Positions 1-64,000 of a stretch of DNA of 64,000 nucleotides are shown here, in pieces. This stretch comes from Siphonodentalium dalli (Eukaryota; Mollusca; Scaphopoda; Gadilida; Siphonodentaliidae), in assembly GCA_032622095.1 (NCBI GenBank), contig CP136066.1, forward strand, positions 199,352,978-199,416,977. The letters are read 5' to 3'. The notes beneath the pieces are model-generated. The model saw only the letters and a list, made by a program, of their open reading frames with translations, was not told the DNA's origin and did not search any database. The translations under genes and the position numbers were made by a program. Every line of letters begins with the position of its first letter. The stretch's first letter is position 1.

Positions 1-726
1 CCACTATTCCGAAGGTTCACTATTCTGAATATTTGCTATTTCGAAGGTTCACTATTCCGAAGGTTCGCTATTCCGAAGGTTCTCTATTCCAAAGGTTTTT
101 GTTATTTTAAAGTTAATTCTATATTCTAAAGTATTGAGAGGGTTCAATATCACGAAGAATCTTTTTATGAAGGAAATAACTTAAAACATTAAATGTGATT
201 TTGTTTTGTTCTCGCGGGTTTTCTTGAGATTTAATGTCATTACGTGGGTCCATACCTTTGAATTCTTGGCATATAATATGAAAATTGCGGTATATATGGA
301 CCCTCCTGCATTGGTACATGACGCAGGTACAGTTGACTTAAGTTCTGTTCTGTGCGGGCTCCAATTTGGGGTTCAATATTTTAAGGGCCAAATTTATAAA
401 TTTATGGGCCCATACCTTTGAACTCTGGGCATATAATATGAATATTGGGGGGCATGTCTCTATTCCGAAAGTTCGCAATCCCGAAGGTCCACTATTCCGA
501 AGGTTCTCTGAATGTTCGCTATTCCGAAGGTTCACTATTCCGAAGGTTCGCTATTCCGAAGGTTCTCTATTCCGAAGGTTTTTGTTATTTTAAGGTTAAT
601 TCTATATTCTAAAGTATTGAGAGGGTTCATTATCACGAAGATTCTTTTTATGAAGGAAATAACTTAAAACATTTTTTTTTCGCGGGTTTTCTTGAGTTTA
701 ATGTCATTACGTATGACCTTATTTCT
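1..726. repeat. Duplicated segment with TATTCCGAAGGTTC minisatellite
   Basis: Two copies of a composite unit are seen. Each has short tandem repeats built on ATTCCGAAGGTTC (about 1-110 and 465-590) followed by a shared unique block (about 115-195 and 592-672, containing TAAAGTATTGAGAGGGTTC). A further internal duplication (240-300 and 400-450) shares CCATACCTTTGAA and GGCATATAATATGAA. Open frames here are by-products of the repeats. No gene is supported. Confidence 0.85.
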
Positions 727-1189
727 CATTACATATTCACGCAACGCATCCCACACAATTGTTATTTTTCCATGCGATTTAATGTCATTACGTGTGACGT
801 AATATCTCAATAATCTCAGGGGCAAGAATACGCCAGCTAAAGGCGGATTATAACAGTGGGGCTATAACGCTTAATGAATACTGGAGGCTATAACAAACTG
901 CGCAGCAGAATATCGCTGAATAGACGAGTATGAGGTGAACCTAACTGCAATTGTGACTTTGTTTAAAGATCCACTTAATTTTCGAGTCATCGATTTTTTA
1001 TAGTATATACGATTTTAATAACAATTTATGCCATAAAATTTGAATAAAATACCATAATTCATCACCATTTGAAACGCAGAATACTACTATCTCCTAGTTT
1101 GAAACACCCTGAAACACCTTAAAAAAAACCGCGTCAAGCCGTGCGTCGTATAACTAGCAATTAGCAACTAGCATGTCCCCTTCGGCTTT
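727..1189. other. No gene seen
   Basis: AT-rich unique-looking sequence between two repeat blocks. No long open frame, RNA gene or clear inverted repeat was found. Confidence 0.6.
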
Positions 1190-1970
1190 CCATAGATTTC
1201 GACGTAATTTGGTACTTGTGTCCGGGAAGTGTTTTGGACGGATCAAATCGTGACCCTGACCTTGACCTTCAAAATGGTCAAATCAAGGTCAAATCGGGTA
1301 AAACGGACGGATTTCGACGAAATTTTATACATAGGAGTACCTTTGTCCGGGGAGTGTTTTGGACGGGTCAAATCATGACCCCGACCTGACCTTAACCTTT
1401 AAAACAGTCAATGCAAGGTCAATTTGGGTAAAACGGACGGATTTCGACGAAATTTTATACCTATGGATACTTTTGTCCGGGGAGTGTTTTGAACGGGTCA
1501 AATCGTGACCCTGGCGTGAGCTTGACCTTCAATATGGTCAATGAAAGGTCAAATCGGGTAAAACGGATGGATTTCGACGAAATTTGATACCTATGGGTAC
1601 TTTTGTCGGGGGGGGGGGGGGCTATTTTGGACGGGTCAAATCATGACTCCGACCTGACCTTGACCTTCAAAATTGTCAATTAAAGGTCAATTCGGGTAAA
1701 ACGGACGGATTTCGACGAAATTTGATACCTAGGGGTACTTTTCTCCGAAGGGTGTTTTGGACGGGTCAAATCATGACTCCGACCTGACGACCTTGACCTT
1801 CAAAATTGTCAATTAAAGGTCAAGTCTGGTAAAACGGACGGATTTCGACGAAATATGATACCAAGGGGTACTTTTCTCCGGGGGGGGGGGGGGGTGTTTT
1901 GGACGGGTCAAATCATGACCCTGACCTGACCTTGACTTTCAAAATAGTCAATTCAAGGTCAAATCGCCGG
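1190..1970. repeat. Tandem repeat of about 110-136 bp, six to seven units
   Basis: The phrases GGATTTCGACGAAATTT, GGACGGGTCAAATCATGACC and GACCTTGACCTTCAAAAT recur in the same order, with unit starts near 1197, 1308, 1439, 1568, 1704 and 1839. Unit length varies partly because poly-G runs at 1608-1621 and 1880-1894 have expanded. The array leads straight into the Helitron-like end at 2016 and may be its internal tandem region (inference). Confidence 0.85.
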
Positions 1971-1987
1971 GAATCAGATGGGAAACA

Positions 1988-2016
1988 GCCCGGACGAAGT
2001 CGGGCCCATCAGCTAG
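1988..2016 (+). mobile_element. Helitron-like 3' terminus
   Basis: A GC-rich hairpin (GCCCG ... CGGGC, 1988-2005) is followed after 7 nt by CTAG at 2013-2016, and the next base is T. A subterminal hairpin, a terminal CTRR and a 3' host T are the known signature of Helitron and Helentron ends. The matching 5' TC end could not be placed. It could also be a chance hairpin, but it sits at the exact end of the tandem array, which supports an element boundary. Confidence 0.5.
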
Positions 2017-2224
2017 TGTAATAAAGAAGACAGTTTGAAGAATGTAATGTATAACACGAGAAACGGGAAAACTTGATATATGGAAGTATCTATGCAATTT
2101 CCCACATGAAATTTGAAAGCTAGTTTATATTATAATTATATTATAATTTATATTTATGGCTAATAATATGATCTTGGTGGCGTTACCATTTCTGACTATG
2201 GTTTTCTTGTTACTCTTGTTACTG
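2017..2224. other. Spacer between Helitron-like end and gag
   Basis: AT-rich sequence downstream of the gag stop on the minus strand. No reverse transcriptase or recombinase reading frame follows gag here, so the gag-bearing element is incomplete or is a gag-only copy. Confidence 0.5.
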
Positions 2225-2634
2225 CTATTCGCTTTGTTGTGATTTTTCGACAACATTGACCCCCTCACCGCCGAAACTGGTACTATTGTAAACATTATCA
2301 ATACTCATCTTATTTCGGTCGATCTTGGGGGCCGTGCAGTCTCTAATCCAATGCCCATATAAATGACAGATCCAGCACTGTCCCGGCTTTATGCATCGGT
2401 CGGACTTTGGAGCTGAATGTTGTGAACTGGCTTTCCCTCGGATTGCAGACTCAGCAATTGAATAAGGACGCTGTCGTGTAGCTTTCTTTTTGTTTTTAGC
2501 TGACTTGGCTTTCCGCGCTGCAGCATTGACTGCCTTGTTGAGTTTCCGTTCGTCTTCAGAGTCGTCCGCTAAATGATTAGAAAGATACTCATGTACTACG
2601 AACCAACCATTTTCATTTGAATCTGCTATCTTAA
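2225..2634 (-). pseudogene. DIRS-like retrotransposon gag, C-terminal half, cut off by an insertion
   Basis: The minus-strand frame encodes an acidic segment (DDSEDERKLNKAV), a very basic Lys/Arg stretch and one CCHC zinc knuckle, CWICHLYGHWIRDC (C-x2-C-x4-H-x4-C), near the C-terminus. This order is typical of gag-like proteins of DIRS/Ngaro-type tyrosine-recombinase retrotransposons in marine invertebrates (from memory, no search run). The N-terminal half lies at 6513-6914 in the same orientation and the two reading frames are compatible across the 8-bp target duplication. The gene was therefore intact until the foldback element at 2635-6512 entered it. A zinc knuckle normally binds nucleic acid. 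No polymerase gene is adjacent. Confidence 0.75.
2627..2634. repeat. Target-site duplication (left), TATCTTAA
   Basis: The 8 bases TATCTTAA stand directly outside the left terminus GGGACATGAC and are repeated exactly at 6513-6520 outside the right terminus. Confidence 0.9.
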
Positions 2635-4292
2635 GGGACATGACAATCTGCGGAATGGGATGGAATATGGAATAGAACGACAATCTGCGGAACAGAATTT
2701 CAAATTGCGTGGAACGGCCGATATCTCGAGGAATACAGGGCGTAGGGCGCTCATGTTGGTGTCTAACGAAAGGCCCACATTCGCCCTATCCACACATATT
2801 AACCCCGCCACTGACCGGACACCAGAAGTTGCATTATTTGATCGAAAACTGACCTAACATGGGGTGAAATTTGGGATAGCATGGAATCTGCGGAACGGAA
2901 TTTCAAATTGCGTGGAACGGCCGATATCTCGAGGAATACAGGGCGTAGGGCGCTCATTTTGGTGTCTAACGAAAGGCCGATATTCGCCCTATCCAAACAT
3001 ATTAACCCCGCCATTGAACGGACACCGGAAGTTGCATTATTCGGTCGAAAACTGACCTAACATAAAATGCCACAAACACGAAAAACTGCGTTCGACATTA
3101 ATGTTTAGAATTTAGATTTCTCGACGAATACGCTAGCAAACACCAAGTTTTAGGTATCAAATAACGCAGTGGAATACTGTGCACTCGTTTTTATCTACAA
3201 TATGGCTGTTTTAGTGCGAAAACTGTAATAGCGAAACGCAAACAAGCGCCGATAAAACAGCTAAAAATAGACTCGATGTTTACATTTACACGATCGATTT
3301 CAGCTGGTATATTCAATATAATGGGGCGTATAGTATATCAAAATGTAGGATTAGACACAGGGAATGTATTTTTTTCCAAATGGGTCCACCACGCGGTGAA
3401 ATTGTTGCAGAAATTCGCTCCAAAATATTCGCACTTCAGTTGTGACTAAAAGCCCAGATGCCGGAGCCCGGCGACTAAAAGCCAAGTTACAAAATAGATT
3501 AACTGGTTTGAACGCATGAATATGTCAATGGTCAGACTGTTGGAAATAATACCCAATTTTTTTTATAGACTTATATAAACACTTACGTGTGAAACTCGAA
3601 TTTTAATTAAATCCATGATTGTGTAGTCTCTCGTATATCACGAACACTGCGCGCACACATTTTATTGGAATACATGCCATCTTTGCCTTGTGTTTTGTTT
3701 AGTTTAGTTTTTTTGGCGACCAAAGATGAGATGTGTTCGCACCACACTGTGCTAAGGCCAATGAAATCACTGAATTTCAGATTATCAGCTTAACCGCATT
3801 ATTTCATTAGTATCTGAAGCAAATTAATGAACACCATAAACAATAGAAAATTAACACAGCTCTTCGTGCGGGATAATCTTTAAAGCCAGTGACACCTCAG
3901 TCATCCTGACAGACTGTACAAACATAATGATAATGGGGCATTATGCATCATGAATATTTTTGTTAATTGGAATTGTCAAATCTAACATGCATGTTATGGC
4001 TTCTAAGTAAACAAATTACCAGTTTTTTTAAATGGAGGCATGATGTTAAATGACTCTTAGTTGCAATTAAGACCCTCGCAATAAATGCTTCAACAAACGC
4101 TCTTTATTGACTACCCTATACATGTTCTATGTATACTATAGGGCGACTGTATATACACAGACGGTATAGATAACTTTTAAGAGTGTTAACAATATTTTAT
4201 TAGAACGAAAAAACAGAACGTCACATTTACAATGTATACATAGAAAAATAACAAATAGTTCAAATGGCGATATGATAACAAGCAATAAGCCT
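2635..4292 (+). repeat. Left arm of foldback element
   Basis: It pairs with 4851-6512. Inside the outer part, a unit of about 200 bp is present twice (about 2685-2858 and 2885-3060), containing GTGGAACGGCCGATATCTCG and GGGCGCTCAT. The open frames over these units are repeat shadows. Confidence 0.9.
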
Positions 4293-4850
4293 ATGGCTTT
4301 TATAAAAATCCTTTCCTCTAGAAATGTTACCCCGAGTGTCAATAGAGACAGCTGCATGGTAAAGAAAGCGGGGATTTGAATATAGTTATGTTTTCTCAGG
4401 TTTTTTGTGAAGTAGGTTAAGCGAGTGCGGGGTTGAGAAGGGTTGGGTGTGATTGAGAAGATAATGGAGCAGGTAGGAAAAACAATGAAACAGGAAGGAA
4501 AAAATGTGTGGTAAATGGTGCATACAAGCATACATGTATATAGTCGAAATTTTAAATTATGGTAGTGTCCAACATAGAAACGGAATTAGAAATCAAATAT
4601 GTCTCAGCACTCAGAAGATGTGATATAATGAAACTAGATAATTGTTATATGCCGGTAGCGTGTATCAATAAAGTAAATAAAATTAGTAAATACAATCAGT
4701 TTTAAGTGCATCAATATGCCAAGGTCATCACTGATTTCATTTAATAAAATTTAACAAAGCATATTTGGATTTTATGCCCAGTGTTGTCAATGCATGTCGC
4801 TCTACAAGAACGATGTCGTGTATTTGATTTAAATAAAGTTTTTATAAAAT
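4293..4850. other. Spacer of foldback element
   Basis: Single-copy loop between the two arms. A 131-codon minus-strand frame (4136-4531) crosses the arm border and resembles no known protein; it is rich in hydrophobic residues and probably incidental. The left part of the spacer and its border (about 4250-4390) resembles 57938-58060. Confidence 0.7.
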
Positions 4851-6512
4851 AGGCTTATTGCTTGTTATCATATCGCCATTTGAACTATTTGTTATTTTTC
4901 TATGTATACATTGTAAATGTGACGTTCTGTTTTATCGTTCTAATAAAATATTGTTAACACTCTTAAAAGTTATCTATACCGTCTGTGTATATACAGTCGC
5001 CCTATAGTATACATAGAACATGTATAGGGTAGTCAATAAAGAGCGTTTGTTGAAGCATTTATTGCGAGGGTCTTAATTGCAACTAAGAGTCCTTTAACAT
5101 CATGCCTCCATTTAAAAAAAACTGGTAATTTGTTTACTTAGAAGCCACAACATGCATGTTAGATTTGACAATTCCAATTAACAAAAATATTCATGATGCA
5201 TAATGCCCCATTATCATTATGTTTGTACAGTCTGTCAGGATGACTGAGGTGTCACTGGCTTTAAAGATTATCCCGCACGTAGAGCTGTGTTAATTTTCTA
5301 TTGTTTATGGTGTTCATTAATTTGCTTCAGATACTAATGAAATAATGCGGTTAAGCTGATAATATGAAATTCAGTGATTTCATTGGCCTTAGCACAGTGT
5401 GGTGCGAACACATCTCATCTTTGGTCGCCCAAAAAACTAAACTAAACAAAACACAAGGCAAAGATGGCATGTATTCCAATAAAATGTGTGCGCGCAGTGT
5501 TCGTGATATACGAGAGACTACACAATCATGGATTTAATTAAAATTCGAGTTTCACACGTAAGTGTTTATATAAGTCTATAAAAAAAAAATTGGGTATTAT
5601 TTCCAACAGTCTGACCATTGACATATTCATGCGTTCAAACCAGTTAATCTATTTTGTAACTTGGCTTATAGTCGCCGGGCTCCGGCATCTGGGCTTTTAG
5701 TCACAACTGAAGTGCGAATATTTTGGAGCGAATTTCTGCAACAATTTCACCGCGTGGTGGACCCATTTGGAAAAAAATACATTCCCTGTGTCTAATCCTA
5801 CATTTTGATATACTATACGCCCCATTATATTGAATATACCAGCTGAAATCGATCGTGTAAATGTAAACATCGAGTCTATTTTTAGCTGTTTTATCGGCGC
5901 TTGTTTGCGTTTCGCTATTACAGTTTTCGCACTAAAACAGCCATATTGTAGATAAAAACGAGTGCACAGTATTCCACTGCGTTATTTGATACCTAAAACT
6001 TGGTGTTTGCTAGCGTATTCGTCGAGAAATCTAAATTCTAAACATTAATGTCGAACGCAGTTTTTCGTGTTTGTGGCATTTTATGTTAGGTCAGTTTTCG
6101 ACCGAATAATGCAACTTCCGGTGTCCGTTCAGTGGCGGGGTTAATATGTGTGGATAGGGCGAATATCGGCCTTTCGTTAGACACCAAAATGAGCGCCCTA
6201 CGCCCTGTATTCCTCGATATATCGGCCGTTCCACGCAATTTGAAATTCTGTTCCGCAGATTGCCATGCTATCCCAAATTTCACCCCATGTTAGGTCAGTT
6301 TTCGATCAAATAATGCAACTTCTGGTGTCCGGTCAGTGGCGGGGTTAATATGTGTGGATAGGGCGAATGTGGGCCTTTCGTTAGACACCAACATGAGCGC
6401 CCTACGCCCTGTATCCCTCGAGATATCGGCCGTTCCACGCAATTTGAAATTCTGTTCCGCAGATTGTCGTTCTATTCCATATTCCATCCCATTCCGCAGA
6501 TTGTCATGTCCC
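4851..6512 (-). repeat. Right arm of foldback element
   Basis: Reverse complement of 2635-4292, including the duplicated unit of about 200 bp (6090-6285 and 6290-6485). Confidence 0.9.
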
Positions 6513-6914
6513 TATCTTAATGCATTTTTGTCTAAAATTTAACACATCCATACCATCTTGGACCATTTGCCTTGTCCAATCTAAATCTGCTTGTTCCACT
6601 TTATCTTTACTGAGTGAAGTACTGGCCGCATTCAAATTTGACAATACTTTGGCATTAGACTTGAACTGGTCTTCATGAATTTTCTTTTTAAAAGTATATT
6701 TAGACTCATTTAAGGTGTCTATCTGTCGCATTTGCTGCTGAGATAAGTTAACTTGTGTATTACTTATCTTCGTGGGGAGTCCTCCCAACTCAACCGCCAA
6801 TAGCCGTTTCAGCTCCGTTAGCATTCCATTCTGCGATCGCTGGACTGCCGCATCTACTGCCTTTTGTATCGACTCCGGAATCAGTGTAGCTTCGTCATGC
6901 TGGTGTTCTTCCAT
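6513..6914 (-). pseudogene. DIRS-like retrotransposon gag, N-terminal half, cut off by an insertion
   Basis: The frame starts at an ATG (6914) and encodes a hydrophilic, helix-forming segment. Recognisable features are the FKKKIHEDQFKSNAKVL stretch and a following Lys/Asp-rich helix, ending at FRQKCIKI next to the insertion point. In known DIRS/Ngaro-type gag-like proteins this helical N-terminal region precedes the acidic and basic segments and the zinc knuckle, which here lie at 2225-2634. The reading frame runs into the foldback terminus and stops soon after. TATCTTAA at 6513-6520 is the right target duplication. The family call rests on recalled similarity. Confidence 0.7.
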
Positions 6915-7769
6915 GACGAAAAGCTCCCAAGTACGACGATTGTTTTGACGATAAATAAAACTTTGTGTGCTGATCCAACAAAGTTAGGACTAGAAGTGAT
7001 TACACTCCACTGATTTCCCGCAGAAATCAATTCTCCAATAACAACTTTTCATTGGCTGCTGCCTTAATGAAAACTCCGCCTACTCATAACATAGATTACA
7101 TTATTCATCGAGCTCTGAATACAATACTTTCGCGCTAATACAAGAACACGTGCGAAAGTTATCATTTTACGGGAAATTGTTTTATTTTTATATGTATAGC
7201 GGTATATGTAAAAGTTAAAAAGTTCCCGGATGAATCGGGCTAGTGATCCAACTGTGGGGGACATGAGACACATATATATCCATTGATTAATTTCACCAAC
7301 GTACGTGTGTACGTTTATGGTAAAATGTACTCTTCACTATGTGCTTCAGTATACCTCCAATACTTACATGTGCTCCAGCTGATCTAGGAAAACTACAAAA
7401 CTAAATCCCCGCTACACGTAAGAAATCAGATCCTCCAATACTTGCACTAGCTGATCGAGGAAAATTACAAAACCAAATCCCCACAACACATAAGAAATCA
7501 GAGTTAATAAATCTGGACGCAAAATACGCACAACTTGCCACATAGTTTGATTTAAATAGCGCAGTAAACGACGTCGAATTACGGGCACTTTCCATTCCAG
7601 AAAATGCATATCACGGGCCAAATCCCATTTAGTGGCATTAATTGAATGTCACATTGAAAGCATTATTTATGATTAAAAGTTAATATAAAGGGCCAAGGCA
7701 ATGGCGACGTCCAGTAGCGTTACAGATTGATAACCAAGAGTGCTACGTCTATCCTATTTTTAGTCTAAG
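6915..7769. other. No gene seen
   Basis: Presumed upstream part of the gag element followed by unique-looking AT-rich DNA. A short local duplication is visible at 7360-7490 (AGCTGATC, GGAAAA, ACAAAAC, AAATCCCC repeated about 75 bp apart). No supported coding region. Confidence 0.5.
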
Positions 7770-8120
7770 GTAATATCCAAGATTGCCGCCGGCAGCCATG
7801 TTTTTAACATAATCCGGAAACTAGAATTCACCCTGAAGATCCATATAAAGTTTAGTGATAATCGGATGAGGGAGGTGGCCTGTAAGGTGTGCCGAAGGAT
7901 TTTTGTCATGCAAAGAGTAAAATCCAAAATTGCTACCGGCGGCCATGTTTTTCATCGAAAGTTTTTTTTAAATAGCTCTCATCAGATTCTAGTGGTGACT
8001 GAAATTTCAAAATATTTCTCCAATAAATGTGAGCTGATGGCCATGTTTTAATCGAAATTCGGAAACAGTATGATCACCATCTATTGTGTATAAGGGGCGA
8101 CGGGAATTCGGCCTGTATTG

Positions 8121-8625
8121 TAGAGCATCACGGTATCCACCTTCACAATACCGACCACGGTCTTGAAATCAAAACCGCGGTATGACTAAAAACCGCCAAG
8201 AATAACATTTTGCTAGTTAAGATTCTTGGGAACATGCAGTACACAATTCAATATTCACGTGTGAATGCAGTGTCACGCGGACACGCGAAAAGAGGACAAC
8301 GTAATGCATGTCGCTTGTGATCTTAACAATGTATGGGGTACTACTGACGTCGCTTATGCAAAAATAAAAACCAAACAAGTAATTAGTTCACAATTTTTAT
8401 TTCACAACAAAGCACAATATTGAACAGTAAATTACATAATTATGTGCCGCGAGAAAGGACAACATGTTAACCTTTTCTGGTTTCAGGCACGAACGCTTCG
8501 GTGCAACAATTTGTCCAGATTTACTAAATAAGCGCTCAGAAGGCACACTTGTGGCACATATACAAAGATATTTCCGTGCAAATTCGGCTAATGTCGGATA
8601 CGATTTGCAGTTTATTTTCAAGCAG
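8121..8625 (-). mobile_element. hAT-derived insertion in repeat copy A
   Basis: The 505-bp block is absent from the matching place in copy B, where CTGTATTGGCCATGCC is uninterrupted at about 21544. It is flanked by TGTATTG at 8114-8120 and 8626-8632; an 8-bp duplication with one mismatch (C/GTGTATTG) is the usual hAT length. The left end TAGAG fits the loose hAT terminus YARNG, but the right end does not mirror it, so the element is internally deleted or its 5' end has been lost. Confidence 0.65.
8397..8624 (-). pseudogene. hAT transposase C-terminal dimerisation domain, fragment
   Basis: The minus-strand frame contains SYPTLAEFARKYLCICATS, then VPSERLFSKSGQIV, KRSCLKPEKV and LSFLAAHN. This is the conserved hATC dimerisation domain of hAT (hobo/Ac/Tam3) transposases, with the diagnostic YP..A..ARKYL and SVPSERLFS core. 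Only about 75 residues remain. The zinc-finger and catalytic parts are missing, so it cannot transpose. The open frame continues into flanking repeat sequence up to 8666, which is not part of the domain. Confidence 0.85.
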
Positions 8626-8837
8626 TGTATTGGCCATGCCGCTCCTGTGCAAAGTTTAGGATACATTATTATGTTTTTGTATTATGTCTTCAATTTGTTC
8701 ACATAAACAATCCAATCCAAATCCAATAGTAAGCTCCCATCTAGAGGTCACTCCGATGGTCCATATGAAGTGTGGTGATAATCGGATGAAAGATGTGGCC
8801 TGTAGGGCGTTCTGAATGAAATTGTTGAGGGACGTTT

Positions 8838-8930
8838 GGACACACACACACCATCACACACACAAACACCCACCCTCACACACACACACTCCCACACCCC
8901 CCCCCCCCACACACACACACACTCATCATG
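8838..8930. repeat. CA-rich simple repeat with poly-C
   Basis: Interrupted (CA)n tract with a C-run near 8897-8908. It lies in the same place as the shorter CA tract of copy B (26190-26220). The open frames on both strands are low-complexity artefacts. Confidence 0.9.
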
Positions 8931-9120
8931 TAATATACAGAGAATACATAACACTATTATGGTATCACTGTCTATATGTTGGAAAATGTATTCATATACA
9001 TGTTCATCAGAAAATATATTATGTGCATTATTCCAATTAATACCGATTCCAGTTATAAATTCAACCTGCAAGATCATTATACACATTATTTTGTTATTAG
9101 ATAAAATGTAGCCATACTAC

Positions 9121-10087
9121 TATGTAGATTAAATGCTTCCGTTCAGGGCGTGCATGCGCCGGTATGAGGCTGATACAGACCCTGGCGCATGCATACGGAC
9201 CCTGACTTTTATACGGACCACCGAATGTTACGGACCCTGGCTTAAAGAAATGCCCATGGAATTCGTCCGAATATACCCCCACCCCATCGATCTGAAGTTT
9301 TAGTATGGCATATTTGGTTTTACAAACTGTTCTGATTTAATTTTATTAACGGTTATATCTTCTTTGGCATGATGTATCCCCCTGTTTTCCATGTCGCTAC
9401 GTCCCTACATGTGCTTGTTGTGAACAACATGGTATCATAGCCCATATTAGTAGTGCTCACCTCGGTGGACCAAGTATTTGTTTGAATGATCGGGAATGCA
9501 TCTAATTGGTCAATCAAGCTGTGCGCCGCGAATACAATGCAAAAGCTTGCTGTAATCACGATAGACTGTTTGATAGAACAGACGACGACTTCAAGATCTT
9601 TACAGTAAATAACGGTCGGTCACCGGACCTCATTAGATAACTTCCATTGGTCGAGGGCTGATTGGCGTGTTTTAAATAATGTGATCTGGGGGGGGGGGGG
9701 TCGAAAATTAAGTCGGCCTTTAATTTCAATATCCGTCTAACTCCCGAGGTAAGCAAATTGTGATCCTATCAAAGAATCACGACTTAGCGTATAGTGGCAT
9801 GCATCGATACAAGCACAATGACACAATGTCCAGTTGTGTGCATTGCTATTATATGGGTAATTTCTAACCTGACACTCTGATGTTGAACTATCTCCAAATG
9901 ATGGCCATTAAGTCCAAAGGTTTGATGAAAATAAGAGAAATATGTGACTATTGGTTCAAATACAGCACATTAACCACTAAAAATCAAACTGTGAGAATAA
10001 TTGTAACATATTTTAGTTTGGAATTTCGAACTAAACTGTCAGCCATGATATTTCCGACTGTTGAACTGTTTTACCAAAGTTGATTTG
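9121..10087. other. No supported gene; poly-G run
   Basis: Contains repeated phrases CGGACCCTG near 9177-9240, a poly-G run at about 9689-9700 and short frames without recognisable domains. A minus-strand stretch at 9452-9518 has splice-like borders but no recognisable family. It would lie downstream of the last MAM exon found. Confidence 0.45.
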
Positions 10088-10222
10088 GGATGTGAGACAA
10101 CACAACATCTGTCGCCACGTCCTGAGTACGAGGGATGTGAGACAACACAACCCCTGTCGCCACGCCCTGCGTACGTGGGGTGTGAGACAACACAGCCCCT
10201 GTCGCCACGCCCTGAGTACGTT
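10088..10222. repeat. Minisatellite of about 48 bp, three units, beside the MAM exon donor
   Basis: The unit GATGTGAGACAACACAACC ... CTGTCGCCACGCCCTGAGTACG recurs three times (from about 10089, 10137 and 10185). The array starts about 15 bp into the intron downstream (minus strand) of the exon 10236-10329. On the minus strand it is open and would read through as a repeated Cys/Arg-rich peptide if the intron were retained. Confidence 0.85.
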
Positions 10223-10235
10223 ATGATTAGCTTAC

Positions 10236-10329
10236 GTAATGGACAGGCCCCTGTAATCATAGATATGTCGTCTATAGCAATATCGCCCTGTGTGCCACCA
10301 GCCTGGCTGTGTTCAGCAGTTATTGTAAT
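10236..10329 (-). CDS. MAM-domain protein, exon 3 of 3 seen (C-terminal part of the MAM domain)
   Basis: The exon follows a TTCTCAG acceptor and ends at a GTAAGC donor (10235-10230). It reads in phase 0 and ends one base into a codon. It encodes ITITAEHSQ and GGTQGDIAIDDISMITGACP. The GDIAIDDI...C segment is the standard end of MAM domains, extracellular adhesion modules of meprin, A5/neuropilin and receptor phosphatase mu type. It joins in frame to exon 14572-14834. The gene must continue to lower coordinates because no stop is reached before the donor, but no further exon was recognised. An extracellular or membrane-anchored location follows from the family; the full architecture is unknown. 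Confidence 0.8.
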
Positions 10330-13300
10330 CTGAGAACAAAAAAATATGTTTAGCTGTAACCAACTTATTAAATTATTTCCACATCTCATGCCAATCAAAT
10401 CGTTGCATGCCTTCGACACAAAATGATTATGTGCATGTTCCATGATAAATGGTGTCTCTTAGTTCGGTCAATATACCAGAATATCATCTAGCATGGAAAC
10501 AATTAAAACATAATTATTTATAACCTTTTCAGTAGAAAAACATTGGTTACATACTAAAAGTCCATGAGAACACATTATGCTAAACACTGTTTTTTTCTGG
10601 CATATTTGTTATCGAATTGAGACGGAATTAGTTCTGGAATGTTTGAGCCTATGGTAAATAGAACCTATTATCAGCTACATGCACCAAAGCGAAACTATCC
10701 ACAGCAAATATATTTTAAACAGGAATGACATCCCTATAAAATAAGGGTTAGTTAAGATATCTGGACCGATGTGTGCAAAGGTAAAATAATCAAGAACAAA
10801 TACATTTCTTTTAAATGAACTGAATCAAGATCAATATATAAGATCATATTTGGAATAAGTTCGTATGGTATTCATTTGAAAAATTATATAGTGTTTTTTG
10901 GAACTAACTATATATTCAATTGAAGTTCTTGTTTCTATACTTCAATTAGTTAATTCTCATCAAACTCATATTCTACAATTCCATTAGGATTAAGACACAA
11001 CATATTTACAGATGAGAATAGGAGAACATTGTTATATACAATAGCTGTTATGTACACATATCCGTTATCGTATATAGTAAGTCATACAGATTGGCATACA
11101 ACAGGACATAATCGATCGAAGCCAGTATCTCGGACGGTACTGTGTTTACAATCGAATTTACACTGCGTTAGATATCTACGCTAGTATCGTTGATAATCTG
11201 TAAGTTCTACTCAATAAGAGTATTGTAATTAGACTATAAGCATAGTGTAGAGTGTATTCATGAAATAATAATTCCAGATTTGGAAATAAGAAAAAAACAC
11301 GATCAACGTGGTCGTTGAACCAAGTGAAGTAACCATGGTCGCAATTCGCAATATACTTATGCTGTCTACATGATGCTATCTCGAAATATAAAACAAAAGA
11401 GGTTGCGTATATACTAGCAGCAATACTGATATAAGTGATTCGCTAATGTAAAACCGTAAACTAGTAAACAGTATTGATTTGAATTTACTCACTGAGTCGG
11501 TCATTACGATGATGTACCGTGCTAGATGTGCCCCAATTGTGGGTTGTGAACGCAAAGTGCACATGAATAACTGGCATTTGAATCGTAGCCGAGTACATGT
11601 TTGCCTAGCTTTCATACAACGACATAAGTATGGATGTTGTCGGTGTCTTTCAGTTGAAACGCGACAATTATTTCAGACATGTTCATGTGGTAGAAAAACG
11701 ACCCCGAAAATTCTCATTTGAACGCTCTTCAAACAACCAATTTGGTTGTTGATCGGGTCTGTTCACATAGTTTAGTCACAAACAAGTATAACACACAAGC
11801 TATTAACGCTGAAGGGGTCACTTTCGTCAACAAAACTGCTGAAGGGTGCACAGGTTTTGAAATCTCATTTTAAATCATGTTTATTTTTCGTATCTGCCAT
11901 GATTTCTGTTAGAGAATAATTGTTTACATTTAAATGGAAATTAAAATGAATGGAAAACAAACCGCTGATGGGGGCAGACTTTCTGAAACACAGTTTAATT
12001 AAATTGCTGTCGAATAAAAACCCTGTGTACCCTTCAACACATTTTCAAAACCTGGGTACCCTTCTACACTTTATTTGGTGAGAGTGACCCCTTCGGTGTT
12101 ATTAACCGGTGAGTTCTGGATTACAAACGCCCAGTTACATGCAGAACATACAAAATATAATTTAATATCGATATAAGATTTGTTATAATGACACAATATT
12201 TGGCACATAAACCTCTTATTGGTGCAAAATGTGACATTGTTATATAAAAATAATACAGCATATGTGTTAGGTGGTGTGTACTTTCGTGAGACAGTACCAC
12301 TTCTCACAGTTGCGAATGCGTCATCATATTGCTGGGCCTTATTAATGCATTTTGGTTTGCAATTTTGACGTCTTTTAATTTATATATAAGTGCGACAACC
12401 TTTTCAATCTCAAATGCGATATCGTACACATTGGACAACAAATGGCAATTGTGTGAAACAACTAATAATGTGAAAAATATTGCTTAATGTTGCGAAACCA
12501 AAACATGAATATGTAAATAATTTTAGAATTGCTGGCACATAATAGTGGTATTATTGAGAACGTTTTTTCTTATTTTATGGAACACGTAAAGAATCACTAT
12601 ACCACAATATAATCGTTTCGGAGATCGGTTGAATGAAATCATAGAACAGCCTGGTCCATGTGGAAGATTGTGATAGGTTATGTGTCTGCGAATATGTAAG
12701 ATTTCCATGCCAAATACGTTACACTACCCATAAAACTAGAATACCAATTTTAAGCAGATGAGTCGCCTTATTTCACCCTAATTTATACGGGAACACAATG
12801 CAACCGATTTTAAACATGGACGTTTTGTTTGTTGAAATCAACACTTTATCAGAAACGACACATTTGAAACCGATGCTGTTCTGATTTTTTTCTAGCCAGA
12901 ACCACACATTGATTACTGTGTACCTGTCACAGACAATGATACGAATTCGAATTTACTTATTTGAAATGTTTTATTTCAGAAAAAATACCTCAGCAGACAA
13001 AACATAATGATGATGGATTAGCTTCTCAATGTACAAAACCCATGTCAAATACGACGTCGATGCAACTTTATGCAAATTTAAGAGGTTCGACGAAAATCCG
13101 CATGGATGACATATAATACCATTTGAACTATGCATATATTGCTACGTATGAAACCGTGAGTGAGTCTTATTACACGTAATATCGAAGCACAACCACATGG
13201 TCCCCAAAGCCGCCACGCATTGTACATATTGTATATACAGTTCCTATTTTTGTATATAAGTATATGTCATGTGTTATGAGAATAAAAATCATCACAACTG

Positions 13301-14571
13301 GTCTACTCTGGTCTAGTGATTAGTCTACTCGAGTCGTAACGGCATGGTATGAAACATGCGGTGGAATTCCGCCCCCACCATTCAATGTCAAACGCTGAGC
13401 TAGTTGCCTTCGGCAAACAACCTCATAATACAGTTTTCGCGGTGGAAATTCCCGTTATCCAAATACCAGTGCGGAAGTTGATGGATATTTCTAGTATGCT
13501 AATCCTGATGCGCTAATTAATTTATTTCCTATATTGCTACCTCCCTGCCGATGATGGGTATTCAAAGTCCTATGACCGGAATAATAATCATGCCGCGAAA
13601 CAATAAATTTACTTTATAATGCGCTATAGAAAATATTGATTATTGTTGCACATAGCACATAATATTGGCATAACCTGCCCATCGATTGCGAACCTGGCGA
13701 TAGCCAAAAACGGAACCCCTTTTAAATGTCTTACAACATTTGTCAGACCATTTCACGTGTAATTGTTCTTTATTTTTTAATATATAAATCTCATTCCGTT
13801 ATATAGTAACATTTTAATTATTTTAAATTTCACCAGGTAAATTTGTCGAGAAATTTGATTGCCAGAAAGTATGAAAGTAAGCAAAAACGATGAATCGAAA
13901 AAGTTAAACAAGTTTTAACAGTTTAAAAAAATGGTATACCAAACCTTAGATGGTTACCAATTTGGCTGCAGAAGTGTGGGTATGTGTCTATTATCTTCCC
14001 AAATTGATTCAACTTATTGCTTGATTTAAACGATAAATCTCCCAGACAAACTAGTAATCTGCTATATCAGAATATTTCTCTACTAAATCAAGCAACTAAA
14101 CAACAGATTACTAATTTGTTTGATCGAAGTGGTAATATCGCTAAAAAGATTAGCTTTCTGTTATAGAAAACCTTTATAGATATTGAGGGAAGCCATAATC
14201 TTTATCATTGAACAGTATTTTCCTGCTGCATATTTCTACAGTTGCCACAACGTACTCGTCCGTTACTGTCAGGAGCCGGTGAATTTAGTTGGTATTAAAA
14301 CTAATTCGAATCGCTCTCTGTTCGCATTTCTCCTAAGTCAGGACGGGTAATCAATGCCTTGTAACCGGAGACAATAATTATGTAAGTGCATTGGACCTAA
14401 TTTACTTTGGAATTCATTTTGTAAATTTATCAATAATTATTATTATCACTATTATTTACCATGCAATGTTGCAGGTGCGTGAGGGTAGCCAAATAATATG
14501 TCGCAATTACGTTTACAGAACAAAAGGCGTCATGCAAAACAATGAGGCAATGCTATATGGGTTAAACTCAC
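10330..14571 (-). other. Intron of the MAM gene, 4.2 kb
   Basis: AT-rich, with no recognised exon, transposon frame or strong repeat. Short frames (for example 11479-11721 on the plus strand) show no domain. Phase 0. Confidence 0.6.
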
Positions 14572-14834
14572 CACGTAATCCATATTTTCAACGATATTTA
14601 TATTAGCCTCGTACCATGGGTGGCCCTGAGGCACCGTCTCTTGCCAGATCATGACCGCAGAGCTAGATTCTCGACTTAAGATAGACACATTGAGGTTTCC
14701 ATTATCGCCTCCGAACATGTGATACCAGAACGTGAAGCAACTGTGTCCGATTGGTGTAATATTTGGACTACTGATCGACACGACTTCTCCAGCGTTGGTT
14801 CCGGATGTTTCAAAATATATATAATTTCCGCTTC
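14572..14834 (-). CDS. MAM-domain protein, exon 2 (central part of the MAM domain)
   Basis: Bounded by acceptor CACTTTTCAG and donor GTGAGT (14571-14566). The first two bases complete a codon (phase 1 intron); it ends in phase 0. It encodes GSGNYIYFETSG, then the segment with SISSPNITP, CFTFWYHMFGGDNGNLNV, an IWQETVPQGHPWYEANINI stretch and ENMDYV. The pattern Y-x-E-S, SP, C-x-F-x-YHM-x-G-x2-G-x-L-x-V and W..A...I is diagnostic of MAM domains. It joins exon 20390-20527 upstream and 10236-10329 downstream without breaking the frame. The potential glycosylation site NIT is typical of a secreted domain. Confidence 0.9.
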
Positions 14835-17800
14835 CTGAAAAGTGTTTGGATAATATGACCACAGACTAGCGTACTTAACGAACCACAGCCAAATCACTCG
14901 CATGAGGCTGCGTTTAAAAAAAATATGTCAGATTCCCTGGTATTCCCACCAAATAACATTAACATAAGTCTATATTTCCTGGGTGATTATCAGTAATTAC
15001 ACTCCGGTTCGTTGAAAGAACGGACCCCAATCGTAATTTCGAGTATAAATTAGGCAATCGTACGTCCTGGTAGTCTTGTTTGACTATACATGGTATAAAA
15101 CTACCAACATCAAAGTGAAAATATTTATACCTTGTCGAGAGGGGAACAAGAACATTTTTACTGAATTTACCTAATATAGTTATTGACGCTGGGTGAGCGC
15201 TGCGGCTGAGATAATACAATTATGGAGAAGCGTGTCAATTTCATATCTGTTCATTTCATTCATAAAATGTCAGCGTGCCGATTTCAACAAAAATCGACGA
15301 ACAACGTCATTGTGTAACTTTCCCCATTGACCGAGTTTGCCTGAACATGAATGTATATTCTGCTTTCTTCGGAATGCAAACATGCAAACAACCATTGTAT
15401 TGATACACCAATAACCACAAACCCATTGCCAAAGACGTGACGAACGCCATGACGATTGACACGTTTCTCGACGCGCTGCCAGCTCGTGGCAAATCACTAA
15501 ACTATTTGTCTCTCGGTTCCGTTCTACGACATTTAAATTATTTTCGTCTGGCATGTATCTTTTCTTATATTTGTTCTAATTTATATTGAAAAAAAGAGGT
15601 ATGAATTGTGCATTAAATAGCATGCAGAATAATAATCAGGCCAAAAAAAAACCTCTTGATCTTCGTTACTCGGTTCAAGTACTTTTAAAATCACACTTGG
15701 TCCATCCGAGCACGCAAATAACTGTTCTAATTTATATTGAAATAGAGGTCTGAAAAGTGCATGAAATTGCATGCAGGATAATAATTCGGCAAAAATTGTC
15801 AAACTTCGTTACATTGTTCATGTCCGCAAATACCGAGTACGTTCTGATCGCATTTAGTCCATCCAAGTACGTAATTACCCAATACGTTTTAATCACGTTT
15901 AGTCGTCACCTCCTACGACAGGGCCCGATGTACTTACCAATATACACCATACGAGAGCGTAATGATGATCTGAGAATGGCCTCAGATAATGTACTCCTGA
16001 TATCAACTGAATATATGGTATCTCGTGAGGGTCAATTAAAACAGATGCATGGTCACATGATGGTTAATTGAAATATGTTCACACCCAGAGAGGGTAAATT
16101 AAAATATGGTCACATGAGGGTTAATTAAAAATTGATGCCATGAGGGTTAGTACACATATGGGCCCATGGGGGTTAATTAAAATATGGCCCAATGAATGTC
16201 AACTAAAATATGGTAACATGGGGGTGAATTAAAGCTAAAATATGGTCGCATGACGAGGGTTAATTAAAATAAAAACATGGTATAATCAGTATTGGATTAA
16301 CATACGGCCCCATGGGATTAAATAAAATATAGTCCAGTGAGGACTAATTAAAATATGCCCACCCCATGCGGATCAACTAAAACATTTCACAGGAGGGCTA
16401 ATTTCTTAACATTGTTAAATTCATATAGCATTCTGATATATGCTGCGTACTCAGACATAAAACGATGTTTAGAATAAGGCCACATTGAATGTTAAACAAC
16501 CAATGTCAAGGATTATAGTGTTGGACCTTTTCTTAATTATCTCTATTCATAGCTCAGACATATTCCGCATACGAAGAAATGAACAAAACGTTTAGAGACC
16601 GAGACTAATGTTATCTAAACGTCAATATTTACAAACAGCACGAAGGAGTAACGAGTTAATTGGTTATAATTAAAAACCAAATTAATCTACTGTAGAATAT
16701 AACATGCCAATATTTATCGCGTATAAATAAATGAAAAAGTTCACTAAACGATGTTAAATACATGTTAAAATTTCTTATATCATCCTCAAATCCCCGTGCT
16801 ATAATAGTGGATAGCATTCCGATTTATGTCACGTGAAAATAACAAAGCCGGTTAAACAACAATAGAAATACACAGCGCAATGCGCTAAGGGTTAACGAGG
16901 GAATTACAGTTCCAAGTCCACTTTTCACTGCTCTATTATAGACCACAACAATAATTATTGTCAAACTTCGTTACATTGTTCGAGTAAGAAGTACGAACAT
17001 ACGCAACTGCCTTTCTAATCATATCGTTCGGGTACGAAAATATCCAAGTAAAATTTGTATTCATCTTTCAAATATTCGCCCATACCCCCACTGACAAATA
17101 AAAAATACGATCACAGAAAACACAATTGGTGGCGTAATCATTGGTGACATCACAAAACCAGATACAGTGTATATACGACCCAAATCCCAAAGAGAATGGG
17201 AAACTAATCCGTTTGTTTGTTTATAGACAAACACTCGGTATAGTGTGGTCGTTGAAGCAGAATTCGGGGATCAACCGGAAGCTGATGTTGGTGTCATTCG
17301 ACGCGGAAAAGCCGCAGGAATAACATATCCAAAATCTGCAAAAATCCGCTTTGGGGAAACTTTGTTATGCAAGATGGCGTCCAACATGGTTGTCTAGACT
17401 ACATCAGTTCTCGAAATAAGTCATTATTCGATATAAATAGTGGAATATGAATTACGCCGTTATACCAGTTTGTGTTAAATTATAGTACGGGGGCGAGTAG
17501 AGTGACACGGACAGAAAATTATCCAATCGTGGCTATGCAATGGCTGTCAAAATGGCGCAACTCCAAGCCATACCACGAAGAAAGCAACATATTGGATAAC
17601 CACATAAGAGTCAAATACGTATTGGTAATATACCAGTCGGTTGTTAAATATCTTTAAAAGTACACACATCATTGAAACATATCAATCTGAAGGACTTATC
17701 GACCGCTGCACAGCTAGTCAAACCCCCAATGATTTATGTCTTAACGTTTGGTTGTTCTGCTTATCCAACATCAAACTGTCGGGCCAAACAGAATATACCT

Positions 17801-20162
17801 AGGGCATGCAACACACGAACTAATGTTTCGCCTCACAGCGCATGGTAGTTTCATTAGGCATGATGATTTATTGTTGAATGTAACGCCGACATTTAAGTGC
17901 ACACTCTAGCGGTTCAAATAATAGTTATATTTCCTGAATTGTCAACGTATGACGTAATGCGAATTATCCTTTAAAGACAAACTCATGTCTTCAATAGATT
18001 AGCACCGCATCTCACGTACCAGACCAAAGAGACGATGCATCGTACAGTGTATGTAAGACTAATTTCCATGCAGCTACCAAACTGGTTTCTTAGTAGACAA
18101 TTTTGTTCAAATAACTTTATTCGCCACTTTACAGCTGCAATAAGTGACCACGCAATGCACACTATCAGTTTTAAGTATAGTTTTGTTTGAAAATATCTTA
18201 ACATTACCACTCACGTAATCGTAATAAATATCAGTATTTAAGATGTTATTTCAACGTAGAACATTCACGCAATATTGTTAGTTGTGGTTCTGTGTGCAGC
18301 AGGCATGTGTAACATTAGGGAGAAGATGTAAACGCGGTGATGCGGTTGAAGAAAACGTAGTAAGTTTCGCGTATATGTGGCCTTGGTGAATTAAACCAAA
18401 TATAATTTCCAGATATAAACACAGTCTCTGTCACAGAGTATATAGGCACGTTTGGTCAAGTTTTGAATTTATTGAAGACAATCTATGGTACTCCTTTGTG
18501 TTTGTATCAATTTAGTTCAGGGTATCCGATCGTGTATTCTTGTGATAAAAACGAAATATTCGTGTTTTATCACTTGATCTGAGGCAACTATAACTACTAA
18601 TTTGAGACACGGACAATAGGATCTTCGCATTTTACCCAGTACAATATGAACATAATTCATACCGCTTTATAGCAGTTAATTTTTAAATGTTTTATGCCGT
18701 AGATATCAAAATAAATGGTGATCGGTCACATTCGTGAGACTGATTTGAGTACACATATCTCTGCTTCTATAGAGAAAGGCCACATAGTCCATTCATCCAT
18801 ACTAAATCCCGTTAGCTGTTTAATTACACATATATCACACGATTCAAGATTAGCTGTACAGATAAAACCGCGTTATTTTTCCGTTTCTGGGCGACCAAAA
18901 GTCCAACATTGAACCGTTTCATAAGACCCTGATTTCGCTTGCTCTCTCTCGAGATACATTAGAGGGAATTCATACATCTCTAATCAAAATATTCTCCTAT
19001 ACTCTGCGGTCATTCTTCCTCCCATAATTCGAGCGTTTGTTCACTCATATATGACTAGAAATTCTATTATTCACAAAATGTAAATTTCATTCGATTTTGT
19101 CCTTTTTGGCGGCCATTTTGGAAAAAAAAACATTCTACTGATATGGTTTACGACTAAGCATTGTTTGTGTATGTTTCAATTTATTATGAATTTGGCATTA
19201 ATTGGAGCACCTGTCGCAGAATTCAGTATTTTCCCATGTGCGGATTTTTGCGGATTTTGGATATGTTATTCCTGGTGTTTTTTCGCGTCGAATGACACCA
19301 AAATCAGCTTGTATTCAATTTCTTCCGGGTTCAACTCTCCCACGACCACACTAGAACTACTTGATCGTCCAATGAAAATGTTCTGTTGCGCTGTGGACGG
19401 CGAAGATACAATTATTGGCGCCATCAACAATCGTATTCAAATCAGACCAAATTTGATCATAATCGACCCATTCTTCCAGCTGTCAGTTCAAAATCCAGCT
19501 AATCCACGTTACTTCATGATTGGGAAATGTTCACACAGAAAACGTGTACATATACTATAATTGTTCTTGCAAAGAGATAAATATTTTTCAATCCAGTTAT
19601 TGACACCAATAAGTCATACACCAAATAAGGAGTTTACTATGATAGTATTGTGAGTTGTATGTTGTATAGACGCAACAATTTAGGGGTTTTAAAACCGACG
19701 TACAAATGTAGAATGCGCGCGCATCTAAATGTCGTGACTGCTTATAAACAACTCACCGTGCTTTTTTACGAGAAACTAAACACTCGACCTGCATTTTCTC
19801 TGACACAAAGCGTATTTTGTGAATAATATCACATTCATATCATCATTATGCTATACTATTAGTATATTCTTTTAAGAAATTGTCATAATCTGATAAATGC
19901 TGTTTCTAAATTATAACTTACATCGAAGGCAGCCCGTCCCTTTAAATTTAATGTTAGATAACATCATATCGGCAATCCAGGAAACATCTTTATCATTTGC
20001 CAGTTGTTTTCGCGACATCATTTGCATGTTCAGTACTGGTATGTATTATACACTTTTGAGAAGATTCAAAATATAGTGCAAGCACTCTAAAATCCAACGG
20101 AAAAAACGTATATAACCGAATATTACGGTTTACTAATTCATACCGATATCGCAATTATACAT
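14835..20162 (-). other. Large intron of the MAM gene (most of 5.5 kb) with repeats
   Basis: Contains a degenerate minisatellite at about 16005-16400 and an inverted repeat pair at about 17222-17352 and 19236-19365 (shared motifs GTGTCATTCGACGCGGAAAA and AACATATCCAAAATC, in opposite orientation). A possible MAM-like remnant lies at 14985-15075. Two similar patches (15590-15640 and 15730-15790, sharing GAAATTGCATGCAG-type sequence) indicate a small local duplication. The plus-strand frame 19165-19560 lies over the inverted repeat and is not recognised. Confidence 0.55.
16005..16400. repeat. Degenerate AT-rich minisatellite of about 30 bp
   Basis: Repeated phrases AAAATATGG and CATGAGGGTTAATTAAAA recur about a dozen times with substitutions and small indels. 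Confidence 0.8.
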
Positions 20163-20292
20163 ATCTTTTTGCATGGTGTGATCCCCGTTCGGACTGGTGT
20201 TATAGACAAAGGTGTCAAACTTGAATGACGTACATGTATGAATCTCCGGACCGAACTGTGTGTTATAAAGTTCAGAACAGGCCTGAAGATCA
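20163..20292 (-). pseudogene. Duplicated MAM exon with a damaged splice donor
   Basis: This segment aligns along its length with the real first MAM exon at 20390-20527, about 230 bp away. Examples are GTGTGATCCC and CGGACTGGTG on the plus strand. On the minus strand it is open and ends NTSPNGDHTMQK, the counterpart of TSPTWDHTMPDG. A possible acceptor (ATCTTCAG) precedes GCC TGT TCT. At the place where the real exon has G|GTATGTATAAT, this copy has G|ATATGTATAAT, so the invariant donor G is an A. It is most likely a dead exon copy; use of a non-canonical donor is possible but less likely. Confidence 0.65.
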
Positions 20293-20389
20293 ATACGTTC
20301 TAATGTTTTGAACGGGTGGAATTTGATATCTACTGGGGAAGTCAGAGTGATACATGGCGTGCTCTAACAGCGATGACGATTATACATAC

Positions 20390-20527
20390 CATCTGGCATC
20401 GTGTGATCCCAGGTCGGACTGGTGCCACGTGTAGGTGTCAGGCCCGAACGACGCTGGAAATTCCTCCAGGTAGAATTGTGTGTCCAAACACAAAAATCTA
20501 CCTCAAAGTCACAGTCCACAACCACCG
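20390..20527 (-). CDS. MAM-domain protein, exon 1 seen (N-terminal part of the MAM domain)
   Basis: Acceptor TTTACTTTCAG and donor GTATGT (20389-20384). The first two bases finish a codon, and the last base begins one, so both borders are phase 1. It encodes VVVDCDFEVDFCVWTHN, then a Trp/Arg-rich stretch and TSPTWDHTMPDG. C-x-F-E-x3-C-x-W and the DHT motif are the conserved start of MAM domains. Spliced to 14572-14834 it gives the usual DHT..G.G.Y.Y.E sequence. Together with exon 3 the whole domain lies between two phase-1 introns, the class typical of shuffled extracellular modules. Upstream exons (higher coordinates) were not found. Confidence 0.9.
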
Positions 20528-20814
20528 CTGAAAGTAAAGAACATTCTCACTGTACATGTCACTTAAAAAAAACCCAAGTGAGCATACCTAGATATGTGGT
20601 CCTGATAATTGGCTATGATGTTGATATACGTCTTGCTGAAAAAGCTCTGATGTTGGTGGCTTTTAATAATGAAAGCGTCAATGACACTGGACAGGGGATA
20701 ATATCATACATTTTAGTCAATTGAGCGACGAAGAACGCGGAAAATCAACCCGAAGAGCCATATGAAGTTCGGGATAAATTGGACAAATACTGTTGGAAGT
20801 AGGGTAACCCAAAG
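20528..20814. other. No gene seen
   Basis: Sequence upstream of MAM exon 1 on the minus strand, presumably intron. Nothing recognisable. Confidence 0.5.
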
Positions 20815-21746
20815 TATTTAGTGATGCAAAGAGTAAAATCCAAGATAGCTGCCGGAATGCAGCCATGTTTTTGAGCGAACATATTTCAAATTTGATAACT
20901 CGTATCTAGAAGTGATCCTGAACATGTCTTAAATTTTCAAAACATTTTTCTAAGATATGTCGGCTGGAGGATGTTCCAATGTATTCGAATGTGAATTCCA
21001 AGATGGCCGTTAGCGGTCATGTATTTGCACGAAAATGGAAACTAGAGGTTACTCGCAGATCCATATGAACTTTGGTGACGATCTGAAGAGAGATGTGACC
21101 TGTAGGGTGTGCTAAAGTATTTAGTCGTGCAAATAGTAATATCCAAGATGGCCACCGCAGCCATGTTTTTAACAGAATCCGGAAAGATCCATATACAGTT
21201 TGGTGATAATCGGATGAGGGGGGGGGGGGGGGGGGGGGGGTGGCCTGTAAGGTGGGCCGAAGGATTTTTGTCATGCAAAGAGTAAAATCCAAAATGGCTG
21301 CCGGCGGCCATGTTTTTCATCGAAAGTTTTTTCAAAATAGCTCCCATCAGATTCTAGTGGTGACTGAAATTTCAAAACATTTCTCCAATAAATGTGAGCT
21401 ACAGGGAATGCTAATGGCTCAATAGTGAAATCCACCGTGGCCGCTGATGGCCATGTTTTTCAACGAAATTCGGAAATTCCCTCAAAAGTATGATCGCCAT
21501 CTACTTAATCTCTATTGTGTATAAGGGGCGACAGGAAGACGGCCTGTATTGGCCATGCCACTCCTGTGCATTTTTTAAGGATATATTATTATGTTTTTGT
21601 ATTATGTATTTAATTTGTGCAAATAAATAATCCAATCCAAATCCAACAGTAAGCTCCCATCTAGAGGTCACTCCGGTGGTCTATATGAAGTGTGGTGATA
21701 ATCGGATGAAAGATGTGGCTTGTATGGCGTTCTGAATAAAAGTGTT
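20815..21746 (+). repeat. Dispersed repeat family R, copy B, left part
   Basis: Contains several degenerate internal units with ATCCAAGATGGC or AAATCCAAAATGGCTGCCGG, GGCCATGTTTTT and TCCATATGAA (near 20830, 21000, 21150, 21285 and 21435). It includes a 23-bp poly-G run at 21218-21240. From 21137 on it matches copy A at 7770 onward. The site where copy A has a hAT insertion is uninterrupted here at 21544-21552. It is itself broken at 21747 by a LINE. Confidence 0.85.
21732..21746. repeat. LINE target-site duplication, left
   Basis: CTGAATAAAAGTGTT (15 bp) is repeated exactly at 26161-26175. The related uninterrupted site in copy A reads TCTGAATGAAATTGTTGAGG near 8810. Confidence 0.9.
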
Positions 21747-24700
21747 TTTTGTTTTTTTTGTTTTTTTGTTTTGGAATATTTTATTTTTTCATTATATTAC
21801 ACATTTATATTATGTACAGAACAATATCTGATAACAACGATTGCATAAATATATAGACGGGAATGGTGGGGGGGGTCGACATTCGTACACAACTTACACA
21901 CTCCTTGCACACACATTGATATAGTAATAACATTGTATGCGTACATGTATACACGTATATATATATATATATTTATGCCAGTTATATTCTGTCTCAAATT
22001 TGTTCATGAACTTTGGACTGGTTTGCCGAATGTCAGATTGTAAACTCGGACTATTTACTATTCAAGATGATTATGTTCCCTGCTAAGTTAGTTATGTGTG
22101 TGCCCTGTTGTTTGTTGCATGGCTTTCATTAGGTCCCCCCACTCGAGTTGGAAATTGTTCAGATCGTCGGAGTTCAGTGCAATATATCGATACGATTTAT
22201 ATCGTAATTCAAATTCTCGAATGAGTAATTTCAGAGAGAGTTCGTCGGGGTTAAATTTTGTTTTATACAGATAATATTTCAGAATTGATAGTATAAGAAA
22301 GTTTAGTTTGTGTTTTTATTGTGAGCACCAATCCCAAAAAGAATGTTTTTCCGAGAAAGCGAGATGCCCAGTTGATAGCGATCTAGCCAGGCCTGAGTGG
22401 TATTTACAAACGTTCTTACAAATGGACAGTCAAAAAAAATATGCGAAATTGATTCGTTTGCGACGTTGCATCTGAGACATAGACCGTCTGACCGAATTCG
22501 CATTATGTTCAAAAGTCTGTTTGTGCCTATAATTCTAGTCAGTATTCGGTATTGAAACCAGCGTAGTTTTGTGTCGACTAATAGTTTGAAGGGTGATGAA
22601 CATATATGTTTCCAGTGAAGGGAACATCTTAATTCATTTTCCCATTTCATTTGCGACGATGATTGTCCTATTTTAGTCGCTTTTATGAATTCGTCGTAAA
22701 CATTTCTGCAACCTCGCTCATTCTGAAGTAGTGATACTATATTTTCAGGAATGATTGGATTTTGAACCCTGACGATTGTTTGATCGGTCCGTTTTAATAA
22801 CCTATTAATTTGTCTGTTTAGGCCGTGTAAAGTGATAAAGTTTGTGGTGATATTGTTCTTAGTTCTAAGAGTTTCGATGGAATGTAGCTTATTGTCTTCG
22901 GTGAACATATCATTTATGAATGTTATGCCTTTGTCCTTCCACTCAGCGACGTCTATCATTGAGTCGTCGATCAACAATTCATCATTGTTCCAAATTGTCT
23001 GCGTCATGCCGTATCGAGGCTCTTTACTTTTTATGTCCAGAAAATTACGCCAGGCTACAAAGACGTCACGCCAGAAAGGATTCCCAATAGTCGACTCGCA
23101 TCTTTTTATATATTTTGAACCATATGTCGCAAATAGAGGGTCATTTATTATTTGTTTTGGTGCCAAATTTCTCCATTGAGTTGTTTTCGTTATGCACCTT
23201 CGAATCCATGTTATTTTTAATGAGTCGATGAAATATTTTAGGTGCACCATTCTTAAACCACCGTTTTCATATTCTTCGCACAGTTGCATTCTTTTTATTC
23301 TATCACGTTTTCCATTCCAAATGAATCTGAACAAAATGGTATTCATTTCGTCTATGAACTTTTTATCTGGATTTGGCAAAGCTATAAATAAGTGAACAAA
23401 TTTTGGTATTAGAATAGATTTTATCAAAGTAATTTTACCAAGTGGTGTTAAGAGTCTATATTTCCATTTATTTATCGATTTCTTTAATTCATCAATCTTC
23501 CCCATGTAGTTGAGTTGCAGAGTCTCTGTCGGATTAGTGCAAAATTTTATACCTAACAACGTGAAAGAATTTGATACCTTAATGTGACAATTTGGGATTG
23601 GTGCCAATCCACAGTTCTTTTTTGTCCCCAACCAGACAATTTCACATTTATCAATATTAACTTTCAAACCAGACATTCTGGCAAACAAGTCCAATACATT
23701 AAGAACTTCACGGAAGCTAGTATCGCTCCCATCAATAATTAGTGTGGTGTCGTCAGCATATTGGTTAATCTTGTACTCTGCCCTACCGAGTGTTACACCA
23801 TGAATATTTGTGTTCTGTCTTATGATAGTGGCCAGTACCTCAGCGCAAAGCAACAATATATACGGTGAGAGTGTATCCCCTTGTGTATACATCCTCTGGA
23901 TGGATTAAAATATGAAGATATGCTACCATTTACCTGAACTGCAGATTGTATATTTGTGTAGAATGTTTTCACCCATCTCTTTATTGAGTCACCTAGATTG
24001 AATTGCGATAAACATTTGTTAATGAATGACCATTCAACTGTGTCAAATGCTTTTTCAAAGTCAATTAATAGAAGCATCCCGGGTATGTTATGTCGTTCTG
24101 TTTCGTGAATTATGTCATATATCAGTCTTGTGTTATCCCCTATATATCTTCCCGATAGGAATCCCGTTTGATCTTCATTAATAATTTTGGGAAGAACAGT
24201 TTTTAATCTGTTTGCAATGCAAGCTGAAGCCAGTTTATATGTAATATTTAAGAGGGATATGGGGCGCCAGTTTTTAAGATGTTGTCTAGCTTTGTCTTTC
24301 TTTGGAATGAGGGTGATGATACCTTGCTTTTGAGTAATTGACATTTCCTGTTTTTTAAAAGCATCATTTAACGAGTTCAGTACATACATTCCGATATCTT
24401 TCCAAAAGAATTTGAAACATTCTACACTGTAACCGTCTGGGCCGGGTGATTTTCCGTTTTTAAATGTTTTAAGTGTTTTGGTAAGTTCCGTGTATGTTAT
24501 TACGCCTTCTATGGACGCTGCGTCATTCGATGTTAGCGATCGGTAGGTTATATTTTGTGGGATTTCGTACTTAACACCATTGTTTATTTTAGTTGTGTAA
24601 AGATCCTCATAAAAAGTTTTGGTAGTTTCCATAATTTTCTCGGGGTCAGTAACTATGCGGTTCGATTGGTCCACTACTTCAGCTAGGGTTTTTGAAATAT

Positions 24701-26160
24701 ACTGTCGCTTCTCCATGTTTAGGAAATATTTCGTTGGTTTCTCTCCATCTTCAATGAACTTGGCTTTGGTGCGAATCATTTGTCCGCAATTTTATCCTTT
24801 CTACTAGCGGTTAGTTGTATGTCTATATTAGAAATTTCATTCAATAATTCGCTATTATTTGTGTCTTTCGAGTTGTCCAGTATACGTTCGATCTCCGATT
24901 TTCTATCTAGTAGAGTGTGATTTTTCTTTTCGTTCTGCTTCTTCAAACGCGAAGAATATTAAATTGTTTTCCCACGTAAATCTAACAGCAGAGCATCTAA
25001 AAATAATGCGTCTGATATTGCGAACATGTGTGGAGATTTATCTGAAAATCGATGCGAGATTTTATATCTACTAACATTTTCCTGTATTGTTTCTCTAACG
25101 ATATTTTGGTAATCCAGTCTGAATAAAAGAGAATTGTTGAACTTCCAAAAACCGCGGCCATGCTTTATATTACTGACGCGAAGGTCGAGTGAGATAATTG
25201 AGTGGTCGCTTCTATACCCCGTGAGTATGTCCGGAGTATCGGAAGTCAGATTCAAAAGATCAGATGATATCAAGAAAAAGTCGAGCCGGGCCATTTTTAG
25301 TGGTCGAGAACGTCGCCATGTAAATCTTTTCGTTGTGGGGTTATTTAGTCTCCATGGGTCAGTCAGTTCCAGACTGCCAGCTAGGGATTTAACTGCGGAT
25401 TTTGCTTTCGGGTTATTAACGTTAATATAATGTTTTGTATCTAGATTTTGTTCCTGCACAAGATTCCAGTCACCGCATACAATAATCTGTGTATTGCCAA
25501 TTGTTCGGATCTGTTCGTGAATTTCATCATAAAAGCTCGGGCTGTCCTCGTTTGGTCCATAAATAGCAGCCAATGTAACGCGCATATCTTCTATCGTAAT
25601 ATCTAATATCAAACAATTGCCATTTTTGTCGCGTTTTGAGTCGTGGATTTTGAACTGAAACGTGTTTCTGAAAAGTATGGCTACACCCCTAGATTGGGAA
25701 TCATAAGATGCGAACCTACCGTCAAATCCCCATTCTGATTTGATAATGTTTTCTATTTCATTTGTAAAATGTGTGTCTTGTAAACAGTAAATAGAACCCC
25801 CGAGACCTTTAAGGTAATTAAACACATCGCGTCGTTTCTCCACCTGGTGTAACCCTCGGCAGTAAATTGGCAGATACAATTTTAACGGACGACATAACTA
25901 AGTATTATTTGACGACACCACATCATATAGTCTTTGAATGGATTATAGTACACATATAATTTGCTGAATGAACATATAGTACATGTATGATATTCTGTTA
26001 AGTTGATAAATAGTATATAATGTTCACGATTTAATGCAAAAACAACATTGATGATTAGACACACACACATTTCATTCATACTATGGATGGGGGAGGGGTA
26101 AAACCAAACAAATGGAATGTCAATACATTCGCTGACCGGTTTGAATGTCATCTTGCCTGA
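21747..26160 (-). mobile_element. L1-like LINE retrotransposon, 4.4 kb, minus strand
   Basis: The block is bounded by a 15-bp direct repeat. On the minus strand it ends in an A-rich tail (seen as T-rich 21747-21775), as expected for target-primed reverse transcription. It contains one long but broken ORF2-type coding region (22303-25895). Only about 265 bp precede this region, so ORF1 is missing or the copy is 5' truncated. A poly-C run and a (TA)n tract occur near 21840-21970. Confidence 0.9.
22303..25895 (-). pseudogene. LINE ORF2: AP endonuclease plus reverse transcriptase, frameshifted
   Basis: The order is apurinic endonuclease (about 25880-25150), reverse transcriptase (about 24780-23600) and C-terminal zinc region (about 22500-22420). 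Endonuclease landmarks: YCLQDTH, SRGVAILF, YGPNEDSPSFYDEI, IIVCGDWNLV, RPLKMARLDFFLIS and GYRSDHSIISLDL. Reverse transcriptase landmarks: KSPGPDGYSVECFKFFWK, LIPKKDK, NWRPISLLN, LLIDFEKAFDTVEW, QGDTLSPYILLLCAE and the catalytic YADD. A C-x2-C...H...C knuckle (CLRCN...SHIFFDCPF) closes it. Motif wording resembles the L1/Tx1 group. Three breaks are seen: a frame change near 25870 just after the likely ATG (25895), disruption between 24959 and 24779, and a frameshift near 23880. The copy is therefore inactive. Confidence 0.9.
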
Positions 26161-26400
26161 CTGAATAAAAGTGTTGAGGGACGGATGGACACACACACAA
26201 ACCATCACACACGCACACACATATCATATACAGAGAATACATAACACTATTGTGGTATCACTGTCTATGTTGGAAAATGTATTCATATGCATGTTCATCA
26301 GAAAATATATTATGTGCATTATTCCAATTAATACCGATTCCAGTTATAAATTCAACCTGCAAGATCATTATTTTGTTATTAGATGAAATGTAGATATACT
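26161..26400 (+). repeat. Dispersed repeat family R, copy B, right part
   Basis: Starts with the right LINE target duplication (26161-26175), then GAGGGACGGATGGACACAC, a CA tract and the block with GTTCATCAGAAAATATATTA. It is collinear with 8825-9120 of copy A. Confidence 0.85.
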
Positions 26401-26734
26401 ACTCTGTAGACTAAATGCTTCCATAATGTGAAGTATATGGATGTTGCATAGTATTCCATACTGTATTGGTGTATACAATAGTTGTATTACAGTATACTAG
26501 CTACACTTATAATTTAGTATACTATGGTATACTAAATGTCCCAGAAGTATTATAATTGCTGCATATTATTTCGTACCTTACTATAGTATACCATTGTTAT
26601 ATTGTATAGTAATGTGGTATACCTGTGGGATATAGTAACGTGTGCGTTGATTGTCTAATCTATCTGACAGACCCCCTGATAACTGCGACACAAACACAAA
26701 CACATGTTTGCACTAAATTGTGATACATTAGGGT
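26401..26734. other. No gene; palindromic TATACTA-rich DNA
   Basis: Many short self-complementary words such as AGTATACTA and GGTATACTAAA between 26445 and 26625. No coding potential seen. Confidence 0.6.
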
Positions 26735-27375
26735 TTACAATGCCTTTATGGCAGTTTGGATCATATACTTGTACCAAGTTCCACTCCGAATACCTTCATA
26801 TAAAACAAGTACAATGCCCTGGAAATATTTAATGAAACTCAAATGTCCATCTGCAGACTCTGTTAACTGCCAACTGTTAAAACGTGTTGACCAAAGATGA
26901 ATGGAATTTATCTGGAACACTGTACATTGGGTACGTCATGACTATGACAACTGTATTTTAATGTTTGATATAAAATTCACACAATCGCTTGTTTGTAGTA
27001 AGTAATGAAGATACAATAGTTTGAGTGTGTTTTATTGAAGGGTATAGCGCTGTGGTAGCTTTTAAATTGCTACGGGGTCTACATGATTTATATCGTGGAC
27101 TTGAAATGTTTCAGTAACCAAACAACATTGCCAAGCTGCCACAAACATATACTACACCCCAAGTGGACCATGCAGGTGCGAAATGCTTTTATGGCAGCTA
27201 CAAGTAATATACAGTTACCAAATTCCACTCGGAATACATTATCGGAAATCGTTTATAACACGCTGGAAATAGTCGAATGGAACTAAAATATCTAACTCCT
27301 ACTAATTTGCCAACTTTCAAAACATATTGACCAAAGACGGATGGATATTTACCTGTAACAATGAACATCGGGCTC
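26735..27375. repeat. Local duplication, about 450 bp apart
   Basis: 26735-26930 and 27185-27375 share TTATGGCAG, CCACTC-GAATAC, CTGGAAATA, TTGACCAAAGA and the segment before the splice-like site at 27352. The copies are considerably diverged. Confidence 0.7.
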
Positions 27376-27404
27376 ACAGCGAGACACCACCATAGCATCT
27401 GCAT
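27353..27404 (-). CDS. Possible short exon, unknown family
   Basis: A 52-bp segment lies between a good acceptor (CTATTTACAG) and a good donor (GTAAATATCC) on the minus strand. One frame gives DADAMVVSRCEPDVHCYR, with two Cys; a second frame is also open. In the duplicated copy near 26905 the corresponding donor reads ATAAAT. No family recognised. Given how often such borders arise by chance, this is only a candidate. Confidence 0.25.
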
Positions 27405-28279
27405 CTGTAAATAGGAAAGAAATTAGCCATTCGTAATGTCGTGCAAACGGTGAATACGTTTGTAAAGACTGAAGTATTGCCTCGTAACTTGGAATGAACG
27501 CACAAAGTGCATGTAGTCGAACCTAATATATCGCTGAATATTTAGAGATACATATGTTTGCTACATGGCTACATTTTTTTGCATATGACCAGACGGTAAT
27601 ATAAATTACAGTATCCAGTTTTGACGAATACCACGATATAAGGCACGACGGCCCAGTACCACAGGACCGAATCGGATGGTTGTATTGATCCACCAAGCAA
27701 TGTATCATGCAAAACCAAATAACTGGAGATCTGTTTACCATGCAGACAATTCTTACCGATTGGAAATTATGATTAACATACGGGGTTTCTCGCCGAATGC
27801 AAATGCGGCGAAAAATCCTTTTTAACGAATGTGTTCACATGAAATCTGACACCATATTCGAGTTTATCGACGTGATAAACTAATCCTACTGATAAAACGA
27901 CAATCACAAATTTAGTTGCAAACAGATAAAGTGTCGATTGTACACATTTTCCACAGTTTACCAAAGTATCAGCCCATACTAATTTACAATGGTATTTTGT
28001 GTGATAAATTTACTATGGTAAATTCATGGTTTTGCCACGTGTTACCTTATTAATAGCAAATGTACCACCCAGACCGTTGTACAATACTTTAGTTTAATTT
28101 GCCATGCTTATTAACATGTCCCTGTATTAAATTCCACAGGAAATGTCATCCATCTATAGTGATTACCATGATAATGTCATGGGAAACGCCGTGGCAACAT
28201 TTGGAATCTAACATGCCACATCATTAAATTTGCCGTGGGACATTTTTCCTCATTTCGAGGGCTAATTCAGCAATTCCTG
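27405..28279. other. No gene seen
   Basis: AT-rich, with scattered CCATGGTAAATT-like words around 27960-28250. No domain or RNA gene recognised. Confidence 0.55.
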
Positions 28280-28950
28280 TACAGGTACTCTGGAACATCT
28301 GGGTATACCTGGAATACTTGGGCAGGTTCTCCACATATTACCTGAATAATTGGTACTCCGGGGTACTTGGGCAGGTTCTCCACATTTTACCTGAATAATT
28401 GGTACTCCGGGGTACTTGGGCAGGTTCTCCACATATTACCTGAATAATTGGTACTCCGGTGTACTTGGGCAGGTTCTTCATATATTACCTGGATATTGGG
28501 TACACCGGAGTACCCGGATATGTTCCCCAGAGTACCCGGATAGGTTCCTCAGTGTACCTGGACAGGTACTCCACATATTACCTGGATATTGGATAACCCG
28601 GAGTACTCGGACATGTATTCCTTGTACCTGGACAGGTACTCGACATATTACCTGGATATTTGGTACTACATGGTACTTGGGCAGGTTCTCCACATAGTAC
28701 CTGGATATTGAGTACACCAACGTACCCGGATAGGTTCATCAGAGTACCTGGACAGGTAATCCACATATTACCTAGATAGTTGGTACTCTTGAATACATAG
28801 ACAGGTACTCCAGAGTACTTACATAGGTACAATATAGTACACGGATAGGTACTCCTTAATACATGGATGTTAGGTACTCCAAAGTACCCAGGCAGGTACA
28901 CCAGAGTACCGGTACACATGGGACAAGTATAGTAGATACGTAGGTACACC
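28280..28950. repeat. 49-bp minisatellite grading into a degenerate GGTACTCC array
   Basis: Exact 49-bp spacing is visible at 28323, 28372, 28421 and 28470 (CAGGTTCTCCACAT, TACCTGAATAATTGG, TACTCCGGGGTACTTGGG). Beyond that the same vocabulary (GGTACTCC, ACCTGGATA, CCGGAGTACCCGG) continues in shuffled order. Open frames on both strands here are products of the repeat. Confidence 0.9.
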
Positions 28951-30754
28951 AGGGAATCTGGAGTTCTAAGATTGTAGATCCTGTGAAGCGGACTCACTGT
29001 GTACGGTTTACCAGCCATTGCTCAATTGATGGCCATTTGATTCCAACATTTTGACAGCAAATAGAAAAATATGCAAATGTTGGTCTAAAAACGACAAACT
29101 CTCTACAAATAAATTGTTGGGTAATCAAACTATACGTGTACATAATAACTAATAACACGACCCTTAAATACTTCAACTATATCTTACCTACCGCCCCGAA
29201 TCATCTGCTAGATATGATTTTAGAGATAAAACAAGTTTTCCTCCATACACATTCAAAAGAACTGTGCATTTTGAACACACAGTTTCCCAAATACAACTAG
29301 GGAATGGAACACCCTATAAAATCAAATAAAAGAATCAGCTTCCCTTCGTATTTTGAAAACAAAATACCTATAGACTGATCCAGTTCTTACGCCGCCAGAC
29401 TGCGATAAACATCACTCATTGTAAACTTCGAAATTACTGTAGCGATTTAAACGCTGATAATTTTTCTAACTTCATATCGGACAATCCAAGTTGTCGTTGT
29501 GGTCACGGTAGAAGAAGCAAATAATAATGTTTTTTATATATATGAGATATAGCACAGTAGCAATGTTATATTTATTGTAAAAAAAATTGTTTGTCCATTT
29601 TATACAGATCAACGATGCTTGTTGTTTCACCAACTTGCTACCCTGAGTGTACAAAATATTAATCTCGAGAAACTCCTCCTTGGAGATACTACTCTGAATA
29701 GTACACAAAACCGGAACATATTTAGGGCTGTTCAATTGTACATAACTTCGACATCGCGGTTTAAACTCTAAATCAAACACCTTAATCTGCAAACCTGTGC
29801 CGCAAAACGAAAGTAACTACATGTTGTATTATCACTACATGGAAGGCGAAGATTCACCTGAAACACCGATCCACGAGACGACCCCCCCCCCCCCAATTAA
29901 GTGAAATATCCACCGTTATGGTCACACTCAAGATTATATCATATGTTGGTATAAGTGAAACGATGTTGTACATATGAATTATCATGAGTGTCTATAATTA
30001 TATTGTATGTTCGTTTTGTGTAATACAATTATGTGGGGGGGGGGAGACCATTTGTAAGTTGCAAAACTTGTGTCTCAATCCCGTTGCGATATTATGCAAT
30101 AAAATATGTTTACACTAAACTATACGAGAACAAATTCACCCTATTGGTGTGATATTTCCAACTAAATAAATATTGTGTCATGTATGAAATGTCCAACTGT
30201 TGTTTAGTTTAAACAGTATTTATTCCATGTAATTTCATTATATATACAATTACAAATATAGGATGAATCAAGATTTCATGGATCGGATCCGACAGCAAGC
30301 GTATGTGCTTATATGAGTCGTTTCCGTGGATGATTTACCCCATCCCACCATGCGGGAGCAGCCAATATCAAAGGATGAGTCTTTGTTATCAGGTGTTGAT
30401 AACAAGCTCGTCGAGAAAGAGATTATATTATATGCACGCGTGGTTGGGAAGGGGGTGACGATAGGATATTTCAGTTTTCTTGTATTAACGTAGAACTATG
30501 GAGGATGGTGGTGTTAGTATAAACGTAATATTAACTTGAATGTGTTAGTGAGGATACAGAGGAAATGCGATTTGTTTCAGATAGAAAAGAGGTATGAAAT
30601 CGTATGACGGATGTATCAAATTAGATTATAGATTTTAGGGAGGAAAAGAAAGTATAGCATTTGGAATGGTATGGTTTGCTGTTGACGAGGACACCCCAAT
30701 ACACGGACAACCCTTGTGGTGTTTTCTTCTTCGCGGCGTATCAATCATCAGTCA
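28951..30754. other. No gene; poly-C and poly-G runs
   Basis: Contains a 13-bp C-run (29882-29894) and a 10-bp G-run (30035-30044). A block near 30120-30250 resembles 36690-36800 (TTTCCAAC, GTGTCATG, GTTTAAAC, AAATAAATA). No coding region recognised. Confidence 0.55.
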
Positions 30755-32165
30755 CATTTGTTTGTTTTTTGTTTTGTTTTGTTTTGTTTTTCCAGACTCG
30801 TATGTGGGATTGTCATTTAAGAAAAACGTTTGGTATTCTTTATGTACTTTTGAACTTCTATGGCGATTATAGAATTGGTTTCGTATGAAAGTTCGGATGA
30901 CCCACGTAGAAGTATTTCTGTTGTTGGGTCACATTTTTCAGATAACGTATTTAACAATGCGGTTCTCTGTATAGAGTATGTTATACAATGCAGTAGAAAA
31001 TGTTCGCTGTCCTCGAGATCACCGCATACACAATACGGGTTGTCAGTTAGGAAGTTCGCGTATTTGTGGTAGTTTAAGTTACTACAATTCAACCGTAGTC
31101 TTACGTGTAGAATATGAGAATGGCGCGAATGTGAGCAGTTAAAGTGCTTGGGGATTTTAGTTCGGTTGGTCTCTAACGATTTTGTGAACGAAGCTAACGA
31201 TTCCATATTTACGCTATGGTCGAGGTTGTTCCACAGCTCTGTTGTCGAGGGGATGAAAGAGCGTCTATGGGTTTCTGAGTAAAATTCGGGGATTCTGAGA
31301 GCGTCTGCTTGTCTGGTTTTTATTCCGGATATTGCAATATTCGTGCGAGGAACATGATTTTGCAGATATGTAGGAGACATGCCATTAATCATTTTGTAGA
31401 ATAGTTTAAGTTTATATTTAGTTCGTCGCGCTTTCAAAGTTTCCCATCCAGTTTCCTTTAATAACGTGGAATTACTAACCGATCTGGTGGCACCTGTTAT
31501 GATTCGCGCGGCTTCGTACTGTATTTTCTCTATTTCGTCAGACTCCTGCTTAGTACAGCCATCCCAAATAACGCAAGCATACTCTAACACGGGTCTAACC
31601 AGGGTAAAATAACACTTTTGTAGAGATGATCTATTCAGATTATATCGATATTTTCGGAGGTAAGATACTGATTTCCACGCGGAGGTCGCCATTTGATTGA
31701 TATGCGCCCCCATGTACCATCTTTGCTCAGTACAGCTCCTAGGTGCTTATGCACTTCAACTTCCTTTATTTGTTGTTCATTCATTTGTAGGACTGGGTGT
31801 ACGATAAGTTTCTTTTTTCTGGTGCATGTTAGGGATTCGGTTTTTGTACCGTTAAATGTCACAAGCCATCGTTTTGACCACGATTCTAGGTGAGAAATGT
31901 CATCCTGAAGTTTGATTGAGTCTATAATTGGGTCATCAATACGTAGTGAAATGGACGTGTCATCGGCAAAAAGACGGACATTGCATGCTATATTTGGTAC
32001 AATATCGTTGATGTATACCAGGAATAAAATGGTGCCTAGTATAGAGCCTTGAGGTACTCCCGCTGTGACCCCTCCCCACTTAGAGGAGTATGATCCTAAC
32101 ACTACGCGTTGTTCTCGGTTTGATATGTATGATTCGAACCACTTTATAAGATATTTATAAGACTG
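30755..32165 (-). mobile_element. 5'-truncated LINE (Jockey/CR1-like), minus strand
   Basis: The 3' end carries an A-rich tail seen as TTTTG repeats at 30757-30790, only about 25 bp beyond the stop codon. The recognisable coding part begins in the middle of the reverse transcriptase near 32160, next to a C-run, so the endonuclease and the first half of the polymerase are lost. No clear target duplication was found. Confidence 0.8.
30817..32165 (-). pseudogene. Reverse transcriptase C-terminal half, Jockey/CR1-like, frameshifted
   Basis: First frame (32165-31635): WFESYISNREQRVVLG, GVPQGSILGTILFLVYINDI and the catalytic FADDTSI, then HLESWSKRWLVTFN and KHLGAVLSKDGTW. A frame change near 31700 leads to the second frame (31713-30817): YFTLVRPVLEYACVIWDG, QYEAARIITGA, KLFYKMINGMSP and a C-terminal C-x-C...EHFLLHC knuckle. 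GVPQGSILGPLLF, FADD and VRP.LEYA..W are standard for non-LTR polymerases of the Jockey/CR1 group. The truncation and frameshift make it inactive. Confidence 0.9.
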
Positions 32166-32328
32166 TTGTGACGCCCCCCCCCTGCCGCTACGTCCCTGCA
32201 CTCCATTCATAATGTAGTATACATGCACATGACGATATTACTGCTAACCGATTAAACGTTATGAGTAATCTCGATAATTATATTAATTATAAAGTACGAA
32301 CAGTTCAATAATCCTAACCATAGTCATT
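32166..32328. other. hAT-type end-like sequence and short spacer
   Basis: CTACGTCCCTG at 32188-32198 resembles a hAT terminus (CAGGGACGTAG on the minus strand). Its partner was not identified. Confidence 0.4.
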
Positions 32329-34262
32329 ACATTTTACGGATACGAATGTTGTGGTCCCATGTTAATTTTACGGATACGAATGTTGTGGTCCCATGTTAAT
32401 TTTACGGATACGAATGTTATGGTCCCATGTTAATTTTACGGATACGAATGTTGTGGTCCCATGTTATTTTTACGGATACGAATGTTGTGGTCCCATGTTA
32501 ATTTTACGGATACGAATGTTGTGGTCCCATGTCAATTTTACGGATACAAATGTTGTCGTCCCATGTTAATTTTACGGATACGAATGTTGTGGTCCCATGT
32601 TAATTTTACGGATACGAATGTTGTGGTTCCATGTTATTTTTACGTATACGAATGTTGTGGTCCCATGTTAATTTTACGGATACGAATGTTGTGGTCCCAT
32701 GTTAATTTTACGGATACGAATGTTGTGGTCCCATGTTAATTTTACGGATACGAATGTTGTGGTCCCATGTCAATTTTACGGATACGAATGTTGTGGTCCC
32801 ATGTCAATTTTACGGATACGAATGTTGTGGTACCATGTTAATTTTACGGATACGAATGTTGTTGTCCCATGTTAATTTTACGGATACGAATGTTGTGGTC
32901 CCATGTTAATTTTACGGATACGAATGTTGTGGTCCCATGTTAATTTTACGGATACGAATGTTGTGGTCCCATGTTAATTTTACGGATACGAATGTTGTGG
33001 CCCCATGTTAATTTTACGGATACGAATGTTGTGGACCCATGTTATTTTTACGGATACGAATGTTGTGGTCCCATGTTAATTTTACGGATACGAATGTTGT
33101 GATCCCATGTTAATTTTACGGATACGAATGTTGTGGTCCCATGTCAATTTTACGGATACGAATGTTGTGGTCCCATGTTAATTTTACGGATACGAATGTT
33201 GTGGTCCCATGTTAATTTTACGGATACGAATGTTGTGGTTCCATGTTATTTTTACGTATACGAATGTTGTGGTCCCATGTTAATTTTACGGATACGAATG
33301 TTGTGGTCCCATGTTAATTTTACGGATACGAATGTTGTGGTCCCATGTTAATTTTACGGATACGAATGTTGTGGTCCCATGTCAATTTTACGGATACGAA
33401 TGTTGTGGTCCCATGTCAATTTTACGGATACGAATGTTGTGGTACCATGTTAATTTTACGGATACGAATGTTGTTGTCCCATGTTAATTTTACGGATACG
33501 AATGTTGTGGTCCCATGTTAATTTTACGGATACGAATGTTGTGGTCCCATGTTAATTTTACGGATACGAATGTTGTGGTCCCATGTTAATTTTACGGATA
33601 CGAATGTTGTGGCCCCATGTTAATTTTACGGATACGAATGTTGTGGACCCATGTTATTTTTACGGATACGAATGTTGTGGTCCCATGTTAATTTTACGGA
33701 TACGAATGTTGTGGTCCCATGTTAATTTTACGGATACGAATGTTGTGGTCCCATGTCAATTTTACGGATACGAATGTTGTGGTCCCATGTTAATTTTACG
33801 GATACGAATGTTGTGGTCCCATGTTAATTTTACGGATACGAATGTTGTGGTCCCATGTTAATTTTACGGATACGAATGTTGTGGTCCCATGTTAATTTTA
33901 CGGATACGAATGTTGTGGTCCCATGTTAATTGTACGGATACGAATGCTGTGGTCCCATGTTAATTTTACGGATACGAATGTTGTGGTCCCATGTTAATTT
34001 TACGGATACGAATGTTGTGGTCCCATGTTAATTTTACGGATACGAATGTTGTGGTCCCATGTCAATTTTACGGATACGAATGTTGTGGTCCCATGTTAAT
34101 TTTACGGATACGAATGTTGTCCTCCCATGTTAATTTTACGGAAACGAATGTTGTCCTCCCATGTTAATTTTACGGATACGAATGTTGTCCTCCCATGTCA
34201 ATTTTACGTATACGAATAGCTATTAAACGAATGTTGTGGTCCCATGTCAATTTTACGGATAC
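32329..34262. repeat. 34-bp satellite, about 57 units, with a 612-bp higher-order repeat
   Basis: The unit combines ATTTTACGGATACGAATG and TTGTGGTCCCATGTTA. Variant units recur exactly 612 bp (18 units) apart: the TACGTATACG variant at 32641 and 33253, GTTGTCCC at 32861 and 33473, and GGACCCATGTTATTT near 33033 and 33645. Long open frames (for example 32461-32739) exist only because 34 is not a multiple of 3 and the unit lacks stops in that frame. They are not genes. Confidence 0.95.
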
Positions 34263-34780
34263 GAATAGCTATTCTCATCCTTTGCTCTATATCTCAGTGA
34301 GTTGCGAAACCTCTCTATTGTTGTCCACAGCGTATATATGAGCCGCTGTGGGGTTCACCCGATATACGATGTACATAATTATATACGAATTCGTATCGTG
34401 ATGAAAACAGAATCTGCATTACCTTATTGCATACATAGATGAACAGCAAATCAATGTACACATATGAAACATATTATATGTATGTAAACAAAACAGAAAC
34501 TACATTACCTTATTGCATGAATAGATCAAATCAATGCACATGTATCACTTATGTTGACCTTACACATATATCAATGCTCTCGATTTCCTTGAAGTTTTCC
34601 AGATTATTACTACCGACTGTCCGTAAAAACAGGGGGCATATACTCTGCTATATATCGCATTCGCTCCGTTATTACTGTAAATTGATGTCTGCACAAGAGC
34701 ACTGAGTGACAGTTCGGTTGGGAAAAAGTGATACCCGCTGTCATATAGTTCAGAACCACGCACGCATGCAACTTATATGA
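34263..34780. other. Right flank of the satellite, shared with 35800-35935
   Basis: 34200-34345 and 35805-35915 share TACGGATACGAATAGCTAT, TTGCTCTAT, GTGAGTT, TTGTTGTCCACAGC and GCCGCTG. The second place holds only one satellite-like unit. No gene seen. Confidence 0.7.
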
Positions 34781-37700
34781 TAGTTATTTCTTTATATCGG
34801 CATTGTTCGCTATAATGAAATGCTAAACAGTTATGGTTTGATACACCTAACAACAAAATGGATGTGCTCAATGACGACAATGCTAAATTAATTGATTTGT
34901 CTGTATATCTTTCGGGTGGAGTGTATCAGGGACGTGGTGGCAATGGGTCTACGCTGGGGGGGGGGGGGGGGGTGGTTACCTTGCAATTTCCAATTACACA
35001 CCCGCCATGTTACACACCGAACTGGTATTTAAACTTCCAAATTGTCGGAAATGTCCAACTTAACACCACGCTACGGTCCAACTTAACACCACGCTACGGT
35101 CAAAACATTTTACCGAAAGTAATAAAATGTTCGACTTATGGTCTAAAAGGAAAAAAAATTCACACTCTTAAATTTCCAACTGATGTTGTGGCAAGCATGA
35201 CATGTACGCATGACATGTACATCTGTTGAAAATATTGTCCAGAGTTGTGAGCTTGTGAAACATCCCGCCTGGTGTCTCGTCCCCGAAGCGTATGTTCAGC
35301 GGAACTGGGGCTGTATAATTGATATTCAAACATGAACCAATCGTCTATTATCAATATATAGCATTTAATTGTATGAAAAGTCAGCTGTGGTTACAATATA
35401 TGGTCATGGTTCTATGACAAGTTCGGCCCTGGACTAAAACTTTCTCTTACTAGAATTATTGCTAAATTCAATTGTTGTTTGCCAAATTCCAAACGGACTT
35501 GCCAGTAGTCGGTTGGCTTCAAAGAAGTCGTAAAACCGATAAAATCTCATTTAGCGCGAAAACCTTTTATTGCAAATTCTTAATATACGCGGTCGATTAC
35601 ACAAGTACAATTCTTATCCCTGCTCTAATCCAATGAGAAATGAGTTTTTAAACCATGAGATGGAAATTCGTTCGTATCGCTGGTTGGACAATATTTGTTC
35701 AGAAATGTGGTATGAAATATACAACATGTTTGAAGTTATTAATATGTTATCTTAACTGTTTAATAATTCTAACCGCAGTTGTTACGTTTTGCGAAACGTT
35801 TTGTTTACCCAATGTGAATTGTACGGATACGAATAGCTATACTTATAAATATGTTGCTCTATCCGTGAGTTTATATTGTTGTCCACAGCATATAAGCCGC
35901 TGCGGTGTTCGCCAGAGTCGTTATTTCGTGGGAATCCCGATTCAGAATCCGAATCCGATTACGGGGGCGGGGCTAATTCCCGATTCTAGGTCAGATCTTG
36001 AAATCCACGTGGTCTCCGATACTATGTTTAATGTTCTCCCAGCGTCAAACATGGCTCATGTATTTGACACAAGTATCATTTGTATCTTATATTTATAAAG
36101 TTCATGTTTGTTGTGAAAGTTACGTTTTTCTTCTATGTATATATATATATATACATGGCACATAATTAGCTGCGAATCCGACTTAATCGCATCTATTTTC
36201 AAGTTAAAGTGTGTTTATTGATGAGGGTTAAGAGGACAAGCATTTCTAACAGCTCTGGGTCTCCTGAATCAAATTCCGAAGAAGTTGTGGAGAACACACG
36301 AAACTTGTCACTTGTACAGGGACGTGGTGACGGGCTGGATGGTGTGTCTCGCCTCCCCCGAACATTGGTACAATTTTCTTAGCTGTACAGTCATGCATAC
36401 GTGAGTTAAATCAGAGTTATCTTGACTAACTGTTCCAAATAATGATACGTACAAGCCAGCAAACAGACAAACCCGATTTTAAATAAATACATATACAAAC
36501 TTATGACTTACTCGGGGGAGGGGGTGATCGGTGATCTGTATATAAGTTCAACTTGTTTTGGTAGTCATGTTGCTTTGCCATTACTAATTATTTAGTTTTC
36601 AGTGTACATGTAATAACATATGGGAGAGGGGTACCCTTAAGTGAGTCAACACTTGTCCTCCAATCCCATTGTCTGTATAAACAAATGTATGTGTTATATA
36701 TAATGTGTTATCTAAATTTGACAAATATTTGAAATAAATATGTTTAAACTAAACTTCGGTACATTTCCAGCAGTTGGAAATTTCATGCATGACACAACAT
36801 TAGTTGAACATTAATTTGACACCATATATAGGTTGGAATTGTTCTCATTGTCGACTGCTATAGACAAACCACGCAAGTATGCAACTATAATAACCCATTC
36901 TTTATATCGGCATTGTTCGCTATATATTAATGCTACAACGAAACGCGGTCTATACAAATATGAATTGACACACCTACATAGTAACAACAATAGGGATGCG
37001 CCCATTGTCAACAATAATACATCAATGGATTCATTATGTGTACCTTTTGGGCTGACTGTATCAGGGACATGACAATGGGTCTCCGTTGGGGGGGTGGTGG
37101 GGTTTCAAATTGCACACCTGCCTTGAATCATACCGAACTGGTGCACTGTACGGAGGACTGTGTGGCAGCTTCCACGCAATGACTGTGTGGAGGCATTATC
37201 TCAACATAAATGTGTACCTAATGCACAAATACGTGTGTATCACCCAATATCCATACAAATATGTGTACATCACCACAAATATTTGTGTGTGACGTCGGTT
37301 TTTTTAAATTTCACGTGGTGGTCACGCGCGCGTCGTTGTTTCATAAAGGCTCACAGGCTGTCTTAAAGTGTACATGTGGAGTCGTGTTGATTGTGATAAA
37401 TCTCGAAATTCGATATATTTTACAGTTGAGAGTGCTTTAACTAAGCACCACCCTCTTATTATTTTGCACGGAAAGGCTCACACGATGTTTTTGTTTCGGG
37501 ATGCAGTAGTGCTGAAAGAAATATCTACTGAGACCAGTGACGTGGCGAGAGAGTGGTAATTGGGGAGGGGGTGTCTATAACACTATCCCAAACTTTGGTA
37601 AAATGTTCAACAGTTGGAAATTTCATGCGTGACACAAATTTATTTTGCAAGTTTGACAACACATGCATATAGGTTGAAATTGTTCTCATTGTTTGATTTT

Positions 37701-37980
37701 CCATTCAGTAATTAGTGGGGAATTTATTGTTTATAGACAAACAGTAGCATATTTTTCTATTTTTGGTTAAAATTTTGGCCTCAAATGGCCGTCAGTTGGA
37801 ACCTTTCCATTTGGTTGGAAATTCTAACAGTTGGAAAGCTTGAGCTGCCAATTGGAAAATTCCAAACGAAGGGGTGCAAATATAGTTCCGCAAATCTGGT
37901 TCAAGGGGAGGGTGGGTGTACTTCGACATTTCAACGTGGAACCCCGCCAACGGTGACCCTCTAGCCGCATCCCTGACTGA
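34781..37980. repeat. Diverged duplicates with hAT-type ends
   Basis: 34785-35035 and 36895-37140 are collinear: TTTATATCGGCATTGTTCGCTATA, ACACACCTA, TATCAGGGAC, CAATGGGTCT, a poly-G run and ACCGAACTGGT. CAGGGACGTGGTG occurs at 34927 and 36314, CAGGGACATGACAATGGG at 37066, and the complementary end CATCCCTG at 37969. A 17-bp G-run is at 34956-34972. TTGGAAATTTCATGC-GACACAA recurs at 36770 and 37612. These look like nested non-autonomous DNA elements. The frame 34858-35229 spans the duplicated DNA and is not a supported gene. Confidence 0.6.
35800..35935 (+). repeat. Single-unit relative of the 34-bp satellite and its flank
   Basis: AATTGTACGGATACGAATAG followed by the same downstream sequence as at 34262-34345 (TTGTTGTCCACAGC...GCCGCTG). 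It could represent the state before amplification of the satellite. Confidence 0.65.
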
Positions 37981-39330
37981 GACTTGTGGATGCCACCGCA
38001 TTGCCCCAATCATGCTCTTTAGTATGAGGTTCTATTCTGTATTCTGGCCCAATGAATCTCACAGAATGTGTGAAAATTAACGACTTTTGTGTTTCAAAAA
38101 TAATTTCATTTGAATATGACGGGCATCAATGTTGCAATGTACCTTTAAATATCACAATGGACGATCAATGTACCGATGGAAACAAATTGTTGGGTGGGTG
38201 GGGTATTATTTTTCCATTATATTGGTGGTTTACCAAGACGATGTCAAACATTAGCACGCATATTTTTGGATCCTCTGCTATGTATAACTCGCGAAAATTC
38301 AGTTACCGATGGAGGGGGTGTGTCGTATATATAATATGCGATTTATAGTCCAATATACATATAGCCACCGTTTGTGTACATAACTTTAATTGTGAAGATA
38401 ATTATGTCATTCAATAAACTACTCAAAATCCCATTAAATTGAGGTATATTCTTGCAAAGTTGTCTGAATATGATAACATGACTGTATATCATAAATGCAC
38501 GTTCCTGGCAAATAGCAAATACAGAACTTAGAAATAATCTCAAATTAGAAATACTGCAGGATAGTAAGAATGTGAAATGTCATTAAAGTACAATGTATTA
38601 TTAGCCTTTGGATAAACTGACATATATACACGGTGAAGAGTTATTGTTTATACTATAAGAAGAGGGGGTCCCTCATTTTCAAACTCGCCATGTTTCAAAT
38701 AATATAATCCTTATACATGTATGTCAGTGTGTTATATAGCTAAAATCCTTATGTAAAATCGTAAAATTCCCGTGTCAAAATTGTGCTCAATGAGGCTTCA
38801 ATCTGACCATATTGATAAAGTAAATTATAGTTATAAAATGGCAGAACATTCATTATGTGAAGCTGTAATGAGTAGTTTATATTTAGCATGTTTCAAAAAC
38901 TATATTCCTTTCTGAATATGAGGTCATTATTAATATATGAATTACAATACTATTGTTGATGTACATATACTGTAAATAATATTACCATGCTAAACAAATC
39001 AACTTCTCTGCTTACAGGTTCGAAAGTGGAGGGAGTCATGCATGGCGGTGCGACGGCGATGTACATGTACATACGCGATATGGACTTGGTTGCCTTGCCA
39101 ACGACGAAGATAAACTCCAATTAACCAACCAATCAAGAGCCACGGTGGAATGTATAAGTTGGACACAATCACTGATTTTGGTATATATATGATATCAAGT
39201 GCTGCAATTTAGTTTCCGCGCAATAGGCGATGACTCTATACTTCTTGAACTAGAGATTTCTCCCAAAAAATTGCACCGAGAGATATGTGTATATATTCTC
39301 GAAGACTAGCTAATCTATTTGGAGCCCCTT
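37981..39330. other. No gene seen
   Basis: AT-rich DNA. The plus-strand frame 38052-38348 (98 codons, two NIT/NMS-like sites) has no recognisable domain. CATGCATGG and (TA)n words near 39040-39190 are unremarkable. Confidence 0.5.
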
Positions 39331-40255
39331 AATTGTCCCCCGTAAAATTTATTTTCGGGGGACTATTGTAGTCAGCTCCATCCGTCCGTCGTCCGTCCGC
39401 CCGTCCGTGCGTCCGTCCGGTAATGATAATCCGATTTGATTGAAACTTGGTATGTAGGTGTCTCAACCAAGAACACATGTGCTCTGCAATTATGGGTTTG
39501 ATCCGATGTTCTTTTATGGAGTTATTTCCATTTTTTCAACTTTTTTTTTACTTATTCTCACTTATTCGGTTTCCTGATGATATCTCCAGTTTTTATTCTT
39601 TAATTGCAAATCCCACTTCTATGTGGATCAGTCATATCAAGATACAGGTTGATTTCGAATTTGAGTTTGATCCGATGATTTTTCCTAGAGTTATGGACTT
39701 TTTTCGTCTTAGAAAATTCAATTTACTTCTTTTTTCTTTGGTTTCCGGATGATAACTCAAGTTTGGACTGTTCAATTGAAAATTTCGTTTATTTGTGAGT
39801 CATTGATATCAAAATACAGGTCAAGTTCGAATTTGAGTTTGATCCGATGATTTTTCTCAGAGTTATGGGCTTTTCGATTTAGAAAATTCAATGTTTTTGT
39901 TTTTTCTTGGTTTCCGGATGATAACTCAAGTTATGATTGTTTAATTGGAAATTCTGTTTTTAATAAAGTTATGGGCCTTTCGACTTTGAATTTTTTATTA
40001 TTTTCTGTATGAGGGTACCTTCATGGTGTAATCAACTCCTGCTAAAGTTTTGATTGTAGATATTTGAAACTTCAGAGTATTGTTACCCACATATTGAAGA
40101 TGTGCAACATGTTTATAGATGACGGAAAAATTATTTGTTTACGGAATTATTAACCCTTTCGACTTAGAACATTTCATCATTTTTTTAAATTTCTTTAACA
40201 AAAAGCGGCATCGACTTGCCACGTTGTCGGGGGACACTGTGGTCGGCCGACCATT
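39331..40255 (+). repeat. Tandem repeat of about 172 bp with (CCGT)n head and GGGGGAC ends
   Basis: Begins with TTGTCCCCCGTAAAA...TTTTCGGGGGACTATTGTAG, an inverted pair. Then come CCGT-type microsatellite units (39378-39420) and units starting TTTGATCCGATG at 39495, 39666 and 39838. CGGGGGACACTGTGG recurs at 40229, closing the block. This layout suggests a single repeat element. Frames inside are not genes. Confidence 0.75.
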
Positions 40256-40486
40256 TATTTTCTGATATAGTTCAAGGTATCTCTGAAAGATTCAGTTCGT
40301 TTTGTAGCTTGTTCTACACACGTGATGGTGAGTCTGATTTGTTTTGGTTTGGTTTGTTAGGGATTATCGTCGTTCTAGCCGAACGCAGAGGCTTAATTTC
40401 ACCGAGAAATCGTCCCACTGCGTGTAGAAACCACCGACCCCCGGATGGTGAGTCTGAAGCAAGATAGCTAAATAGTAGCAATATAT
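40256..40486. other. Unassigned
   Basis: The phrase GATGGTGAGTCTGA occurs twice (40324 and 40444), pointing to a local duplication. Nothing else recognised. Confidence 0.4.
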
Positions 40487-40491
40487 ATGTA

Positions 40492-40651
40492 CACAGCAGA
40501 GGCGGACTTTCATACGGATATCACGAAGTCCGTGAAATTGTTCCAACACATTCTAGTTATTGATGTGAAACCCATTGATGGAACTGCAACATGCACGCTT
40601 ATCTTTGAAATCTCGTCGGATGACCAAACTATTATGGTGAATGTGTTAACG
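40492..40651 (+). CDS. Possible exon with a weak cadherin-like pattern
   Basis: An open plus-strand stretch lies between CACAG and GTGAAT. It reads EADFHTDITKSVKLFQHILV, then IDVKPIDGTATCTLIFEIS and SSDDQTIM. The pattern DFxT...L...V.D..GTATCTL.FEI.SDDQ loosely recalls the end of an extracellular cadherin repeat (..V.V.DVND). No calcium-binding DRE or DXNDN motif is intact. It may equally be chance. Confidence 0.25.
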
Positions 40652-41005
40652 ACTGTTTTGTTTTGTCTCTTTGTATTATTGAAATTAAAGACCATTTCTA
40701 CTATTTCATTCGACAATCACGATGTCTGCTGTATACTCAAAAGAAGACCGCGGACCTCCGGGATATGTATGTTTGCTTTTTGATAAGTTGATATAGAAAA
40801 ATGTCCAACGTCGCATGTCAAGCATCAGTAGATCATAACATTTCATATGCATCGCGGGAAAAACCGCCCAATGATAGACGAACAATATATTTGGCCAATA
40901 CACATCGGTTAACGTGCAATCGTGTCACTGCAATGTATGGTTAGTTATTTGCACGATTAGCAGTCCTATATAATTCGGACAATACGCTCGGGCACATGTT
41001 ATGCC

Positions 41006-41221
41006 TCATTTCTCCGCCACGGGTATAATATAAGTTACGGGACCCTTAGTGTTCGGATATGGTGTCATGTGAGGCGAAGTGAGATCAATATTAGGTGAGA
41101 CCAGAGACCAGAATTCAGCCGCATATGTCCCACTAAATGTGCTATTGGCACTGGAATTTGTGTCATGATATGGATAAAACAGATTTTGATCGATTCTGCC
41201 CGAAAACTTTACGAAAATATA
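41006..41221 (-). CDS. Possible terminal exon of an unrecognised extracellular protein
   Basis: After a GCGATTTGCAG acceptor on the minus strand, 71 codons are open to a TGA at 41008-41006. The peptide has the glycosylation-type sites NSS and NST (DTNSSANSTFSGTYAAEF) and ends TKGPVTYIIPVAEK. Composition is protein-like, without simple repeats. No family recognised. The adjacent minus-strand stretch 41368-41487 (with GVHCFYVMSCNMEW) could be an upstream exon, but no donor was identified with confidence. Confidence 0.35.
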   Translation of the reverse strand, partial: YIFVKFSGRIDQNLFYPYHDTNSSANSTFSGTYAAEFWSLVSPNIDLTSPHMTPYPNTKGPVTYIIPVAEK

Positions 41222-41805
41222 CTGCAAATCGCACGAATATTAAATATGCTAAATATAATTGTACTATTCAAAATAAGAGCATTGTCATACCAACATGTAA
41301 ATCGGTGTAAAATAAACTCTTGTCGTCAAAAGCAGTTTCTTGTTTTAAACTAGGGTTATTTTAAGTGTTGTCCACTCTTTTTCCTTCCCGGTCCCCGAAC
41401 TGTATTTGTCCTGCGAGTATCCATTCCATATTACAGGACATGACATAGAAGCAGTGAACACCCTGAGTCAGTGCAACCAGTTGATCTGAGAGATATGCTC
41501 CAAAATGACAGTAATCATACAAGAAGAAGAAAGATGCACGCATGAACTATTTTACAAGATTTGTATTTGGGAGAATATTATAAATTAGTTGGGGTACCCG
41601 GCGACTCTCAGGTTAAAGTTAAATATATATTTTAAGTTGACAATAAACGCACTTTGTTGCTAATTATTATTGCCTCTTTAAGTCATCAACATCACCTATA
41701 CCATGACAGTCCCGCGTCAATGTGTGCACCAATGTTCCCACATTTATCCTTTAATGTTTTATAGTCCATCTTTAAGTCTGCTGCGCCTATCACATGGTAA
41801 TCCTT
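41222..41805. other. No firm gene
   Basis: Holds the possible Cys-rich exon at 41368-41487 (minus strand, acceptor CTCTCAG) and otherwise AT-rich DNA. Confidence 0.4.
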
Positions 41806-43895
41806 GTAGTCCAGGATATATTGGTCGACCTCTGCACCCCCTCAACTTCACCACACTAATTTTCTTCCTTAAGGTCTCCTATAATTTTTTCACTTGTTAA
41901 CAAGAACAAAAAGTGGCCGCAGAGACTCCAGACAAGATGGCGTCCATAATGGCGGCCACTTTTTAAAAATGTACCAGGTATCTTTGATCGCCGTTATAGT
42001 AAAGATGATATAACATGCGGTCTTGGTTTCGGCTCGATTCGTTATGCTAATATACAACCCTTACAAATTAGCCAAAATTCCGACACCAGAATCCAATAAT
42101 GCGGCCAAGATGGCCGCCGAAATGTGAAAATATGCTATTTTTCTGACATGTTACCACCTTTCGTTTGTCTCTGTGGGTAAATATTGGCAACTTTTCGGCA
42201 TGTTATACAGTTATAATATATAGGAGTATTTGTTGACCACATGGGGACCATAATATACATTAATTGCTGGATATTTTTGTCCGATATCACGTTTTCCCAA
42301 ATGCCGGTATAATAGGTCAAAGCCGAATCAACGTTAATAACGCGATGTAATGTTTCGAATCAATGAATGTTATTACTATTATAACAACACACATGCATAT
42401 ATATGTGCAGAAGATACTCCAGTTAGGATACCTCTTATACCTGAGTTGAGGAATATTTACCCAAATCCAAGATGGCGGCCAAAATGACCACCAGAAATAA
42501 AAAATCGCCGATTTAACATCAGTGAGCACTCCACACCTGCTTACTATTGTGAGTTGGGAACACTTAGGCGAAGAGCTTTCCTTGTACCGTATTCAAATAA
42601 AAGTCCCCCAAATCCAAAATGGCGCCCACAATGGCAGACATATTTTGAAAAATCACCGAAATTCTCTCATATTCACATCATTGGCCATTATTGTCGAGAC
42701 AACTCCACCCATGCTTACAGTTGAGTTGGAAATACTGAGGTGAAGTAATTACATTACATCTCAGGCAAGAAATTGTTTTCCAAATCGAAGATGGCGGCCA
42801 AAATGGCGACCGAAATTTGAAAACAAGTCTACATTCCTTTACTTTCTTACGATGGGCATTATTGTTTCACGATTTCTATACACCATTACATGTTGATATG
42901 GAATAGTGACATGAAGTATTCATTAGCGTTTGGCAATTGATACTCACAGCCAAGATCGCTGCTAAATTGGCGGCTAGAAATTGAAAAGAAATCGATCTTT
43001 TCACATATTTCAACTTTTTGTCATAATATCGGTATGTATGGACGAAACTGTACATAAACCATCTACTAGTTCAACTTAAAGGTATCAAAACGTATAAAAT
43101 AGCTCGTATCCTTCTGGAAAGATGAAAAACCACAATTATGTGGCATTTCGAAATCCATTCTCCACTTAGCGCCGATAATGGCCGTAAGCGTAGGTGCGCC
43201 GAATAGTTATATCAGAACAATTACCTGATAACAGATTCTGATTTGCCACGCCACGTCCATAATTATCTGGTCCAGCTTCCATTTTTAGTCTGATAAATCT
43301 AGGTCGATCATAACGTTTCAAACAATTAATTTTCCGGTGTCTAGCTTACGAATTTAAATATTTGCTAAATATGATAGTTGTGCGTCATCTTGAACTAGGA
43401 AGGCATATGACCGATGAGTATACAAGCATACAGAAGGTCATCTCAATGCACGTGTCTCATACCCCATGGGGATAACGGCATGTACACCTGGCGAACCAGT
43501 TAGCTAGTCACTTCTCAATAGATGGTTCGTCAACTCACAAACTCAGCGACGCATTGGCATATGTGGACAACTTCGACAGTGTTTCGAAGGTTGCTAGCTG
43601 TCTCATTCCCTTGGACAGATGTGTATCTGCTAAGGAGAAGACCATAGTGTACAGACTACCCACACTTCTTGACCATGATCCGAAGCAAACTGTGTGACGC
43701 CCCGCAGTTGTCTCGTCGAATATCTCCCAGCAGAGAAGAACAATGCTCGCGGTGCTAGTTTGTGGACATGCGCCATGATAGTGGGAATGAAATGGGCCAC
43801 GGTATACACCACCCTACACCTGGTGCATGTCATGCGTGTCGGTTGTTTTTTGGTGTGGTAATATTGTATTTCCACATCCGTTTCGAAGCCTTTCT
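41806..43895 (+). repeat. Left arm of foldback 2
   Basis: Contains six or more degenerate internal units, each with a word like CCAAGATGGCGGCCAAAATG (41937, 42110, 42468, 42617, 42788 and 42953), followed by GAAAA and a 100-150 bp less conserved part. The minus frame 43630-43902 has a decayed counterpart in the other arm. Confidence 0.85.
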
Positions 43896-44456
43896 GATTC
43901 AACTACGTACATTCGTGTCTGGATAATACTATGCTAGCCTCCCTCAAAACAGTCGGATGGACTAAAGGATAATGTCTTTATAGCATGAATGTATGCGTTT
44001 TTTGTTATCCTCTCTCAGGGTTAGTGTCAGTGTGTGGGCGGTATTATTCAAGACAATGTCAGGAACTGTGGTGCATTTATTTCACTATGTATTTAAAGAA
44101 CAATTTACAGTCTCGATGGCAATGGCTGTGGACGTTGGGGAACGCGACCTTTATGAGCATATAGCTTTATATATATAACTTTAGAATATAGTAGTTAATT
44201 TCTCGTGCAGGAAAATGGTTGCAATGGTGATGTTACCAATAAATCACTTGGTGATCCAACGTTTGTTGAACTGAATGCAAGAACATTCCTCTGGGTGTTC
44301 TTCGCGTTGATCATTTCACCCTTTTTTTGATGGCATTTGTACTTTCTTGAACCATACCACCCAGCGTGAGTATGACAGATCAACCAACTATCAAAGGTAT
44401 CGCCTTTAAGACACCCCAGTCTTGTGGGGCTTATACAGCAGTAGCCAATGGCACAC
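43896..44456. other. Unpaired centre of foldback 2
   Basis: No inverted partner. Short frames on both strands (43993-44178 plus, 44195-44506 minus) have no recognisable domain. Confidence 0.6.
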
Positions 44457-46766
44457 GCCTGGTCCAGTTGTTTAAGAACGGCTTCCAAACGGATGGGAAC
44501 AATCATACAATCTTAGCATACAAGGAAAGCAAAGCCACACATGAGATCCTGTCTGAATCTAAAACATAACAAAATAAGGGGCGGTGCAGTCATGGTCCAA
44601 TTTCATGTCCACTATCATGACACATACCCACAAACTAGCACCGTGTGTTATCATCTGCTTGAATCTGTTCGCTGAGACGATTGCTTATGATCATGTTCAA
44701 GCAGTTTGGGTATATTATGCATTATGGTCTTCTATGCCTTAGCAGAAATGCATCCGTCAAATGTCGGGCTTTCAACATTCGAAGCCATATACATAATTTG
44801 TCCGGGTACGCCAGTGCATTAGGTGAGTATGTGAATTGATGAACCATATATTGAGAAGTGGCTGTTTGGGAAGATCACCTGGTGTACACGTTGGTATCCC
44901 AGTTAGGTCACCAAAGCTGACAATACGCAGATAGATATGTCCTTCTGAAAGCTAGTATACGCATCGACCGAATACCTTTGTAGTGTATCGCACAAGATGA
45001 CGCCTATACCCCATATGTAGCATCTGCATTATTCCATAAGCTATACCACGAATGAAGCTCGCTAAGAATTCCAAGCTTTCGAAACAAACATGAGAGCTGG
45101 ACACCAGCATATGTATTGTTTGAAACATTCCGATTAGTGGGACCCTTCTACAATGTGTAGTAAACTGTTGTTGTGGGCGAGATAGATTAATCTGACGAAG
45201 AGACAGAAACGGGTCTAGCTAATGCTGAATGTGGAAATTCAGAATAAGCTCAGGTACTGTTGTTTTGATTTTCGGAAATCATAATATGCCTATTCGGCGC
45301 ACCTATATACGGTTACGGCCAGTATGAGCTCTTAGTGGAGAATGGATTTTGAAATGCCACATCGCGATTGTGGGTTTTCATCCTTCCAAAAGGCTACGAC
45401 TTACGTTGGAACTAATAGATAGCTTATATTAAGTACCGTTTCGTCTATACAAATCGATATTAAAAAGTTGAAATTAGTATGTGATAATATCGGCTTCTTT
45501 TCAATTTATGGCCGCCAGTTTGGCCGTCATATTGACTGTGAGTATCACTTGCCAAACCCTAATAAATAAATCATACATATCAACATGTAATGGTGGGTAG
45601 AAATCGCGAAACAATAACGCCCATCCTAAGAAAGTAAAGGAATGTAGGCGTTTTTAAAATTTCGGTCGCCAATTTGGCCGCCATCTACGATTTGGAAAAC
45701 CATTTCTTGCATGAGATGTAAGGTAATAACTTCACCTCGGTATTTCCAACTCAACTGTAAGCATGGATGGAGTTGTCTCGACAATAATGCCCAATGATGT
45801 GAATATGAGGGAATTTCGGTGATTTTTCAAAATCTCTCCGCCATTGTGGGCGCCATTTTGGATTTGGGGGACTTTTATTTGAATATGGTACAAGGAAAGT
45901 TCTTCGCCTAAATGTTCCCAACTTACAATAGTAAGCAGGTGTGGAGTTGCCATGACAATAATGCTCACTGGTGTTAAAATCAGCGAATTTCGGCGATTTT
46001 TCTATTTCTGGTGGCCATTTTGGCCGCCATCTTGGATTTGGGTAAATATTCCTCAACTCAAGTATAAGATGAACACTAGCGGTAAGCATGGATGGAGTTG
46101 TCTCGACAATAATGCCCAATGTTAGGATTCCTCTTATACCTGAGTATCTCCTGCACATATATATGGATGTTTGTTGTTATAATAGCAATAGCATTCATTG
46201 ATTCGAAACATTCCATCGCGTTATTAACGTATATTCGGCTTTTACCTATTATACAGGCATTTGGGAAAACGTGATATCGGACAAAAATATCCCGCAGTGA
46301 ATGTATATTATGGTCCCCATGTGTTCGCCAATGGCTCCTCTATACGATAAATGTATAACATGACGCAAAGATGCCAACATTTTCCCACAGAGACAAACGA
46401 AAGGTTGTAACATGTCAGAAAACTAGCATATTTTCACATTTCGGCGGCCATCTTGGCCGCCATATTGGATGCTGGTGTCCGATTTTTGGCTAATTTGTAA
46501 GGGTTGTATATTATTACAACGAATCGAGCAGAAAACAAGACCGCATGTGCTATCATCTTTACTATAATGGCAATCGAAGAGACCTGGTGCATATAAACAA
46601 AAATGGCCGCCATTATGGACGCCATCTTGTCTGGAGTCTCTGCGACCACTTTTTGTTCTTGTTAACAAGTGAAAAATATTAGAGGAGACATTAAGACAAA
46701 AATTAGTGGGGTGAAGTTGAGTCCTGTGGGTGGGGGTGCAGAGGTCGACCAATATCTCCTGGACTA
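44457..46766 (-). repeat. Right arm of foldback 2
   Basis: Reverse complement of the left arm, with the GGCCGCCATCTTGG-type words at 45530, 45678, 45840, 46022, 46445 and 46610. An extra tandem piece near 46060-46120 (GGATGGAGTTGTCTCGACA repeated from 45765) explains part of its greater length. Confidence 0.85.
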
Positions 46767-48233
46767 TTGGTGAACGGCCAACAGCATCATTCTCTTGACA
46801 CACTGCGGGCCAATTTATCGCCGTGTTTCAAATCTCACCTACCAAGTTGCAAATATTGACATAGTGACATATTAAGATATCGTATGTCCACGGGACACAT
46901 CTAATAAGATGCTACGTATCACATTACTCATATGTACACATTTTCAACTCCAACAATCCAACAGTTTGGTTGCCTTTAGATACTATACTGTATATATGCA
47001 ATAATTATCTGTGCTCTTTTAAGACATCTGACATGAACTTGACCTATCTAATAACGCTCCCCGAGTATAAACAACCTTTCAGCTTCAGTGATCCAGCCGT
47101 GTGGTTGCCTATACGCGGACAAACAAACATAAAAATAAACAAACAAACACAATTATTAGTTTCGCCTCATTATGAATCGATAATGTCATTAAACTGTTCT
47201 CATTTTCAGCACATTATCGAATCAAATGAGGCGATTCTAAGCAGATTATCTACCAAAAACAAGTTCTTTTATAAGCAGATAATGTGCTGGTTTTTGGGAG
47301 AACAGGAAAGATAACACAGAAAAGCAATGGTAATTTCGGTTTAACATCTACTCGTGTTGGTAAACTGCGAGACCCAGGTGAAATATAAACAGTTTCAATA
47401 TTGTTATCACCGTTTGGGCGAAATGATCACGTGATACCATTTCAGAGAAGGCAGATGCAAACCCCGACCTGGGCGGACTGGACACAAGTCTGGCTTAATT
47501 ATTTTCGTGCCTAAAAGACGCCGACAAAATACATGAATAACGAAACGGTAGTTTTTTTTATAATGTGGCAACATAATTATCCTCGTACAAATATTGGACC
47601 TAAATATTTATATCATGCCATGAATCTCTTGTGTAAAAATATTGTATTCCAATCAAAAACATATATAAACATTTGACATACATTTTACAGGAGTAATAAA
47701 GTAAATATTCTCTATTGATTGGAAAGGGGATTAAACAACAAGCCCAAGGGCTTTTGTTAAGTTTGCTCTTGAATCTCTACTCTTCGCTACGCACATAATG
47801 AGGACATATTCCACCAGTAGAAAACCTTGGAACAGTTAAAAAAAAAAATGTATAGGGAACCTTATAAAGTCGAACAAATAACGCGGACCCTGGACCGATT
47901 TCAACCAGATTTGGTGTGGTATTCAGCTTATACTCGATCAATGTTTCCGTTAATGTACTTCAGACAACAAATGTCCACTACAATAGGATCGCCGACAGTT
48001 AAGCCAGGGTGAATGTATTTATAGTAGTTCAACTTTGAATAGTAGTTTTTAAAGAAATCGTAGGGTAGCGCACGGTAGATCGTGCCATGAAGCTCTACTC
48101 TGGCTAACGCCCGTAGAGATCATATTCCACCCAGTACAAATCCTTGGGACATTCTGAAGTTTTGGTAGGGAATATTGAGGATATAGAGAAACTAAACTAA
48201 TAAAGAAATAGAATCTATCTGAAGAAGTTTCTA
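46767..48233. other. No gene; scattered repeat pieces
   Basis: 47190-47235 (CTCATTTTCAGCACATTATC) is the reverse complement of part of 52703-52735, and 47150-47290 contains further TCGATTAATG-type words shared with 52700-52910, suggesting a common MITE. 47780-47850 and 48095-48160 share ATTCCACC-AGTA-AAA-CCTTGG. The plus frame 46970-47314 covers these repeats and has no domain. Confidence 0.5.
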
Positions 48234-48340
48234 AGCAGAATGAGGTCCCCAGGGAGTGCATTTAGTGATGCAGCCCGTTATGCGGGATAGCGTCACTAAA
48301 TTCGCCCCATGGGGACTTCATTCTACAAATGACAGGCATA
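48234..48340. mobile_element. Small foldback MITE, family M1, copy 1
   Basis: AGAATGAGGTCCCC ... TTTAGTGATG is followed by its mirror GTCACTAAATTCG...GGGGACTTCATTCT. The family recurs at 51085-51195 and 55519-55767, each with the flanking word TTTGC/CAAATGACAGG. Confidence 0.85.
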
Positions 48341-49245
48341 CTAAACTCAGGCTTGCCCGTCACTATTGTTTTTGGTGTTGTGTGCTTGGCCGTGTTCACA
48401 TACTAATAAATTAAACGGGCATTTCGACTCAGAAGCTAGATTTTGTCATAAAACTGTTGATAAAATACAAATTGAAACATTATAAGACATGAGCTTAGTA
48501 CGGCACATAGACAGCAATCTGAAAAACTGAATATGATCTTATGCAAACATTTTGGCATCATTTTACCTCATTGGGAGTAATTTCCAAAAATGTCTAAATT
48601 CTACTTTTGCATAAAATAAAATCTTATTTTGTGGGCGTACGTTCTACATCGTTTTAAAAATGCCATTGAACCGCTCCAGGATCCAGCTTCCACTTCAAAA
48701 TTCATGTCATTAGAACGAGAACAGATTTGTCTGCGAGAACTTGGGACCTTGATCATCATCAGCCTCGAATCTTCTTTAATATGCATAAGCAGACATCTTC
48801 CTCTTTCTTTTTTACACCCATACATTTATGTACTACCTTCATTATGATGGGAAATTATATGAAGGATAAGCCAATATTTCTTTCACTATACTTATGTTGA
48901 CAAACGGAAAGGCCTTATGTTCCGTCAGTCAGTGCTCCATTCTGACTTGTTATTGTCATTCCAGATAGTTAGGTGTAATTTTCGTTGAGCCGGACAGATA
49001 TTAATTGTGAGACAACGTATCTGTATACATATTGGTCAACCTGTAACACTATTGTTTTGGTGTGGATGTGTTTGGCCGTATTCACACACTTATACATCAG
49101 CCGGTCATGGTTTGTATGCCTTTCAATATAAACGCTAGAATGTACCAGAAAATGAACACAAAATAGCTTATAAAATTCATCCTAACCAAAGCTAACTGCG
49201 TGAGAAATCAAAAATCTATGTAGTTCCACATGTAGTGATTCTGCC
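48341..49245. other. No gene seen
   Basis: Two similar phrases (TTGTTTTTGGTGTTGTGTGCTTGGCCGT at 48368 and ATTGTTTTGGTGTGGATG...GGCCGT at 49050) show a local duplication about 680 bp apart. No domain or RNA recognised. Confidence 0.55.
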
Positions 49246-49830
49246 GATCTTGCCAGGGGGGGGGGGGGGGGGGGGGGGGTCGGAAAAAAAATTCAGGCAC
49301 GTATGGCATTTTTTCCCTTTCGATCATTTTTTGTACCCACCCACCCCCACCGCCAAATTTTTTTCCGTTTTCGGCAGTTTTTTCCGACCATTTTTTGACA
49401 CCCACCCCCCTTTTAACACTAAAACAGAGATTTGCGGGGGGAAATTCACTGTAAACAGCTGTATATGAATTTCTGTGCATACTATTTATCATGGATGTTA
49501 ACATGGACATGTAAATAGGAATGAGTAATTTTGAGGTCATTCGGCCAAAAAAACATGGCTGCCAGCGGCCATCTTGGATTTCAAAATTTGCAACAAAATA
49601 CAACACGATAACTGCCTGCAGTCAGTTTACCAGTTAGAATTACATTATTTCTCTCATTCAAACTGATTCAAAGTGGTTTTGAAGCCCAACTCATTGCCAA
49701 AACACTAAAAACAAGCAGGAATTATTTTTTTTAGTTGCGGAAAAAATTGCTTGTTGGTGGCTTTGACCACCCACCCACCCCGGCATACGTGCCGGAAGAA
49801 TTTTTTTCACCCCCCCCCCCTGATCTTGCC
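49246..49830. mobile_element. MITE of 567 bp with poly-G/poly-C termini and 9-bp target duplication
   Basis: GATCTTGCC stands at 49246-49254 and again at 49822-49830. The element (49255-49821) starts AGGGG with a 24-bp G-run (49256-49279), then GAAAAAAAATTCAGGCACGT. It ends with the mirror ACGTGCCGGAAGAATTTTTT and a C-run. A central CGGCCATCTTGGATTTC is present. No coding capacity. The 9-bp duplication fits Mutator-like elements; an 8-bp hAT reading with a CAGGG end is also possible. Confidence 0.7.
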
Positions 49831-50781
49831 TGTAAATGATATGCAATTATATCTTAAGAATCAATAATACAGGTATTTTTTTAAAGGCAAATATTACAAG
49901 CACCGTTACATGTGGAACTAAATAAATTTTATACCTCATGTCGTTAGTTTTTTTGGTAAAGATTCATTTATACGCATGTTGCCGTTAAAATTCTGGCGCC
50001 ATATATATTTTAGGACGAAATATTAATGCCCGCAAAGCATACCAGGCAAATACCAATTCAAATACAAATCATTCAGACGATCCGTATAACAGAACGATAA
50101 AACACAGTCCACATTTAATATATTCAATTTTCTGATATATTGCATTCTGGAATTAAACGTTTGATGAGCACAATTTAGATATTGTGACAAACATTACACG
50201 AAGATTTATGTATTTTCACCAAGTGAAAACAATGAGACTACATGTTGACGCTTTGGTGTCTCAGTCAAGGTTCGCATATGATCCGTCGTTTTCGTCAGAT
50301 AAAGACTGGAATTGTTTGGAATCGAACCAAGCAATCCACTCATGACGTCACTGACTGATTGACGTATCAGATTGTATCAGCCAATCAAATGTAACAAGGT
50401 AAAATTACAACGGATGATTTCTTGTCCACGTCTGCATATAGTCTACATAATTATACATGTAGTCAGCATCGTTATCGATTACCGAGAAACATAGCAGAAA
50501 TAGTTCTGCTAATACAGACACTGACTGACGCCAGCAATCCATATTATACACAAGATTCCTCCGCAGCATGGCTCTTTATGATAGTGGGATCTAGTCTAAT
50601 CTGCCGGAGAGAGCTGTATTCCCAAACAATCTGTAATGAGGAAACGAGGAGTGTATCCCATACAATTATTCACAATAAAGAACGTATGGCATTACTGTTT
50701 CTGTGGAACTTGGAATTAGTTATGATTTGAATTTTATCTTATTTAACCCTTTCTTTACTAAATATTCCTTGACAAGTTGTA
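49831..50781. other. No gene seen
   Basis: AT-rich. The plus frame 50422-50730 has no recognisable domain, signal peptide or splice context. Confidence 0.5.
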
Positions 50782-50970
50782 CAGTAATGCCCTAAGTAAT
50801 CGACTCTTTAACCGCAGCATAATTATGGGTAACTTTTCAGGATTTAGTCGGAAATATGGCTTGTTGCCATTCATCGGAAAGCTCTCCCCGAGCCATATGT
50901 CCGTCCAAATCCTGAAAAGTTACCCATACTTCTGCTGTGGTTAAAGAGTCGATTACTTAGGGCATTACTG
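50782..50970. mobile_element. Hairpin MITE, 189 bp
   Basis: The left arm begins CAGTAATGCCCTAAGTAATC and continues with GACTCTTTAACCGCAG, ATGGGTAACTTTTCAGGATT. The right arm is its near-exact reverse complement, ending GGGCATTACTG. The unpaired centre is about 50 bp. No convincing target duplication. Confidence 0.85.
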
Positions 50971-51084
50971 TCGTAGGAAAATGTTCCGATAGTAAACAAA
51001 CGAATATCGAGCCTACAATTAATAGGAGTCATTCTGCACTTGTATCAAGCCTAATTTCTCATAGCTCAAGCAAGCAAATAGTGT

Positions 51085-51195
51085 GCCTGTCATTTGCAGA
51101 ATGAGGTCCCCAGAGGATGAATTTAGTGATGCTATCCTGCAAATGGGCTAGCTTCACCAAACTCACCATCTGGTGACATCATTCTGCTTAGGCTT
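51085..51195. mobile_element. Small foldback MITE, family M1, copy 2
   Basis: CATTTGCAGAATGAGGTCCCC ... TTTAGTGATGCTA, mirrored by TAGCTTCACCAAACTCACC...CATTCTGCTTAGG. More diverged than the 55519 copy. Confidence 0.8.
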
Positions 51196-53269
51196 CAATT
51201 GCTATGGGAAACCTCGGAACAGATTGACGCTATAGTCCATACGTAGTTAGCGTCCGACTACATGTACTTTACCCATTTATAAATTCGCGCAGTAACATGT
51301 TTTCACACATCGATGGATGTGCGATCTTAAACTGAACGACAAATACTACAACTTCCAATTCGACCGAATATAAAGGAATAAGAGGGTTATGGTAATGAGT
51401 AATATATCCCGGAAGATACATACGCTTTAGACATATGGGATCAAAGGCGCCTCTCCCATAACATTCCGCTGGTCGCGTGACTCATTTGTACCAATTTTCG
51501 TACATATCTTAAATTAAATTGGATTAAATTGGTTGAAACTATGCTGCGTCTCCACGAATGTGGGTGTGTGTTGTCAATTTGGATATAATATTTGTAAAAA
51601 TAACTACTCTGAGCAAGTTTATCCTCCATTTCTATGTGATCACCCTACCGGGGTGTTTCACATCACTTTAATATCTTGATGTCCTATAGCGTCTGTAATA
51701 TCTACACATCGATTAACACAAATAAATTTATTTAAATTGGTTGAAATTACGATGTGTCTCCACGCCAGGACATTGTGAATGGTTTAACGACATTCGACGT
51801 ACATACGGTTTTTGTATATATAAAGGTTATTTTTGTTTAGCTATGTTTTGTGTACACCTACATAGGTTATTAGTGATGACAGACAGTTCGCTTGAAATTA
51901 TTATTTACTGAAGATGTATTATACAAACTAACCAAAGTTACTATATCGAATTATATTAATATACATGTACAATCAACAGGGGTGTCAATAATCACTTTAA
52001 CTCGTGGAGCGAAACATACACAAATAGTGTAAATCATTGACAAGTGCGTGGCAATAGGAAAGTTGGGGGGGGGGTCACATTCCCTTTTTGCTAAAATAAA
52101 ACTTCATCATTTAGAAATGTTTTGCCGGACACAATATTAGTTGGATTAGGTCGATTTACCAATGGACAGGGTGTGGTTGTGAAAGGTAAATTTCTCCAAT
52201 CGTTTGCCAGTGAGCCTCTGCTGGCAAATTACACCATTGAGGTGCAACACGAAGCTAGCACTTGTTGGACTTTCGGGACTGGTCAGTCGAATTTGTATCC
52301 AAGTAGGCACTCGCAGTCACGACCCCCTCGCCACATCACCGCAAGTATAAGGCGATGGTCCACACACGACATGTAGTTCTTGTTAGTAAATTCACACAAT
52401 TTCATCACATAATATAATATATATCCCCATCTCCCCAAATTCAGATGTGGTACAATTTCAGATAAAAGATAGGTTGATTTTGAATTATTGTTTAAAATAT
52501 AATTTAGTGTGATATTTGTTTTTAAGACCAAAAGTGGAATATGTTCCTACGTCTCGACTTTTTGGACTGAAATTGGCATTAGATTACAGATGTTCAACGT
52601 CAACAGTTAGATGTTTCCAGCCTATCCTCTCGAAAACCCGCACATTATTTACTTATAATACAACTATTATTATGTACGTATATAATCTGCCTAGAATTGC
52701 CTCCTTTTGATTCGATTATGTGCTGAAAATGAGAGCATTCTAGTCACATTATCAACTGATAATGAGGCGAATCAAAGTCATTTACGTGCGGACAATGACA
52801 CAAATAAGCCAACTCACGACTTTTCACAAAGTGTTTTCATTGTGGCCCGCGCCATAAAACAAAATAACGGATATGATCCATTATCTGCTTATTTCAGAAT
52901 CAAATAATCACATTATGGACCTAGTTCACACTATAGATCGAATATGTGCGTATTTGCGCAAGGATATGTCGAATTATCAGTTGAATAATATCCAACCAAG
53001 AGGTGGTGAAATGGAATTTCGCCGAACCTTGGAAATTTCTGTATGGCTTGTTCCAACAAGGAGTGCGGTCGGAAATTACAAGCTTGACAGGCCAACGAGC
53101 AACGTCCATTTAAACTGCTCAAACCAGAGACTACACATGCTGATTCAATGTGCACCACGACGGAGGCCACCGAGTAACGTCCCTTACACTACTCAACCCA
53201 GAGACCACACATGCTTCAATGTTGAACCAATAACCATTCCAAGACTGGAGATTCCTGAAATTTAGCGAA
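51196..53269. other. No supported gene
   Basis: 51520-51560 and 51725-51765 share AAATTGG(T)TGAAA and GTCTCCACG (local duplication). A G-run lies at about 52065-52075. Plus frames 52122-52376 and 52873-53265 are open but show no recognisable domain. In the latter, GAGCAACGTCCATTTAAAC and CGAGTAACGTCCCTTACAC form a short tandem duplication. Confidence 0.5.
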
Positions 53270-53488
53270 ATCCCTGCGGCAATGTATACTTATATATATT
53301 GGAGTGTCCCATAAGAAGCCTTTCATATATAAGAGAATACATTGTCCTAACAATGTTTACCTTGACCTTGTAAGCCAGTCCATGCTCTCATATGCGAGGC
53401 TCCCTATGGGAGATTCGCATATATAAGAATTCACTGGCACGTGATCTATAATGCTGGACCAGCGCAGCTTCAGTCATTAAAGGGTTAA
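53270..53488. mobile_element. piggyBac-like MITE, family M2, eroded copy
   Basis: The right end AAAGGGTTAA (TTAA at 53485-53488) and subterminal GCGCAGCTTCAGTCATTAA match the element at 63031-63250. So do the internal words ATATAAGAGAATACA, CTTGTAAGCCAG and GCATATATAAGAA. The left TTAA end has been lost or mutated. Confidence 0.65.
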
Positions 53489-53819
53489 AGAGCAGCCACC
53501 CGTAGCTGATCCCCCTTTATGGATCTCCTATATTTCAGTGCAATTCTCAAGGACTTACTTTCTGTGTGGTGTCCTTGATCCGTTAGGAAAGTACTGTAGT
53601 TTCCATGGCTATGACCAATCGTGTGCTATTTCGGGTGAAGATTGTTGCTATACCGTCTGCTTATATCTTCTTCGATCCCATTTAAGTTGATGCCAAACAA
53701 ACGCGATATCTGAAGCGAGAAACTCGACATTCGCAGGTTAGTGGTCGCTGTGATGAATACATTATAAATATGTATAGATATATGTTTGTGTACTAAATTA
53801 ATTTTACTAAACGCTCTTC
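53489..53819. other. No gene seen
   Basis: Unique-looking sequence between the MITE and the local duplication. Confidence 0.5.
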
Positions 53820-55390
53820 TACTTGAGCGATGTCGGTTTTAAGTTGTTCGTTCGTGCAAACAATATATTTTCTTGAAAATGAATTTGCCCTTGATGTAGT
53901 TATACAATGCCGTCGAACATTATGGAGAATGAAACTCAAAATAATTAGATTCAGAGGAAATAAGGCAGGCAACATATCGTATGTATATGGCTTATAAAAT
54001 GAGCATCTAATTTAAAGATTGTGTTGTATCAACAGAAAAACATCAACGTAATGTTAGATAAGTAAGACTTACGGAATGCTGAAAAAGAAATCTGAAACGT
54101 AACACATATCAAGCAAAATAGAACTGAATGAGCTTTATTGATAACTTTGAGCAATCACTCAGAAATTCAGTTATCATATTCTAATAGAAGACACAAGGTC
54201 GTATAAAATATAACATACTATAACATTTTCCTGTATAACTCATAAAAGGAATTTGTCTGACGTAAACAATAAGCTACTTGCAAATCGACATAAACACGAA
54301 TTTGAGAGAACTTTCAAAAAGAACACTTAGTCATTTGGAAATGAGAAGTCAGTATTATTGTGTCGCTAATTACCTATTGAATTTACTAAATTAAATGCAT
54401 ACCGTACGATATAAAGTTTATAATATATCCTGTGTCTAATGCATTCCGTACAATATAAAGTTTATAATATATCCTGTGTCTGATGCATACCGTACAATAT
54501 AAAGTTTATAATATATCCTGTGTCTGATGCATACCGTACAATATAAAGTTTATAATATATCCTGTGTCTGAAAATGACGTTCATGAATAAGAACACTGCT
54601 CTTGTTTAAGATTTATGTTTTAACCTAATACATAATTATAAGGAAGTAAAATTTAAAAAGTTTTCAATTTACTTGTTAGTGCAAACAATATATTTTCTTG
54701 GAAATTTAACTTGCCCTTGATGTAGTTACACAATGCGGTCGTAACATTATGGAGACAGAAAGTCAACATGATGCGATTATAAAATGAGGGTCTAATATAA
54801 AGATATTTTTTTTCTCAAAAGTAAAAAAACATCGACGTAATGTTAGAGGTACCGGTACTGGTTTGACGGTAAAATTATATACTGCATACTAAGTAAGACT
54901 TACGGAATGCTGAAAAGGAAATCTGAAACGTAACACATATCAAGCAAAATAGAACTGAATGAGCTTTATTGATAACTGTGAGCAATCACAGAAATAGAGT
55001 TCCCATATTGTAATAGAAGACACAAGGTCATATAAGATAGAAAATATTATAGAATTAACGCCAGTTTTCCTATGTCTTTCGATAATTTCTGATATATCGA
55101 TATGTATTCATAAAATTAATTTGTCTGACGTAAACTTTAAGCTACGACTGCAAAAAATAGAAATATTAAAAAAAAGAACACTTAGCCATTGGAAAATGAG
55201 AAGTCAGTATTATTGTTTCGCCAATTGCCTACTGAATTTATTAAACGATGTGCATAGCGTATAATTTATAATTTATTTAATATTCTGTGTCTGAAATTGA
55301 CATACATGTATAATCACACTACTCGTGTTTACGAGCACTAATTTTTAAACTTAATACATAATTATAAGGACTTAAAATAAACATGTGTAC
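53820..55390. repeat. Direct duplication of about 830 bp
   Basis: 53850-54600 and 54680-55300 are collinear: GCAAACAATATATTTTCTTG, GCCCTTGATGTAGTTA, TAAGACTTACGGAATGCTGA, CAAGCAAAATAGAACTGAAT, AGAAGTCAGTATTATTG. The first copy has an added 44-bp array. The minus frame 53793-53975 lies across the duplicated part and has no known domain. Confidence 0.85.
54394..54573. repeat. 44-bp tandem repeat, four units
   Basis: TGTGTCT recurs at 54431, 54475, 54519 and 54563, exactly 44 bp apart. The unit contains CGTACAATATAAAGTTTATA. The corresponding place in the second copy of the duplication holds only one degenerate unit. Confidence 0.95.
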
Positions 55391-55518
55391 ACACAAAATA
55401 ATTAAGCTGGCTGAAATAATGCTGAAATAGACGCATACATGTAGTGGTGCACAGGTAAGTTCAAATAATACAATTGTGGTGGCAATCAATATGTGCGGTA
55501 CACAGTGTCGTGCTGAAC

Positions 55519-55767
55519 AAGTCTTGAAATAGTGTGTCTGTCATTTGCAGAATGAGGTCCCCAGATCGTGAATTTAGTGATGCTACCCGCATATCGAGCT
55601 AGCATCACCAAATTCACCCTCTGGGGACCTCATTCTGCTTACACCTCAGCAGAATGAGATACATAGGGTGAATTTGGTGATGCTAGCTCGCTATGCGGGG
55701 TAGCATCACTAAATTCACCCTCTGGGGACCTCATTATGCAAATGGCAGACACCCTATTTCAAGACTT
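55519..55767. mobile_element. Nested palindromic MITE, family M1, dimer
   Basis: The outer arms AAGTCTTGAAATAGTGTGTC and their mirror close a 249-bp palindrome centred at 55643. Each half is itself a hairpin: 55549-55638 (AGAATGAGGTCCCC...GGGGACCTCATTCT) and 55650-55736. It is thus an inverted dimer of the unit seen singly at 48234 and 51085. Confidence 0.9.
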
Positions 55768-55900
55768 GGTGCTGAAACATAAACATGTATTGTCAACATA
55801 GTGATGATGCATGACGGAATGAGATGATTGATTGATGTAATGTAATATCATTGCAAGTGACGTCATGTCGATTGATACATGACGTATATAAATATATTAC

Positions 55901-55994
55901 CGCAGACGACCGCCAGCGAATAGATCACGCTGACGTCAATGATTGTATTAGAAGACTTCGGGGGTGATCCGTCGTCCGTAACCACGATCGGCAC
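55901..55994 (-). CDS. Cadherin gene, exon: end of an extracellular repeat
   Basis: The minus-strand acceptor is TTAATTTCCAG and the exon starts in phase 0. It encodes VPIVVTDDGSPPKSSNTIID followed by VSVIYS. V.V.DDGSPP.SS.T.I.V.V is the typical F-G strand part of a cadherin repeat. The proposed donor GTAATA (55900-55895) leaves one base of the next codon. If it is not used, the frame runs on through a hydrophobic stretch to a stop at 55865-55863. It follows naturally after exon 57616-57738 (..ADTTLH). No DXNDN calcium motif is visible at its end, so either the next exon carries it or this linker is degenerate. The 3' border is less certain than the 5' border. Confidence 0.75.
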
Positions 55995-56339
55995 CTGGAA
56001 ATTAAAGAAAACACGTGAGATATTGTCAATTTTTGATTACTTTTTTCAATTGCATTCCCAATGGTTTGATATAAAATAAAGTACCTAAAGTGATCTATTC
56101 GTGTGCCAGTATGACGTCGCTGTGGATACGACATCTGACATCACATATAACAGTACATTGTTGGTGTAATACCACGTGAACGTGCGTTTACTAATTTATT
56201 AACTACCGAAAAGTTTATTTTGTGATATGACAAACATGTTGTTTTGGCGATGTGGCTAACGAATATTTGCCATTTTAATTAATTTCTGAATTTCCGGTCA
56301 ATATTTATGATTTTACTAATATTTATTGTTTAAAGTATA
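55995..56339. other. Intron sequence, nothing recognised
   Basis: AT-rich DNA upstream of the exon on the minus strand. Confidence 0.5.
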
Positions 56340-56515
56340 AACCAAGTAACGCCTTTACGCAATGAATGGTGTTATCTTGGCTATATTTAAAGATAAATGT
56401 TACAGTTTAAATTGAATTGCAATGACATTTCCAAGATGGCGCCGAATCAAATTCAAGAAAAGCGAACTTAGAACTACGTAACACATGCGCTGTTGGGCTG
56501 CGCCCAGCTGGTCAT
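56340..56515 (+). repeat. Dispersed repeat family S, copy 1
   Basis: Inverted relative of about 63335-63565. Shared: AATGGTGTTAT, CAGTTTAAATTGA, TTGCAAT, CATTTCC, AAGATGGCG and the GCTGCGCCCAGCTGGTC terminus. Confidence 0.8.
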
Positions 56516-56861
56516 CCTTAACAAATAGTTTAACTCTTTAAAGTGTCAACTCAAAACAGAACCTTTATTAGTTGTCCATTCTCATCCACCATCCCTAAGA
56601 GGGCATGATTTCAACCGGAAGTCAACAGCGCAATCTGCTCCGATTGCTCAAGAAATCGTAATGTTGTCTATATAACTGGTCACAGGATCAGCGTTATTTC
56701 TGCGGTCATTATTAGTAATTTAGGTTCCAGCGCCGAAATCCTATTTTTTTTTGCTATCCTCGATGAACCGTAAGCGGAATAAAACAGTACTGCGATTTTT
56801 AGATTTCGATATATGTTGTCTATATAATTTATGACAAAATCAGATTCGTTAGCTTACATAC
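56516..56861. other. Intron sequence, nothing firm
   Basis: Contains ATGTTGTCTATATAA twice (56661 and 56812) and otherwise nothing recognised. Confidence 0.45.
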
Positions 56862-56954
56862 GCCTTGCAGCCGACACCACAGGATGATAATAAAGGTAGT
56901 AATATAACCATATCCAGAGTTGGAGGCATCAACACGAAACCGCAAATCAGGCAA
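56862..56954 (-). CDS. Candidate cadherin exon (alternative or degenerate)
   Basis: Bounded by TTGAGCAG and GTATGT on the minus strand; 93 bp, phase 0 at both ends, no stop. It encodes LPDLRFRVDASNSGYGYITT and FIIIL. FRVDASNSG...TTFIIIL resembles the V.A.D.G....T..I.V strands of a cadherin repeat, the same part encoded by 55901-55994. Both could follow exon 57616-57738 in frame. The last residues (WCRLQG) fit a cadherin poorly, so it may be a decayed or alternatively used copy, or a false call. Confidence 0.4.
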
Positions 56955-56995
56955 CTGCTCAATTATGAAATCTGAAATTGTCCGTCGAAGGCTGG

Positions 56996-57615
56996 ATAGA
57001 TATTCGCATGTAAAGGCCATATATATACTCACGTGTAGAGGCCGTATATCCACTCTTATGAACAGGATGTATATACACTCACATACATAGGCTGTATAGA
57101 TGCTCGAATGTAAAGGTCATATGGGTAATCGCATGTAAAGTGAGTATAGCTAATCACATGTAAAGGTCGCATAGATACTCACATGTAAAGTCGGTATATA
57201 TACTCGCATGTAAAGGCCGTATATATACTCACATTAATGTCCGGATATATACTCACATGTAAAGTCCGTATATATACTCACATGTAAACTCCGTGTAGAT
57301 ACTCACATGTAAAGTCGGTATATATACTCGCATGTAAAGGCCGTATAGATACTCACATTAAAGTCCGGATAGATACTCACATGTAAAGGTCGTATAGATA
57401 CTCACATGTAAAGTCCGTATATATACTCACATGTAAACTCCGTATAGATACACCCACGTGTAACGGTCGTGTAGCTACTCACATGTAAAGGACACACATA
57501 TACTCACATGACTTTTTGAAAAGGATGTATATATATTCACATGTAAAGGCTGTATATATACTCACATGTAAAGGTCGTATATATACTCACAAGTAAATGC
57601 CGTATAGATACTCAC
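56996..57615 (-). repeat. 25-bp minisatellite made of splice-donor-like units
   Basis: About 25 units. On the minus strand the unit contains ACATGTGAGTATATATACG or close variants; GTGAGTAT is a strong 5' splice site. The array abuts the cadherin exon 57616-57738, whose own end reads CGACCTTGCAT|GTGAGTATCTATACG. The unit therefore resembles the last bases of the exon plus the first bases of its intron, repeated away from the exon. Units near the far end (56996-57130) are most diverged. Confidence 0.9.
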
Positions 57616-57738
57616 ATGCAAGGTCGTGTCTGCGAGCTGTTCCAGACTTGTGATGACCGTCAGATATCCATGGAATGGGTGAATATATAAGTAACGCTCA
57701 GCCACTGATCCAGCCTCGATCTCGAAGGTGTAGTTATT
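57616..57738 (-). CDS. Cadherin gene, exon: middle of an extracellular repeat
   Basis: Acceptor GATATTTCAG and donor GTGAGT (57615-57610). 123 bp, 41 codons, phase 0 on both sides. It encodes NNYTFEIEAGSVAERYLYIH and then PFHGYLTVITSLEQLADTTL-H. The pattern Y.FEI..G......I....G.L.V...LE.....L matches the central C-E strands of a cadherin repeat and has the same size and phase as exon 63650-63769. It follows exon 61055-61237, which ends ARDNDN. Calcium-dependent adhesion outside the cell is the family role. The usual DYE motif is replaced here by LEQ, suggesting weak or lost calcium binding at that site. Confidence 0.85.
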
Positions 57739-58160
57739 CTGAAATATCACAACTGATCCAGATAAACCTTTCCCATGTGAAACAATCGCTTCCCGATATG
57801 CGAGGATTGGTATTACGTGGTAATAGTGTAAACAATCGCTTCCCAATATACGAAGATTGGTATTACATGGGAATAGTGTAAACAATAATTATTTGAACAC
57901 AGACAGCATATCTCATTGAAAATTTATACACAGACCAATAAACAGTTCAAATGACGGTTGGATAACAAGCCATATTGCTTATATAGAAATCCTTTGCTCG
58001 GGAACTGTTAGATCAAGTGTCAGTGCAGACATGTAGGGCAGAGAAGACAGGAATTTAATTACATGTATATAATCGTTAACGAATCATTTTAATGGACAAA
58101 TCTAGAGACGTACATCCGTTAGGATTTTCGTCGGCTTTTCAGAGACTTCACTTTAACCTG
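57739..58160 (-). other. Cadherin intron, small repeats
   Basis: A 50-bp unit occurs twice (57781 and 57831: AACAATCGCTTCCCRATATR). 57938-58060 resembles the spacer border of the foldback element near 4250-4390 (AGTTCAAATG, GGATAACAAGC, AGAAATCCTTT-CTC, AAGTGTCA). Confidence 0.65.
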
Positions 58161-60311
58161 CATGAACATCATCGGTTGGTTGGTAGTACATGAACATCAT
58201 CGGTTGGTTGGTAATACATGAACATCATCGGTTGGTTGGTAATACATGAACACCATCGGTTGGTTGGTAATACATGAACACCATCGGTTGGTTGGTAATA
58301 CATGAACACCATCGGTTGGTTGGTAACACATGAACACCATCGGTTGGTTGGTAATACATGAACACCATCGGTTGGTTGGTAACACATGAACACCATCGGT
58401 TGGTTGGTAATACATGAACACCATCGGTTGGTTGGTAACACATGAACACCATCGGTTGGTTGGTAATACATGAACACCATCGGTTGGTTGGTAATACATG
58501 AACACCATCGGTTGGTTGGTAACACATGAACACCATCGGTTGGTTGGTAGTACATGAACATCATCGGTTGGTTGGTAACACATGAACACCATCGGTTGGT
58601 TGGTAGTACATGAACACCATCGGTTGGTTGGTAACACATGAACACCATCGGTTGGTTGGTAACACATGAACACCATCGGTTGGTTGGTAATACATGAACA
58701 CCATCGGTTGGTTGGTAATACATGAACACCATCGGTTGGTTGGTAATACATGAACACCATCGGTTGGTTGGTAACACATGAACACCATCGGTTGGTTGGT
58801 AATACATGAACATCATCGGTTGGTTGGTAATACATGAACACCATCGGTTGGTTGGTAATACATGAACACCATCGGTTGGTTGGTAACACATGAACACCAT
58901 CGGTTGGTTGGTAATACATGAACACCATCGGTTGGTTGGTAACACATGAACACCATCGGTTGGTTGGTAATACATGAACACCATCGGTTGGTTGGTAACA
59001 CATGAACACCATCGGTTGGTTGGTAATACATGAACACCATCGGTTGGTTGGTAACACATGAACATCATCGGTTGGTTGGTAACACATGAACACCATCGGT
59101 TGGTTGGTAGTACATGCACACCATCGGTTGGTTGGTAACACATGAACACCATCGGTTGGTTGGTAACACATGAACACCATCGGTTGGTTGGTAATACATG
59201 AACACCATCGGTTGGTTGGTAATACATGAACACCATCGGTTGGTTGGTAATACATGAACACCATCGGTTGGTTGGTAACACATGAACACCATCGGTTGGT
59301 TGGTAATACATGAACATCATCGGTTGGTTGGTAGTACATGAACATCATCGGTTGGTTGGTAATACATGAACATCATCGGTTGGTTGGTAATACATGAACA
59401 TCATCGGTTGGTTGGTAATACATGAACATCATCGGTTGGTAATACATGAACATCATCGGTTGGTTGGTAATACATGAACATCATCGGTTGGTTGGTAATA
59501 CATGAACATCATCGGTTGGTTGGTAATACATGAACATCATCGGTTGGTTGGTAATACATGAACATCATCGGTTGGTTGGCAATACATGAACATCATCGGT
59601 TGGTTGGTAATACATGAACATCATCGGTTGGTTGGTAATACATGAACATCATCGGTTGGTTGGTAATACATGAACATCATCGGTTGGTTGGTAATACATG
59701 AACATCATCGGTTGGTTGGTAATACATGAACATCATCGGTTGGTTGGTAATACATGAACATCATCGGTTGGTTGGTAATACATGAACATCATCGGTTGGT
59801 TGGTAATACATGAACATCATCGGTTGGTTGGTAATACATGAACATCATCGGTTGGTTGGTAATACATGAACATCATCGGTTGGTTGGTAATACATGAACA
59901 TCATCGGTTGGTTGGTAATACATGAACATCATCGGTTGGTTGGTAATACATGAACACCATCGGTTGGTTGGTTGGTAATACATGAACACCATCGGTTGGT
60001 TGGTTGGTAATACATGAACACCATCGGTTGGTTGGTTGGTAATACATGAACACCATCGGTTGGTTGGTAATACATGAACATCATCGGTTGGTTGGTAATA
60101 CATGAACATCATCGGTTGGTTTGTAATACATGAACACCATCGGTTGGTTGGTTGGTAATACATGAACACCATCGGTTGGTTGGTTGGTTGGTAATACACG
60201 AACACCATCGGTTGGTTGGTAATACATGAACATCATCGGTTGGTTGGTAATACATGAACATCATCGGTTGGTTGGTAATACATGAACATCATCGGTTGGT
60301 TGGTAATACAT
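58161..60311 (-). repeat. 28-bp satellite, about 77 units, in a cadherin intron
   Basis: Unit: ACATCATCGGTTGGTTGG plus TAATACATGA. Variants CACC/CATC and TAACACATG/TAGTACATG form a higher-order pattern in the left half: equivalent blocks start at 58561, 58813 and 59065, exactly 252 bp (9 units) apart. The right half (59340-59930) is nearly uniform. Units of 32 and 36 bp (extra GGTT) appear at 59945-60200 and a 24-bp unit near 59430. The long minus-strand frames of up to 383 codons follow from the stop-free unit and are not genes. Confidence 0.95.
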
Positions 60312-61054
60312 AAGAAATGAACGGCGGTTTCAATGAGGTCATTGGATCTTGACAGCGATAAAAATTCTTAATCAAAACCGATGACCACGTTGAAACCGCC
60401 GTTTATTATTTATATTTATATACTTAAATTTATTATCAAGTAGGATTATCCGTATTTTCCACTATTTATTCAACTTAAAGTGACGAATGGAGTTCAGTCC
60501 GGACAGTTCGATTCATCGCTTTTTAGAATACCAAACATTCTGAGAATCTGTTGACGGAGGGCGGAAAAAGCGTAATTTCACAGTAAAGTATACACGTATG
60601 ACGAAATATCTTGTTTAGCTTGTAATGAGTAGAGACGTGTTGGTTTCAAGAATGATAATATCTGAAACTAACAATTAAGTTTCGGTTGTGGATGATAAGA
60701 ATTGACAACACGCCGTTCTACCATAATGATATTTTTCTGAGGTCGTTGGTCGTGTAATCAGAGGAGATGAGTTTTAGGTGCAGGGTAACAAAACTGATTA
60801 TAGACTTGGAAAACAAATTGCTTGTCAAAACCGGACTTGCTGAATAGTCAAGCAGTCGTTCGTGTCCGACAATCCCCGATGATTTCCGGGATCAATGTGT
60901 TCATAAACCTATGGACGACATTGAAAGTGACGTCACGTTACGTTCATAGGTTTATGAACACATTGAATCAGGGGGTGTGTCTACCGTAACGCTATGGGAA
61001 ATCGGAATAGATTTATAGGTGTATGTAAATATATATGTTTAAACCAACACTCAC
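60312..61054 (-). other. Cadherin intron with two hairpins
   Basis: Hairpin at 60316-60404: AAATGAACGGCGGTTTCAA and its mirror TTGAAACCGCCGTTTATT. Hairpin at 60893-60965: CAATGTGTTCATAAACCTATG, exactly mirrored, with GTGACGTCAC in the loop. These look like very short MITEs or structured RNA; nothing else seen. Confidence 0.75.
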
Positions 61055-61237
61055 GTTATCGTTGTCTCTAGCGACGATGGTTGTGATTGCCGTACCGACT
61101 GGATCTACGCTTGTCACTGAGAGGCCAGGATAAGTTCCCACGACAACCGGAGCGGCGTTATTCCGCGTCACCGTAACGCGAATCCATGCCCTCGCCGTAA
61201 GCTCTGGCGTCCCACCGTCATATGCCTCAACCCCAAT
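61055..61237 (-). CDS. Cadherin gene, exon: end of one repeat and start of the next
   Basis: Acceptor ATATATTGTCAG and donor GTGAGT (61054-61049). 183 bp, 61 codons, phase 0 at both ends. It encodes IGVEAYDGGTPELTARAWIR, VTVTRNNAAPVVVG, a loop and GTAITTIVARDNDN. The A.D.G.PELTA...V.VTV element closes one extracellular repeat. TRNNAAP replaces the usual DVNDNAP linker, so two of its calcium ligands are changed. P.GT.I.T..A.D.D begins the next repeat. The exon joins 63650-63769 (upstream) and 57616-57738 (downstream) in frame, giving a continuous cadherin repeat pattern. Part of a larger adhesion protein; membrane segment not seen. Confidence 0.9.
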
Positions 61238-62854
61238 CTGACAATATATGAACCAAGATTCATGGTAGGTAACGTTATAATTATTCACCTTCTGAGATCG
61301 CTCGATTGAGGAGAATCTGGATAGCTATTCGCCGATAGTAATCGGAGTTGTACCATGCAATGCTAGTTCCAGCGTATCTCCACAGCGGATTTAGTCTGAA
61401 ACAGCTTATCAGTCATTGTAAAATATAAAATGAGTGTGTACTTTCGGTTTTATATACATGAATGTTTGTAAAACGTTATTTTTCGTTCAAAGAAGTTATA
61501 CGCTATTCTCTAGCCCGAATCAATCATGCATGTAAACTAATTTCTAGAAAGCTATTTATTATTTTACCATGTATACGATCATCATGAAACATTGGCAATT
61601 AAAAGGACAATGAAATGCGGGCAGTTTCATAACTAAATAACGCACTCCGAATAAAAAATAACAATAATACAGATACAAAATAATGAAAACATAGCTTGCT
61701 TGAATGCCACAACTAATCGATTTAAAATAAAATAAACCCGATCGCTACCGTACTGCTGTACTATGCTGGAAATACTCAAAACGACGATCAGTTGATTTAT
61801 ATAATCATAAATATTATGTCGATTTTAGCACAAAATAATAACAAACACACAACATCATGGATCTTTCACACACACTCAACAGTGGGAGGAGCAAACTGTT
61901 GCTAGGAGACAATGTATCTGCATAACTAGTTTAATTGGGTATCAGCGTTTGATTGGTCTCGGAGAAATATCACGAAAGAGAGATCGTACCTTTTTTTATA
62001 TATATATATATAGCTACAGCAGAGGACATACATTTTGTTCGCTCTTAATTGTGAAAATTATAACAAGTGTCATGCAAAATGAGACAGAATGCCGTTAAGA
62101 TCTGGTCGATTTTTGACACATAATACTGTATTTATGTGAATCGATGACCAATCAGATTTCATACTCCACGAATTTGACCTAGATTAACCAGTTTCCAACT
62201 TGCAGCGGCGAAAAGTCATTTAAAAGTTGAAGTCCATGAATGAAGAGGAAGAAGTTTTTCGGTAGCCGGCGGAGTTGAACCACTCGTGTCGTTCCGGCAC
62301 TCGTCGTATAATTCCGCCGGCTATCTCGTGCGGTAATTATGTACAAACCACACGAAGACGGTTATATATATCTAATATGAATCGTACGTGACACTTAGTG
62401 GAGCAACCACACATGATGTGCCTCAAATTTGCCTTTTTTCGGTGACATAACGCTAATCATAATTTATGTAGGCCTAACATCATGCAGTGGTCACGACGGA
62501 GACGACATGCCAAATTGATAAGACAAAATCTTGTCATGACTTCTTCCTTTTTAGTTTTCATTTAGCTAACCAACGAAATTGATCTAATTGAAATTAACAG
62601 ACTTAAATCACAAAGATTTGAAGTAGTTACTTTCATTTTTATCGCGATGCTTCATTTCCAATTCCGCGTTTTTTTTCTTGCAAACTCCACACGGGTGCTA
62701 ACCGAAAGTCACGTGACAATTTCTCCAAAATCTATACCCGCGATCTTGAAAAATCATTGATGGATATAGAAACAATTAGATGACGTCATTCACCTGCTTT
62801 AGGTATAAGCACCCTTGCTATTACACGCTAGAATTGCAGTATTCCTGTTGTTCC
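61238..62854 (-). other. Cadherin intron
   Basis: A hairpin at 62263-62323 pairs TAGCCGGCGGA with TCCGCCGGCTA. A (TA)n tract lies near 61995. No other exon or repeat was recognised. Confidence 0.6.
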
Positions 62855-62990
62855 ATATGTACACATCCGTATGGATAAGTCTGGTCACATCCGTATGGAT
62901 AAGTCTGGTCACATCTGTATGGATAAGTCTGGTCACATCCGTGTGGATAAGTCTGGTCACATCCGTATGGATATGTCTGGCATGCGCAAT
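62855..62990. repeat. 24-bp minisatellite, five units
   Basis: CATCCGTATGGATAAGTCTG recurs every 24 bp. Because 24 is a multiple of 3, each frame reads a fixed 8-residue repeat on both strands; the short frames there are not supported as genes. Confidence 0.95.
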
Positions 62991-63030
62991 CATTTGATAT
63001 CACCCGACGTAATACCGTTCGGCTCAACCA

Positions 63031-63250
63031 TTAACCCTTTCACGGTGGGAGCTGCGCTTGTGCAGCATTAAATATCATGTTATATGTGCGAGTCTCCAAT
63101 GTGTGAACCTCGCACATATAAGAGAATATAAACTGGCTTACAAGGTCAAGGGATATTGTTAGGCCAATATTTAGGCCAAGCTCGTACTATCAGTGCATTG
63201 GCACAGAGTGTTCGCAAAATTTCAGGAAGCTCCAGTCATGGAAGGGTTAA
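63031..63250. mobile_element. piggyBac-like MITE, family M2, 220 bp
   Basis: Starts TTAACCCTTTCACGGTGGGA and ends CATGGAAGGGTTAA. TTAA target sites and CCCTTT-type inverted ends are hallmarks of piggyBac-derived MITEs. Subterminal GAGCT/AGCTC words also mirror. A related copy is at 53270-53488. Confidence 0.75.
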
Positions 63251-63334
63251 TCCAGAACTTTAAATTAAAAACATATGAAAAAAACAATACTTGTGTGTGC
63301 CTGAATTAACCTTGTAAGTGTGCTTTTTTATGGA

Positions 63335-63565
63335 CGACCAGCTGGGCGCAGCCATGCAGCAGAGCATCTGTTGCGTGGCAACGAATGCGCAGGTCGTCCT
63401 TATACTAAGTTCCTTTTCAACATGGGCGCCGCCATCTTTAATTTGATGCGGGGGCTATCTGGGAAATGTTATTGCAACTCAATTTAAACTGCAAACTTTC
63501 TCTTTTCATAAAGCTAACATAACACCATTAATTGCATAAAGGCTTACGTGTTTTTTTTCCTTTAA
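63335..63565 (-). repeat. Dispersed repeat family S, copy 2
   Basis: Reverse-complement relative of 56340-56515. The outer part forms a small hairpin: GGACGACCAGCTGGGCGCA with GCGCAGGTCGTCC. Contains GGCGCCGCCATCTT. Confidence 0.8.
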
Positions 63566-63649
63566 ACAATAGTTCATCAGTTAAATTATAAATATGGACG
63601 ACCGGAAGTGTTGCTATGCCATTCTGCCATCCTTGATGAAAAAACTTAC

Positions 63650-63769
63650 ACCATAAACTGTTCCCGTATCGAACTGTATGCCTTCCTTGGTCCTTAATTC
63701 GCCTGTCGGTTCAAGTGAAAAAAAACGTTCCTCGCTCTCCAATCTGTACATCACCTTGTTGAAAGGAGG
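63650..63769 (-). CDS. Cadherin gene, exon: middle of an extracellular repeat
   Basis: Acceptor ATATTTTCAG and donor GTAAGT (63649-63644). 120 bp, 40 codons, phase 0 at both ends. It encodes PPFNKVMYRLESEERFFSLE followed by PTGELRTKEGIQFDTGTVYG. Y.L.....FF.L.PTGEL.T...FD....Y is the standard centre of a cadherin repeat. FDTGT stands where LDRE/LDYE calcium residues usually sit. It reads directly into exon 61055-61237 (..TVYG then IGVEAYDGGTP..). This is the most upstream exon seen; the gene continues beyond the window. Confidence 0.9.
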
Positions 63770-64000
63770 CTGAAAATATGTATTTATAATGCATCATCTT
63801 AAGACATTAACCGGTGCATCTACGTATATATCATAACTAAATTGTGGTTCGTTGGTGGTCGGATTGTGTATATAATGAATCATTTACGTCATTCAATGAT
63901 TTCCTTAGATTTGTCTAGTTTACGGTTGATATCAGATGCATGTATTTATCTTACAATAAGATTATTTTTCCTTACACACATAAACGACTGGGAGGTTGCC
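63770..64000 (-). other. Cadherin intron running off the window
   Basis: AT-rich; nothing else recognised. Confidence 0.6.

Follow-up and report, generated by a model that had tools for sequence, protein, structure and literature searches.

The end of a cadherin exon, its splice donor and the first bases of the following intron are repeated in tandem as a 25-bp minisatellite in the stretch of DNA analysed here (the window, C6:199352978-199416977, 64,000 nucleotides). Unit counts that rise along the gene tree of the paralogous exons, together with a genome search in which all matches to the unit pattern fall at copies of this exon, give good support to a birth of the array in place, from the exon-intron junction. 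Based on this dataset, we consider it rather likely that the junction was duplicated from an 8-bp direct repeat, that the array expanded to 16-27 copies, and that the later donors have been tolerated. In a single gene family of one genome, the copies form a natural gradation from one junction up to 27 units. It can thus be traced step by step how a splice junction gives rise to a minisatellite, and the arrays constitute a natural test of spliceosomal choice between numerous donors that are almost identical. The genome searched comprises 2.2 Gb in 9 contigs.

The cadherin exon and its array

The exon in question (E3; Table 1) is preceded by ...gatatttcag, with ttcag as acceptor, and its junction with the intron reads ...GACACGACCTTGCAT/GTGAGTATC (both on the minus strand; the slash marks the exon boundary). 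Translation gives the 41 residues NNYTFEIEAGSVAERYLYIHPFHGYLTVITSLEQLADTTLH. E3 is 123 nt long, lies between introns of 3316 nt upstream and 1621 nt downstream, and joins in frame with both of its neighbours, at 61237-61055 and at 55994. The four exons E1-E4, when joined, match the Pfam family Cadherin (PF00028, E=1.8e-13, 51.2 bits vs a cut-off of 28.8), and E3 alone with four more residues (45 aa) matched no Pfam family. At the junction of E3 and E4 the protein reads ...DTTLH/VPIVVTDDGSPP..., TLH being joined to VPIVVTDDGS, which we take to be a typical cadherin strand.

Table 1. Coordinates of the cadherin exons, the donor and the repeat array within the window
Feature	Position	Strand	Remarks
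Upstream cadherin exon E1	63650..63769	minus	
Upstream cadherin exon E2	61055..61237	minus	
Cadherin exon E3	57616..57738	minus	41 codons, phase 0; its 3' end would have seeded the array
True splice donor CAT/GTGAGT	57610..57615	minus	kept in 8/8 genomic copies
25-bp minisatellite, 25.6 units	56988..57627	minus	first 12 bases exonic; 24 further donor slots
Host intron, 1621 nt	55995..57615	minus	predicted from sequence
Next cadherin exon E4	55902..55994	minus	3' end approximate

TRF calls the repeat at 56988-57618, with a period of 25 and 24.9 copies. By wrap-around alignment the array runs from 12 nt within E3 to +627 and has an identity of 83%. The unit is composed of 12 exon and 13 intron bases, hence in the window copy it spans both the exon end and the donor, as a junction-derived donor minisatellite does. 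This start within the exon bears out the initial annotation, which had noted the resemblance of the unit to the last 12 bases of E3 and the beginning of the intron. The same annotation had proposed about 25 donor-like copies behind the true donor, and 24 later slots were indeed counted, 15 of them with an intact GTGAGT (16 of 25 if the true donor is included). Scoring of every unit, which it had recommended, revealed a computed score equal to that of the true donor in ten of those 24 later slots; U1 pairing of these ten amounts to -7.5 in nine slots, like the true donor, and to -7.2 in one. The computation relies on a general donor weight matrix and U1 sequence, and the register of the pairing was left free instead of being fixed to that of the donor.

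The end of E3 scores 9 against the unit. The window has 49 more GTRAGT sites, none of which reaches this value (best 5), and among 63,295 minus-strand positions that lie outside the array 6 score at least 9. The exon end in the window (CCTTGCAT) has drifted from the unit, and the exon ends of four paralogous copies that carry no long array (C4a, C4b, C3 and C1c) score 11. Since these ends fit the unit better, the source of the array would be the ancestral junction and not the present-day exon.

Paralogous copies and the origin of the array

E3 has eight matches in the genome, with 84-100% identity and no stops, and both the acceptor and CAT/GTGAGTA are kept in all eight. Long arrays are present in four copies, namely the window copy on C6 (25.6 units), C6b (25.4), C1b (27.0) and C1a (16.0). 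The remaining copies have 1.8 (C1c), 1.3 (C4a), 0.8 (C4b) and 0.8 units (C3); in C4a, C4b and C3 the unit is the junction itself, and C1c carries a degenerate third piece past its aligned 1.8 units. Each of the four long arrays begins 8-14 nt inside the exon. A related array that does not touch the exon, which the initial annotation had named as a sign of accidental resemblance, was found in none of these four paralogues of the same genome.

The gene tree of the copies, (C6win,C6b),(C1a,C1b),(C1c,(C4a,(C4b,C3))), has support values of 84-100. It was computed from up to five conserved blocks (two are missing in C1b, and one each in C4a, C1a and C1c), and its shape is unchanged when the exon block is omitted. 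Along this tree the unit counts increase from 0.8-1.3 (three copies) via 1.8 (one copy) to 16-27 (four copies), with C1c in an intermediate position, the array-free copies on one side and the long arrays on the other. A non-reversible model, computed without C1b, places the root so that the array-free copies stand apart from all others, at support values of only 53 and 61.

Such weak support of the root would be in line with an old array that was lost in the array-free copies, and contraction between the first and the last unit could bring back a lone junction. However, the tree would then demand at least two losses, or one loss plus a near-loss, and the intermediate state of C1c sits at a fitting place in the tree, which makes this history very unlikely. 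An unrelated dispersed satellite that came to lie beside the exon, with an accidental likeness to its end, deserves hardly any credence. Minisatellites abound in the genome (TRF gives 35 rows for the window, with some overlap), and one array elsewhere is loosely similar to the cadherin unit (72%, see below). On the other hand, the genome contains 27 matches to a pattern of 35 bases (1.4 units, up to 2 mismatches), a number that may be a lower bound because repeats are counted, and all 27 are located at E3 copies with at least two units (five copies); furthermore, the array-free copies already contain the unit as their junction. The reversed 35-base pattern, used as a control, has 0 matches in the genome. 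A satellite origin was rejected on the basis of this genome-wide search. The paralogue series and the unit pattern agree in pointing to an array built from the exon's own donor, as the initial annotation had claimed.

The preferred reading, a birth from the junction, can be followed to a possible starting point. The intron of C4a carries a second copy of an 8-bp piece of the exon end, ACGACCTT, at a distance of 24 bp downstream and across the donor; an 8-mer as good occurs in 499 of 200,000 shuffles of the C4a intron start, and in C4b and C3 the likeness to the exon end is weaker than in C4a. We read the 8-mer of C4a as the seed of the array, or as a trace of the first duplication, and a direct repeat of this kind was probably where the array started. 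In the mechanism we propose, the intron of an ancestral cadherin copy by chance repeated these 8 bp across the donor, and slippage or unequal exchange between the two repeats would have duplicated the exon end together with the donor. More rounds of the same process would have led to 16-27 copies, the later units all lying within the intron. Recognition of E3 would take place across the exon, because E3 is short amid long introns, and the donor nearest to the acceptor, which is the true one, would be used. Hence the extra donors could be tolerated, and the occasional use of a later donor would result in a frameshift or a stop and then be lost.

In the host genes, dN/dS ranges from 0.16 to 0.41 in 17 exon-only pairs, each of which includes C4a, C4b or C3 (an 18th pair is undefined), values that one would expect of functional genes. 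A higher value of 0.54, calculated from few changes (dN 0.027, dS 0.051), is obtained for the C6 pair over 399 joined bases. Values for C1c are unreliable in sets including E2, as E2 of C1c is one codon shorter and enters without realignment.

Consequences for splicing

The use of a later slot was predicted by the initial annotation to change the reading frame in most cases, and in the window all 24 alternative slots break the frame or reach a stop. The stop lies in the next exon for 2 slots and inside the insert for 22, and these 22 share one and the same stop codon. In the other copies, where the frame was followed for the first slots, stops result in 4 of 5 slots of C6b, 2 of 3 of C1b, 4 of 4 of C1a and 1 of 1 of C1c. 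The slots that stay open in frame are +27 in C6b, the second donor of this copy, and +54 in C1b, a weak GC site.

In minigenes that carry a pair of identical strong donors at a distance of 52 nt, only the upstream donor is used under exon definition; very weak donors kept the upstream preference in smaller exons and led to skipping of larger ones, and in human events overall the preference is for the downstream donor in about 60% (available part of PMC9225289). The strong donors of these minigenes, as described there, are CAG/guaagu, whereas the cadherin donor is CAT/GTGAGT. The lengths of E3 and of its introns fit the exon-definition case, and we therefore expect the first donor to dominate. 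Since every one of the 24 later slots would give a stop, and since minigenes with identical donors used the first donor only, the array is best read as a mostly silent by-product. It probably has little effect on splicing, and could have an effect on the amount of protein.

Comparison of the arrays of C6 and C6b suggests some constraint on the donor core. Changes in GTGAGT amount to 0/150 bases vs 18/470 elsewhere in the array (Fisher p=0.010), this six-base core being one of three classes examined. The context-corrected expectation is 3.2 core changes (Poisson p=0.042), with context rates taken from 8166 flanking bases and 202 changes. For the nine-base donor CAT/GTGAGT the difference in the same pair is not significant (3/222 vs 15/398 changed, p=0.13). 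Ranked among 20 phases of the unit, the core hexamer is 6th in the window copy, 3rd in C6b, 16th in C1b and 11th in C1a, and GTGAGT is kept in 6 of 26 slots of C1b and in 7 of 16 of C1a. Constraint on the donor core is suggestive for one gene pair (C6), and these data argue against a general constraint. Selection on the donors was considered and rejected, as position tests and hexamer ranks are mixed in sign.

A role of the array as decoy or regulator, put forward in the initial annotation, is not supported by these results, as the conservation of the hexamer in C1b and C1a is no better than that of the average unit stretch. One version of such a role would be that some transcripts use later donors, nearly all ending in premature stops and decay, and that the output of a given paralogue is thereby determined by the length of its array. 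Several observations would suit this idea: array length varies among the paralogues, the score of the true donor is attained by 10 of 24 later slots (nine with a U1 pairing of -7.5), all 24 alternatives in the window end in a stop, and the core is unchanged between the C6 copies. The human CBS VNTR is, moreover, reportedly linked to reduced activity, judging by the title of a report by Lievers from 2001. Nevertheless, we regard it as unlikely, in view of the low number of intact cores in C1b and their low rank, of the two slots (+27 in C6b and +54 in C1b) that stay in frame without a stop, and of the exclusive use of the upstream donor in identical-donor minigenes under exon definition (available part of PMC9225289), which equally speaks against a decoy. 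Protein diversity of the kind described for IFI6, where some downstream donors would be productive and residues would be added, appears highly improbable. The frame is kept at the two slots just named, and in IFI6 two downstream repeat units serve as donors and three mRNAs are formed (available part of PMC4526556). However, none of the 24 window slots has an open frame, and +54 in C1b is a weak site.

Known systems and similar arrays

The architecture of an array that consists of an exon end and its donor has already been published, namely for the human CBS VNTR and for the IFI6 minisatellite. The CBS VNTR has been proposed to act through splicing. The IFI6 unit is 12 bp long and keeps the reading frame, whereas the 25-bp cadherin unit breaks it. 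The minisatellite of IFI6 (6-16) is said to contain multiple splice donor sites, according to the title of a report by Turri from 1995.

The 31-bp VNTR of human CBS is denoted c.1444_1467+7(16_21) (available part of PMC2630376). By this notation, its unit comprises 24 bases of the exon end and 7 intron bases including the donor, in 16-21 copies. The donor is thus contained in the unit as in the cadherin array, where the division is 12 exon and 13 intron bases; CBS, as far as this source goes, is a human enzyme gene with a polymorphic repeat, whereas the present array belongs to a cadherin family in which its growth is traceable across paralogues. The likeness to IFI6 is that tandem units present donors behind the true donor. 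In human segmental duplications, differences in repeat number at exon-intron boundaries of recent paralogues alter gene structure; about half of the repeats are situated in coding exons, and those at boundaries can give rise to new introns (available part of PMC2812944). Unlike the repeats described there, the extra cadherin copies lie in an intron common to the paralogues. Earlier accounts of such arrays in the open-licence literature, within the portions available, are those of IFI6 and PMC2812944, CBS having been found by a targeted search.

Donor arrays occur in other parts of the genome as well. Three copies of AGGTGAGT at steps of 20-38 bases have 804 matches, vs 236 for the reversed motif. 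The matches listed run from C1 to C3:233.8 Mb; they were grouped by eye, and the five-prime end of each array was inspected. Among the matches listed there are 18 donor-motif arrays and 16 reversed-motif arrays (C1 to C3:234 Mb), or about 17 vs about 9 if each family is counted once. A genome-wide enrichment of donor arrays is suggestive but not clear. In at least 4 of the 18 arrays listed, a coding exon of a recognisable family ends at the first donor; L044 and L047 read alike and, counted once, leave at least 3 of 17. The families are fucolectin-like (L039; sequence match to FBP32, E=1.6e-7, and nothing in Pfam), NIDO (L044; Pfam, 8.7e-12) and nucleoside transporter (L056; Pfam, 7e-8, 32.8 bits vs a cut-off of 32.3; solved transporters match at E=0.00046). 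In each of them the homology of the unit extends 24-29 nt into the exon. Among the other 14 arrays, the peptides of four (L041, L042, L050 and L054) have no Pfam match over cut-off.

By our estimate, true donors make up a sizeable share of all AGGTGAGT sites. Given this share and the number of reversed-motif arrays, random seeding could suffice to account for 3 exon-abutting arrays in 17. The kind of array described here thus recurs, in three or more genes unrelated to each other, at a frequency that does not clearly exceed random seeding, and its presence in unrelated genes means that junction arrays can be surveyed as a class and not as single curiosities. A recurrent class of tens of genes, in which array length would tune output via unproductive splicing and diverge between fresh paralogues, seems quite unlikely.

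A looser DNA search with the cadherin unit yielded a single further array, 72% alike, on C1 at 258.5 Mb (L038:4351-4652, minus strand). It consists of 12 copies of a 25-bp unit, TTTTACAAG/GTGAGTATATGTATGA, and no exon is shown adjoining it.

The window itself contains additional repeats and open frames. An array of 28 bp with 76 copies occupies 58161-60311, in the intron upstream of E3, and is present in the window copy only. In C6b, where the adjoining sequence is 95-97% identical, a 14-base piece of the 28-bp unit is matched exactly once, and the compared stretches of the other six copies have no match to this piece. From this distribution, the array appears to be a second minisatellite caught at birth. 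A 34-bp array of 55 copies with 96% matches is found at 32331-34217. Long open frames at 22306-25897 and 30820-32237 (minus strand) presumably correspond to a LINE endonuclease and reverse transcriptase. Two further frames on the minus strand, 14865-14533 and 10458-10042, resemble what we take to be pieces of MAM domains; the latter is followed by a 45-bp array at 10086-10221, shortly after ...DDISMITGACPL.
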